Source: Treponema sp. | GTDB lineage: Bacteria > Spirochaetota > Spirochaetia > Treponematales > Breznakiellaceae | Assembly: GCA_031276295.1 (NCBI GenBank) | Contig: JAISNI010000043.1 | Location: forward strand, 1-41,764 | DNA length: 41,764 nt | Reading direction: 5' to 3' | Shown: piece after piece, positions 1 to 41,764 of the stretch | Layout: the number at the start of each line of letters is the position of its first letter | How positions within the stretch are numbered: position 1 is the first letter of the stretch | Translations under genes and position numbers: made by a program | The notes under the pieces: generated by a model | Seen by the model: the letters and a program-made list of their open reading frames with translations, nothing else | What the model was told of the DNA's origin: nothing | The model's database searches: none

Positions 1-96
1 GTCCTCGTCCGTGTCAGGCTGGACGCTTCTGTCCACATCTTCTGGAAAAATAACGCCTTGCGCACCAAAGAAATTAAGACTATTTTCGACGATTGA
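1..96 (+). mobile_element. C-terminal end of an integrase-type (DDE) transposase, cut by the window edge
   Basis: An open frame enters at base 1 and stops at 94-96, giving 31 residues. Its segment DASVHIFWKNNALRTKEI resembles the small barrel that ends many integrase-core transposases (a basic stretch, a Leu-Asp-x-Ser-Val-His core, then Lys-Glu-Ile). The rest of the gene lies outside the window. The assignment rests on this short pattern and on the repeat-rich, hairpin-bearing sequence that follows, which looks like an insertion sequence end. It could also be the tail of an unrelated gene. Confidence 0.4.
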
Positions 97-175
97 TGCT
101 CCGCCTGTCCCCCTGCCGGCGGGGGGACATTTCTACTGAATTATATAGGGGATATTTTCACTGATTTTTAACACT
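97..175 (+). repeat. Probable right end of the insertion sequence, with a GC hairpin
   Basis: An 8-bp perfect stem (106-113 with 122-129, loop 114-121) follows the transposase stop. Two related short direct repeats follow, GGGGGACATTTCTACTGA at 122-139 and GGGGATATTTTCACTGA at 148-164. Repeated GGGGACATTT-like blocks are common in the ends of integrase-type elements, so I read this as the IS terminus. The exact boundary is not visible. A second small hairpin (176-181 with 185-190) lies just outside. Confidence 0.35.
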
Positions 176-223
176 AGCGGCGAAGCCGCTTTACATAATT
201 TTACAGAAAATTTTGGTTTGGTA

Positions 224-1202
224 TGTCGCATAACTGGCGGATATCCGGAAGAGCTTCCGGGTTCATAAACGCCGGAAAGGGTTCCTGCCCGCCCTGGTTT
301 CCCTTTTCCGCCGGGAGTACACAGCGGTTCAGGCCCTGGACGGCCTCTCCTTTTCGCTGAGGAAGGGGGAGGCCGCCGCCTTTATCGGCCCCAACGGGGC
401 GGGCAAATCCACGGCTATCAAGATCATGAGCGGCATCCTGGTTCCCGATTCGGGGGAATGCAGGGTCATGGGGATGATCCCCTGGAAGAGCCGCCGGAGC
501 TATGTGGGCCGTATCGGGGTGGTTTTTGGCCAGCGGACTCAGCTCTGGTGGGACGTGCCGGTGCAGGATTCCCTGGATCTGCTGCGGGATATCTACCGGA
601 TTGACGAAAAAGCCTACCGGCGGAGCCTGGAGGAGCTGGCGGGGCTTCTGGAACTGGGGCCCCTCCTGGCAAGCCCCCTGCGGCAGCTCAGCCTGGGGCA
701 GCGGATGCGCTGCGAGATTGCCGCCTCCCTTGTCCACCAGCCGGAAGTCCTGTTCCTGGACGAGCCTACCATCGGCCTTGATGCCGTGTCAAAACTGACT
801 GTCCGCCGGATCATCGCCCGGCTGAACCGGGACAGGGGGCTTACGGTGATCCTTACCTCCCACGACATGGACGATATTGAAGCCCTCACGGAGCGGATAC
901 TCCTTATCGGCAAAGGGAAACTCCTCTACGATGGAGCCCTGGGCCGTCTGAGGGAGCGCTACGACCCTCTGCGGCGCCTGGAGATAAGTTTCGAGGCCGG
1001 GGAGATTCCCCCGGAGCCTCCCGGAACCTGGCTGCTCTCCCAAAAGGAATCCCACGCGGTCTGGGAGCTGGATACCAGGAAGATCAGCGTTTCCGCAGCC
1101 CTCAGAGCCCTGGGGGAAAGCCTTACCGTAAGGGACATGAGCGCCGGGAGTCGGCCGGTGGAAGAGATTATCGCCTCCCTGTACCAGGATCACCAGGACT
1201 GA
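224..1202 (+). pseudogene. ABC-2 exporter ATP-binding protein (COG4586-like), frameshifted at its start
   Basis: This encodes the nucleotide-binding subunit of an ABC-2 type exporter. In the frame ending at 1202 the protein reads LADIRKSFRVHKRR, then Walker A GPNGAGKST (about 390-413), signature LSLGQRM, Walker B VLFLDEPTIGLD and the switch His in LTSHDMDD. That frame has a stop at 231-233 and no normal start before Walker A. An ATG at 224 in another frame reads MSH; adding one A to the AA pair at 232-233 joins it to give MSHKLADIRKSFRVH, the expected family N-terminus. I infer a 1-base deletion. Its two permease partners, normally adjacent, lie broken at 8870-9785. A downstream ATG at 426 would leave out Walker A, so the gene is very probably dead unless a rare CTG at 234 is used. 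Confidence 0.75.
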
Positions 1203-1233
1203 CACTTAGCGCCTCAAGTTACGCCCGGATCTG

Positions 1234-1262
1234 TTGACATGATTAAATTTTATTATTATCAT
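1234..1262 (+). promoter_or_regulatory. Sigma70-type promoter of the first peptide transporter
   Basis: TTGACA at 1234-1239, a 17-bp AT-rich spacer, and TATCAT at 1257-1262. Six of six and five of six matches at the ideal spacing, about 48 bp before the ATG at 1310. Transcription would start near 1269, just before a perfect palindrome. Confidence 0.7.
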
Positions 1263-1271
1263 GGTATTACT

Positions 1272-1283
1272 AGGATATATCCT
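1272..1283 (+). promoter_or_regulatory. 12-bp palindrome at the transcription start, possible operator
   Basis: AGGATATATCCT is a perfect palindrome (extended imperfectly to CTAGGATATATCCTGG, 1270-1285). It lies 10 bp past the -10 box, over the predicted first transcribed bases, where a bound repressor would block initiation. No regulator gene is adjacent, so the regulator is unknown. Confidence 0.35.
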
Positions 1284-1309
1284 GGAATCTTTTGTAGGAG
1301 ATAGCAAAG

Positions 1310-2902
1310 ATGAAAAAGATACCACTCTCATGGATGGTCATTGCGGCGGCTCTCATTTTCCAGATCCCGCTTTTTGCCAAAGGCCAGGGTGAAACCCGGC
1401 CGGCAGCGCAGGAAAAGCACCTCATTGTGGCCCTCAACCCGGACTATATAAGCTTTGATCCCGGCATAGCCTACGAGCCCTATGCAGGATGGGTTATAAG
1501 CAACAGCTATGATACGCTATACCGGTATGAGGGAAGTACCACGAACTTTGTTCCCAGCCTTGCGGAAAGTTATTCCGTTTCCGCCGATGGTCTGACCTAT
1601 ACCTATAAGTTAAAAAAGGACATTAAGTTCAATTCCGGAAACCCCCTCACTTCGGAAGACATACTCTGGAGTAACCAGCGGAACATCAATCTGAAAGGCA
1701 ACGGCGCGTTTCATGCAAAGGGTATCGTAAGTATCGAAGCCCCTGACCCCTATACCATCGTGTATCATTTGAAGGAAGTGGATCCCACCTTTCACGTTAA
1801 ATTGAACCGGACCTTTTTTTCGCCCCTGGACAAAAAAACTCTTCTCCAGCAGGGGGCTACTAACGCGCCCGATGCCAGCACTGCCGATAAAGCCAAAATA
1901 TGGCTGGATACCCATTCCGCCGGCACCGGCCCTTATCAGCTTCAGTCTTATATACCGAACAACGAGGTAGTCCTGGTCAGAAACCCCAATTATTGGAGGA
2001 GCGCGCCTTACTACGACAAAATAACCCTTAAAACGATACCCGATCCCAATTCCCAGGTTATGGCCCTTCAGCGGGGGGATGTGGATATTGCCTTTAACAC
2101 CGGGCCTGAACAGATAAAGAGCTTGCAGGGCGTAAAGAATATCGAAATTGTGGATGCTCCTGACTTCCGGTTTAATTTTCTCCTCCTTAACCGGGATCCG
2201 GCTATCGGCGGGCCTTTGGCTAACCCCAAAGTTGCAAAAGCGGTCAATTTGGCTATAGATTACAAGGGGCTTCAGACCATAGCCGGCCCCGCCTTCGTAG
2301 TCCTCCAGGGGCCTTTCTCTATTGGCCTTCCCGGTTCTTTGCCTCCCAGAGACGTGAGCTCCTTTCCGAAAGTCGAGGCGGCGAAAGCCCTTCTTAAAGA
2401 AGCGGGTTATCCTAACGGGTTTAGCGTCAAATTCTATGTCCCCACGGTTAATCAGGCGGGCTTGGACTTTGTTACTTTGGCCCAGAAAATCCAGAATGAT
2501 CTTGCCGCCGTGGGCATTAAAACGGAACTGGTTCCGGAGCCTTCAAATGTTTCCCTCGATTCCTACCGGAACGGCAAACAGTCTTTAGCGCTCTGGCACT
2601 GGGGGCCGGACTATCAGGACAATATCAGCAACCTATCCTTCCTCCCGGGAAATACCGTCGGCCTCAGGGCAAACTGGAAGGCCGAGGCCAATCCTGCTCT
2701 GGCGGATCTGGGAAAGAAAACTTCCCTGGAGCTGGACGAATCGGTTCGTAACGAGAACTATAAAAAGATCATTGCTCTTTTGGAAGAAGACAGCCCCTTT
2801 GTACCGCTGCTCCAGCATGCCAGCCAGTATGCAATCCGGGCAGGCCTTAAAGGTGCCGATTACGCCATCCGCCGGGTTGAATTAGGGCGCGTATCGGAAT
2901 AA
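1310..2902 (+). CDS. Peptide ABC transporter substrate-binding protein (SBP family 5)
   Basis: A 530-residue periplasmic binding protein of the OppA/DppA family (SBP_bac_5) that captures peptides and hands them to the permeases encoded directly downstream. It starts with a signal peptide (MKKIPLSW, hydrophobic to about residue 22, cleavage near LFAKG). Family features follow: a domain with the ...YTYKLKKDIKFNSG... strand and ...VVLVRNPNYWRSAPYYDKI... block typical of this family, and the C-terminal ...VPLLQHASQYA segment. There is no lipobox cysteine, so it would be soluble or tethered some other way, unlike the second binding protein at 11012. AGGAG at 1296-1300 supports the ATG at 1310. Substrate is inferred from family and from the peptidase downstream; nickel or sugar ligands are also known in this family. 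Confidence 0.88.
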   Translation: MKKIPLSWMVIAAALIFQIPLFAKGQGETRPAAQEKHLIVALNPDYISFDPGIAYEPYAGWVISNSYDTLYRYEGSTTNFVPSLAESYSVSADGLTYTYKLKKDIKFNSGNPLTSEDILWSNQRNINLKGNGAFHAKGIVSIEAPDPYTIVYHLKEVDPTFHVKLNRTFFSPLDKKTLLQQGATNAPDASTADKAKIWLDTHSAGTGPYQLQSYIPNNEVVLVRNPNYWRSAPYYDKITLKTIPDPNSQVMALQRGDVDIAFNTGPEQIKSLQGVKNIEIVDAPDFRFNFLLLNRDPAIGGPLANPKVAKAVNLAIDYKGLQTIAGPAFVVLQGPFSIGLPGSLPPRDVSSFPKVEAAKALLKEAGYPNGFSVKFYVPTVNQAGLDFVTLAQKIQNDLAAVGIKTELVPEPSNVSLDSYRNGKQSLALWHWGPDYQDNISNLSFLPGNTVGLRANWKAEANPALADLGKKTSLELDESVRNENYKKIIALLEEDSPFVPLLQHASQYAIRAGLKGADYAIRRVELGRVSE

Positions 2903-2934
2903 GTTGGAAAAGCTCAAGAAAAGGAGAAACATGG

Positions 2935-3948
2935 GTGTTGCGCTACCTTGTTAGAAGATTTCTTTTGCTCTGTTTTCTGATGATAGGTATATCGCTCGTG
3001 GTGTTTCTCCTTTCCCATGCGGTACCCAGCGATCCGGTGGTAGCCAATCTGAGCGACAGAAATTTGGGCGATCCTGAAATGGTGGCGGCGTTCCGGGCTA
3101 AATGGGGTTTGGATCAGCCCCTTTATAAACAATACCTTACGTATCTTAAAAACCTTCTCCGCTTTGATTTGGGCGTTTCTATCCGGACTCAACAGCCTGT
3201 GGCGGAAGATTTAGCCCGGTATTTCCCTGCCACCATAGAGCTGGCGATAGTCGGCATGATATTTGCTGTTTTTTTTGGGCTGCTTTTTGGAATAATTTCC
3301 GTCGTTAAGCGGGATACTCTTACGGAGCAAGTTATCCGGGGCGTGTCTATCTTTGGAGTTTCTGTCCCTTCTTTTTGGATGGCCATGATCCTCCTCTTTG
3401 TATTTTACCTTCTCCTGGGGATTGCCCCCAGGCCCGGGCGTATTTCTACCAGGCTCAGCGCTCCCTTGCACCGGACAGGTTTTTTTCTTATTGATTCTCT
3501 CATCCAGGGCGATATGAGGCTTCTCGTTGACAGCCTTAGGCATCTTGTTCTCCCCGGTATCTGCCAGGGTATGTTTACCATGGGGCTTATCACCAGGACT
3601 ATCCGTTCAAGCCTTTTAGAAGTGATGTCCCAGGATTACATCCGTACAGCCTTGGCAAAAGGTCTTTCCCGCAGGGATATTCTCTTAAAGCATGCCCTGG
3701 GCAATGCTCTTCTCCCGGTAGTAACCGTCATCGGCATGAGCTTTAGCGGCCTTTTGGGCGGCATGATCCTGGTAGAAACCATATTCGCCTGGCCGGGTAT
3801 AGGCCAATACGCCTATCAATCCACCCAAAGCCTTGATTTCCCCGCCATTGTGGGGGTGTCCCTTTTAATCGCCTTAAACCATGTCATTATCAACCTGGCG
3901 GTCGATCTCCTCTACGGCCTTTTGGATCCCAGGGTACGGTACCGCTGA
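2935..3948 (+). CDS. Peptide ABC transporter permease, DppB/OppB type
   Basis: A 337-residue inner-membrane permease. MLRYLVRRFLLLCFLMIGISLVVFLLSH is the usual OppB N-terminal helix, followed by the conserved LGLDQPLYKQYLTYLKNLLRFDLGVS periplasmic block. The cytoplasmic EAA loop reads DYIRTALAKGLSRRDILLKHALGNALLPV, which contacts the ATPases. The start is GTG at 2935: AAGGAG lies at 2920-2925, and an ATG at 2931 is out of frame and stops after seven codons. The stop overlaps the next start by one base (TGATG at 3946), so the two permeases are translationally coupled. It sits 32 bp after the binding-protein gene. Confidence 0.92.
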   Translation: MLRYLVRRFLLLCFLMIGISLVVFLLSHAVPSDPVVANLSDRNLGDPEMVAAFRAKWGLDQPLYKQYLTYLKNLLRFDLGVSIRTQQPVAEDLARYFPATIELAIVGMIFAVFFGLLFGIISVVKRDTLTEQVIRGVSIFGVSVPSFWMAMILLFVFYLLLGIAPRPGRISTRLSAPLHRTGFFLIDSLIQGDMRLLVDSLRHLVLPGICQGMFTMGLITRTIRSSLLEVMSQDYIRTALAKGLSRRDILLKHALGNALLPVVTVIGMSFSGLLGGMILVETIFAWPGIGQYAYQSTQSLDFPAIVGVSLLIALNHVIINLAVDLLYGLLDPRVRYR

Positions 3949-4781
3949 TGTCATTGGTATATTCCCTGCGCAAGAACCGCCTTTTTATGATAGGTTTTGT
4001 GGTCTGCGCTTTTTGGGTGATTATTGCCCTTGTCGCGCCGTTTATTGTCCCATACGATCCTTTGGCGCAGAACATGGAAGAGCGGTTCTGCTCTCCCAGC
4101 CTTACGCATTTTTTCGGCACCGATCATCTGGGACGGGATATATTAAGCCGCCTTCTTATGGGATCCAGGACTTCCTTAAGCGCCAGTCTTTTGACCATTG
4201 TTTTTGCATCCCTGGTAGGGGTGATCTACGGCGGCGTTGCCGGGTATGCCGGCGGCGCTGTGGACGAAGTGATGATGCGTTTTGCGGAATTGGTACAGGC
4301 CTTCCCCACTATCATTCTCGCCATGGTGATTTCTGCGGCTTTGGGGCCAAGCCTCTTCCATACCCTTTTGGCTATGATTATCGTATGGTGGCCTAATTTC
4401 GCCAGGCTTATGCGCAGCGCCGTAATCCAGATCCGTTCCAGCGAATATATCGAAGCCGCTAATTCCATGGGCTCTTCAAAAACCAGGATTTTCTTTAGGG
4501 ACATACTCCCCAACAGCATCAGTTCAATCTTGGTGATGGCCACTGTGGATTTCGGCAGCTCTATTCTCCTTTTTTCGGGCTTAAGCTTTTTGGGCCTCGG
4601 TTCCCCGCCTCCTGCTCCCGAATGGGGCGCCATGGTTTCCGACGGCGCAAGCTATATCTCTTCTTGGTGGATGGGCCTTTTCCCCGGGCTCGCCCTTCTT
4701 ACCCTTTCTATGAGCGCCAATTTTATCGGCGACGGCATGCGGGATTATCTTGACCCCAGGCTCCGTAAAGAAGTGAAGTAA
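3948..4781 (+). CDS. Peptide ABC transporter permease, DppC/OppC type
   Basis: A 277-residue inner-membrane permease, partner of the upstream DppB-like subunit. The N-terminal helix (NRLFMIGFVVCAFWVIIALVAPFIVPYDP) and the FGTDHLGRDILSRLLMGSRTSL block are characteristic of OppC/DppC. The EAA loop is EYIEAANSMGSSKTRIFFRDILPNSISS, and the C-terminus DGMRDYLDPRLRKEVK is standard. It ends the + strand part of the operon; a hairpin and the convergent ATPase genes follow, which is unusual because the ATPases normally continue on the same strand. Confidence 0.93.
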   Translation: MSLVYSLRKNRLFMIGFVVCAFWVIIALVAPFIVPYDPLAQNMEERFCSPSLTHFFGTDHLGRDILSRLLMGSRTSLSASLLTIVFASLVGVIYGGVAGYAGGAVDEVMMRFAELVQAFPTIILAMVISAALGPSLFHTLLAMIIVWWPNFARLMRSAVIQIRSSEYIEAANSMGSSKTRIFFRDILPNSISSILVMATVDFGSSILLFSGLSFLGLGSPPPAPEWGAMVSDGASYISSWWMGLFPGLALLTLSMSANFIGDGMRDYLDPRLRKEVK

Positions 4782-4792
4782 AAATGAGAGCT

Positions 4793-4816
4793 GTTCAGAA
4801 ACTTCAGTTTCTGAAC
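4793..4816. terminator. Hairpin between convergent permease and ATPase genes
   Basis: A perfect 10-bp inverted repeat (GTTCAGAAAC at 4793-4802, loop TTCA, GTTTCTGAAC at 4807-4816) sits in the 51-bp gap between the two stop codons. It has no long T run on either side, so it may stop transcription weakly in both directions or stabilise the two 3' ends. Confidence 0.5.
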
Positions 4817-4832
4817 AACCACCGCTTAAAAA

Positions 4833-5822
4833 TTAATTCCCCGCGCCAGGGTGATGGCAGGCGGCGGAATGCCCCGGCCCGCCCTCAATCTCTTTTAGTT
4901 CCGGTTCTTCATTAATGCACTTTTCTGTACAAAGAGGGCAGCGGGTATGGAACCTGCACCCTGGGGGCGGATCGATGGGCGACGGAACATCGCCGCTTAA
5001 AATTATCCGTTCCGAAAAAGATCCCGGAATGGCCGAGAGCAAGGCCTTGGTATAATAATGTTTCGGCCTCAAAAAAATGTCGTCATGGGAGCCTGTTTCT
5101 ACCAGCTTTCCCAGATACATAACCCCGACCCTGTCGCTTATATGGTGCACGATGCTGAGGTTATGGGAAATAAAAAGGTAGGTCAGGGAAAATTCTTTCT
5201 GCAAATCCGCAAGCAGGTTGATAACCTGGGCCTGTATAGAAACATCCAGAGAAGAAACAGCCTCATCGCAGATGATAAATTGGGGATTCAGTGTTAAAGC
5301 CCTGGCAATCCCTACGCGCTGTTTTTGGCCGCCCGAAAGTTCATGGGGGAACCGGGAAAGATGGTACGCCGAAAGCCCTACTTTCTCTATAAGATAATTA
5401 ACCCTATCGCGCATTTCTTCGGCGGTACCGTAACAATGAATCCTGAAGGGCTCAAGGAGTATGTCGGTTATAGTCTGCCTGGGGTTCATGGCGGCGCCGG
5501 GATCCTGAAAAATGAATTGCATTTTTTTCCTTTCTTCTTTCATCCTGGCTGCTCCAAGGGCCGCAAGATTCTGGCCGTCAAAAACGACAGACCCCTCCGT
5601 GAGGGGATACATGGCGATAAGGGCCCGGCCCAAGGTGCTTTTTCCGCAGCCCGATTCGCCCACAAGTCCGAAGGTTTCGCCTTGGTAAATGTCCAGGTCT
5701 ATGCCGTCTACCGCTTTTACTTCACGCTTTCTAAGGCTGAGGCGGTTTTCCCGCAGGGGAAAGTAGACTTTTAAATTCCTTGCTTTTACCAGGGTCTGGT
5801 TCGGCTGGGCATCAGATTTCAT
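4833..5822 (-). CDS. Peptide ABC transporter ATP-binding protein, OppF/DppF type
   Basis: A 329-residue cytoplasmic ATPase. In order: Walker A GESGCGKST, Q-loop FIFQDPGAAMNPRQT, signature LSGGQKQRVGIARAL, Walker B FIICDEAVSSLDVS, switch His in FISHNLS. The C-terminal Oligo_HPY region has the CRFHTRCPLCTEKC cysteine cluster seen in OppF/DppF/OppD (Fe-S binding in some members). I use the ATG at 5822 (MKSDAQPNQ): a GGAG lies before it and it overlaps the end of the preceding ATPase gene by 11 bp, whereas the longer open frame reading from 6110 is only shadow. It should pair with the OppD-type subunit to drive the permeases at 2935-4781. Confidence 0.92.
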   Translation of the reverse strand: MKSDAQPNQTLVKARNLKVYFPLRENRLSLRKREVKAVDGIDLDIYQGETFGLVGESGCGKSTLGRALIAMYPLTEGSVVFDGQNLAALGAARMKEERKKMQFIFQDPGAAMNPRQTITDILLEPFRIHCYGTAEEMRDRVNYLIEKVGLSAYHLSRFPHELSGGQKQRVGIARALTLNPQFIICDEAVSSLDVSIQAQVINLLADLQKEFSLTYLFISHNLSIVHHISDRVGVMYLGKLVETGSHDDIFLRPKHYYTKALLSAIPGSFSERIILSGDVPSPIDPPPGCRFHTRCPLCTEKCINEEPELKEIEGGPGHSAACHHPGAGN

Positions 5823-6807
5823 AAAGTGTGCTCCGTTCTTCCTGAAGCCGCTCTTTCCAGAAAAAGCAGCGGACTTTTCTGCTGTCCCCGGCCAGTTCCG
5901 GCGCTTCACGGCGGCATTTTTCGGCGGCATATCCGCATCTCGGCGCAAAAGCGCAGCCCTTTGGCAAATCGAAAGGATTCGGTACCATGCCCTTAATGGC
6001 AAAAAGCCTATCCTGTTTCCGTTCCAAAAGGGGAATGGAATAGAGCAGGACTTCGGAATAAGGGTGCAGGGGCTTTTTGAAAAGATCTTCAACTCCGGCA
6101 ATTTCAACAATTTGGCCGGCGTACATCACCGCGACCCTGCCGCACATTTCGCGGATAACCCCCATGTCATGGGTGATAAGCAACACTGCGGCGCCGGTTT
6201 CCTGGCGCAGTTTTTTTATGAGATCCAGAATCTGGGCCTGTATGGTAACATCCAGGGCCGTGGTCGGTTCATCGGCAATAAGAAGCTTTGGCTGGCAGGC
6301 CAGAGCCATAGCAATCATCACCCTCTGGCGCATGCCTCCTGAAAGCTGATGGGGAAAATCCTTCACCCTTGTATTTGCTGAAGGAATGCCTGTCAGCGTC
6401 ATAAGTTCCAGGGTGCGCTCCCGGGCTTCTTTTTTCGTCATCCCTTTGTGAAGGATAAGGGACTCCATGATCTGCTTGCCGCAGTTATGAATGGGGTTGA
6501 GAGAAGTCATGGGTTCCTGAAAGATCATGGCAATTTCATTGCCCCTTATGCGGCGTATCTCCGGATCGCTCATGGCCAGAATATCCCGGCCCAGAAATTC
6601 CACTTTGCCTTCGACTTTCCCCGGCGGGCTTTGAACCAGCTGCATAAGGGTCATGGCAGTTACTGTTTTGCCGCTCCCGCTTTCACCCACAAGGCCCAGG
6701 CTTTCGCCTTTTTCCATGGTGAGAAACAGATCCCTTACCGCATGGAGCTGCCCTTCCCGTGTCCTGAAATGAACGTTAAGCTTATTTACAGAAAGAAATT
6801 CTTCCAA
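5812..6807 (-). CDS. Peptide ABC transporter ATP-binding protein, OppD/DppD type
   Basis: A 331-residue cytoplasmic ATPase. Walker A GESGSGKTV, Q-loop MIFQEPMTSLNPI, signature LSGGMRQRVMIAMAL, Walker B LLIADEPTTALDVT and LLITHDMGV are all intact, with the C-terminal CAFAPRCGYAAEKC cysteine motif. First gene of a two-gene transcript running toward the permease genes. The transcript has its own promoter (6868-6896), so ATPase and permease levels can be set separately. Confidence 0.92.
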   Translation of the reverse strand: MEEFLSVNKLNVHFRTREGQLHAVRDLFLTMEKGESLGLVGESGSGKTVTAMTLMQLVQSPPGKVEGKVEFLGRDILAMSDPEIRRIRGNEIAMIFQEPMTSLNPIHNCGKQIMESLILHKGMTKKEARERTLELMTLTGIPSANTRVKDFPHQLSGGMRQRVMIAMALACQPKLLIADEPTTALDVTIQAQILDLIKKLRQETGAAVLLITHDMGVIREMCGRVAVMYAGQIVEIAGVEDLFKKPLHPYSEVLLYSIPLLERKQDRLFAIKGMVPNPFDLPKGCAFAPRCGYAAEKCRREAPELAGDSRKVRCFFWKERLQEERSTLYEI

Positions 6808-6867
6808 CGTGTATCTCCCGGGCGCTGGGCCTTAGAATTGAAATAACAATGGCACCTTATCCTACTA

Positions 6868-6896
6868 ATATTATGTGATTAGTTGTATTATGTCAA
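6868..6896 (-). promoter_or_regulatory. Promoter of the oppDF-type gene pair, with inverted TACTAA/TTAGT half-sites
   Basis: Read on the minus strand: TTGACA (6896-6891), a 17-bp spacer and TAATAT (6873-6868), about 60 bp before the ATG at 6807. An inverted pair TACTAA (6863-6868) and TTAGTT (6879-6884) covers the -10 region and spacer. The same half-site recurs four times at the pot operon promoter. Confidence 0.6.
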
Positions 6897-7065
6897 TAAG
6901 CTCAAAATGGTATTCTCACGTGCGACGATATATGCCGGGACGGACTACACGGCAGGCTTCAAAATACCGGGTATACTGAAGAATAAGCAAAATCTGCCGG
7001 TTCCATGACTAGCGGCATTGCTACACTTCGTATATGATAGACTGAGTCATTTATAGGGGTAAGAC

Positions 7066-8175
7066 ATGGCGGATTATAGCGTTTATTTAAATCGCTGGGC
7101 AAAGGCCCGGAAACTCATGGAAAAAGCGGGGATTGGTTCTCTGCTCCTGGTTCCCACAACGGCTCTTTTTTATTTAACTGCCCAGAAAGGGCAGATCAAC
7201 GACAGGCTCAGCTGTTTTCTCTTAACAGCTTCAGAGGCTTTTTTTATCTGCCCGGGTTTCGAAAAACCCAGGGTCAATAAAGACCTTCTTTTAAACTCCC
7301 AGTCTTTTGTGCATAGTGATGGGGATGATTCCTGCAAAATGCTCGCGGATCTTATCGCCGAAAAAGGCGGCTCGGGGCTTACGGCGGTGGACACTCGTAT
7401 TTGGGGCGGCTTCCTGCTTTCCCTGCAGCAAAGGCTGCCCAAACAGGGCTGGGTTGATGCCGCACAGATAATAACGCCCCTGCGTATGCAAAAAGATGAA
7501 GAAGAATACTGTCTTTTAAAAGAAGCCCAGCGCCGGGCGGGTCTGGGCCTTGCGGAATTCTACAAATGGGGTCTGGAAGGCCGCAGCGAAAAAGAAGCGG
7601 CCCTTAAATTTACGGAATTTTTGACCCAGGCAGGACTAGAAAAATCTGACTGGGGGCCCATTGTGGCATCCGGCCCCCACAGCGCTATACCTCACTGGAG
7701 CGCGGGTGACCGGGTGATACAAAAAGGTGATGCCGTGGTTCTAGACTTTGGCGGCGTGTATTACGGGTACCAGGCTGATATGACCAGGACTCCTTTTATT
7801 GGTAAGGCCAGTGAAGAATTTAAAGAAATCCACGCCGTTGTGCTGGCAGCCAACGAAGCCGCCTTTAAGGCGGTTAAAGCCGGCGCCCCCTGTGAAAGCG
7901 TGGACGCCGCCGCCAGGGCGGTAATAACAAAGGCGGGTTACGGAGCCTTCTTTACCCACCGCCTGGGCCACGGCATAGGTCTGGACGAACACGAAGATCC
8001 CTATATGGTGGCAGGGAACAAGCAGCCCCTGGCGCCAGGGATGAGTTTTTCTGATGAGCCGGGCATTTACCTGCCCGAAAAATTCGGCATCCGCATTGAA
8101 GACATACTCTTTCTTAAAGAGAAAGAGCCGGAACGGCTGACGGATTTTCATCATGATTTGACGGAATTGGATTAA
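7066..8175 (+). CDS. M24 family X-Pro aminopeptidase/dipeptidase
   Basis: A 369-residue cytosolic metallopeptidase of the pita-bread fold that cleaves X-Pro bonds. An N-terminal creatinase-like domain (about 1-130) precedes the catalytic domain. All five metal ligands are visible: Asp227 (LDFGG), Asp238 (QADMTRT), His302 (HRLGHGIGL), Glu331 (DEPGIY) and Glu345 (GIRIEDI). GGGG before the ATG supports the start. It lies next to the peptide importer, so it probably trims imported proline peptides. PepQ and PepP cannot be told apart safely from the sequence. Confidence 0.9.
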   Translation: MADYSVYLNRWAKARKLMEKAGIGSLLLVPTTALFYLTAQKGQINDRLSCFLLTASEAFFICPGFEKPRVNKDLLLNSQSFVHSDGDDSCKMLADLIAEKGGSGLTAVDTRIWGGFLLSLQQRLPKQGWVDAAQIITPLRMQKDEEEYCLLKEAQRRAGLGLAEFYKWGLEGRSEKEAALKFTEFLTQAGLEKSDWGPIVASGPHSAIPHWSAGDRVIQKGDAVVLDFGGVYYGYQADMTRTPFIGKASEEFKEIHAVVLAANEAAFKAVKAGAPCESVDAAARAVITKAGYGAFFTHRLGHGIGLDEHEDPYMVAGNKQPLAPGMSFSDEPGIYLPEKFGIRIEDILFLKEKEPERLTDFHHDLTELD

Positions 8176-8206
8176 GAAGCGTTTTTCACTGCAAGAGGGG
8201 GTTTTT

Positions 8207-8854
8207 ATGAGCATCAAACTTTTTTGGGAAGATACCTACAGTGCCCGCAACGATGCAAGGGTTACGTCCGTAGAAGGGGACGTGATTACTGTGGACAGAA
8301 CCGTGGCCTTTGCCTTTCCCGGAGGCCAGGTATTTGATACCGGGACCATAGGGGGCAAGCCCATTGTAGATGCCCGTTACGACAAGGAAAAGCTGGAAGT
8401 TTATTACACCCTTCCCCGGGACCACGGTTTAAAAACCGGCGATACCGTGACGGTAGAAATCGGCTGGGATAGGCGCTACGCTTTGATGAAGCTTCATTTT
8501 ATCGCGGAACTGGCCCTGGTGGTTTTGTGTAACCACTACGGCAGGCATAAGCTGTACCGGGCCGACATACTCCCCGAAAAGGCCGTGCTGGGCTTTGAAT
8601 GGGAAATCGACATTGCCGAAGCCTTTCCTTTGCTGGAGACAAAACTTAAAGAACTGATTGCTCAGGATATTTCTATCATAAGCAATTGGGAAGACAAGGC
8701 CGCCGAAAAACGTTACTGGGAAATTCCCGGTTTGGCTAAAGTTCCCTGCGGTGGTACCCATCTTAAAAAAACCGGCGAAATTGGCGGCTTTAGCTTAAAA
8801 AAGACATCCCCCGGATCGGGCAAAGCGGAATTTGAGCTGTACCTGGTTTCATAA
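8207..8854 (+). CDS. AlaX-like alanyl-tRNA editing protein with an altered metal motif
   Basis: A 215-residue stand-alone relative of the AlaRS editing domain, which removes mischarged Ser or Gly from tRNA-Ala. The N-terminal barrel (FWEDTYSARNDARVTSVEG, with FPGGQVFDTGTIGG) and the C-terminal CGGTHLKKTGEIG motif (Cys181, His185) are typical. The first zinc motif, normally HxxxH, reads HFIAE (His97, Glu101), so one histidine is replaced by glutamate. It may bind metal with Glu, or have changed activity. SD GGGGG precedes the ATG, 31 bp after the peptidase stop, so the two genes are probably co-transcribed. Confidence 0.85.
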   Translation: MSIKLFWEDTYSARNDARVTSVEGDVITVDRTVAFAFPGGQVFDTGTIGGKPIVDARYDKEKLEVYYTLPRDHGLKTGDTVTVEIGWDRRYALMKLHFIAELALVVLCNHYGRHKLYRADILPEKAVLGFEWEIDIAEAFPLLETKLKELIAQDISIISNWEDKAAEKRYWEIPGLAKVPCGGTHLKKTGEIGGFSLKKTSPGSGKAEFELYLVS

Positions 8855-8869
8855 AACAGGAATACCAGG

Positions 8870-9511
8870 ATGATTTCCGGCCTCGGGCGCTGCCGGCCCT
8901 TCCTGCCTTTGCCCGGCATCCCCCTGTTCAAACCCTATCTGGGCATCTTCAGGCTGCGCTTTATCGCGGGGATGCAGTACCGGGCGGCAGCCTGGGCCGG
9001 GGTGGCTACTCAGTTTTTCTGGGGCGGTATGGAGCTGCTCATTTACGCCGCCTTTTACCGGTCCTCCGGCGCCGATCCGGGAACGGGGCCGGCGGCTTTC
9101 CCCTTCGGGCAGCTTGCCGACCTCATCTGGCTGCGCTAGCAGCCTGTTGCACTTGTGGATTTTTGTATATTCATGCAAAAAAATCCCGATTATCGGGGCT
9201 GCTTATGCAGTTTGCAAGGTATAAAAATTCACATTCGTGAATTTTTATACAATTTTGCGCTGAAGCGCAACAAACTGCTAGATTTTCCTGGCCCTGGTGA
9301 TGCTCTGGATCCAGGATGGGGAGCTTCTGACCATGGTGGAGAAGGGAGACGCGGCCTACGAATTCTGCCGGCCCCTCAGCCTCTATGCCTTCTGGTTCGC
9401 TAGGCTTTGCCATGCCTGGGGATGCAGTGTTTCTGGCTTGCCCTTCTTGGGGCAGACGGAATCCTGGGTTTCTGGATCATACGGAAACGGATCCTTTTCC
9501 AGGGGGGATAG
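8870..9511 (+). pseudogene. ABC-2 exporter permease (COG4587-like), in three fragments
   Basis: Remains of a membrane subunit that pairs with COG4586-type ATPases. Fragment 1 (8870-9135) gives FKPYLGIFRLRFIAGMQYR and TQFFWGGMELLIYAAFY. A 146-bp element interrupts it at a conserved Trp-Leu-Arg, and the frame resumes at 9282 with FLALVMLWIQDGELLTMVEK and ELCRP-like YEFCRPLSLYAFWFARL up to about 9407. About 150 residues are then missing, and the C-terminal tail GFWIIRKRILFQGG resumes in another frame (about 9413-9508). The stop TAG (9509) coincides with the first bases of a second element. The matching ATPase remnant is at 224-1202. Confidence 0.75.
9136..9281. mobile_element. MITE-like element 1 (146 bp) inside the permease gene
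   Basis: The ends are imperfect terminal inverted repeats: CTAGCAGCCTGTTGC (9136-9150) and GCAACAAACTGCTAG (9267-9281), 13 of 15 matching when reversed. Inside are a perfect 14-bp stem (9219-9232 with 9237-9250, loop ATTC), and a small TTGCGCT/AGCGCAA stem just before the right end. It has no coding capacity. It splits a recognisable permease sequence, so insertion is seen directly. A clear target duplication is not visible. Related copies lie at 9509-9653, 24766-24806 and 35131-35196, and a lone end at 17685-17708. Confidence 0.7.
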
Positions 9512-9653
9512 CATCCTGCCGCGCCTATGGATTTTTTATGCTTGATGCCGCGAAAAATCCCGGTTATAGGCTGCTTTCGTCGTTTACAAAGCAAAAAATC
9601 GGCTTTCAGCCGATTTCGGAGGTTCCATGCGCGAAACGCGACAAACTGCCGGG
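9509..9653. mobile_element. MITE-like element 2, diverged copy between the two broken permeases
   Basis: This follows element 1 along most of its length: TAGCATCCTGCCGC start, TGGATTTTTTAT, AAAAATCCCGGTTAT, a central stem (AAATCGGCT with AGCCGATTT) in place of the AT-rich stem, a CGCG-AAA-CGCG mini-hairpin and the end CGACAAACTGCC. It begins exactly at the permease stop codon. It contains GGAGG (9618-9622) and the ATG (9627) that open the next permease frame, so the copy seems to supply a ribosome-binding site and start codon. Confidence 0.6.
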
Positions 9654-9785
9654 GTAATCTACTTCAGCTATCTTGCCATGAATCTGAAAGGGGTGCTGTA
9701 GTACCGTTTCTCTGTCTGGCTTATCGCCCTGGGCCAGTTTTTTGTCGCCTTTTTCGGCTTTGTCAGTATCTGGCTTCTCATGGAA
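9627..9785 (+). pseudogene. ABC-2 exporter permease (COG3694-like), N-terminal remnant with in-frame stop
   Basis: The frame from ATG 9627 gives VIYFSYLAMNLKGVL, a TAG stop (9699-9701) where Gln or Glu is expected, then YRFSVWLIALGQFFVAFFG and FVSIWLLME, the first helices of COG3694 permeases. At about 9785 the sequence passes without a stop into a transposase fragment. The rest of the permease is absent. With 224-1202 and 8870-9511 it completes the ATPase-permease-permease set of a dead exporter. Confidence 0.7.
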
Positions 9786-10301
9786 GTGAACGCGAAGGGC
9801 TACAATAATTCCTTTGACTTTGAGAAACAACTATGGCTGCTGTATTCGTTTTCCGCTAAGATGAAGCTGCCGGTCTATTACCGGCTTTTGGGCGGAAACA
9901 TCGTGGATGTGGCGGCCATGGCCCTGTGCGTGGAGGAAATGGGCCTTTCCGACGTGGTGTATATCGCCGACAAGAGCTTCTACAGCGCGTCCAACGTGGC
10001 GATGCTGGAAGCGCGGAACCTGCGGTACATCATCCCGGTCAGGCGGGACAACCGGCAGATAGACTATGGTCCTCTGGGGGACGGGGAGTTCAAGGCGAAG
10101 CGCGGCCGTTTCACCTGGCAGGGGAGAATCATCTGGTACTATCAGCACGAGGTTGGGGGGCAGGCTTTTGTCACGTATCTTGACGACCGGCTTCGGGTGG
10201 AGGAGGAACAGGATTACCTGGTCCGTATTACGCCCCATCCTGAGACACACACGGAGGCGGGGTACCGGGAACGGCTGCGGCGTTTCGGGACGCTGACCTA
10301 A
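9786..10301 (+). pseudogene. IS1634/IS4-like transposase fragment
   Basis: About 170 residues of a DDE transposase core: GYNNSFDFEKQLWLLYSFS, PVYYRLLGGNIVDVAAM, VYIADKSFYSASNVAML (one catalytic Asp in ADKSF) and LRYIIPVRRDNRQIDY. The N-terminal part and everything after about residue 170 are missing, so the frame is non-functional. It is joined in frame to the truncated permease before it. IS1634 and related IS4-group families share these motifs; I cannot choose between them. Confidence 0.7.
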
Positions 10302-10329
10302 AAGCCGGAATAGACTACCTAAATGAGCG

Positions 10330-10860
10330 GAGTTAGGGTTTAACCCCTCTTCCAAAGGCAGGTTGTCCGCTTCGTCCGCCTTCGCTATCAGTTTTGCTAC
10401 TTCCTTCTCCGTTTCCTCTATCATCTCTACCGCTCGTTTGTAGCTCACCGCGCCGTGCTTGCCCGCGTACGGCTTCGTTCCGTCTACACTGATATTCCCT
10501 ACCTTCTTTAAAATGTCCCATCTCCCGCGCCATTACCAATACCTTTGTAAATACCTCTTTAAACCCTTCCCGGTTCTCGGTGCGAAACCGGCAGATCACA
10601 CGGTGATCGGGATGCGCGGTATTCCCGCAGATATATCTCACCGCCACATCCGTATTCATTAGCAGCATCACCATCATCGCAGGCGGATACTGCTCGCTTC
10701 CGCTTCCCGTTGTGTTCACTTTGAAATCGCTGACGTCCAGTTGTTCAACCGCGTCAACGATAAAATGAACCAGGTGATCTTCAGGCTATCCACTCCTGCA
10801 AATCCGCCGGAAACAACAAGGGGGTTCCGGTTCATATTAACAAATCGTGCGCTCATGGTT
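10330..10860 (-). pseudogene. IS1182-family transposase, decayed and truncated
   Basis: On the minus strand the pieces read, in different frames: LLFPADLQEWIA, then PEDHLVHFIVDAVEQLDVSD, then GSGSEQYPPAMM, NTDVAVRYICGN, HPDHRVICRFRTENREGF and MAREMGH, then NISVDGTKPYAGKHGAVSYK. This order is that of IS1182-type transposases. There are at least two frameshifts (near 10815 and 10515) and a deletion of roughly 15 residues before NTDVAVRYICGN. The C-terminal half is missing after about 10330. Confidence 0.7.
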
Positions 10861-10909
10861 TGATTACTGGATAATGTTCTTGTTGGCGATCCCTCGGAGG
10901 GGAAGCGCG

Positions 10910-10948
10910 ACAGGCTGCTATCGGACCAAAGATCCGATAGCAGCCTGT
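10910..10948. repeat. Long perfect hairpin made of element-end sequence
   Basis: ACAGGCTGCTATCGGA (10910-10925) and its exact reverse complement (10933-10948) flank a 7-base loop, a 16-bp stem. The right arm and its flank read AGCAGCCTGTTGC (10939-10951), the same as the terminal repeat of the MITE-like element at 9136. It lies between the IS1182 remnant and the second transporter and may also act as a terminator. Confidence 0.6.
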
Positions 10949-10975
10949 TGCAAATGAAACTCCCTTTCCTCTCCG

Positions 10976-11005
10976 TTGACACCTTCCCGCCTCTCCCGTT
11001 ACTAT
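10976..11005 (+). promoter_or_regulatory. Candidate promoter of the second peptide transporter
   Basis: TTGACA at 10976-10981 with TACTAT at 11000-11005 (18-bp spacing) would place the transcription start at or next to the ATG (11012). A better TATAAT at 11003-11008 is 21 bp from the -35, which is too far. No Shine-Dalgarno sequence precedes the ATG, so either reading suggests little or no leader. Weak to moderate evidence. Confidence 0.4.
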
Positions 11006-11011
11006 AATTAC

Positions 11012-12856
11012 ATGAAGAAATTAATCTGTTCTGTTATTGTGTTTGCCGTGATGATAGTATCTTCCTGTTCCCCGGGGAAAGGGGAAGAGTACGATCTTGC
11101 AGAAATAGAGAGAGACGGGCCTGCCGGCCTAAATGAGATTCTTGCCAAAACGGAGAGTAAGCCCTGGAGGGGTGAGGAATTTAAAGACGGCGTTTTGGGC
11201 GGAACCTGGAATTCCAGCGTTACAAGCGAGCCCAAGAGTTTCAACCTGCTGGTAGCCGAGCGTGATGCGGAAACCCAGGCAATTGTCGCCAATATGTACG
11301 AGTACCTGCTTGACTACGATGTAATTAAGCGGGAATGGAAGCCCCTCTGCGCCAGCGCCGAGATACAGGTGGATGAAGAACAGGGTACGCTTGATATCAT
11401 TTATACGCTGAGGGAGAACCTCTACTGGACCTTTTACCAGTCCGATGAGAAGATTCCCGTTACTTCCGATGACGTGGTATTCTGGTACAACGAAATTGAA
11501 GGCGATCCGGTCTTTAACAGTTCCACGTATAACAGCCATTTCCTTACTATGGAAGACGGCAGCGAAGCCCATATTGATATACGCAGGATAGACGACCGGC
11601 GTTTTGCCTTTCACTTTCCCCGTATAGTCGCCGATCCCCTGCTGGCCGCCAACCGCGACTTTGGGCCTGCTTTTATCTATAAAAAGGCCAAGGATGAACG
11701 GGGCGCCGAGGGCGTGCTGGATCTTTTCAGTGTAGCCGCGGATGTTAAAACCATCCCTTCAATGGGGAAGTGGTACCTTGTTGAATATGTACCGGGCCAG
11801 CGCCTGGTATACAAACGGAACCCCCATTACTGGGACAAGGATAGCAAGGGCGTTTCCATGCCCTACATAGAAGAAAATGTTGTCCGTATTCTGTCCGATA
11901 AAAACACCGAATACCTGGTTTTTAAGGAAGGCAGCCTTGAATCCTACATCCCTCGTCCCGAGGATCTGGATGAACTTGTCTCCAGGGCCGGCCCTCAAAC
12001 GGAAACGGCCGGCTACACCGTGTTTAACGCCGAAGGCTCCATCGCCGCGCCCCTATGGAGCTTTAACCAGAACCCGAAAAATGAGAACGCGCCCTGGTAT
12101 CGGTGGTTTACCCTGAAAGAATTCCGCCAGGCCATGAGTTGCCTCCTCAACCGGGACCGTATAGGGGCCCAGGTCTACCGCGGCCTTGCCGAACCCAAGG
12201 TCGATTTCTTTCCGCCGCCCAATCCCTACTATAACCCCGATATACGCCTTGAATACCTCTACGATCCGGAGCGCGCCCTGCGCATCCTCGAATCCATAGG
12301 CTTTACACGGGACGCGGAGGGGGTCATGCGGGATGCAAACGGAACGGCTGTTGAATTCGATCTTTCTATTTCCAGTGATGTCGTTACCACCGCGGATATG
12401 GCTTCGATTATTGCGGACGAAGCGGGGAAGATAGGCATAAAGATAAACATCCGCACCCTGGATTTCCAGAAACTGGTGGAACAGCTTACCTCAACCTACG
12501 ATTGGTCGTCTATCATCATCGGCCTCGGCAGCAATTTTTTCCCTACCCAGGGTTCTAATGTCTGGCCTTCCACCGGTAATCTCCACCTCTGGCATCCGCT
12601 CCAGAAGAAGCCCGCAACCGACTGGGAAGCGCGCATAGATTACCTCTACAACGAGGGAAGCTACACCATAGATAAGGAAAGGGCGCGGGAGATATGGGAC
12701 GAATACCAGCGCCTTATCCTGGAGCAGTGTCCGATTATCTACCTTATGCGCCAGCGCAGTTTCTTTGCCTTGCGTAACCGCTGGGATTTCACTAATTTTT
12801 ATTACGATAATCTAAACAGCGTGGAGACGAGGCATATTTTTCTTAGGGAAGAGTAA
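11012..12856 (+). CDS. Peptide ABC transporter substrate-binding lipoprotein (SBP family 5)
   Basis: A 614-residue binding lipoprotein. MKKLICSVIVFAVMIVSSC carries a spirochaetal-style lipobox (VSSC, Cys at 19), so it should be membrane anchored. The body shows SBP_bac_5 signs: GTWNSSVTSEPKSFNLL, ITSDDV-like PVTSDDVVFWYNEI, GQRLVYKRNPHYWDKDSKG and LLNRDRIGAQVYRGLAEP. It is longer than typical DppA and closer to the large oligopeptide (YejA-like) group. I chose ATG 11012 over an upstream start at 10976 because only the former begins with the signal peptide; no SD is visible there. It heads the operon that continues to 17436. Confidence 0.88.
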   Translation: MKKLICSVIVFAVMIVSSCSPGKGEEYDLAEIERDGPAGLNEILAKTESKPWRGEEFKDGVLGGTWNSSVTSEPKSFNLLVAERDAETQAIVANMYEYLLDYDVIKREWKPLCASAEIQVDEEQGTLDIIYTLRENLYWTFYQSDEKIPVTSDDVVFWYNEIEGDPVFNSSTYNSHFLTMEDGSEAHIDIRRIDDRRFAFHFPRIVADPLLAANRDFGPAFIYKKAKDERGAEGVLDLFSVAADVKTIPSMGKWYLVEYVPGQRLVYKRNPHYWDKDSKGVSMPYIEENVVRILSDKNTEYLVFKEGSLESYIPRPEDLDELVSRAGPQTETAGYTVFNAEGSIAAPLWSFNQNPKNENAPWYRWFTLKEFRQAMSCLLNRDRIGAQVYRGLAEPKVDFFPPPNPYYNPDIRLEYLYDPERALRILESIGFTRDAEGVMRDANGTAVEFDLSISSDVVTTADMASIIADEAGKIGIKINIRTLDFQKLVEQLTSTYDWSSIIIGLGSNFFPTQGSNVWPSTGNLHLWHPLQKKPATDWEARIDYLYNEGSYTIDKERAREIWDEYQRLILEQCPIIYLMRQRSFFALRNRWDFTNFYYDNLNSVETRHIFLREE

Positions 12857-13022
12857 AACCGGAGGGCGGGCGCGGCGGATGCGTCGGAACAAACCGGTAA
12901 TTCCCCTGAAAAATATATGGACTGCCGCCTGCCGTGCGGTTGTCCGGTTTAAGATTATCCCGGCGGGGCATTGAACCGGACTTTCGAATAACTTTGCACT
13001 CAATAAACCGGAGGTAAACAGC

Positions 13023-14099
13023 ATGAAAAGGCTCAAGGATTTGGGTGCGTTAATTGCGCAGCCTTTTTACCGCTTTAAACAGAAGGCCCCGCTTGCCGCG
13101 TATATTGCAAACCGTTTTCTTACCATGCTGGTCATGCTCTTCCTCCTGGGTCTTGCCGTGTTCGGTCTTATGGAACTTGCGCCCGGGGATATTGTTACCC
13201 AGCTTATGACGCAGCAGCTTATGGCAAGCGAGGGGCGGAGCGGCGTCAATCAGCGTAACTTCACCGCAGAACAGCTTGCCGGCCAGCGGGCGGCGCTGGG
13301 GTTGGATAAACCGTTCTATATACAGTACTTTGCCTGGCTTGGCCGTGTGATCCGCGGGGACCTCGGCGTAAGCCTTATCTCGCGTGCGCCGGTTTCTTTC
13401 CTTATCCTCTCGCGGCTCTTCAATTCCGTCGTTCTCAACCTTATCTCCCTGGTGCTTATTACGTTCTTCTCATTCGTACTTGGCGTCTACTTTTCAAGCA
13501 AGGCGGGAACCAGAATCGACCTTGCCGTTACCTTCTTTGCCCTGACCCTTCACGCATTCCCCGGCATCCTCCTCCTCATCCTGCTCCAGCTTTTTGCGTC
13601 CGTAACGAATCTTTTCCCCGTTACCGCGTATCCGCCTTTCTCGTTTGCCGATGCGCCCGTGCGCTTTGTCTTCTCCTATATGCACCACATATTCCTGCCC
13701 CTGCTCTCCGCGTTTCTCGGCGGTATAGGCGGGACTATGCGCATGATACGCGCCACCATGCTCGATCAGCTCGGCCAGCCCTATATCACCAGCCTCCGTT
13801 CGCGCGGCATACATGAATGGCGGGTTTACTTTAACCATGCGTTCCGCAACACCCTTAACCCCTATATCACCGGCAGCGCCAACCTCCTGGCAAGCCTCTT
13901 TTCCGGTTCCCTCATCCTGGAAATAATCTTTGCATATCCGGGCATAGGCCGCCTTATGTACGAGGCGGTTATACAGGAAGATGTCAACCTGGTACTCTCC
14001 AATATCATGTTTGTCTCGTTTCTTGTGCTGTTGGGCATGGTACTTGCGGACATACTCCTTGCGCTCGTGGATCCGCGTATACGGTACGGGAAGGACTAA
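13023..14099 (+). CDS. Peptide ABC transporter permease, OppB/YejB type
   Basis: A 358-residue inner-membrane permease. After a 25-residue cytoplasmic start come the first helix (FLTMLVMLFLLGLAVFGLMELAPGDIV) and a longer than usual periplasmic loop before LGLDKPFYIQYFAWLGRVIRGDLGVS. The EAA loop reads PYITSLRSRGIHEWRVYFNHAFRNTLNPY, and the end VDPRIRYGKD is typical. GGAGG precedes the ATG by 8 bp. The 166-bp gap from the binding-protein gene contains an inverted GTCCGGTT/AACCGGAC pair but no clear terminator. Confidence 0.9.
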   Translation: MKRLKDLGALIAQPFYRFKQKAPLAAYIANRFLTMLVMLFLLGLAVFGLMELAPGDIVTQLMTQQLMASEGRSGVNQRNFTAEQLAGQRAALGLDKPFYIQYFAWLGRVIRGDLGVSLISRAPVSFLILSRLFNSVVLNLISLVLITFFSFVLGVYFSSKAGTRIDLAVTFFALTLHAFPGILLLILLQLFASVTNLFPVTAYPPFSFADAPVRFVFSYMHHIFLPLLSAFLGGIGGTMRMIRATMLDQLGQPYITSLRSRGIHEWRVYFNHAFRNTLNPYITGSANLLASLFSGSLILEIIFAYPGIGRLMYEAVIQEDVNLVLSNIMFVSFLVLLGMVLADILLALVDPRIRYGKD

Positions 14100-14114
14100 A
14101 AGGATTGGTTGAAC

Positions 14115-16337
14115 ATGAAAAAATTTTTTGTTTACTTGAAATCGCGGCCCCTGGGGATGGTTTCGCTTATCCTGCTTATCATCCTCTATACGGTTATGAT
14201 ATTTGCGGAATTCTTTGCGCCCTACCCTCCGGGCCTTTCCTTTGCCGATAAAACCTACCATCCGCCGAACGGCCGTTTTTACGAGGGCACATTCCAGGCG
14301 CAGGAATGGCGCGTTACCAATACCGTCAACTGGAAGTATGTCCGTGTACGGGGCCTTTATTCGGAAGTACATTTTTTTGGCCGCGGCGAACCCTACAAGC
14401 TTTTCGGCCTTATCCCCGCCGACCGCCACCTTTTCACTACCGAACCCGGCGCGTATCCCTTCTTCCTTATGGGCGCCGACAACCTTGGCCGCGATCTCTT
14501 TTCGCGCATTGTTTACGGTTCCCGCATCTCCCTTACGATTGGATTTATCGCAACGGCCATTTCTCTTTTCCTTGCGGTACTGCTTGGCGGCCTTTCCGGT
14601 TATTTCGGCGGAGCGACGGACTGGACCATCATGCGTTTCTCCGAGTTTTTTATGCTCATTCCCGGACTCTACCTGATCCTCTTCCTCCGCTCCCTGCTCT
14701 CGTCGAACATGGACTCAGGGCAATCCTACATGATGATCACCATCATCCTGTCCCTGGTCGGCTGGCCCGGTTCAACCCGCACGATACGCGGCATGGTACA
14801 CGCTATCAAGCGGGAAGAATTCGTCCTCAATGCCCAGCTTGAGATGATTAAAAGCCCCGTGATCATTCTACGCCATATCATCCCCCAAATTGCAAGCCTG
14901 CTCATTGTCAGCATAGCCCTGTCTATCCCCGGCTTTATTATGACCGAAACAACGCTTTCCTACCTGGGCCTGGGCATAGTCGATCCGGCGGTAAGCTGGG
15001 GTTCCCTTATCAAACGGGATATTTCTACCATTACCAATCTGCGCAGCTATCCCTGGCTGCTCGGCCCTGTCTGGTTCCTCCTGGGCGTTACCCTTGCCTT
15101 TAATTTTCTTGGGGACTGCCTCCGCGATTTCTACGACCCTTATCATGTCCGTACTTTCGGCGCAAAGGTGAAGCGGCGGCGGATACAATTTGCAGGGAAC
15201 AAAGACCGGCAGCGGGATGCGTCCGCCTTATTGCAGGATAAAACGCCTGACGCCAAGCCCGTTTTATCCGCGCACGGTGAAGGCCGGAAGCCGCTTGCGG
15301 ATCCCGCGCGGTTCCCGTCGCTGCTTGAAGTGCGCGATCTTTCGGTCGGCTTTACGGTACTGAGGGGGAAAAGCGCCGTTGCCGTTGAAGCGGTACGCGG
15401 CGTTTCATTCGGCCTTAAAAAGGGCGGGATCCTCGGCATTGTGGGCGAGAGCGGATCGGGCAAAAGCGTCAGTACGCTGGCTATTCCGGGGCTTTTGCCT
15501 GGAAACGCCGCGGTGAAAGGTTCGGCCTTATACGAGGGGACAGAGCTTATCGGCATGAAGGACGGCGATCTCAGACTTTACCGGGGAGGGAAGATAGGCA
15601 TGATCTTTCAGGAACCGGGCCGTTCCTACGATCCGCTTCAAAACATGGGGAATGTGTTCCTCGAAACATTCAGGAACGGGCTGCCGCAGATAAGTAGAAA
15701 AGAGGCTCTGGAAAAAGCGGCGGCGCTGCTTGCGGAAACCGGGCTGCCGCGGGGACGGGAACGGCTTTCCAACTTCCCGCATCAGTTCTCAGGCGGCCAG
15801 CTTCAGCGTATAGGTATAGCTCTGGCCCTGGCCCAGGGCTGCGAGCTCCTCATAGCCGACGAGCCTACAACTGCCCTTGACGTTACGATCCAAAAGCAGA
15901 TCGTGGATCTGCTCAAAACCCTGCGGCGGACACGGCAAATTTCCATCATCTTTATCAGCCACGACATAGACCTGGTCGCCGATATTTCAGACCGCATACT
16001 GGTAATGTACGGCGGCCTTGTAATGGAGGAAGGCGCTTCAAGCATCATCACCACCGGCGGGGAGGAAACGGCAGGCGAGGGAAAGGCGCTGCACCCGTAC
16101 ACCAAGGCCCTCCTTGCGGCTTCGCCCCGTTTCGGCAGCCATTACTCACGGGAACGCCTCCTCTCCATTCCCGGCAAGGTAACCGACCCGTCCGCTCCCG
16201 AGCCGGGTTGCCCCTTTGCGCCCCGCTGTACGCTCGCCGGGGACGAATGCCGTAAGGCTATCCCGCCGCTACGCGATTTTTCCGCGGGGGAAAGGCACGA
16301 AGTGAGGTGCCTGAATGCAACAAATTATCACAAATGA
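14115..16337 (+). CDS. Fused peptide transporter permease (OppC type) and ATPase (OppD type)
   Basis: One 740-residue frame joins two subunits. Residues 1-350 are an OppC/YejE-like permease: first helix, a long periplasmic loop of about 85 residues, MGADNLGRDLFSRIVYGSRISL, and EAA loop EEFVLNAQLEMIKSPVIILRHIIPQI. A charged linker (about 355-400) leads to a complete ATPase: Walker A GESGSGKS (about 444), Q-loop MIFQEPGRSYDP, signature FSGGQLQRIGIALAL, LLIADEPTTALDVT, FISHDIDL, and the CPFAPRCTLAGDEC cysteine motif. No stop, start or SD is seen in the linker. ATG 14115 lies 10 bp after AGGA; a TTG at 14109 is possible. Such fusions are known but uncommon. A lost stop codon is the alternative to an old fusion. 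Confidence 0.88.
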   Translation: MKKFFVYLKSRPLGMVSLILLIILYTVMIFAEFFAPYPPGLSFADKTYHPPNGRFYEGTFQAQEWRVTNTVNWKYVRVRGLYSEVHFFGRGEPYKLFGLIPADRHLFTTEPGAYPFFLMGADNLGRDLFSRIVYGSRISLTIGFIATAISLFLAVLLGGLSGYFGGATDWTIMRFSEFFMLIPGLYLILFLRSLLSSNMDSGQSYMMITIILSLVGWPGSTRTIRGMVHAIKREEFVLNAQLEMIKSPVIILRHIIPQIASLLIVSIALSIPGFIMTETTLSYLGLGIVDPAVSWGSLIKRDISTITNLRSYPWLLGPVWFLLGVTLAFNFLGDCLRDFYDPYHVRTFGAKVKRRRIQFAGNKDRQRDASALLQDKTPDAKPVLSAHGEGRKPLADPARFPSLLEVRDLSVGFTVLRGKSAVAVEAVRGVSFGLKKGGILGIVGESGSGKSVSTLAIPGLLPGNAAVKGSALYEGTELIGMKDGDLRLYRGGKIGMIFQEPGRSYDPLQNMGNVFLETFRNGLPQISRKEALEKAAALLAETGLPRGRERLSNFPHQFSGGQLQRIGIALALAQGCELLIADEPTTALDVTIQKQIVDLLKTLRRTRQISIIFISHDIDLVADISDRILVMYGGLVMEEGASSIITTGGEETAGEGKALHPYTKALLAASPRFGSHYSRERLLSIPGKVTDPSAPEPGCPFAPRCTLAGDECRKAIPPLRDFSAGERHEVRCLNATNYHK

Positions 16338-16431
16338 AAGATGGATATTCACCTGTAGCTAACTTCGGTTTGCATGTATCATTCTTTTTTATAGATCATA
16401 GATCAAAATTCTAACCTGGAAAGGCGTATTT

Positions 16432-17436
16432 ATGGCTATCATTACCGTACAGAATCTGAAAAAACATTTTAACCTCGAAGCCGGTTTCTTTGCTCGTTTC
16501 GGGCGTTTTGTGTATGCGGTGAACGATGTTTCCTTTACCATAGGGAAAAATGAAACTTACGGTCTTGTAGGCGAATCCGGTTGCGGCAAGACGACAACGG
16601 CGCGGCTGCTCGTGCGTATGTACGAAGCCGATGAAGGGAAAATTTTTTTTAAGGACGGCACGGATGTCCGTTCCCTGCAGCGGAACGATCTGAGGCACTA
16701 CCGGCAGAAGGTCAAGTACGTGTTTCAGGATCCGGCGCGTTCTCTTAACCCGCGTATGAGTGTTGCCGAAGTCCTCCTCTCAGGCTACCGCGCTTCCGGT
16801 GCGTGGCCCCGCGGCGGTGAAAAGAGGGCCAGAGAGGAGGCCGCGGCTATTCTTGAGGAAGTGGGGCTGGTACCGGCCGACCTTGAGAAGCGGCCTGCGG
16901 AATTTTCAGGGGGGCAGCGGCAGCGTATCTCCATCGCACGGGGCCTGCTCATGAAGCCTGACCTGCTCATCTGCGATGAAGTTGTCTCCGCTCTGGATGT
17001 CTCCATTCAGGGCCAGATACTTAACCTGCTGCAAGACATACGTTCCAGGCGAGATCTTTCTTTTTTGTTTATCGCGCATAACCTCAAGGTAGCCTGTTAT
17101 TTCTGCGACCGTATAGGCGTTATGTATAAAGGCAAAATCATGGAGGAAGACGATGCGGCCCACCTCTATAGAACCGCGCTCCACCCCTACACCAAACTGC
17201 TCTTCTCTACCGTTTCGGCGGAGGGAGGGCCGCAGGCGGGCCGGACGGTTGCGGCGAACAATCTTGAAGCGGACGACGCAGGGGCGGAAGCGGGATGCGC
17301 CTTTGCCGCGCGCTGCCCCCTGGCGGATGGGCGTTGCTTTGCGGAGGACCCACCGCTACAGGAAGCGGCGCCAAACATGGACGGGGAAAAGGACGGCGGG
17401 GAGAGGCCGCACCTGGTACGGTGTTTTAAGGTTTAA
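16432..17436 (+). CDS. Peptide ABC transporter ATP-binding protein, OppF type
   Basis: A 334-residue ATPase: Walker A GESGCGKTT, YVFQDPARSLNPRMS, signature FSGGQRQRISIARGL, LLICDEVVSALDVS, FIAHNLK, and the cysteine motif CAFAARCPLADGRC near the C-terminus. It completes the second transporter, pairing with the ATPase half of the fused protein. It begins 94 bp after that gene; AAGG lies before the ATG. The C-terminal 40 residues are rich in charged and small residues and poorly conserved. Confidence 0.9.
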   Translation: MAIITVQNLKKHFNLEAGFFARFGRFVYAVNDVSFTIGKNETYGLVGESGCGKTTTARLLVRMYEADEGKIFFKDGTDVRSLQRNDLRHYRQKVKYVFQDPARSLNPRMSVAEVLLSGYRASGAWPRGGEKRAREEAAAILEEVGLVPADLEKRPAEFSGGQRQRISIARGLLMKPDLLICDEVVSALDVSIQGQILNLLQDIRSRRDLSFLFIAHNLKVACYFCDRIGVMYKGKIMEEDDAAHLYRTALHPYTKLLFSTVSAEGGPQAGRTVAANNLEADDAGAEAGCAFAARCPLADGRCFAEDPPLQEAAPNMDGEKDGGERPHLVRCFKV

Positions 17437-17587
17437 CACCTGAATCCGTATAAAAACAGATGGATATTTATGGAATTCTGCCGGGTGTTTAGAATTGAGT
17501 GGAGCGTGTAAAATAATTTGTGTAAATACCAAAGGGGTAACACATGATAAAAACACGCAAAAGGAAAGAGAAAGACTTGGGGATGTG

Positions 17588-17693
17588 ATGCTGGAACAGA
17601 TCGATTTTACCGGCTTAACCCAGGAAGAAGTATTGGGACAGAACGGACTGGTCAAACAACTGACCGGATGGCTACTCCAAAAAGTCCATAAGT
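17588..17693 (+). pseudogene. IS256-family (Mutator-type) transposase, N-terminal stub
   Basis: From ATG 17588 (or GTG 17585): LEQIDFTGLTQEEVLGQNG then LVKQLTGWLLQKV, which matches the opening of IS256-type transposases. The frame then runs into the element-end repeat at 17694 and the rest of the gene is missing. Confidence 0.55.
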
Positions 17694-17708
17694 GCAACAG
17701 GCTGCTAG
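17685..17708 (-). repeat. Lone terminal repeat of the MITE-like family
   Basis: Read on the minus strand this is CTAGCAGCCTGTTGC followed by ACTTATGGA, identical to the left end of the element at 9136 except for one base in 24. It marks the join between the IS256 stub and the next transposase scrap, so it is either a solo end left by deletion or the end of a larger element of the same family. Confidence 0.6.
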
Positions 17709-17999
17709 AGCACGGTCCGCATTTTCCATTGTCTCAAGCCACCGGTTGCCCTCCTTTTCCTCTATCGGACGGTTTTTCTGCTGTTCCCGCGTCAGCACGG
17801 TGTTTTTCCGCTCGGCACGGTTAAATCCCCTCTGGTCCAGCACGCCCAGTATCAACCCCCCGGTGTCCCGGATTAAGCGCAGGGTCCAGTGATCGTATCC
17901 GTCGGGTTTCGGCGAACAAACCAAGGCGATTAACCGCGCCTCATCTTCCCCCCGGAGCGAGCGGGGCCGGTACCCGTGAGGTTTCCCGTCAAGGGGCAC
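17709..17999 (-). pseudogene. Chimeric transposase scrap: IS630-like then IS4-like
   Basis: Read on the minus strand, the first half gives RPRSLRGEDEARLIALVCS and HWTLRLI, the helix-turn-helix region of IS630-type transposases. The frame continues into GVLDQRGFN and RPIEEKEGNRWLETMENADR, a pattern of IS4-group transposases (Gly-x-Leu-Asp-Gln ... Glu-Lys-Glu ... Arg-Trp-Leu). Both are incomplete, so the open frame is a chance join of two dead elements. The family names rest on short motifs. Confidence 0.5.
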
Positions 18000-18263
18000 T
18001 TCAAATGCTTTTTGAGCTTATTGCATCGCCAACCGCGTGTTAAAACAAGCTCACAGGTTAAAAAAAATGATTTTTTAGATATATTTTTGACAAATGATGA
18101 AAAAATGGTAACTTTCTGTTGTTTCATTTTTGATATTGTAAAGAAGCTTGCCCCAATAATCATATTTTATTATATTTATATAACAGAGAACAGTGAATAT
18201 TTTATAGCAAATGACTATAAATAACAATTATTAATCATTTATAGAAATTGGGAGGATATTATT
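18000..18263. other. AT-rich intergenic stretch before the small unknown gene
   Basis: Base composition falls sharply after about 18050 compared with the GC-rich neighbours. A TTGACA (18087-18092) has no matching -10 at normal spacing. No gene, tRNA or repeat of the families above is visible. The region ends in GGGAGG at 18249-18254, the SD of the next gene. Confidence 0.5.
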
Positions 18264-18557
18264 GTGGAAAAAATTAAAAATGTCTGTCAGGAAATAGAAA
18301 TGGTGTTACTGTATATATGTTCAAAAGGGATAAACGAAATAGATTGTACGTTCCTTGTTGAAAAATTAGAAGATCTGATCTTTAAAGCAAATAACTTAAA
18401 CATGAAAACGGGGGAGTATCTCCTCAGTGAATTTATAATAAAAAATAAAAAATATAAAGAAGGGGAAATCGGGATAAAAGAAATGGCGAAAAGCCTGATG
18501 GCCTTGGATTTTTATTCAAAAAATATAATATATTATGAAGATCAAAGCGAATTGTAG
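18264..18557 (+). CDS. Small hypothetical protein, AT-rich
   Basis: A 97-residue protein that I do not recognise. GTG at 18264 is preceded by GGGAGG at 9-bp spacing, a good signal. The sequence looks mostly helical, with repeated Lys/Glu/Leu patterning (VEKLEDLIFKANNLNMKTGE, IGIKEMAKSLMALDFYS), no signal peptide and no membrane segment. Codon use strongly favours A/T, unlike neighbours on either side, and it lies directly after insertion-sequence debris, so recent transfer is plausible. It converges on larB with a hairpin between. Function unknown. Confidence 0.65.
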   Translation: MEKIKNVCQEIEMVLLYICSKGINEIDCTFLVEKLEDLIFKANNLNMKTGEYLLSEFIIKNKKYKEGEIGIKEMAKSLMALDFYSKNIIYYEDQSEL

Positions 18558-18573
18558 CGCGTGTAAAAGAGCC

Positions 18574-18607
18574 GCGCGGAGCAAGCCCTGCCCTCAGTAC
18601 TCCGCGC
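18574..18607. terminator. GC-rich hairpin between convergent genes
   Basis: GCGCGGAG (18574-18581) and CTCCGCGC (18600-18607) form an 8-bp stem around an 18-base loop, between the small unknown gene and larB. There is no clear T run, so its efficiency is uncertain. Confidence 0.4.
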
Positions 18608-18613
18608 CCGCGC

Positions 18614-19312
18614 TTAGGCTTCGCGCTTTTCCCCGCTTGCAAGCTGATTGATCAGATTGGCCTGATAGCCCGCGCCGAAGCCGTTGTCAATATTCACCAC
18701 CGAGATACCCGGCGCGCAGGAGGTAAGCATACCCAACAGGGCGGAAAGCCCGCCGAATGAAGCGCCGTAGCCGACGCTGGTCGGTACCGCAATGACCGGC
18801 GCGGAAACGAGCCCCGCGACAACGCCGGCCAGGGCTCCCTCCATGCCGGCCACGGCTACAATAACGTTGGCCTTACGCAGATCTTCCAACCGGTTAAAAA
18901 GACGGTGGATTCCCGCGACACCCACATCGGTTACCAGTTCGGTACGGCTGCCGAAAAATTCCGCCGATAACGCCGCCTCTCTGGCAACGGCCAGATCGGA
19001 GGTTCCCGCCGCGACGACCATTACCTTGCCCCTAAGATCGGCAGCGCCGCGGATCCTCCCCGCAATAAGAACACGCGAAACATCATCGTACTCCGCTTCG
19101 GGGAAACGTTTCTGTATACGCCGCGCCAATTCAGCTTGGGCGCGGGTTCCCAGGACGGGGATGCCCTTCTCCCGCATACGGATAATGACCGCCTCGGATT
19201 GCTCGACGGTTTTTCCCGCGCAGTATACAACCTCCGGGTAGCCGGTCCTTTCACTGCGCTTGCTGTCAATGATCGCAAAGCCTAAATCGTCGGCGGTATC
19301 GGTTATATTCAA
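18614..19312 (-). CDS. larB: LarB-like protein (pyridinium-3,5-bisdicarboxylate synthase; PurE-related)
   Basis: LarB carboxylates and hydrolyses nicotinic acid adenine dinucleotide in the first step of nickel-pincer cofactor synthesis for lactate racemase and related enzymes. The protein is 232 residues. It shows TGYPEVVYCAGKTVEQ, VMVVAAGTSDLAVAREA, DVGVAGIHRL, VAVAGMEGALAGVVAGLV, PVIAVPTSVGYGASFGGLSALLGML and VVNIDNGFGAGY, all typical. About 20-25 residues usually found at the N-terminus are absent. The likely start is TTG at 19312, with GGAAA just before it and 10 bp after the potD stop, so it appears translationally coupled to the polyamine operon. No larC, larE or lactate racemase gene is in the window. 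Confidence 0.88.
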   Translation of the reverse strand: MNITDTADDLGFAIIDSKRSERTGYPEVVYCAGKTVEQSEAVIIRMREKGIPVLGTRAQAELARRIQKRFPEAEYDDVSRVLIAGRIRGAADLRGKVMVVAAGTSDLAVAREAALSAEFFGSRTELVTDVGVAGIHRLFNRLEDLRKANVIVAVAGMEGALAGVVAGLVSAPVIAVPTSVGYGASFGGLSALLGMLTSCAPGISVVNIDNGFGAGYQANLINQLASGEKREA

Positions 19313-19322
19313 GTCAATTTCC

Positions 19323-20423
19323 TTATTCCTGCCCCGCGGCGGCTTTAAACGCGGTCCAGATTAAATTGTGCGCTTCATCCGCTTGTGCGCCTATATTCTG
19401 TATCATCTCCATATCGGTATTGAAACCCGGGGGCAGGGTAAGGAAATTCCGGTATTCGCTTGCAATGAACGGATCGGATGCGGAATAGGTACTGTAATAC
19501 CCAAGAAATTCAAAACACCGGGCGCCGCGTTCTGCGTCAAGGATATAGTTGAGAAATCTGTAGGCTGCGTCGGGATGAGGCGCCTTGCTGGGGATAAATC
19601 CCGCCATAATACCGAAGCCTATTCCCTCTTGAGGGAACACCACTTTCAGGGAAGGGTTCTCCAGCTTTACCTGCGTTACCTGCGAGGTATACATGACGGC
19701 GGCCGTAATCTCACCTGCAAGCAATTCATCCTGCAAATTGTCATCGCGGATAAGGCGTATATTCGGCGCGAGGCTGAGGAGCCGTGCGCCGGCCTCCCGT
19801 ATGGTGTTTATGTTTTCGGTATTGTAACTCTGACCAAGGGTCTTGAGGGCCATGCCGTTTATCACGCGGTAATTGGCGATAATACCGAGGCTGTTTCTGA
19901 GGGAACTATCCCACAGATCGGCATAACCGCTTATCGGTATCTTTACCTGGACAGGATCGTAGACGATGGTTTGCACACCGGCGCCGTAAGGGATTGTATA
20001 CTCGTCCGTCGGATCGTAGAACTGCTTCTGGTAAATAGGATTGATGTTACGGTAATTGGGAATACGGCTCTTGTCGAGCTTCTGCACCAGACCTTGGGCA
20101 ATCGCGGTCTCAATGATGTAATCGTCCGCGATCACCAGATCGTAATCGCCGCCGCCGGAGGTTTCCAGTCTGGTGAGCATGGTTTCGTCGTAATCAAAGT
20201 AGACCAGATTAATGGCGATGCCTGTTTCCTTTTCAAACCCGTCCAGTATCTCCTGCGGAAACATTTCCGACCAGGTAAAAATGGTAAGTTCCTGCTTTTT
20301 GCCCTCCTGCCCTCCCCGCGCATGGATGCCCCGAACCGGCAGAAAGAAAAAAGCCAAAGCAAGTAAAGCACAACCTGCGCGGCTTATCCGTCTTTTCTGT
20401 GCTGATAATTGCACATTTGTCAT
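19323..20423 (-). CDS. potD: Spermidine/putrescine-binding protein PotD
   Basis: A 366-residue periplasmic polyamine receptor. A signal peptide of about 36 residues ends near IHARGG; the Cys in it is not in a lipobox. Family blocks are LTIFTWSEMFPQEILDGFEKETGI, LETSGGGDYDLVIADDYII, YTIPYGAGVQTIVYDP, ITAAVMYTSQVTQVKLENP and VVFPQEGIGFGIMAGFIPSKAPHPDAAYRFLNYIL. A strong AAGGAGG lies before the ATG. It follows potC after a 133-bp gap holding a terminator-like hairpin, so its expression may differ from the other pot genes. Confidence 0.92.
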   Translation of the reverse strand: MTNVQLSAQKRRISRAGCALLALAFFFLPVRGIHARGGQEGKKQELTIFTWSEMFPQEILDGFEKETGIAINLVYFDYDETMLTRLETSGGGDYDLVIADDYIIETAIAQGLVQKLDKSRIPNYRNINPIYQKQFYDPTDEYTIPYGAGVQTIVYDPVQVKIPISGYADLWDSSLRNSLGIIANYRVINGMALKTLGQSYNTENINTIREAGARLLSLAPNIRLIRDDNLQDELLAGEITAAVMYTSQVTQVKLENPSLKVVFPQEGIGFGIMAGFIPSKAPHPDAAYRFLNYILDAERGARCFEFLGYYSTYSASDPFIASEYRNFLTLPPGFNTDMEMIQNIGAQADEAHNLIWTAFKAAAGQE

Positions 20424-20463
20424 AGTTTCCTCCTTAAAAAAATTAAAAGAACATCAAAAATGA

Positions 20464-20490
20464 ACCGGCGGAACCGACGGTTCCGGCGGT
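20464..20490 (-). terminator. Hairpin with T-rich tail between potC and potD
   Basis: ACCGGCGGAACC (20464-20475) pairs with GGTTCCGGCGGT (20479-20490) with one mismatch in 12 and a 3-base loop. Reading toward potD, it is followed by TCATTTTT. It could be an attenuator. Its core GAACCGACGGTTC also occurs upstream of abfA (26714-26726). Confidence 0.5.
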
Positions 20491-20556
20491 AAAACCGAAC
20501 ATTTGAAAGCGCTCCGGCATTTCCAGTTACCGAAATCCACAGCCCTTCTTTTAAAG

Positions 20557-21396
20557 CTAAAGATTTGAAAGAGCCGCTCTCCTTTCGGGATTCTTCTCCC
20601 CGTGTTTCATTCTTCCAAAATACGCGGATCCCAGGCACAACACAACGGTAACGGCAAAGAGCAGCGTGCAGAGCGCGTTTGTTTTCGGTGTAACGCCGGT
20701 TTTAAGCTGCGAGTATATTTTGACGGGCAGCGTGTTGGTATTGACGCCGGTAACAAAGACGCTGATAATCACATCGTCAAAGCTCATGGCAAAGGACAGC
20801 AGCATACCCGAAATGACAGCCGGCATAAGCAGGGGCAGCGTAATATCGTAAAAGGCGCGCATCCCGCCGGCCCCCAGAACGCGGGCGGCTTCCGTATACG
20901 TTTTGTCAAGGCCGGCAAGCCGGGCGCGGACAAGCAGGTAAACGTAGGGTATGCAGAAGGCGGTGTGGGCGATAACCAGCGTGAGCATACCGAAGGGCAG
21001 GCCCAGCAGGGAAAAGAAGGCAAGAAAAATCATGCCAAGGATTATCTCCGGTATCATAATGGGAAGAATGCTCAGGTATTCCACGATTCTTTGCAGACGG
21101 AAACTCAGGCCGCTCTTCAACGTAAGCCGGAGGCGCGCCGCGCCGCTTGCGCCCAGCGTCCCGATGACGGCCGCCGCAAAACTTGAAAGCAGGGCGAGGA
21201 TCACGCTGTTCCGCAGGCTGGTCCACATCGCTTTATCCTTAAAAAGCTCATCATACCAGTTAAAGGTAAAGCCCCGCCACACGGAACTTATCCGGCTTTC
21301 GTTAAACGAATAGACTATAACGATGAGTATAGGCATATACATCAGGACAAGGATGACGCCCATATAGACTTTCGATAGTATGCGCCGTTTTTTCAT
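20557..21396 (-). CDS. potC: Spermidine/putrescine ABC transporter permease PotC
   Basis: A 279-residue permease. MYMPILIVIVYSFNESRISSVW plus FTFNWYDELFKDKAMWTSLRNSVILALLSS is the PotC N-terminus, and the EAA loop is KTYTEAARVLGAGGMRAFYDITLPLLMPA. SFDDVIISVFVTGVNTNTLPVKIYSQLKTGVTP is the C-terminal PotC signature. It overlaps potB by 4 bp (ATGA), so the two are translationally coupled. Confidence 0.93.
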   Translation of the reverse strand: MKKRRILSKVYMGVILVLMYMPILIVIVYSFNESRISSVWRGFTFNWYDELFKDKAMWTSLRNSVILALLSSFAAAVIGTLGASGAARLRLTLKSGLSFRLQRIVEYLSILPIMIPEIILGMIFLAFFSLLGLPFGMLTLVIAHTAFCIPYVYLLVRARLAGLDKTYTEAARVLGAGGMRAFYDITLPLLMPAVISGMLLSFAMSFDDVIISVFVTGVNTNTLPVKIYSQLKTGVTPKTNALCTLLFAVTVVLCLGSAYFGRMKHGEKNPERRAALSNL

Positions 21397-22271
21397 ACCA
21401 GGCCCTCCGGCTCCCCCGAACGGCTGAGTTTACCGTACAACACAAGGAACAGGCTGGTCAGCGCCATAAGCATTACACTAAGGGCGGCGGCAAAAGGCCA
21501 GTCGTGGGCTTTGAGTATCTGTTCGTGAATAAGGTTGCCCACCAGCACCACCTTGTTGCCGCCAAGTATATCGGCAATAAAGAAAAGACCCATTGAAGGG
21601 ATAAAGGTCAGGACTATGCCGGAAAAAAGTCCCGGTAGCGTGAGGGGAAGGCTTACGGTGAAAAACGCCCTGGCGGCGGAGGCCCCCATGACACGCGCCG
21701 CTTCCACAAGCGGCCGTTCCAGCTTTTCGGCGCTTGTATACACCGAGTAGATCATAAAAGGAATAAGCGCGTAGATCATGCCGGTAAGCACGGCGGGGTA
21801 GGTGTAAAGCAGCTTGAGCGGCTCCTCGATAAGCCGCAGCTTGAGAAGCACGGCGTCCAAAAGGCCGTTGGCACGGAAAACAATGATCCAACCGTAAAGC
21901 CGCATCAGAGAACTTGTCCAGAAGGGAATAATAAGGGCCAACATCACCGCGGATCGTGCGGCAGGCCGCAGCCTTGCCATAAAATAGCCGAAAGGATAAC
22001 CGGCCAACACAACGGCAGCGGTAGAGAGCAACGCAAGCCGGAGCGATTGCGCAAAGGTTTCAAGGTAAACCGGCTCGCCGATACGCAGGTAGTTCCGCAG
22101 GCTTAACGCCTTATCTACACCCCAAGCGCCCTCTCTCCGCATAAAACTTAGAGCCAGCATATAGATAAAGGGCCCCAGGACAAAGGCCAGGGTAAAAAGG
22201 TACATGGGGAGTACCGCGCCGCCGCCGCCCGGCCTTATTTTTTCTCTTGCTGCATTGCCCTTATCTTTCAC
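21393..22271 (-). CDS. potB: Spermidine/putrescine ABC transporter permease PotB
   Basis: A 292-residue inner-membrane permease with six predicted helices. Key blocks are YLFTLAFVLGPFIYMLALSF, IIPFWTSSLMRLYGWIIVFR, YTYPAVLTGMIYALIPFMIY, EAA loop RPLVEAARVMGASAARAFFTVSLPLTLPG and IADILGGNKVVLVGNLI. I prefer GTG 22271, which has GGGG 7 bp ahead. A TTG at 22316 would add 15 residues and overlap the end of potA. Confidence 0.9.
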   Translation of the reverse strand: MKDKGNAAREKIRPGGGGAVLPMYLFTLAFVLGPFIYMLALSFMRREGAWGVDKALSLRNYLRIGEPVYLETFAQSLRLALLSTAAVVLAGYPFGYFMARLRPAARSAVMLALIIPFWTSSLMRLYGWIIVFRANGLLDAVLLKLRLIEEPLKLLYTYPAVLTGMIYALIPFMIYSVYTSAEKLERPLVEAARVMGASAARAFFTVSLPLTLPGLFSGIVLTFIPSMGLFFIADILGGNKVVLVGNLIHEQILKAHDWPFAAALSVMLMALTSLFLVLYGKLSRSGEPEGLV

Positions 22272-22302
22272 CTTACAACCCCATCGATCCTGTGGAAGCA
22301 GT

Positions 22303-23592
22303 TTAATCCCCGACAATGACCGCGCGCTCCGGCGGCCAGCTTACCCGCACCGTATCGCCGATGGCAAGCGGCGAATCGATACCGCTGCGGCTGGCGCTTA
22401 CTTCCCCCGCGGGCTCCGTCCCGTTTACCAAGAGGCGTGCGGTAATGTGAAGCCGTCCGCCCGCAAAACTTTTCGCGCTTATCACGCCGCTTAGTCCGAA
22501 ACGACCCTCCGGCGGCTCTTCCTTTGGCCTTCCGGCCTTGCCCGCGGCTTCCCGCCGCTTGAAGAATTCCAAACCGTGCCTGATATTCCGGTTTAAACCG
22601 ACAAGTTTACCTTCCCCGTCCTGTACGGTTCTCTCAAATTTAAGATACTCGCCGCGGATAGCGATGCTGATGGTATCGCCCGTAACCGGCGCCACAGTTA
22701 ACGCCGCATTCTGCACGACATCCGGCCTTCCGTCCGGCCCCGCGTAGCGTCCTGTCCGGCCCGTACCGGTGTAGTATTCTACCCGGCCCCGTCCTGCCGG
22801 ATGGACAAACACCCCCTTCATCTTTCCACCGTGGATCCTCTTTACCGCGATCAGCTTTCCCCGGAGGATATTGGCATTCCCGACAAACTGTGCCGCATAG
22901 CTGGTCTTGGGATGATCGTAAATCTCAACGGTGGAACCAACCTGCTCGAACAGGCCGTCCCGCATCAACGCAATACGATCCGACATGGTCAGCGCCTCTT
23001 CCTGATCGTGCGTTATATAGATAAAGGTAATTCCCAACTGTTTTTGCAGATTCTTTAATTCAAGCTGCATTTTCCGCCGTAACTGTAAATCGAGCGCCCC
23101 CAGCGGTTCATCAAGCAGCAGCACTTTTGGACGATTCACTACCGCCCGGGCAACCGCGACCCTCTGGCGCTGCCCACCCGAAAGTTCACGGGGCATACGG
23201 TTTTCGTAACCGGCAAGCTGAACCAAATCCAATGCCCACTCAACATTCTTTCTGATTTCCGCACGCGGCATCCGCTTTATCTTTAAACTGTAAGCTATAT
23301 TCTGTTCAACATTCATGTGGGGAAAGAGCGCATAGTTCTGAAATACCATATTGACGTTCCGCTTGTCAGGCTCAAGGCGACCGACATCCTTGCCGTCAAG
23401 GAATACCTTACCCGCATCCGCCGCCTCCAGCCCCGCGATGATGCGCAGCGTTGTTGTCTTGCCGCAGCCGGATGCCCCCAGCAGGGTGATGAATTCGCCG
23501 GCCTTTACGGATAGATCAAGCCCGTTCAGAACGCGCGTCTTCCCGAAGCTCTTGGTAACCCCTTCAAGACGTAAAAAATCTTCCGCTCTCAC
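22303..23592 (-). CDS. potA: Spermidine/putrescine ABC transporter ATP-binding protein PotA
   Basis: A 429-residue ATPase, longer than the usual 370 or so. Walker A GASGCGKTT, Q-loop MVFQNYALFPHMNVEQN, signature LSGGQRQRVAVARAV, LLLDEPLGALD, YITHDQEEALTMSD. A regulatory C-terminal OB/TOBE part follows, with extra low-complexity sequence (about residues 270-300 and 345-375) that explains the length. GTG 23592 has GGGGG before it; another GTG at 23607 lacks an SD. First gene of the pot operon, transcribed from the promoter at 23637-23665. Confidence 0.93.
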   Translation of the reverse strand: MRAEDFLRLEGVTKSFGKTRVLNGLDLSVKAGEFITLLGASGCGKTTTLRIIAGLEAADAGKVFLDGKDVGRLEPDKRNVNMVFQNYALFPHMNVEQNIAYSLKIKRMPRAEIRKNVEWALDLVQLAGYENRMPRELSGGQRQRVAVARAVVNRPKVLLLDEPLGALDLQLRRKMQLELKNLQKQLGITFIYITHDQEEALTMSDRIALMRDGLFEQVGSTVEIYDHPKTSYAAQFVGNANILRGKLIAVKRIHGGKMKGVFVHPAGRGRVEYYTGTGRTGRYAGPDGRPDVVQNAALTVAPVTGDTISIAIRGEYLKFERTVQDGEGKLVGLNRNIRHGLEFFKRREAAGKAGRPKEEPPEGRFGLSGVISAKSFAGGRLHITARLLVNGTEPAGEVSASRSGIDSPLAIGDTVRVSWPPERAVIVGD

Positions 23593-23617
23593 ATTACCCC
23601 CGTTCACCGATAGTCAT

Positions 23618-23655
23618 TTAGTAATAATACTAAATTAGTATGGATTTAGTATAGA
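23618..23655. promoter_or_regulatory. Cluster of four TTAGTA half-sites, probable operator
   Basis: TTAGTA (23618-23623), its inverse TACTAA (23628-23633), TTAGTA (23635-23640) and TTAGTA (about 23646-23651) lie within 34 bp. Two overlapping palindromes result: TTAGTA-ATAA-TACTAA, and the perfect 13-mer TACTAAATTAGTA. They cover the -10 and start of the pot operon and the upstream region of epmA. Similar half-sites overlap the promoter at 6868-6896. Confidence 0.5.
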
Positions 23656-23665
23656 TTAATGTCAA
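23637..23665 (-). promoter_or_regulatory. Promoter of the potABCD-larB operon
   Basis: On the minus strand, TTGACA (23665-23660), a 17-bp spacer and CATACT (23642-23637, four of six). The start would fall inside the half-site cluster at 23618-23640, which fits repression by a dimeric regulator. Confidence 0.55.
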
Positions 23666-23719
23666 TGACCCTGCCTTGCTGCCCCGTTATTGACACCTCT
23701 GGACAGTCCGCCGGTCTTT

Positions 23720-24763
23720 ATGGTACAAAAATCTATGGATTTGGAACTGCTCCAGGAACGCGCCCGGATTATCAGGTCTGTCCGGTGTTTTTTTGATGAC
23801 CGTTGCTACCTCGAAACCGATACGCCGCTGCTTTCGCCCGATCTTATCCCCGAATCCTGCCTTGAAGTCTTTGAAACACAGCGTATCTTCCCATCCGGCG
23901 GCGCTTCCGGCCAAACACGCAATGCCCAAACCTGCTATCTTATCCCCTCGCCTGAAATCTGGATGAAAAAGCTCATTGCCCGGCATAGGGTTAGCCTGTA
24001 CCAGATTTGCAAGAGCTTCCGTAACGGGGAATCGGTAGGCCGCATTCATAGTCCGGAATTCACGATGTTGGAATACTATACTATGGATGCCGATTACAAG
24101 GACTCCCTGTGCATAACTGAGGAATTCTTCGAGGCCCTGCTCCCGCATTCCGCCGCCGGCAGAGCCGGAACATATCCTGAAAGGCTTTCCCCTTTCCTCC
24201 GTATAACTATGGAAGAGGCCTTTAAAAAATGGGCGGGCTTTAACCTGTTTGAGGCGGTAGAGGAGGGCGCCCTCGCCGGCGAAGCCCGGCGTCTGGGCCT
24301 TGAAATAGGGCCGGGACTGGGGGATGCGGAGATATACGATCTTATCTTTATCCATGCGGTAGAGCCCTGTCTACCAAGGGACAGGCCGGTGGCGCTGATC
24401 GATTACCCTGCCTTTGTGCCCTGCCTTGCCAGGAAAAGCGCTGACGGCAAGACCGTCGAGCGCTGGGAACTCTATGTCCGGGGTATAGAGCTTGCCAACT
24501 GTTTTTCGGAAGAGACGGACCCCCAGGAGGTAAGGCGTTTCTTTACCTCGGAAGCGGCGGCCAAGGAAAGGGCGGCCCTTGTTCCGCATAGGGTAGACCA
24601 CGATTACTGGAATATCTTCCTGCCCCAAGAGGTACAGGGCAGAACAATGCTTTTTCCGCGCTGTTCCGGTGTTGCCCTCGGCCTTGATCGGCTGATTATG
24701 GTTCTGACCGGAAGATCATCAATAGAGAGCGTACTACCCTTTCCTATGAACGGAGGATTTTAG
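23720..24763 (+). CDS. epmA: EF-P lysine ligase EpmA (PoxA/GenX, LysRS-like)
   Basis: A catalytic-core-only relative of class II lysyl-tRNA synthetase that attaches (beta-)lysine to elongation factor P. It lacks the anticodon-binding domain. Motif 2 region is ICKSFRNGESVGRIHSPEFTMLEYY, motif 3 is GVALGLDRLIMVLTG, and WELYVRGIELANCFSEETDP is the EpmA substrate region. The start is uncertain: ATG 23720 gives 347 residues, ATG 23735 (MDLELLQERARI) is the shortest family-like start, and a TTG at 23690 would extend it. None has a strong SD. It is divergent from the pot operon across an 82-128-bp shared region. EF-P and EpmB are not in the window. Confidence 0.88.
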   Translation: MVQKSMDLELLQERARIIRSVRCFFDDRCYLETDTPLLSPDLIPESCLEVFETQRIFPSGGASGQTRNAQTCYLIPSPEIWMKKLIARHRVSLYQICKSFRNGESVGRIHSPEFTMLEYYTMDADYKDSLCITEEFFEALLPHSAAGRAGTYPERLSPFLRITMEEAFKKWAGFNLFEAVEEGALAGEARRLGLEIGPGLGDAEIYDLIFIHAVEPCLPRDRPVALIDYPAFVPCLARKSADGKTVERWELYVRGIELANCFSEETDPQEVRRFFTSEAAAKERAALVPHRVDHDYWNIFLPQEVQGRTMLFPRCSGVALGLDRLIMVLTGRSSIESVLPFPMNGGF

Positions 24764-24765
24764 GA

Positions 24766-24806
24766 GGTTTACGCTGAAGCGTAAAATCGTATAAAAATCC
24801 CCTCAG
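24766..24806 (-). repeat. Relic of the MITE-like family (right half)
   Basis: On the minus strand this reads ATTTTTATACGATTTTACGC then a TTCA loop and GCGTAAA, matching the right half of the copies at 9136 and 35131 (ATTTTTATAC, ACGATTTT, then the small hairpin). The terminal repeat has been lost. The TTTACGCT/AGCGTAAA stem may now serve as the epmA terminator. Confidence 0.5.
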
Positions 24807-24867
24807 GAATGATGCGGCGATATTTTCCCAAAATTTCTAATCCTGATAAATATGCCTCATTATTTTC

Positions 24868-24896
24868 TCGACAAAATTGATGTATTTGTGTATTAT
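24868..24896 (+). promoter_or_regulatory. Promoter placing transcription start at the ATG of the acyl synthetase
   Basis: TCGACA (24868-24873), 17-bp spacer, TATTAT (24891-24896). The predicted start falls at 24902-24904, on the ATG at 24903. No SD precedes that ATG, which fits a leaderless mRNA. Confidence 0.5.
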
Positions 24897-24902
24897 ATAA
24901 CC

Positions 24903-26636
24903 ATGTTGCAATTTAATGATTATATTGCCGATTGGCCCGATGTTACCTATCCCAACTTTGCCGGCTGGCTTGCAGGTATTGAAGCTCAGTATGGGGAGAA
25001 AGATGCCATTCTTTACCGGAGCGGCGGACAAAGTGATTTTACCGTTTGGTCTTTTAAAAAATTCGCTTCCGAGTGCCGCCGTATGGCGCGCGGCCTCCTT
25101 GCAGCCGGTCTTAAAAAGGGGGATCGTGTCGCGCTCTGGGCGGATAACCGCCCCGAGTGGATGGCGGTCTGGATGGGCGCCGCTATTGCGGGCCTTATAA
25201 TTGTTCCTATAGATTATCTTGCATCCGAAAATGAATGTGCTAACATTCTTAAAATGATAAAGGCCAAGGCATTTTTCTTTGCGCTACGAAAGCAGGAATT
25301 TACGGATTCCCTCCCCTCGCGCGGCGTGGTCATCAATATCCAGGTCTGTCTGGGAAAGGACGGCAACGGCTCCTACAGTTCCTTCGGGATATGGGCGGAC
25401 CTACAAACGCTGCCCCGTGTTGAAGATATTGCCGAAAATGATCCTGTTTCTATTGTATTTACCTCCGGTACGACCGGTTTTGCAAAGGGAGTTACCCTCA
25501 GCCATCGCGGTATTATCCTCAACGCAAATGCGGCAGTACGATCCTTGCGGGCCTACCCCTCGGATGTGTTCATCAATGTATTGCCCCTTCATCATACCTA
25601 CCCCACAACCTGTTCCTTTATTTCACCTTTAACAGTTGGGGCATCCACCATTATCGTAGAGAAACTGGTCGGCAAGGTGGTGGTTGATGATATACACGAC
25701 GGCGGGGGAACCTTCCTCATTGCCGTTCCTCTGCTCTACGACAAGGTAATGGCGGCCATAGAGAAGGGCTACAATAAGCTGCCGGGCATAATCCGCCTGC
25801 CCTTAAACCTGCTGCGGCGACTGTCTCTTGCCCTGGCAAACCGAGGCAATTACCGGTTCGGCCAATGGTTCTTCCGGTTTATCCGCAAAAAGGCCGACTT
25901 GGACTCAATACGCATAATGGTTGCGGGTGGCGGCCCCTTAAATATCAAAACGGCAAACTTTTTCGATTCTTTGGGATTTAACATTGTCCACGGATACGGC
26001 ATGAGCGAGAACAGCCCCCTTATCAGCGTCAACACCCCCTGGCATAAGCGGAACAAATCCGTGGGCCTGCCGGTAAAATATACGGATGTAAAGATTATAG
26101 ACGCGAACGAAGATGGCATAGGCGAAATCGCCGTTAAATCCCCATCCATCATGCTGGGTTACTACGAAAACCCCGATGCTACCGCGGAGATGTTTACCGA
26201 AGACGGGTATCTTAAAACCGGCGATCTTGGCTACCGCGACAGCACGGGTTTTATCTATATCAACGGCAGGAAGAAGAATCTTATTGTCAGTTCAGGCGGC
26301 AAGAATATCTACCCGGAAGAGATCGAATCGCATTTTGAAGGATCGCGGATTGTTTCGGAGGTACTTATAGTCGGACGCAAGGAAAAGGAATACGGCGGCG
26401 AGCAGATATTCGCTGTCGTAGTTCCCAATCTGGAAGCCTTGACCCTGCTCTACCCGAACGAGGACCTTACCGATGAATTCCTCCATGAAAAGATCAAGGT
26501 AACCATCGAAGATGTCAACCGTACCCTCGTAGGCTATAAGAAAATTGTGGACTTTACAATCCGCAGGGAGCCCTTTGAAAAGAATGCCCAACAGAAGATC
26601 AGGCGGTTTCTCTACAAAACATACGAAAACTCCTGA
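24903..26636 (+). CDS. AMP-forming acyl-CoA/acyl-ACP synthetase (long-chain fatty acid ligase)
   Basis: A 577-residue ANL-family ligase that activates a fatty acid to acyl-AMP and transfers it to CoA or ACP. Motifs are in order: P-loop FTSGTTGFAKGVTLSHRG (SGTTG from about residue 188), VLPLHHTYPTT, GYGMSENSPLISVN, the YLKTGDLGYRDSTGFIYING hinge motif and RKKNLIVSSGGKNIYPEEIE, and the C-terminal catalytic Lys in EKNAQQKIRR. Membrane association is likely from the hydrophobic NLLRRLSLALANR area. An upstream ATG at 24852 would add 17 residues, but 24903 is the better fit. Substrate chain length cannot be read from the sequence. Confidence 0.88.
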   Translation: MLQFNDYIADWPDVTYPNFAGWLAGIEAQYGEKDAILYRSGGQSDFTVWSFKKFASECRRMARGLLAAGLKKGDRVALWADNRPEWMAVWMGAAIAGLIIVPIDYLASENECANILKMIKAKAFFFALRKQEFTDSLPSRGVVINIQVCLGKDGNGSYSSFGIWADLQTLPRVEDIAENDPVSIVFTSGTTGFAKGVTLSHRGIILNANAAVRSLRAYPSDVFINVLPLHHTYPTTCSFISPLTVGASTIIVEKLVGKVVVDDIHDGGGTFLIAVPLLYDKVMAAIEKGYNKLPGIIRLPLNLLRRLSLALANRGNYRFGQWFFRFIRKKADLDSIRIMVAGGGPLNIKTANFFDSLGFNIVHGYGMSENSPLISVNTPWHKRNKSVGLPVKYTDVKIIDANEDGIGEIAVKSPSIMLGYYENPDATAEMFTEDGYLKTGDLGYRDSTGFIYINGRKKNLIVSSGGKNIYPEEIESHFEGSRIVSEVLIVGRKEKEYGGEQIFAVVVPNLEALTLLYPNEDLTDEFLHEKIKVTIEDVNRTLVGYKKIVDFTIRREPFEKNAQQKIRRFLYKTYENS

Positions 26637-26680
26637 GAAGCGTAATCGAGCAGGAGGCTGCCGGCGGCCTGTTCACGTGA

Positions 26681-29195
<2,515 letters not shown>

Positions 29196-29352
29196 ATATA
29201 CAATTCGGTTTGTTTCGGCCTGAATTTTAACTAAGGTGAATCTGAAAGAATCAAAGCGGACGCAGATAACCGCCCCCGCTCATATCCCCCGGCCCCGGGC
29301 GATATAGGTTTTTCCAAGGCCCGCGGGGCGCTGATAAGACGGCGTTTTGTTT

Positions 29353-30099
29353 TCAACAACTATAGCTTGCAAATGAAAGCCCGATTTTGAACATGGTTTT
29401 AAGGCTGGTCTGCCGTTCCTCGGCGTTCATACCCTTGCCCGTTACATTGGAATCGGAACAGGTAAGGATGGTAAGGGCTTTTTTGCCAAGGTATGCGGCA
29501 TTGCAGTAGAGGGCATACGATTCCATATCGGTTCCGCCGCAGCCCAGGCGCGCCCACTTCTGCCAGCCCTCATCTCCTTCGGCGCTGTAGACAGAGAACA
29601 GGTCCGAAGAAAAAACGTTTCCAACCCAGTAACGGCTGCCCAGGGAACGGGCCACCGCAACCCCGTGTTCAAGAAGGCCGTAATCTGCGCAGGCCGAAAA
29701 CGTACCCGAAAGTTTGTACTGATGGGCATAGTTGGAATTACTCGAAGCCGCCAGCGCAAACACTATATCCCCTACCTCAACCTGGGGGAGCAATCCGCCG
29801 CAGGTCCCAATACGGACGATATTCTCTACCCCGTAATGGTTAAATAACTCGAAGGAGTAGATGCCTATGCTGGGAGCGCCCATGCCGGAACCCATTATGG
29901 AAAGCGGTTTGCCGCCGCAGGTTCCGGTATAGGCCAGCATACTCCTCACGCCGCTTACCTCGCGGGCATTCTCCATATAGTTTTCCGCAAAATACCGGGC
30001 CCGCAGAGGATCGCCGGGCATAAGAACCGTCTTTGCAAAGTCGCCCTGTTTTGCGCTGTTGTGCGGCGTGCTTTCGTCAGGTTTGTATAGATCATCCAT
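29353..30099 (-). CDS. deoD: Purine nucleoside phosphorylase (DeoD type)
   Basis: A 248-residue phosphorylase that splits purine nucleosides into base and (deoxy)ribose-1-phosphate. It shows VLMPGDPLRARYFAE, MGSGMGAPSIGIYS, RIGTCGGLLPQVEVGDIV, GTDMESYALYCNAAY (substrate Glu in MES) and TCSDSNVTGKGMNAEERQTS with the catalytic Asp and Arg positions kept. The start at 30099 (MDDLYKPDES) has GGGGG before it; a longer frame from 30156 is not needed. It is the last gene of the nucleoside uptake operon, 10 bp after a permease, so imported nucleosides are probably used at once. Confidence 0.93.
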   Translation of the reverse strand: MDDLYKPDESTPHNSAKQGDFAKTVLMPGDPLRARYFAENYMENAREVSGVRSMLAYTGTCGGKPLSIMGSGMGAPSIGIYSFELFNHYGVENIVRIGTCGGLLPQVEVGDIVFALAASSNSNYAHQYKLSGTFSACADYGLLEHGVAVARSLGSRYWVGNVFSSDLFSVYSAEGDEGWQKWARLGCGGTDMESYALYCNAAYLGKKALTILTCSDSNVTGKGMNAEERQTSLKTMFKIGLSFASYSC

Positions 30100-30109
30100 A
30101 AAATCCCCC

Positions 30110-31030
30110 TTAACTTTTTCCTTTATCGTAAGGCTGCCCCGAAGAACGCGGCGCATAGTCCTTACCGCTGAATATCACCAAGGTTATCAGGGTGATAAGG
30201 TAGGGAAGGGCGCTGAAGAAATCCGCCGTAAGGAATTTAAACGTATCCACATTCCCGACGATATAAACGGCCAGGGCCGAAGCCGTCCCGAACAGGAAAG
30301 ACGAACCGAGTATACCCAAGGGCAGCCAGCGCCCAAAGGAAACCGCGGCCAAGGCAATAAACCCCTTGCCGTTTATCGTGTTCACCGCAAACTCGGTGGT
30401 CTGCGTCAGGACTATACAAGCCCCGGCAAGACCCGCAAGCGCGCCGGAAATAAGCACGGCTATGTAGCGTATCCTGATTACATCAACGCCCGCAGAGGCC
30501 AGAGCCTGGGGATGTTCCCCGCAGGCGCGGAGGCGGAAACCCCAGGGCCGTTTGTAGAGCATAAACCAAGTGATAAAGAGGATAATCACCGCCACCCAAA
30601 CCGTCGGGTAAAGGCCGCCCAGGGATGACTGCATACCCATTCTGTAGGGCAGGGTACGCTTCTGCTGAAATATTATCTGGCAGAAGAAAACCGTTATACC
30701 GTTGGCAAGCAGGTTGATGCCCGTCCCGGATATCACCTGATCGGCGCGCAGGGTAATGGACGCAAAGGCATGGATAAGCGAGAACAGGCAGCCGACAATA
30801 GCGGCCGCGAACAGGGCAAGGGGGATTGAAAGCCCTCCCGCAGACTGCTCCAAAAGCACATGGGTAGTAGCCGCCGCCATTGCCCCTATGGTCATAAGTC
30901 CTTCCAGCGCAATGTTGACCACGCCCGAACGTTCGCATATCATCCCGCCTGTTGCGGCTATCAGTATAGGCGCCACGATCATCAAGGTCGATGGAACCAT
31001 GTTCAGTATCGTTTTTAGAACATCTATCAT
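30110..31030 (-). CDS. Nucleoside ABC transporter permease (COG1079-like)
   Basis: A 306-residue inner-membrane permease of the BmpA-linked importers. It shows LMIVAPILIAATGGMICERSGVVNIALEGLM, a family hallmark, plus ADQVISGTGINLLANGITVF and KDYAPRSSGQP at the end. About eight helices are expected. GAGG precedes the ATG, 7 bp after the stop of the partner permease. Confidence 0.9.
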   Translation of the reverse strand: MIDVLKTILNMVPSTLMIVAPILIAATGGMICERSGVVNIALEGLMTIGAMAAATTHVLLEQSAGGLSIPLALFAAAIVGCLFSLIHAFASITLRADQVISGTGINLLANGITVFFCQIIFQQKRTLPYRMGMQSSLGGLYPTVWVAVIILFITWFMLYKRPWGFRLRACGEHPQALASAGVDVIRIRYIAVLISGALAGLAGACIVLTQTTEFAVNTINGKGFIALAAVSFGRWLPLGILGSSFLFGTASALAVYIVGNVDTFKFLTADFFSALPYLITLITLVIFSGKDYAPRSSGQPYDKGKS

Positions 31031-31037
31031 GTCTGCC

Positions 31038-32201
31038 TCACTCTTCGTTCTTTGACTTGCGGGCTTTTTCTTTCATCTGCCACTCTATGATGATCTTGAC
31101 CCCTGCCCTCAGGGATATAAACACCACAACTATACCCAAGATTATCGAGGTTATCTCGTCGGGAAGGCGCCTGGACTGCATGAGGGGCTGGGCGGATTTC
31201 AGCATACCGAAAAGAAGCCCTGAAAGTGCGGTCCCCCAGGCGGTACTGTTACCTACAAGCGCAACCGCTATACCGTCAAACCCGTAACCGTCCTGAACGG
31301 CAAGAATCCGCCCTGCCGAAAAGCTGCCCAGCGAGACTATGGCCCCGGCAAGGCCGGCAAAAGCGCCCGAAATAGCCATAGCGGTAGTAATATTGGCGTT
31401 TACGTTGATCCCGCCGTAACGGGCCGCGTCCTTGTTAAGGCCGGTAGCCCGCAGGGAATAGCCCAGCCGCGTCTTGTCCATTACAATCCAAAAGAAGAAG
31501 ACCGCCGCAATGGTAAGGAAAAGCCCGTAGCCCAGCCGCGACTGGTTGCTGATAGAACGGAGCACGGGGCTGGTAAGCATAGCGGTTTCGGGGAAATTCG
31601 GCGTTCTAAAGGTATTGCTGCCGGGAATCTGCAAGGTAAGATAGCGGGAACCGTAAAGGGCGATGTAGTTCATCATAATGGTTGCCACTACTTCCGAAAC
31701 GCTGAACCTTGCCTTAAAGTAGCCGACTATACCGCCCCACGCCGCGCCTGCGGCTATAGCCGCGATCACGGCAAAGATCCAGTGCAGTCCCGGAACCTGG
31801 GGGCCGTAAAGTGCGACAAACTGGGCGGCGGTAAGCCCCACCGCGTACTGTCCTTCCGCACCTATATTGAAAAGTCCGGTCCTGGCGGCAAACGCCATAG
31901 AATAGCCGCAGAGGATAAGGGGCAGGGAACTGACCAGCCATTCCCCGATATAGCGCACATTGTGCATATTATCCATGCCCCAGCGCCGGAGGTCAAAACC
32001 GGTGAGTACCTGGAGTATGGCAGAATACATCCCGCCCGGATTCCGGCCTACAAGCAGGATAAGAATGGTTCCGACAAGGAATCCCAGAAGAACGACCGCG
32101 ACCGACACAAGACCATCGGAACCGGTAAAGGTTTCAAGAATGCGCCCGCGTACATCGCCGGTTGCGGCGCCTGAATCCGCAGTTTTTTTCCCGTTAGCCA
32201 T
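31038..32201 (-). CDS. Nucleoside ABC transporter permease (COG4603-like)
   Basis: A 387-residue permease. After a hydrophilic start, helix VAVVLLGFLVGTILILLVGRNPGGMYSAIL is followed by PLILCGYSMAFAARTGLFNIGAEGQYAVG (family signature), FKARFSVSEVVATIMMNYIALYG and FDGIAVALVGNSTAWGTALSGLLFGMLKS. The start overlaps the ATPase stop by one base (TAATG), so the genes are coupled. It forms the channel with the COG1079-like subunit downstream. Confidence 0.9.
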   Translation of the reverse strand: MANGKKTADSGAATGDVRGRILETFTGSDGLVSVAVVLLGFLVGTILILLVGRNPGGMYSAILQVLTGFDLRRWGMDNMHNVRYIGEWLVSSLPLILCGYSMAFAARTGLFNIGAEGQYAVGLTAAQFVALYGPQVPGLHWIFAVIAAIAAGAAWGGIVGYFKARFSVSEVVATIMMNYIALYGSRYLTLQIPGSNTFRTPNFPETAMLTSPVLRSISNQSRLGYGLFLTIAAVFFFWIVMDKTRLGYSLRATGLNKDAARYGGINVNANITTAMAISGAFAGLAGAIVSLGSFSAGRILAVQDGYGFDGIAVALVGNSTAWGTALSGLLFGMLKSAQPLMQSRRLPDEITSIILGIVVVFISLRAGVKIIIEWQMKEKARKSKNEE

Positions 32202-33745
32202 TATGCACCCTCCCGGACGCTTTGAGGAACGGCCACGCCGGCCATCATTGCCCCTATACGACGCTCATCCGCTTCTTCCGCCGGAATAACCCCCACTACG
32301 GAACCCTTGGAAACCGCCGCTATACGGTCGCAGAGGTCAAGTATCTCGTCCAGCTCAAAGGAAACAAGCAGGACGGCGCGGCCCTTGTCCCGCTCCTCGA
32401 TGATACGGCGGTGTATATACTCAATGGCCCCTACGTCAAGGCCCCGCGTCGGCTGGGATACGATGAGAAGCTCCGGACTTTGGTCTATCTCACGGGCAAT
32501 AACCACCTTTTGCTGGTTCCCGCCCGACATGGAACCGGCCTTGGTAAGCGGTCCGTTCCCTGCCCGTATGTCAAACTGGCCTATAAGGTCCTCCGCGTGT
32601 TTTATTATAGAAGGAAATTGCAAAAAACCTATATGGTTTGAATAGGGGGATTTTCGGAAATTCTTTAGAATAAAATTTTCATCAACCCTGAAATCGAGGA
32701 CAAGACCGTGCTTGTGGCGATCCTCCGGCACAAGACCGATGCCCTGCTCGTTCCGGGTCCGTATGCTCTCATGGTTCAGTTCCTTGCCTTTAAGGAGAAT
32801 ACGCCCCGCTTTAAGGGGCAATAAACCAGAAATTGCGGCGACCAGTTCCGACTGTCCGTTGCCGTCCACACCGGCAATACCGACCACTTCGCCGGCGCGC
32901 ACGGTAAGGGAAAGGTCCTGCACCGCAGGTACGCCTTTGGAACCGATTACCGTAATGTTTTCTATTTCAAGAACAATATCCCTCGGTTTCGCTTTTTTCT
33001 TGTCGATACGGAAATTCACGACCCGCCCCACCATCTTTTCCGCAAGTTCGCTTTCATCCACATCGGCTACATTAACCGTATCTATGTACTTGCCCCTGCG
33101 CAGCACCGTACACCTATCCGCCGCGGCCTTAATTTCTTTAAGTTTGTGGGTAATAAAAACGATGGTTTTACCTTCGGCCTTAAGCCTGCGGAAGATAGCC
33201 AAAAGTTCGTCAATTTCCTGGGGGGTAAGCACGGCGGTTGGCTCGTCAAAGATAAGTATATCGGCATCACGGTAGAGAATTTTAAGGATTTCAACACGCT
33301 GCTGCATACCTACCGTGATATTCTCTATACGCGCCCTGGGATCAACCGCAAGGCCGTAGGTTGTGGAAAGTTCCGCGACACGCTTTTCCGCGGTACGCAG
33401 GTCCAGATTCCCCAGCCTATTGATAGGCTCAAGGCCAAGTACGATATTTTCCGTAACGGTAAAGTTATGAACCAGTTTGAAATGCTGGTGTACCATGCCG
33501 ATCTTGAGGACCGTCGCATCATTGGGGCTGTGAATATGCACTTCTTTGCCCCGTATTCTGATAATCCCCCCGTCAGGCTCGTAAAGTCCAAAGAGAATCG
33601 ACATAAGCGTAGACTTTCCCGCGCCGTTTTCCCCCAGCAGGGCATGGATCTCACCTTGGGCAACGCTGAGGCATACTTTATCGTTTGCAATAACACCCGG
33701 AAAAACCTTAGTAATATCGATCATCTCTATTGCCGGATCGCTCAT
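32201..33745 (-). CDS. Nucleoside ABC transporter ATP-binding protein (COG3845-like, two domains)
   Basis: A 514-residue ATPase with two tandem nucleotide-binding domains, as in ribose/nucleoside importers. Domain 1: GENGAGKSTLMSILFG, MVHQHFKLVHNFTVTEN, ILIFDEPTAVLTPQE, FITHKLKEI. Domain 2 (about 255-500): degenerate Walker A GVDGNGQSELV, VPEDRHKHGLV, SGGNQQKVVIAREI, LLIVSQPTRGLDVGA. As usual in this family one site is degenerate. GGAGG lies before the ATG. It follows the binding-protein gene after a 146-bp gap with a terminator-like hairpin. Confidence 0.92.
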   Translation of the reverse strand: MSDPAIEMIDITKVFPGVIANDKVCLSVAQGEIHALLGENGAGKSTLMSILFGLYEPDGGIIRIRGKEVHIHSPNDATVLKIGMVHQHFKLVHNFTVTENIVLGLEPINRLGNLDLRTAEKRVAELSTTYGLAVDPRARIENITVGMQQRVEILKILYRDADILIFDEPTAVLTPQEIDELLAIFRRLKAEGKTIVFITHKLKEIKAAADRCTVLRRGKYIDTVNVADVDESELAEKMVGRVVNFRIDKKKAKPRDIVLEIENITVIGSKGVPAVQDLSLTVRAGEVVGIAGVDGNGQSELVAAISGLLPLKAGRILLKGKELNHESIRTRNEQGIGLVPEDRHKHGLVLDFRVDENFILKNFRKSPYSNHIGFLQFPSIIKHAEDLIGQFDIRAGNGPLTKAGSMSGGNQQKVVIAREIDQSPELLIVSQPTRGLDVGAIEYIHRRIIEERDKGRAVLLVSFELDEILDLCDRIAAVSKGSVVGVIPAEEADERRIGAMMAGVAVPQSVREGA

Positions 33746-33785
33746 ACAGTCCTCCGTTTGAACAGAATATTCCGCTATCTCATTG

Positions 33786-33808
33786 AAAAACCGGGGTATA
33801 ACCCCCGG
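33786..33808 (-). terminator. Intrinsic terminator between the binding-protein gene and the rest of its operon
   Basis: On the minus strand CCGGGG (33808-33803), loop GTTATA, CCCCGG (33796-33791) and then TTTTT (33790-33786). This is a textbook stem plus T run inside the operon. Partial read-through would give high binding-protein and lower ATPase and permease levels. Confidence 0.7.
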
Positions 33809-33891
33809 CCGGTACGATAATTTTTTATACTAAACAACACTCATCCTGACACTCCCCTGCCGGACTTTTCATCTTTGCCGTTTCTTACGGC

Positions 33892-34998
33892 TTAGTCGTC
33901 AAGCGCCTTGAGATCCTGGGGAAAACCGGGAAGCCTTTTTGCGGCCGCGTTGGTGGAGGCAACACGGACCTTTCCGTCTATTATATCCTTCTTAACCTGC
34001 TCAACCTGGCTTTTGATAGCCGGGGTCATTGCGCTATTTGTAACCGAATAGCCGACCCCTCCGGCCTTCATATCCAGGGTGATAACTTCGCCCTTGAAGG
34101 TCTTGTTTTTTACCGAGTTAAGCCCGTATTCAAGGCTCGTCTCCACCATTTTGACCATGGAGGTAAGCACCGCCGACTCGGTAGCGGTGTAGAGCCCCTC
34201 TTCATGCTGATCGGAATCCACGCCGATAGCCCATACGTTCCTTCCCTGCTGCCGGTACTCCTTTGCCTGGAGGATAGTTCCGTTCCCGCTGCCGCCCGCC
34301 GCCGAATAGATAGCATATACCCCGCTATCGTACCAGTTCTTGGCCTGGGTCTTGGCAAGCGCCGGATTCCCCCAGTCATTCACATAGTAATCGACAATCT
34401 GGGCATTGGGGATAACCGAAAGCACACCCTGGACAAATCCTACTTCAAACTTGGTGATGGTTGCCCCCGGAATACCACCGATAAAACCGAACCTGGGGTT
34501 GGCTATATTATCGGCCTTGGCCTTTAAAGCGGCCGCAACCCCCACCAGGTAGGATCCCTCATGTTCCGCAAACACAACTTTCAGGACATTGGGAAGGTTG
34601 ACCCAGTCCACATCTACAATCATATAGTTCTGGTTGGGATTCTGGCCTGCCACCTCGGTTAAAGCGTCGGCAAAGGTAAAACCGGTGGTAACGATAAGAT
34701 CGTAACCCTCGTCCGTGGCCTGTCTGATATTGGGGATATACATATCCTGAGTCTGGGCCGTTACTACATCGTAGAATTTTCCGCGCTGTTTCTGGTTCTG
34801 CCAGGTATCGCCGTAAAAACTCAGAATACCCCGCCATGCCGCCGCATTGAAAGACTTATCGTCAATACCGGTTGCATCGGTCAGGAGCCGCACCGTAACG
34901 TTCTGCTCCCCCGCGGTACCTGTCTGCTGGTTGGCATTGGCAAACAACGATAACGAAACAATCCCTGCCAAAATCAGCATGAATAAACCTTTTTTCAT
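33892..34998 (-). CDS. Bmp/PnrA-like nucleoside-binding protein
   Basis: A 368-residue periplasmic binding protein of the BMP family (COG1744), which in Treponema pallidum includes the purine nucleoside receptor PnrA (TmpC). Blocks: TDATGIDDKSFNAAAWRGI, YDLIVTTGFTFADALTEVA, VVFAEHEGSYLVGVAAAL, FGFIGGIPGATITKFEVGFVQG, YSAAGGSGNGT and IGVDSDQHEEG. Unlike PnrA the signal peptide (MKKGLFMLILAGIVSLSLFANA) has no lipobox Cys, so it may be released to the periplasm. GGAGG precedes the ATG. The deoD at the operon end supports purine nucleosides as ligand; the related riboflavin receptor family cannot be fully excluded. Confidence 0.9.
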   Translation of the reverse strand: MKKGLFMLILAGIVSLSLFANANQQTGTAGEQNVTVRLLTDATGIDDKSFNAAAWRGILSFYGDTWQNQKQRGKFYDVVTAQTQDMYIPNIRQATDEGYDLIVTTGFTFADALTEVAGQNPNQNYMIVDVDWVNLPNVLKVVFAEHEGSYLVGVAAALKAKADNIANPRFGFIGGIPGATITKFEVGFVQGVLSVIPNAQIVDYYVNDWGNPALAKTQAKNWYDSGVYAIYSAAGGSGNGTILQAKEYRQQGRNVWAIGVDSDQHEEGLYTATESAVLTSMVKMVETSLEYGLNSVKNKTFKGEVITLDMKAGGVGYSVTNSAMTPAIKSQVEQVKKDIIDGKVRVASTNAAAKRLPGFPQDLKALDD

Positions 34999-35051
34999 CT
35001 CATTTCCTCCGTAGAAAAATTAGGATATCTCTATAAATTCGGTTGATTTTT

Positions 35052-35130
35052 TTAGAAATTAAAGGTATTTAACCAATCCTCGATATCTTTATTATAAGCA
35101 TAATATTCTTTAACACCGAGGTCAAGATAA
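35052..35130 (-). pseudogene. Possible C-terminal remnant of an unknown gene
   Basis: Read on the minus strand, YLDLGVKEYYAYNKDIEDWL and NTFNF end at 35052. The sequence looks like real protein (a Leu-Gly-Val-Lys-Glu-Tyr pattern seen in Uma2-like and PD-(D/E)XK-type proteins), but its 5' side is replaced by a MITE-like element. It may be the tail of a gene cut by that element, or chance coding. Confidence 0.25.
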
Positions 35131-35196
35131 GAAAATCGTATAAAACACTTTCGTGAATTTTTATACGATTTTGCGCTAAAACGCAACAAACTGCTG
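35131..35196. mobile_element. MITE-like element 3, right half only
   Basis: AAAATCGTATAAAA (35132-35145) pairs with TTTTATACGATTTT (35159-35172), followed by the TTGCG/CGCAA mini-hairpin and CAACAAACTGCT, the right end of the family. The left terminal repeat is absent. It lies between the Bmp gene and the coiled-coil gene and adjoins the truncated frame above. Confidence 0.55.
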
Positions 35197-35296
35197 TCCC
35201 GTCTCCGCCGTATTGCATTTTCCCAAAATTGCGCTATACTCTGAACAGGCAAAGGAAGCCGTTGGTATATACAAATATACTACGGGAGGAGGCAAT

Positions 35297-35932
35297 ATGG
35301 CCACAGAACCGGTTATGGGCCTGACATTTGAAAATGTTTGGGCTTTATTTCAGGAAACGGATCGGAAAATGCAAGAAACCGATCGGAAGATGCAGGAATC
35401 CGATAGAAAAATAGAGGAATCCTATCGGAAGATGCAGGAGATGTTTGAACAAACCAACCGGATACTCGATGAACGCTCTAAACAGCTCGACAAAAAAATA
35501 GGCGCCTTGACCAACCGTATTGGGGAAATAGTCGAACATCTGATGACGCCGAAGCTGTGCGAAAAGTTCAAGGCTCTGGGCTATACTTTTGAGAATATGG
35601 CCCGGGACTACGAGGCCTACGATTCAGAGAACCGGTGTTTGGCCGAGGTGGATGTGTTTCTGGAGAACGGCGAATATGCTCTGGCGGTGGAGGTAAAAAC
35701 CAAACCCTCACAAAATGATGTGGATGAGCATATCCGCCGGTTGAAGGTGCTGCGCGAACGGGCAGAGCAGAAGGGCGACCGGAGGAAGTTTCTGGGAGCG
35801 GTGGCGGGAGCGGTAATAACAGAAGAAGTAAGGAACTATGCGTATAAGCGGGGTTTATTTGTGATAAGGCAATCGGGGGAGACGATAGAGGTGGGGCATC
35901 CGTCCGCACCCTGGGAGCCTAAAGCCTGGTAG
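35297..35932 (+). CDS. Heptad-repeat protein with a PD-(D/E)XK-like core
   Basis: A 211-residue cytosolic protein. Residues 15-60 are near-perfect heptads (QETDRKM, QETDRKM, QESDRKI, EESYRKM), also visible as 21-bp DNA repeats at 35352-35440, and should form a coiled coil. The C-terminal half has AEVDVFLENGEYALAVEVKT, an Asp then Glu-x-Lys arrangement of PD-(D/E)XK nuclease folds, followed by the helix-rich VDEHIRRLKVLRERAEQ and a strand AVAGAVITEEV. This resembles DUF3782-type proteins known from cyanobacteria and spirochaetes, whose function is unknown. GGGAGGAGG precedes ATG 35297. It is monocistronic. Confidence 0.75.
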   Translation: MATEPVMGLTFENVWALFQETDRKMQETDRKMQESDRKIEESYRKMQEMFEQTNRILDERSKQLDKKIGALTNRIGEIVEHLMTPKLCEKFKALGYTFENMARDYEAYDSENRCLAEVDVFLENGEYALAVEVKTKPSQNDVDEHIRRLKVLRERAEQKGDRRKFLGAVAGAVITEEVRNYAYKRGLFVIRQSGETIEVGHPSAPWEPKAW

Positions 35933-36299
35933 GTTGGGAGCGGGGTTAAAAAATCAAGCCCTGCGCTCTTGTTCCCGCGAAAAGAGGGCTATTCGGCGGA
36001 TGAAAAGACGCGATTGTACGGCCAAAAACGACTAAGCGCCTATTTTTACCCACGCTGCCGGTTCCCCTGTATCTTTCATTCCAAAATTGTACCGAATATT
36101 ATAAATATGCTATGTGCCGCCGATAAAGAGATTCCCCGCATCCTGTAAAAAAGAAATAGAAAGGCTGTAAAAAAAATAAAATGGGTATATAATCGTAAAG
36201 CATATTATTTTTGAAATTACCTTTAAAACTAACGGTTTAAAAGTATTGTTTTTAAAACCGGACCAATTACATCAGTTTATTTTTTAGAAGGAAATTTAT
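35933..36299 (+). promoter_or_regulatory. 367-bp intergenic region with a candidate promoter for the giant envelope gene
   Basis: No gene is seen here. TATAAT at 36188-36193 with a weak CTGTAA (36165-36170) 17 bp upstream would start transcription near 36200 and leave an untranslated leader of about 100 bases. That leader is AT-rich and has an imperfect inverted repeat (CGGTTTAAAA near 36234 and TTTTAAAACCG near 36250). AGAAGGA precedes the ATG. Confidence 0.4.
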
Positions 36300-39200
36300 A
36301 TGGACCGCAGATTCACCACCCCTTTTAAGGCTCTGTTGCTGACGGCTTTTATTGTATGGTATCCCCGGATTGTTTACGCATCTCCTGACGGCGCCGATAC
36401 TGCGCCGGATATTTACGCTCCGCCCCTTGCCGGCGCGGGCGCGTTTGTTACCGATCAGGGCTCTTCAGCGCAGAGCGCTATAAACCCCGCAGCCGCGGGG
36501 GATGCCCAGCGCATCGTGTTTGATATAGGCTACCTGGGTCTTGCAGGCGGGGGGGATGAAACCGGATTTGGAAACGCCGTCAACCTGGGCGCCCTTGTTC
36601 CCACAAAATACGGGGTGTTCGGCGGATCATTCCGCTTTTTACAGAGTCCCTTCGACCGGAATTTCCCCGTGGGTACCACCTACGGGGGTAACGTATTCGC
36701 GGCCAAGGAACTCTACCCCGGTTTTAGCCTGGGGGCTGGGTTTAACGTAGGCTTCGGCAGCGGGACTACGGTTTCCGCGGATATCGGCGCGCGGTACAAT
36801 ATGGGCAGGATCCTGGGGTTTGATAATTTTACCGTGGGGGGCAGCCTTAAAGGTATGGGCCTTAGTTGGACGCCTTCCATGTTCAGCCTGATTGCCGGCG
36901 CATCCCTCGATTTGCTCCGTATAGACGGCGGGGAAAAGCCCGATCCGGTTAAACTGAACCTCGCCGCGGAGCTGGGCTTTCCTGCATTTTCTAATGTTAC
37001 CGGAAAGATAGGCTTTTCCGCCCTGTTTGCCGAGCTTGTGTCGGTTTCAATTTCGGAATCCTTTAACCTGCGGGAAAGTTTTGAAGGACGGGCGGCTTCT
37101 TATATCCCCTCGGTGGGCCTGGCCTTCCACCTTAACCTTGCCCCTCGTCCCGATAAACCGGCCGGTAAGATTCCCGCGGACGGCGGTATCCGTATAGATG
37201 CGGCCGCCAAGCCTCTCTACGAAGATGACTGGGCCCTGGGCGGCGGCCTTACCTGGACCCTGGGCCAGATAGACAAGACCCCGCCGGTCATCGTCCCTGA
37301 TTACCCTGAAACCGTCTGGATATCCCCCAACAATGACGGTAAGGCCGATACAATGGAATTCCCCATCACCATATCCGATAAACGCTATATCGCCGAATGG
37401 ACTATGGAGGTTAAAGATGAACAGGGCGGAACGGTACGCAGGTACCGGAATACGCCTTTGCGCGAACGGCGGGCCGGTTTTAATGAATTTATAAGCCGCA
37501 TTACCGATGTTAAGGCATCGGTGGAAGTGCCGCAATCCTTCAAATGGGACGGGATGCTGGAAGACGGGACGGTTGCCCCGGACGGGAGTTATTCGTTTGT
37601 TATCAGTTCAAAGGACGATAACGGTAATATCGGCGTTTCCCGGACCTACCAGGTGATGCTGGACAATACCCCGCCTGATGTCGAAATTGTCCGGCCCGCG
37701 GATGCGGACCTGATATTCTCGCCCGATAGCGATGGCAAGAAGGACGCCATTCGTATTGAAGCGTCCGGTTCCGGGGAGGAGCTCTGGGAGGCGGGTATCT
37801 ACGATGCGGCAGGCAACAGGATAAAGAGTTACGACGTCCGCCAGGGTTCTCCCGGGCCGGTAACCTGGGACGGCACGACCGATGACGGCCGTATAGCCGC
37901 GGATGGGGTCTACGAATTCAGGATAGGGTCCGTTGACCGGGCGCTCAATGCCGGGAATGCGGTTCTTTCCAATATCATTATTGATACAAAACAGCCCCAA
38001 GTCAGCCTTCTTATCAACGATGATTTCTTCTCGCCCAATGGGGATGGAATCAAGGATACGGTGATTTTCAGCCCGCTTACCGAAATAGCGGAGGGGATAA
38101 CCGGCTGGGAACTGCGGATTTTGGATACGGCGGAGGCCGCGGAAACCGCGGAGACCGTTGTAAGGACATTCAGGAGCGGCCGGGATACGGCCGTCCCGCC
38201 TGCCCGGCTTCCCTTTGAAGGCCGGGATGACCGGGGGAATATTCTGGCCGAGGGTGTATACCGCGGGGATATTTCGGTATTCTACGAAAACGGCTATGTA
38301 GCGGCCGCAGCTTCCCCAACCTTTACGCTGGATATAACGCCTCCCGCCGCTTCGGTGCGTATTGAGTACCAGGCATTCTCTCCAAATAACGACGGGAAGC
38401 AGGATATGATGATCTACTATCAGGAGGGATCGGAGGAAGCGGTCTGGACGGGGGAACTGCGGCCTGTTTCCGGCGATTCGGTTTCAGCGCCGGTCAAAAC
38501 GTTCCGTTTTACGGGCATACCCCCCGAACGCCTTGACTGGGATGGCCGGAACGATGACGATACCCTGTGCGAAGATACGGACTATACCTATACCCTTACC
38601 TCAACCGATGAAGCGGGGAATACCGGTTCTTCCGTGCCCGTCCGGTTCGCGTTAAGCACGATAGAAACCCCGGCGGCTCTTACCACCAATATCCTTGCTT
38701 TTTCCCCCAATGGAAGCGGGGTACAGGATACCATCATGTTACAGCCTCAGATCCAGGTAAAGTCCGATATAACCCGGTGGAAGCTGGAAATTCTAAGCGC
38801 CGGCGGGGCCCGTATACGGGCCTTTGAAGGTCAGGACGGGGCGCCCGGCACTATTCCCTGGGACGGCCGGAACGATGCCGGGAATATCGTTATGGAAGGC
38901 GATTATACGGCCAGGATTGAACTTCGCTACGGTATGGGGAACGAGCCTTCCGCGGTATCCCTGCCGTTTAACGTGGATGTTACGCCTCCCCGCGCGCAGG
39001 TACGGCTGGAGTACGGCGCTTTTTCGCCGAACAATGACGGTAATCAGGATGAACTTATCATCTATCAGGAAGGATCCGACGAAACCGCCTGGCTGGGTGA
39101 AATTTACCTGAGCGCGGCGCTGATCTCGTCCGTGAATCCGGCCCGTCCGGTACGGACCTTCCGTTTTACCGGCGTTCCCGCGCCGCGGATCGTCTGGGAC

Positions 39201-41678
39201 GGGACAAACGATGCCGGGGCCCTCGTTCCCGACGGGGAGTACAGTTACTTTTTAAGCGCGACCGATGCCGCCGGTAATACGGGCAGGTCCAATACCGTAA
39301 ACTTTCCCCTCAGCACTATAGAAACGCCTCTTATGGTAAGCGCCGATCAGCGGGCTTTCTCGCCCAACGGCGATCTTTTTAAGGACAGCGTCAACCTTAT
39401 ACCGCAGCTCCAGGTACGGACGGGCATTGTAAGCTGGAAACTTGATATCTATAGCGATCCCCTGAACGGTACAAACCCAATCAGAACCTTTGAGGGCAGG
39501 GGCGCCGTCCCCTCCGCAATCTCGTGGGACGGGCGTTCCTCAACCGGAGCCGTCGCGCGGGAAGGCGGCTATGTAGGCCGGTTTGAAGCGCGCTACGATA
39601 TGGGCAACCAGCCCTCTGCGGTGTCCCGCGCGTTTGTTCTTGATATAACGCCGCCCCGCGCAACGGTGCGGGCCGCTTTTAGCGCCTTTTCCCCGAACAA
39701 TGACGGTATTCAGGATGAAATGAGCATCTACCAGGAAGGAAGCAGCGAAGAAACCTGGACAGGCGAGATTCGCCGCGCTTCCGATACTTTGAGCGTGCCG
39801 CCGGTTAAGACCTTTACCTTGAGCGGTACGCCGCAGCCTGAGATCCGCTGGGACGGCCGAACCAACGCCGGAGCGGCGGCCCCCGATACCGCCTATTCGT
39901 ATATCCTCCGCTGCGTTGACGCGGCAGGCAATAGCGGGTCTTCCAATTCCGTGTCCTTTGTCCTTACGACGGCGGAGACGCCAGTGCAGGTAACCACCGA
40001 TCAGCGGGCTTTCTCGCCCAACGGCAACGGGGTAAAGGACAGCATCAACCTGATGCCGCAGCTTTCCATTGATACCGGTATCGTAAGCTGGAAACTTGAC
40101 ATTCTGAACGCCGGCTCGGAAACGGCCGTCCGTTCGTTTGAAGGCCGGGGAACGCCGCCCCCGTCCCTTGCCTGGGATGGAAAGACCGGCGCGGGGACGG
40201 TTGCGCCCGACGGAAACTACACCGCGCGTATAAATATGCGCTATGTGCAGGGCAATCAGCCGCAGGCGGTTTCGACCCCCTTTACCCTGGATACCCAGCC
40301 GCCGCGGGGGGCGCTTTCCTCAGCCTATACTATTTTTTCCCCGAACGGGGACGGCAAACGGGATACCCTTCCCTTGGATATACTGGGCCAGGGGAACGAC
40401 GACTGGGTTGCCGTTATTACCGACGCGAAAGGAGCGCCCGTCAGGAACTGGTCCTGGACGGGAAGGCCGCCTTCAATGCCGCTGGTATGGAACGGAACCG
40501 ACGAGGCCGGTAACAAGGTTGCGGACGGAACCTATACCGTAACCCTTACCGGCAGCGACGGCGCGGGGAATACCACCAGGCTTACCCTGCCGGGTATCGT
40601 CCTGGACACCCGCGCGCCGCGGATCATCCTGAATTCCACGGTACAGGCCCTTGCGCCCCGGCCCCGGCAGACGGCGGACGCGCTTAGGTTCAACATCAGC
40701 CTGTCCGTTCCCGAAGGCGTCTCGGACTGGCGGCTTGAACTCCGCGATGAAGCCGGCGGGGTTTTCCGTACCTTCTCGCCGGCAAACGGCAACGGGGCCG
40801 TGCCGCCTGCTTCCCTGGGGTGGAACGGGCTGGACGTACAGGGTAATGTACGGGAAGGCAGATTTACCCCGACGGTCTATGTCTCGTATACCAAGGGGGA
40901 TGAGGCACAGGCGGGCGCGCCGCCCATCCTGGTGGATGTAAGCGCGCCAGTGCTCAGGTTTACTTCCAGGCCGGAATACTTTAGCCCCGATGACGACGGG
41001 GAGGACGACGTGCTCTTTATCAACCTGAGCGCGCAGGACGCGTCCCCGATTGAAACCTGGAGCCTTGAAATCAAGGAGCCGGAAGCGCCCTATCCGGTGT
41101 TCTACCGTTTTGAGGGACGCGGCGCGCCGCCCGCGCAGCTTACCTGGGACGGGCGCAGTACGAAAAACGAACTTGTCCAGGCGGCCACGGATTATCCTTA
41201 CACCTTGCGGGCCCGGGACGCGCTTGGAAACGAGGGCATCCTGGAAGGGTTTATCGGGGTGGATGTCCTGGTTATCCGCGACGGGGACCGGCTGCGCATC
41301 CAGGTGCCGTCGATTATCTTTAGGCAGAACGCCGCGGATTTTGAAACCCTGCCCATTGCGACGGTCGCCAACAATCTGCGGGTGCTGCGGCGTATTGCCG
41401 AGATCCTGAATAAGTTTAAGGATTACAAGGTGCAGGTTGAAGGCCACGCCAACCCGACCACAAATGAGCCTGCCGCACGGGCAAAGGAAGAGCGGGAGGA
41501 GCTTCAGCCTTTAAGCGAGGCGCGGGCGCGGGCCATCGTTGAACGTCTTACCAGCTTTGGCGTTACCCGCAACCGTCTGAGTTCTCTCGGCCTGGGCGGA
41601 ACCCAGCCGGTTGTGCCCTTTAACGATAGGCCCAACTGGTGGAAGAACCGTCGCGTGGAATTTATCCTGATTAAATGA
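36300..41678 (+). CDS. Giant envelope protein: UPF0164/FadL-like barrel, 12 FlgD-type Ig modules, OmpA domain
   Basis: A 1792-residue exported protein. The signal peptide ends near VYASPDG. Residues 40-330 carry GAGAFVTDQGSSAQSAINPAA and many alternating strands with Gly/aromatic turns, as in UPF0164/PorV/FadL-like outer-membrane barrels, ending in GGGLTWTLG. Residues 335-1640 hold 12 modules, each starting with an SPN(N/G)DGxxD loop (one degenerate) and holding W(D/N)Gx(D/N)xxG, then GxY, like the Ig fold of FlgD. Two module types alternate with a period of about 218 residues. Residues 1665-1792 are an OmpA domain (LSEARARAIVERL, NRRVEFILIK) that should bind peptidoglycan. It would link outer membrane and cell wall. 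GHAN replaces the usual GHTD. AGAAGGA precedes the ATG. Confidence 0.85.
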   Translation: MDRRFTTPFKALLLTAFIVWYPRIVYASPDGADTAPDIYAPPLAGAGAFVTDQGSSAQSAINPAAAGDAQRIVFDIGYLGLAGGGDETGFGNAVNLGALVPTKYGVFGGSFRFLQSPFDRNFPVGTTYGGNVFAAKELYPGFSLGAGFNVGFGSGTTVSADIGARYNMGRILGFDNFTVGGSLKGMGLSWTPSMFSLIAGASLDLLRIDGGEKPDPVKLNLAAELGFPAFSNVTGKIGFSALFAELVSVSISESFNLRESFEGRAASYIPSVGLAFHLNLAPRPDKPAGKIPADGGIRIDAAAKPLYEDDWALGGGLTWTLGQIDKTPPVIVPDYPETVWISPNNDGKADTMEFPITISDKRYIAEWTMEVKDEQGGTVRRYRNTPLRERRAGFNEFISRITDVKASVEVPQSFKWDGMLEDGTVAPDGSYSFVISSKDDNGNIGVSRTYQVMLDNTPPDVEIVRPADADLIFSPDSDGKKDAIRIEASGSGEELWEAGIYDAAGNRIKSYDVRQGSPGPVTWDGTTDDGRIAADGVYEFRIGSVDRALNAGNAVLSNIIIDTKQPQVSLLINDDFFSPNGDGIKDTVIFSPLTEIAEGITGWELRILDTAEAAETAETVVRTFRSGRDTAVPPARLPFEGRDDRGNILAEGVYRGDISVFYENGYVAAAASPTFTLDITPPAASVRIEYQAFSPNNDGKQDMMIYYQEGSEEAVWTGELRPVSGDSVSAPVKTFRFTGIPPERLDWDGRNDDDTLCEDTDYTYTLTSTDEAGNTGSSVPVRFALSTIETPAALTTNILAFSPNGSGVQDTIMLQPQIQVKSDITRWKLEILSAGGARIRAFEGQDGAPGTIPWDGRNDAGNIVMEGDYTARIELRYGMGNEPSAVSLPFNVDVTPPRAQVRLEYGAFSPNNDGNQDELIIYQEGSDETAWLGEIYLSAALISSVNPARPVRTFRFTGVPAPRIVWDGTNDAGALVPDGEYSYFLSATDAAGNTGRSNTVNFPLSTIETPLMVSADQRAFSPNGDLFKDSVNLIPQLQVRTGIVSWKLDIYSDPLNGTNPIRTFEGRGAVPSAISWDGRSSTGAVAREGGYVGRFEARYDMGNQPSAVSRAFVLDITPPRATVRAAFSAFSPNNDGIQDEMSIYQEGSSEETWTGEIRRASDTLSVPPVKTFTLSGTPQPEIRWDGRTNAGAAAPDTAYSYILRCVDAAGNSGSSNSVSFVLTTAETPVQVTTDQRAFSPNGNGVKDSINLMPQLSIDTGIVSWKLDILNAGSETAVRSFEGRGTPPPSLAWDGKTGAGTVAPDGNYTARINMRYVQGNQPQAVSTPFTLDTQPPRGALSSAYTIFSPNGDGKRDTLPLDILGQGNDDWVAVITDAKGAPVRNWSWTGRPPSMPLVWNGTDEAGNKVADGTYTVTLTGSDGAGNTTRLTLPGIVLDTRAPRIILNSTVQALAPRPRQTADALRFNISLSVPEGVSDWRLELRDEAGGVFRTFSPANGNGAVPPASLGWNGLDVQGNVREGRFTPTVYVSYTKGDEAQAGAPPILVDVSAPVLRFTSRPEYFSPDDDGEDDVLFINLSAQDASPIETWSLEIKEPEAPYPVFYRFEGRGAPPAQLTWDGRSTKNELVQAATDYPYTLRARDALGNEGILEGFIGVDVLVIRDGDRLRIQVPSIIFRQNAADFETLPIATVANNLRVLRRIAEILNKFKDYKVQVEGHANPTTNEPAARAKEEREELQPLSEARARAIVERLTSFGVTRNRLSSLGLGGTQPVVPFNDRPNWWKNRRVEFILIK

Positions 41679-41709
41679 ACGGGCTGAAGTGCGGGGGTTA
41701 CCGTGCGGT

Positions 41710-41748
41710 AAAAAAAATCCCGCCGTCCGGTACATGCCGGACGGCGGG
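41710..41748 (-). terminator. Strong intrinsic terminator for a minus-strand gene beyond the edge
   Basis: CCCGCCGTCCGG (41719-41730) and its perfect complement (41737-41748) around a 6-base loop. On the minus strand the stem is followed by A then TTTTTTTT (41717-41710), a classic terminator for a gene coming from the right. The stem alone may also end the giant gene. Confidence 0.75.
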
Positions 41749-41764
41749 AAGGTTTATGCCCTAT

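Follow-up and report, generated by a model that had tools for sequence, protein, structure and literature searches.

Why a permease-like gene in a Treponema genome should be cut by a short non-coding stretch is the question raised by this locus. The stretch lies at 9136-9281 of the window, the 41,764 nucleotides of contig JAISNI010000043.1 that were analyzed as a whole, and the original prediction took it for a MITE-like element with two hairpins. That reading is supported, and the best explanation, to which we give about nine chances in ten from sequence comparison, is that the repeat belongs to a MITE family that is a non-autonomous derivative of an IS1182-family insertion sequence (IS) and would be moved in trans by an IS1182-type DDE transposase binding the shared ends. 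The element is real, abundant and ordinary in kind, with a fold that is unusually well kept.

The 146-bp element reads CTAG-CAGCCTGTTGCACTT ... GCGCAACAAACTG-CTAG, with the inverted ends CAGCCTGTTGCACTT and CAGTTTGTTGCGC and a CTAG flanking each side (Table 1). It is short, has no coding capacity, with no ORF of at least 100 aa inside it, and is bounded by terminal inverted repeats, as expected of a MITE. Folded as single-stranded DNA, it reaches -36.4 kcal/mol against -15.8 ± 2.9 kcal/mol in 200 shuffles (z -7.2), none of which was as low. The long stem is formed by a perfect 14-bp arm pair (9219-9232 with 9237-9250), and a small CCCGATTATCGGG hairpin is present besides the left and right hairpins, so the non-coding element with inverted ends, one long and one short stem that had been predicted was confirmed. 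Its architecture is that of two adjoining palindromic halves, in which each end has its own internal partner, and not that of one long palindrome. The original prediction had also counted at least three copies and a lone end elsewhere in the window; relatives do lie at all four places, but they comprise one complete copy, two partial copies and one end.

Table 1. Coordinates of the element, its parts and its relatives in the window.
Feature	Position	Strand	Evidence
MITE, full length, CTAG on both sides included	9136..9281	+	160.6 bits to the family model
Left CTAG (target copy / junction)	9136..9139	.	Sequence; flank statistics
Left terminal repeat CAGCCTGTTGCACTT	9140..9154	+	19 bases with CTAG identical to the 5' end of IS1182 element L095 (G001)
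Left hairpin, helix 2 of the model	9157..9186	+	97.0% of cells paired, 85 copies
Internal GGGGCTGC, pairs with left end, helix 1	9195..9202	+	77.3% paired
Internal GCAGTTTG, pairs with right end, helix 3	9207..9214	+	98.5% paired, one covarying pair
Right (long) hairpin, helix 4	9219..9250	+	95.8% paired; 7 pairs changed on both sides
Right terminal repeat GCGCAACAAACTG	9265..9277	+	Sequence, end-motif scan, comparison with IS1182 ends
Right CTAG (target copy / junction)	9278..9281	.	Sequence
Second, diverged full-length copy	9508..9652	+	61.6 bits, E 7e-13; right stem different, still paired
Decayed IS1182-family transposase gene	10498..10788	-	Two stretches matching NF033551, E 1.5e-8 and 4e-6
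5' end of IS1182 remnant, MITE-type end	10903..10921	-	End comparison; adjoins upstream of decayed gene
Lone left end, 29 nt	17680..17708	-	Model/end match
Fragment of right part, 30 nt	24769..24798	-	Model/end match
Truncated right half	35132..35195	+	Model match

The element splits an ABC-2-type permease-like gene whose halves join in frame when one CTAG is kept, and the gene continues without a break in all 10 orthologs alignable at this position. The predicted interruption is thus upheld, while the name permease is weakly supported by an ortholog of the split gene that matches ABC2_membrane_3 with an E value of 3e-5 (below the Pfam cut-off) and by an adjoining ABC ATPase gene. The gap in the host gene amounts to 4 bases. 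At the position of the TAG in the window, all 10 orthologs hold a Gln codon (CAG or CAA), so CTAG either arose by earlier mutation of the target or was introduced with the element. An uninterrupted site was also found between rpoB and rpoC, where the own genome has a 19-bp gap and in the congeneric genome G001 an element starts exactly at the rpoB stop TAG; these two loci supply the empty sites that a MITE should have. Spanning alignments among all fetched loci returned self or nested matches only, and a search with longer flanks gave no clean empty site. Moreover, the rplJ stop codon in the rplJ-rplL gap carries an element in two different MAGs (L167 and L201), which reflects either a shared old insertion or parallel hits. 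In L201, the left half of this element is replaced by a CGGACAC..GTGTCCG hairpin.

Copies were also found well beyond the window, by means of the end and the covariance model, as had been foreseen. In the own genome, all 40 BLAST candidates that were scored, out of 236, were copies; 170 occurrences of the right-end 16-mer were counted when 2 mismatches were allowed, compared with 1 for the reversed pattern; and the covariance model gave 101 matches at E <= 1e-5, so that the copy number is about a hundred or more. At least 150 matches were found in G001, and dispersion on this scale in both genomes is typical of a MITE. In total, 8 of the 19 genomes searched with the covariance model have matches, namely the own genome (G000), G001 and a further six genomes from their family, where the number ranges from 1 to 14, while no copies were found in 4 of the 12 same-family genomes and 0 of the 7 genomes of other families carry any. 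The repeat family is largely genome-specific. An exact 29-mer scan of named GTDB contigs matched at least 104 stretches, and among the 80 matches listed all but one belong to MAGs labelled 'Treponema sp.' or 'Spirochaetaceae bacterium', from samples that we take from their isolate labels to be termite gut. The exception is a contig labelled Prevotellaceae (L136, JAISRS010000055.1), which carries the repeat and has the same sample label (Kf353) as other MAGs; it may represent misbinning or transfer.

The full-length elements with the same ends, which the original prediction had proposed to look for, were found to carry IS1182-family transposase genes. Since copies exist beyond the window, relatives have uninterrupted sites and the ends recur around a transposase, the MITE-like reading is supported. 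Eight of the 10 IS1182 transposase loci examined, from 24 places found, have a CTAG[C/G]AG..TGT.. end adjoining the gene. Two such ends enclose the gene in L095 (1770 bp), L229 (1655 bp, from G049) and L233 (1648 bp), and the surroundings of L095 and L233 are IS-like; these three provide the autonomous-type element with common ends expected for a MITE, and a MITE-type end on one side only is present at five further IS1182 loci and at own-genome remnants. The 5' end of L095, from G001, equals the left end of the MITE over 19 of 19 bases; an unrelated hairpin repeat with the motif GGTATTTGACTCAGGGTACATACCC occurs twice within the L095 gene and disrupts it. L229 has an open frame of 461 residues that scores 332.5 bits to NF033551 (cut-off 270) and matches DDE_Tnp_1_6, DUF772 and DDE_Tnp_1 in Pfam. 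In addition, L229 can be aligned over its initial ~80 bases to the right half of the MITE, including the hairpin position and the internal GCAAACTGC and AAGCAGCC; L229 may thus represent the type of IS from which the MITE arose, or else a chimera of an IS and a MITE. No such end was found in the stretches searched around the IS1182-type transposases of G007 (L094) and G010 (L096).

A six-frame IS1182 profile search of eight genomes gave matches in six, none above the cut-off. When 267 residues of the best copy in G001 served as the query, 13 of 195 family genomes yielded relatives at E <= 1e-20. The own genome, an 83%-complete MAG, gave 12 fragmentary matches (best 117 bits), several of them at contig ends, but an intact IS1182 gene bearing MITE-type ends was not found there. 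One remnant lies in the window itself, and the reading across it (10300-10858) is full of stops. A plus-strand fragment at 9780-10301, wedged between the split permease-like gene and this remnant, is not part of it but IS1634-like (NF033559, 55 bits, below the cut-off of 100). At 10918-10938, two outward-facing element ends enclose a CGGACC..GATCCG palindrome, and palindromes of the form CGGACC..GGTCCG occupy loops or spacers in further copies (L029, L036, L037 and L038), as if a second small palindrome of this type were spreading on its own.

The insertion sites bear on which transposase family is involved. Of the 346 end pairs from which the flank statistics started, 99 are flanked by TA at either end and were retained as elements, the other 247 being excluded; 76 of the 99 have CTAG on both sides. 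Four elements have a matched non-CTAG tetramer on both sides (three CTAT/CTAT and one ATAG/ATAG), which supports a 4-bp target duplication, while eight have one-sided ATAG-type flanks, which fit a 2-bp TA duplication better, given that a 4-bp duplication would predict the same tetramer on both sides. Other than a clean target duplication, every testable feature of a MITE was found in this family. MITEs of IS630/Tc1-mariner elements duplicate TA, with Correia-like repeats as a known parallel, and such an origin would agree with TA as the core of the flanks and with the one-sided ATAG/CTAG cases. It is nevertheless most improbable, since no DDE_3 locus, out of 14 from the own genome and its relatives, is bracketed by such ends, and IS630 was rejected as the partner on this ground; repeat copies or ends do occur near some DDE_3 loci of G001 (e.g., L082, L090 and L093) without bounding the gene, and the four elements with matched tetramers duplicate a non-CTAG 4-mer.

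CTAG is depleted in the window, with 10 occurrences against 41 expected from trinucleotide counts, and 19 of the 99 elements abut another end across one common CTAG. Among the 202 TAG flanks of 143 elements, 36 coincide with the stop codon of an ORF of at least 100 aa, compared with 134 of 2468 YTAG sites taken as controls (odds 3.8, p 3e-9); this enrichment is inflated by gene-truncating insertions, and placement at stop codons is suggestive only. In the own genome (L010/L065, contig C99), two convergent genes appear to use the CTAG-type flanks of one 65-bp element as their stops.

The compensating changes that had been predicted for the long stem are real. They were counted on a structure of 41 pairs specified from one copy, a choice that favours the figure for cells paired, because RNAalifold unaided recovered no more than 9 pairs, those of helix 3 plus two others. 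The alignment comprised 85 of 86 non-redundant copies out of 93 found, one overlapping duplicate being removed. In these 85 copies, 94.0% of cells are paired, 15 pairs are doubly changed and 143 cells are double-changed, compared with 89.3%, 6.5 pairs and 50.4 ± 6.1 cells in shuffles (0 of 500 equalled the observed values), and slid partners, used as a control, pair in 37-53%. The left and right ends pair with each other in 79.3% of cells. Many of the double-changed cells come from a few lineage splits (UA/AU 44/37 at a right-stem pair and GC/CG 44/37 at an end pair), and the cell counts therefore overstate the number of independent events. In several further genomes, the right-stem sequences are wholly different yet still paired (rows L074, L140, L190 and L203:5376). 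Among 29 own-genome copies (median identity 0.91), the right-stem changes in 403 pair cells are 4 double, 3 single-kept and 5 broken, or 12 changed cells in all, against 7.2% of unpaired letters. These coupled arm changes would fit selection on folding and arm-to-arm copying alike.

Such covariation, the slower change of right-stem arms than of unpaired columns, the excess of stop codons among the TAG flanks and a terminator-like pattern inside the element might all be expected if the repeat were a structured RNA or bidirectional terminator kept by selection at gene ends, its mobility being incidental. We consider this very unlikely, as copies interrupt genes, the ends are common to IS1182, the repeat is largely genome-specific and lacking from the seven genomes of other bacterial families, a search of the window at Rfam gathering scores gave 0 matches, and terminators called by pattern are little above chance (7 against 3.3 ± 1.8).

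Two smaller forms accompany the full-length copies. Nineteen own-genome sites consist of just the two ends around a 4-base loop (36 bases, or 38 bp with the outer C/G), and eight sites of this 38-bp form with the G001 end type are present in G001; the own-genome pattern found 0 in G001 solely because of loop length, while the second pattern, which found the eight, gave 0 in the own genome. At ten sites in the own genome the element is reduced to a core of 56 bases, or 64 when the CTAGs are counted, and all have one identical junction. This 64-bp form may be explained by deletion between GTGGATTTTT and GTGAATTTTT inside the element. Because both junction variants occur among the ten sites, repeated deletion at the individual sites is more probable than the spread of a single deleted copy. 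The 64-bp form was not found in G001, which says little, as the pattern derives from the own genome and the mediating direct repeat is altered in G001. No solo right module with CTAG on its inner side was found, apart from one truncated look-alike.

High-copy palindromes with end-to-end hairpins of ~38 bp recall REP/BIME-type palindromes moved by a RAYT (Y1) transposase. REPs, as far as PMC3733652 describes them, are single hairpins, 20-40 bp long, that bear a GTAG tag on one side only, whereas the present ends are symmetric with CTAG on both and the partner is IS1182; membership among GTAG-type REPs was accordingly rejected, and a RAYT origin has very little probability. Another proposal, itself rather improbable, is that the transposases of this IS1182 branch recognize the ends in their folded, stem-loop form, so that only a correctly folded end would be cut and the hairpins therefore kept, and the 38-bp hairpins (19 own-genome and 8 congener sites) would be complete transposons, among the smallest known, settling at CTAG stop codons without breaking genes. 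If only folded ends were cut, the coupled arm changes would be explained.

For the preferred reading, an IS1182-derived MITE family, the following course is proposed. The transposase would cut at the CTAG/CAG junction and insert at CTAG-like tetramers; such targets would be few and would coincide with TAG stop codons and with the ends of copies already in place, so that new copies would gather at gene ends and beside one another. The two-hairpin shape probably represents two IS ends joined, each with a subterminal hairpin, because one IS1182 copy (L229) bears the right half of the MITE as its 5' end. Recombination between repeats inside the element would subsequently shorten some copies to the 64-bp and 38-bp forms, within each genome.

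IS1182-derived MITEs are already known from Methanosarcina acetivorans, with ISMac2 as the partner (PMC3852290). As far as that report describes them, they share the transposase family and a similar size (160 and 169 bp), with inverted ends of 25-26 bp and a 4-bp direct repeat for one of the two; they differ in belonging to another domain of life and in being far less numerous (14 and 7 copies), and the likeness is one of published description. IS1272 and TnSha1 of Staphylococcus, also of the IS1182 family, are described as replacing hairpin targets without duplication, and stem-loops are central to their movement (PMC5678879, PMC4923244). In these accounts, the target hairpins of IS1272 are varied, while the boundary of the Treponema MITE is nearly always CTAG, a 4-base palindrome, and no non-CTAG hairpin target of an IS1272-like replacement was seen. 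The Treponema family thus resembles the ISMac2 MITEs in anatomy and may share with IS1272 and TnSha1 a liking for palindromes, as CTAG is itself a palindrome. GTAG/CGTC REP palindromes are likewise abundant, small and often paired or clustered, but as characterized in PMC3733652 they have an asymmetric tag, are shorter and are linked to RAYT. No report of an IS1182-derived repeat in termite spirochaetes was found in the open-access literature, and an abundant, strongly folded example like that of Treponema appears to be undescribed.

What the family offers is a dense series in which an IS of ~1.65 kb is followed by copies of 146 bp and 64 bp and finally by hairpins of 38 bp, all linked to the IS1182/IS1272 transposases, whose use of stem-loops is proposed and mechanistically unproven. 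The coupled stem changes and the placement at CTAG and stop codons make this stem-loop question testable. Moreover, the repeat may account for many of the contig breaks and split genes in these spirochaete MAGs.

Follow-up and report, generated by a model that had tools for sequence, protein, structure and literature searches.

A barrel–Ig–OmpA chain of Spirochaetota as a candidate variable-length tether between outer membrane and peptidoglycan

Bacteria are divided by the way in which the outer membrane is linked to the cell wall, one half relying on Pal, OmpA and Lpp and the other on OmpM. The outer membrane of spirochaetes encloses internal flagella, and we know of no accepted main tether between outer membrane and wall in this group. 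A long open reading frame in a 41,764-base contig of Treponema sp. (this whole stretch of DNA is called the window below) raises the question of whether one polypeptide might make that link, as it appears to begin with an outer-membrane barrel, to continue as an array of immunoglobulin-like (Ig) modules and to end in an OmpA-type domain. In the open-access literature we found neither a membrane–wall tether of this build nor an earlier description of barrel, Ig and OmpA parts together in spirochaetes. The architecture is thus apparently undescribed, Ig–OmpA proteins alone being already known from Lsa66.

The frame (positions 36300..41678, plus strand) starts with ATG, is open and complete, and encodes 1792 residues. 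Its stop codon lies 86 bases from the contig end, in a fragmented source genome (247 contigs, 83% complete), and two-gene homologues are known among its relatives, circumstances that would suit separate genes fused by assembly or annotation. We consider such an artefact vanishingly unlikely. The genome of a congener (G001, same genus) encodes this chain too, 82% identical over the full length, so the single chain is not a product of assembly; single chains occur at more than 100 loci, including the one-contig genomes G026, G045 and G149 and the Breznakiella homolactica chromosome. Comparison of the window protein with that of the congener gave dN/dS values of 0.16 for the barrel, 0.14 for the Ig array and 0.15 for the OmpA part, showing that the chain is under purifying selection; a ratio of around 0.14 across all parts also argues against a chance join. 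An assembly join of separate genes is ruled out by the conservation of the chain in the congener and at the other loci. The first-pass annotation had read the protein as a barrel, 12 FlgD-type Ig modules and an OmpA domain in one chain, and the intact frame, the Pfam matches and the fold prediction all agree with that reading. The database neighbours are Treponema metagenome-assembled genomes, Breznakiella homolactica and Gracilinema caldarium, the last two of which have the version with 8 modules; judging from isolate names and family, the Treponema genomes presumably come from termite guts. Elsewhere in the window, positions 9780-10301 give a weak DDE transposase match below the cut-off, probably a remnant.

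The chain opens with a Sec-type signal peptide (MDRRFTTPFKALLLTAFIVWYPRIVYA; 36300..36383, plus strand, ending directly before 36384), read from the sequence by its basic start, hydrophobic core and a cleavage-like site between VYA and SPDG. It is followed by the barrel part (residues about 29 or 35 to 323; 36384..37268, plus strand), delimited by structure prediction, Foldseek and alignment. An AlphaFold2 model of the barrel and Ig module 1, built from a 59-sequence alignment, closes into 14 strands with N-terminal helices (pLDDT 91.7, pTM 0.85), which answers the check that had been proposed for this region, a structure prediction of the N-terminal part with one module. Foldseek searches with this model returned FadL (2r89) and PorV (6h3i_F/8gl6_F) among the top matches, at TM-scores that were modest (0.47-0.56, normalised by target length), along with large Ig-domain proteases, since the query includes an Ig module. 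The Asn-Pro-Ala (NPA) motif of the hatch, described as essential in FadL (PMC8407342), is at least 90% conserved in the barrel alignment. Sequence profiles were silent: Pfam gave no significant family for 40 barrels including the N-terminal part of the window protein, Toluene_X (PF03349) matched only 1 of the 40 (E 0.012) and did not reach its cut-off, the UPF0164 profile matched none of them with an E-value limit of 0.1, and when solved structures were searched with a barrel profile, no barrel came up. The fold assignment therefore rests on prediction and Foldseek. By its 14 strands, N-terminal hatch and NPA motif, the barrel as modelled is FadL/PorV-like; of the earlier label 'UPF0164/FadL-type', the FadL half holds and the UPF0164 half finds no profile match. 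A full-length relative with four modules (L107, 859 residues) was likewise predicted to have 14 strands, four Ig domains and an OmpA fold, in a model (pLDDT 84, pTM 0.62) in which the relative placement of the domains is uncertain. A Foldseek search with this whole model returned only generic multi-Ig proteins, for example complement C3.

The predicted model also bears on the side of the membrane to which the modules are delivered. The last barrel strand ends at about residue 321 and Ig module 1 starts at 324, leaving a linker of 3–4 residues. Because the number of strands is even and the linker is this short, Ig module 1 would lie on the periplasmic side, and so short a linker would not reach back through a barrel whose lumen is plugged by the hatch.

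The central part of the chain matches FlgD_ig (PF13860) in 7 stretches, with 185.7 bits against a cut-off of 27, and resolves into 12 modules by motif and by a pairwise module matrix and alignment. SPNxDG-type motifs stand at residues 342, 474, 578, 694, 802, 909, 1021, 1131, 1239, 1347 and 1562, with a degenerate one at 1452. Module 1 (residues 324–455; 37269..37664, plus strand), whose strand A reads TPPVIVP, was delimited by alignment, predicted structure and split homologues. Modules 2–3 (residues 456–675; 37665..38324, plus strand) correspond one-to-one to modules 2–3 of 8-module relatives (L040, L140, L150, L042), and modules 10–12 (residues 1329–1654; 40284..41261, plus strand), of which module 11 carries the degenerate motif, equal modules 6–8 of such relatives. 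Between them, modules 4–9 (residues 676–1328; 38325..40283, plus strand) are a two-module unit repeated three times: modules 4, 6 and 8 are 53–56% identical, modules 5, 7 and 9 are 49–55% identical, the nucleotide-level repeat spacing is 645–666, and all six map to just two modules, 4 and 5, in L040. The 12 modules of the window protein are thus the 8-module plan with modules 1–3 and 10–12 in one-to-one correspondence and the central pair tripled, and this computation shows that module number varies through duplication of central units. The array also matches the type IX cargo sorting domain (CHU_C/TIGR04131), with the best match at residues 472–546, inside the chain and not at its C-terminus; on account of this internal position we reject a reading as type IX secretion cargo. 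The SprA_N profile found nothing in the window's own genome, but it found nothing in the control genomes either.

The first-pass annotation had treated this architecture as a lone oddity, and a search across spirochaetes revealed instead a phylum-wide family. Matches were present in 33 of 40 relatives, where barrel, Ig and OmpA parts in one open reading frame are the rule. Among 160 genomes of the phylum, the barrel profile was found in 88, mostly in frames of about 850–1500 residues, and the Ig–OmpA profile NF053608 in 106; the single chain with all three parts occurs across most of the Spirochaetota families sampled. The span from barrel to OmpA domain corresponds to 8 modules in 73 of 112 chains, 4 in 24, 12 in 4, 16 in 2 and another number in 9, a concentration on multiples of four that we take as a pattern rather than a test, the sample being phylogenetically uneven and containing a few near-duplicates. 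Short (about 890 residues) and long (about 1350 residues) genes of this architecture occur together in eight genomes (G053, G062, G076, G093, G112, G117, G127, G183). No phylum-wide partner gene emerged from the neighbourhoods: apart from the barrel gene of split loci, no neighbour in the same direction is widespread, and the other neighbours are ordinary genes or have no Pfam family.

Several individual loci depart from this plan. In L083 (G077) an in-frame TGA interrupts the barrel part, for which a pseudogene, a sequencing error or recoding are possible, and in L052 (G018:C100) a frameshift in the Ig array spreads the chain over two frames of 847 and 1274 residues that overlap. One genome contains two apparently identical, inverted copies of a 1359-residue gene (G069:C95:13725-17714 and 26011-30000), either an assembly artefact or a real inverted duplication. 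Two others (G051 and G061) have 10–12 barrel-profile matches per genome, mostly in short frames; here the barrel family is expanded and lacks the Ig–OmpA tail.

At its far end, the chain has an OmpA C-terminal-like domain of the peptidoglycan-binding type (residues 1655–1792 and stop; 41262..41678, plus strand), identified by PF00691 (39.4 bits in the Pfam scan, cut-off 27.2; 44.9 bits in the genome search), alignment and a motif table. The motif by which OmpA domains bind diaminopimelate (DAP) is TD(x)7NxxLSxxRA, and the walls of most spirochaetes contain ornithine instead of DAP (PMC5104382). The window protein reads GHAN...LSEARA and does not match this motif, as the DAP-binding Asp is replaced by Asn and the motif Asn is absent, with the Arg kept. 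Most families that do not belong to the window's class keep TD(x)7NxxLSxxRA unchanged, whereas the class itself and a few other lineages have lost it (GHAN, GHAV). For comparison, MurE sequences were gathered with a profile (loci L226-L254). DNPR marks the DAP-adding MurE. The OmpA Asp is absent in all 13 genomes with EDPR in MurE (the window's class and f11) and present in 12 of the 15 with DNPR (absent in G041, G043 and G058), G046 having been left out as its own OmpA motif was not read. This correlation supports a domain that binds the cell's own wall; it is not proof, and it involves very few independent evolutionary changes and is phylogenetically confounded. Wall binding is not proven, because the key Asp of the domain is lost and no DAP binding was seen for Tp0624 of T. 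pallidum, whose OmpA domain has undergone a comparable loss (PMC5104382).

The EDPR of MurE, which replaces DNPR in the window's class and also in a single f11 genome, is itself a possible marker of non-DAP peptidoglycan. The window's genome encodes four further OmpA-domain proteins (L001-L004); two of them were scanned, of which L004 is MotB-like and L002 has 454 residues with only OmpA recognised.

In part of the phylum the chain is divided. At 23 loci, from Treponemataceae-like genomes and some family members, it is encoded by two adjacent genes (L048, L065, L066, L068, L071, L072, L134, L135, L194, L196, L207, L211-L214, L216-L223), which mostly abut or overlap by a few bases, with a largest gap of 145 bases. 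All 23 split barrel proteins have P-x-[ILV]-x-[ILVM] at the C-terminus, followed by a few residues, which is strand A of Ig module 1, and all 23 partners have a Sec-type signal peptide of their own, then a few residues, then YISPN, with strand A missing. In a barrel tree that was built quickly and has several long branches, 21 of the split loci group in one supported clade and the other two rows are nested elsewhere among fused chains, which points to one or two natural gene fissions inside Ig module 1 from a fused ancestor. Homologues with the parts as separate genes had been named at the outset as evidence that would speak against a single chain; two-gene homologues do exist, but the fission is nested within the fused state and the single chain in the window stands. 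The conserved strand A stub on the split barrels suggests strand donation to the partner: the C-terminal strand of the barrel would complete Ig module 1 of the partner, coupling the pair non-covalently.

The split loci also fit a periplasmic rod, since the Ig–OmpA half carries its own Sec signal in all 23 of them. Ig–OmpA stretches occur with other N-terminal parts as well, namely a lipoprotein signal or FecR-like, carboxypeptidase-like or propeller-like regions (names that come from reading the sequence), or with a signal peptide alone, the arrangement seen in Lsa66 and in genomes close to Leptospira. The lipoprotein and FecR-like variants fit a rod in the periplasm. Barrel-free examples are L087, L088, L089 and L113, each with a lipoprotein-like signal, a FecR-like region, four Ig modules and OmpA; further heads at L069, L070, L075, L047, L037 and L058 include propeller-like, short lipoprotein, FecR-like and carboxypeptidase-regulatory-like parts and a lipoprotein with 12 modules.

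A periplasmic location of the rod is strongly supported, and here the 3–4 residue linker after strand 14 and the secretion signals of the 23 split partners uphold the reading of the first-pass annotation. An inverse-autotransporter-type surface adhesin, in which the barrel would export the Ig modules and the OmpA-like end would bind something other than the cell's own wall, appears very improbable. It would account for the order of barrel and Ig array, which resembles intimin, for the lost OmpA Asp and for the report of Lsa66, an Ig4–OmpA relative, on the Leptospira surface by immunofluorescence, binding host matrix proteins (PMC3130794). However, intimin and invasin have a 12-strand barrel, a linker through the pore and a surface passenger, whereas the window protein is predicted to have 14 strands, a hatch and 3–4 residues before module 1, so no linker through the pore; moreover, split Ig–OmpA halves are exported without an attached barrel and the OmpA residue tracks the MurE type.

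The barrel-free forms bear on a further alternative, an anchored transporter, in which the FadL-type barrel would be primarily a channel for hydrophobic nutrients and the Ig–OmpA tail would fix or space it. This overlaps with a tether, and OmpM is both tether and channel (PMC10628300); the FadL/PorV fold and the conserved NPA hatch motif are what such a channel would have. We nonetheless find it rather unlikely as the primary role, in view of barrel sequences that diverge widely while the Ig–OmpA architecture is kept, and of Ig–OmpA proteins without any adjacent barrel.

The first-pass annotation had connected the rod with the periplasmic flagella. A spacer specific to these flagella would bridge the layer in which they lie, from wall to outer membrane, and be of importance only along their course; it would suit a genome that, like the window's, encodes flagellins and FliG; the short and long genes side by side in eight genomes are what two spacings would need. 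Three genomes at least 95% complete (G035, G038, G032) lack flagellin, the first two lacking FliG as well, and yet their chains contain 16, 16 and no fewer than 12 modules, and the protein has no copy in the flagellate genomes G034 (T. pallidum-sized) and f7 (Borrelia-sized). The suggested link is not borne out by these genomes, and we judge a flagellar spacer very unlikely. As a general role, it is ruled out by the occurrence of the longest rods in flagellin-less genomes. The three flagellin-less genomes are one clade in the barrel tree.

Among known systems, the closest in build are the stalked porins OmpM and SlpA of Veillonella and Deinococcus, which likewise combine in one chain a barrel, a periplasmic stalk that varies in length and an end that binds the wall, and which have been proposed as the main membrane–wall tether of a large bacterial group (PMC10628300, PMC9388160). 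Their stalk is a trimeric coiled coil with an N-terminal SLH domain, whereas the window protein has an Ig array, a C-terminal OmpA domain and a FadL-like barrel; Pfam and NCBIfam profile scans found no SLH domain in it. By analogy it may work like OmpM/SlpA, but with no SLH and no coiled coil it is no member of that family. OmpA of E. coli and OprF are also single chains that begin with a barrel and finish with an OmpA domain, though with 8 strands and a short linker, where the present family has 14 strands and 4–16 Ig modules in between. Leptospira Lsa66 (LIC10258; NF053608) has FlgD-type Ig modules followed by OmpA, and its profile matches the window protein with 391 bits over the Ig and OmpA stretches, below the 700-bit equivalog cut-off; Lsa66 is a reported surface adhesin of about 580 residues without a barrel, so that the window protein, which has one, is not Lsa66. 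FadL/PorV barrels and the FadL-like outer-membrane proteins of T. pallidum share the 14 strands, N-terminal hatch and NPA motif but have no Ig or OmpA parts, with sequence similarity below Pfam thresholds, and the two OmpA-domain proteins of T. pallidum have no barrel (PMC8407342). PorP–PorE of type IX secretion pairs a barrel with a periplasmic, multidomain, OmpA-ended partner, as the split form does here, but PorE, a lipoprotein, belongs to a secretion machine and does not have this Ig array (PMC7192894, PMC9143113). Tp0624 likewise has a spirochaete OmpA domain without the DAP-binding Asp, but with other N-terminal domains and no barrel (PMC5104382).

The best explanation of these observations, and in our view the probable one, is a phylum-wide tether of variable length between outer membrane and peptidoglycan. 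The barrel would sit in the outer membrane with both of its ends facing the periplasm, the Ig modules would form a periplasmic rod whose length is set by their number, and the OmpA domain at the far end would hold the cell wall. At roughly 4 nm per module, the rod of the window protein would measure about 45 nm if straight. In the Treponema-like subset, where Ig module 1 is divided between two adjacent genes, the donated barrel strand would probably keep the link without a covalent bond. Extrapolating from sequence and models, we infer that the chain binds the peptidoglycan of this organism, bears load, and sets or tolerates the distance between membrane and wall. A straight rod of 45–60 nm may be longer than the gap between membrane and wall, which counts against a tether. 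A more encompassing account remains tentative, and we would not put it forward as the probable one: a general outer-membrane–wall tether of Spirochaetota whose rod grows or shrinks by four Ig modules at a time, a short and a long version being present in the same cell, and, in part of Treponema, a two-protein link made by beta-strand donation.

If true, this would provide a testable main tether for a phylum with unusual envelope mechanics, with a rod length that can be counted from the sequence and a natural two-gene version, and it would put in question the adhesin label of Ig–OmpA proteins such as Lsa66. Confirmation of the split Ig module would add a new kind of coupling between an outer-membrane barrel and a partner in the periplasm.
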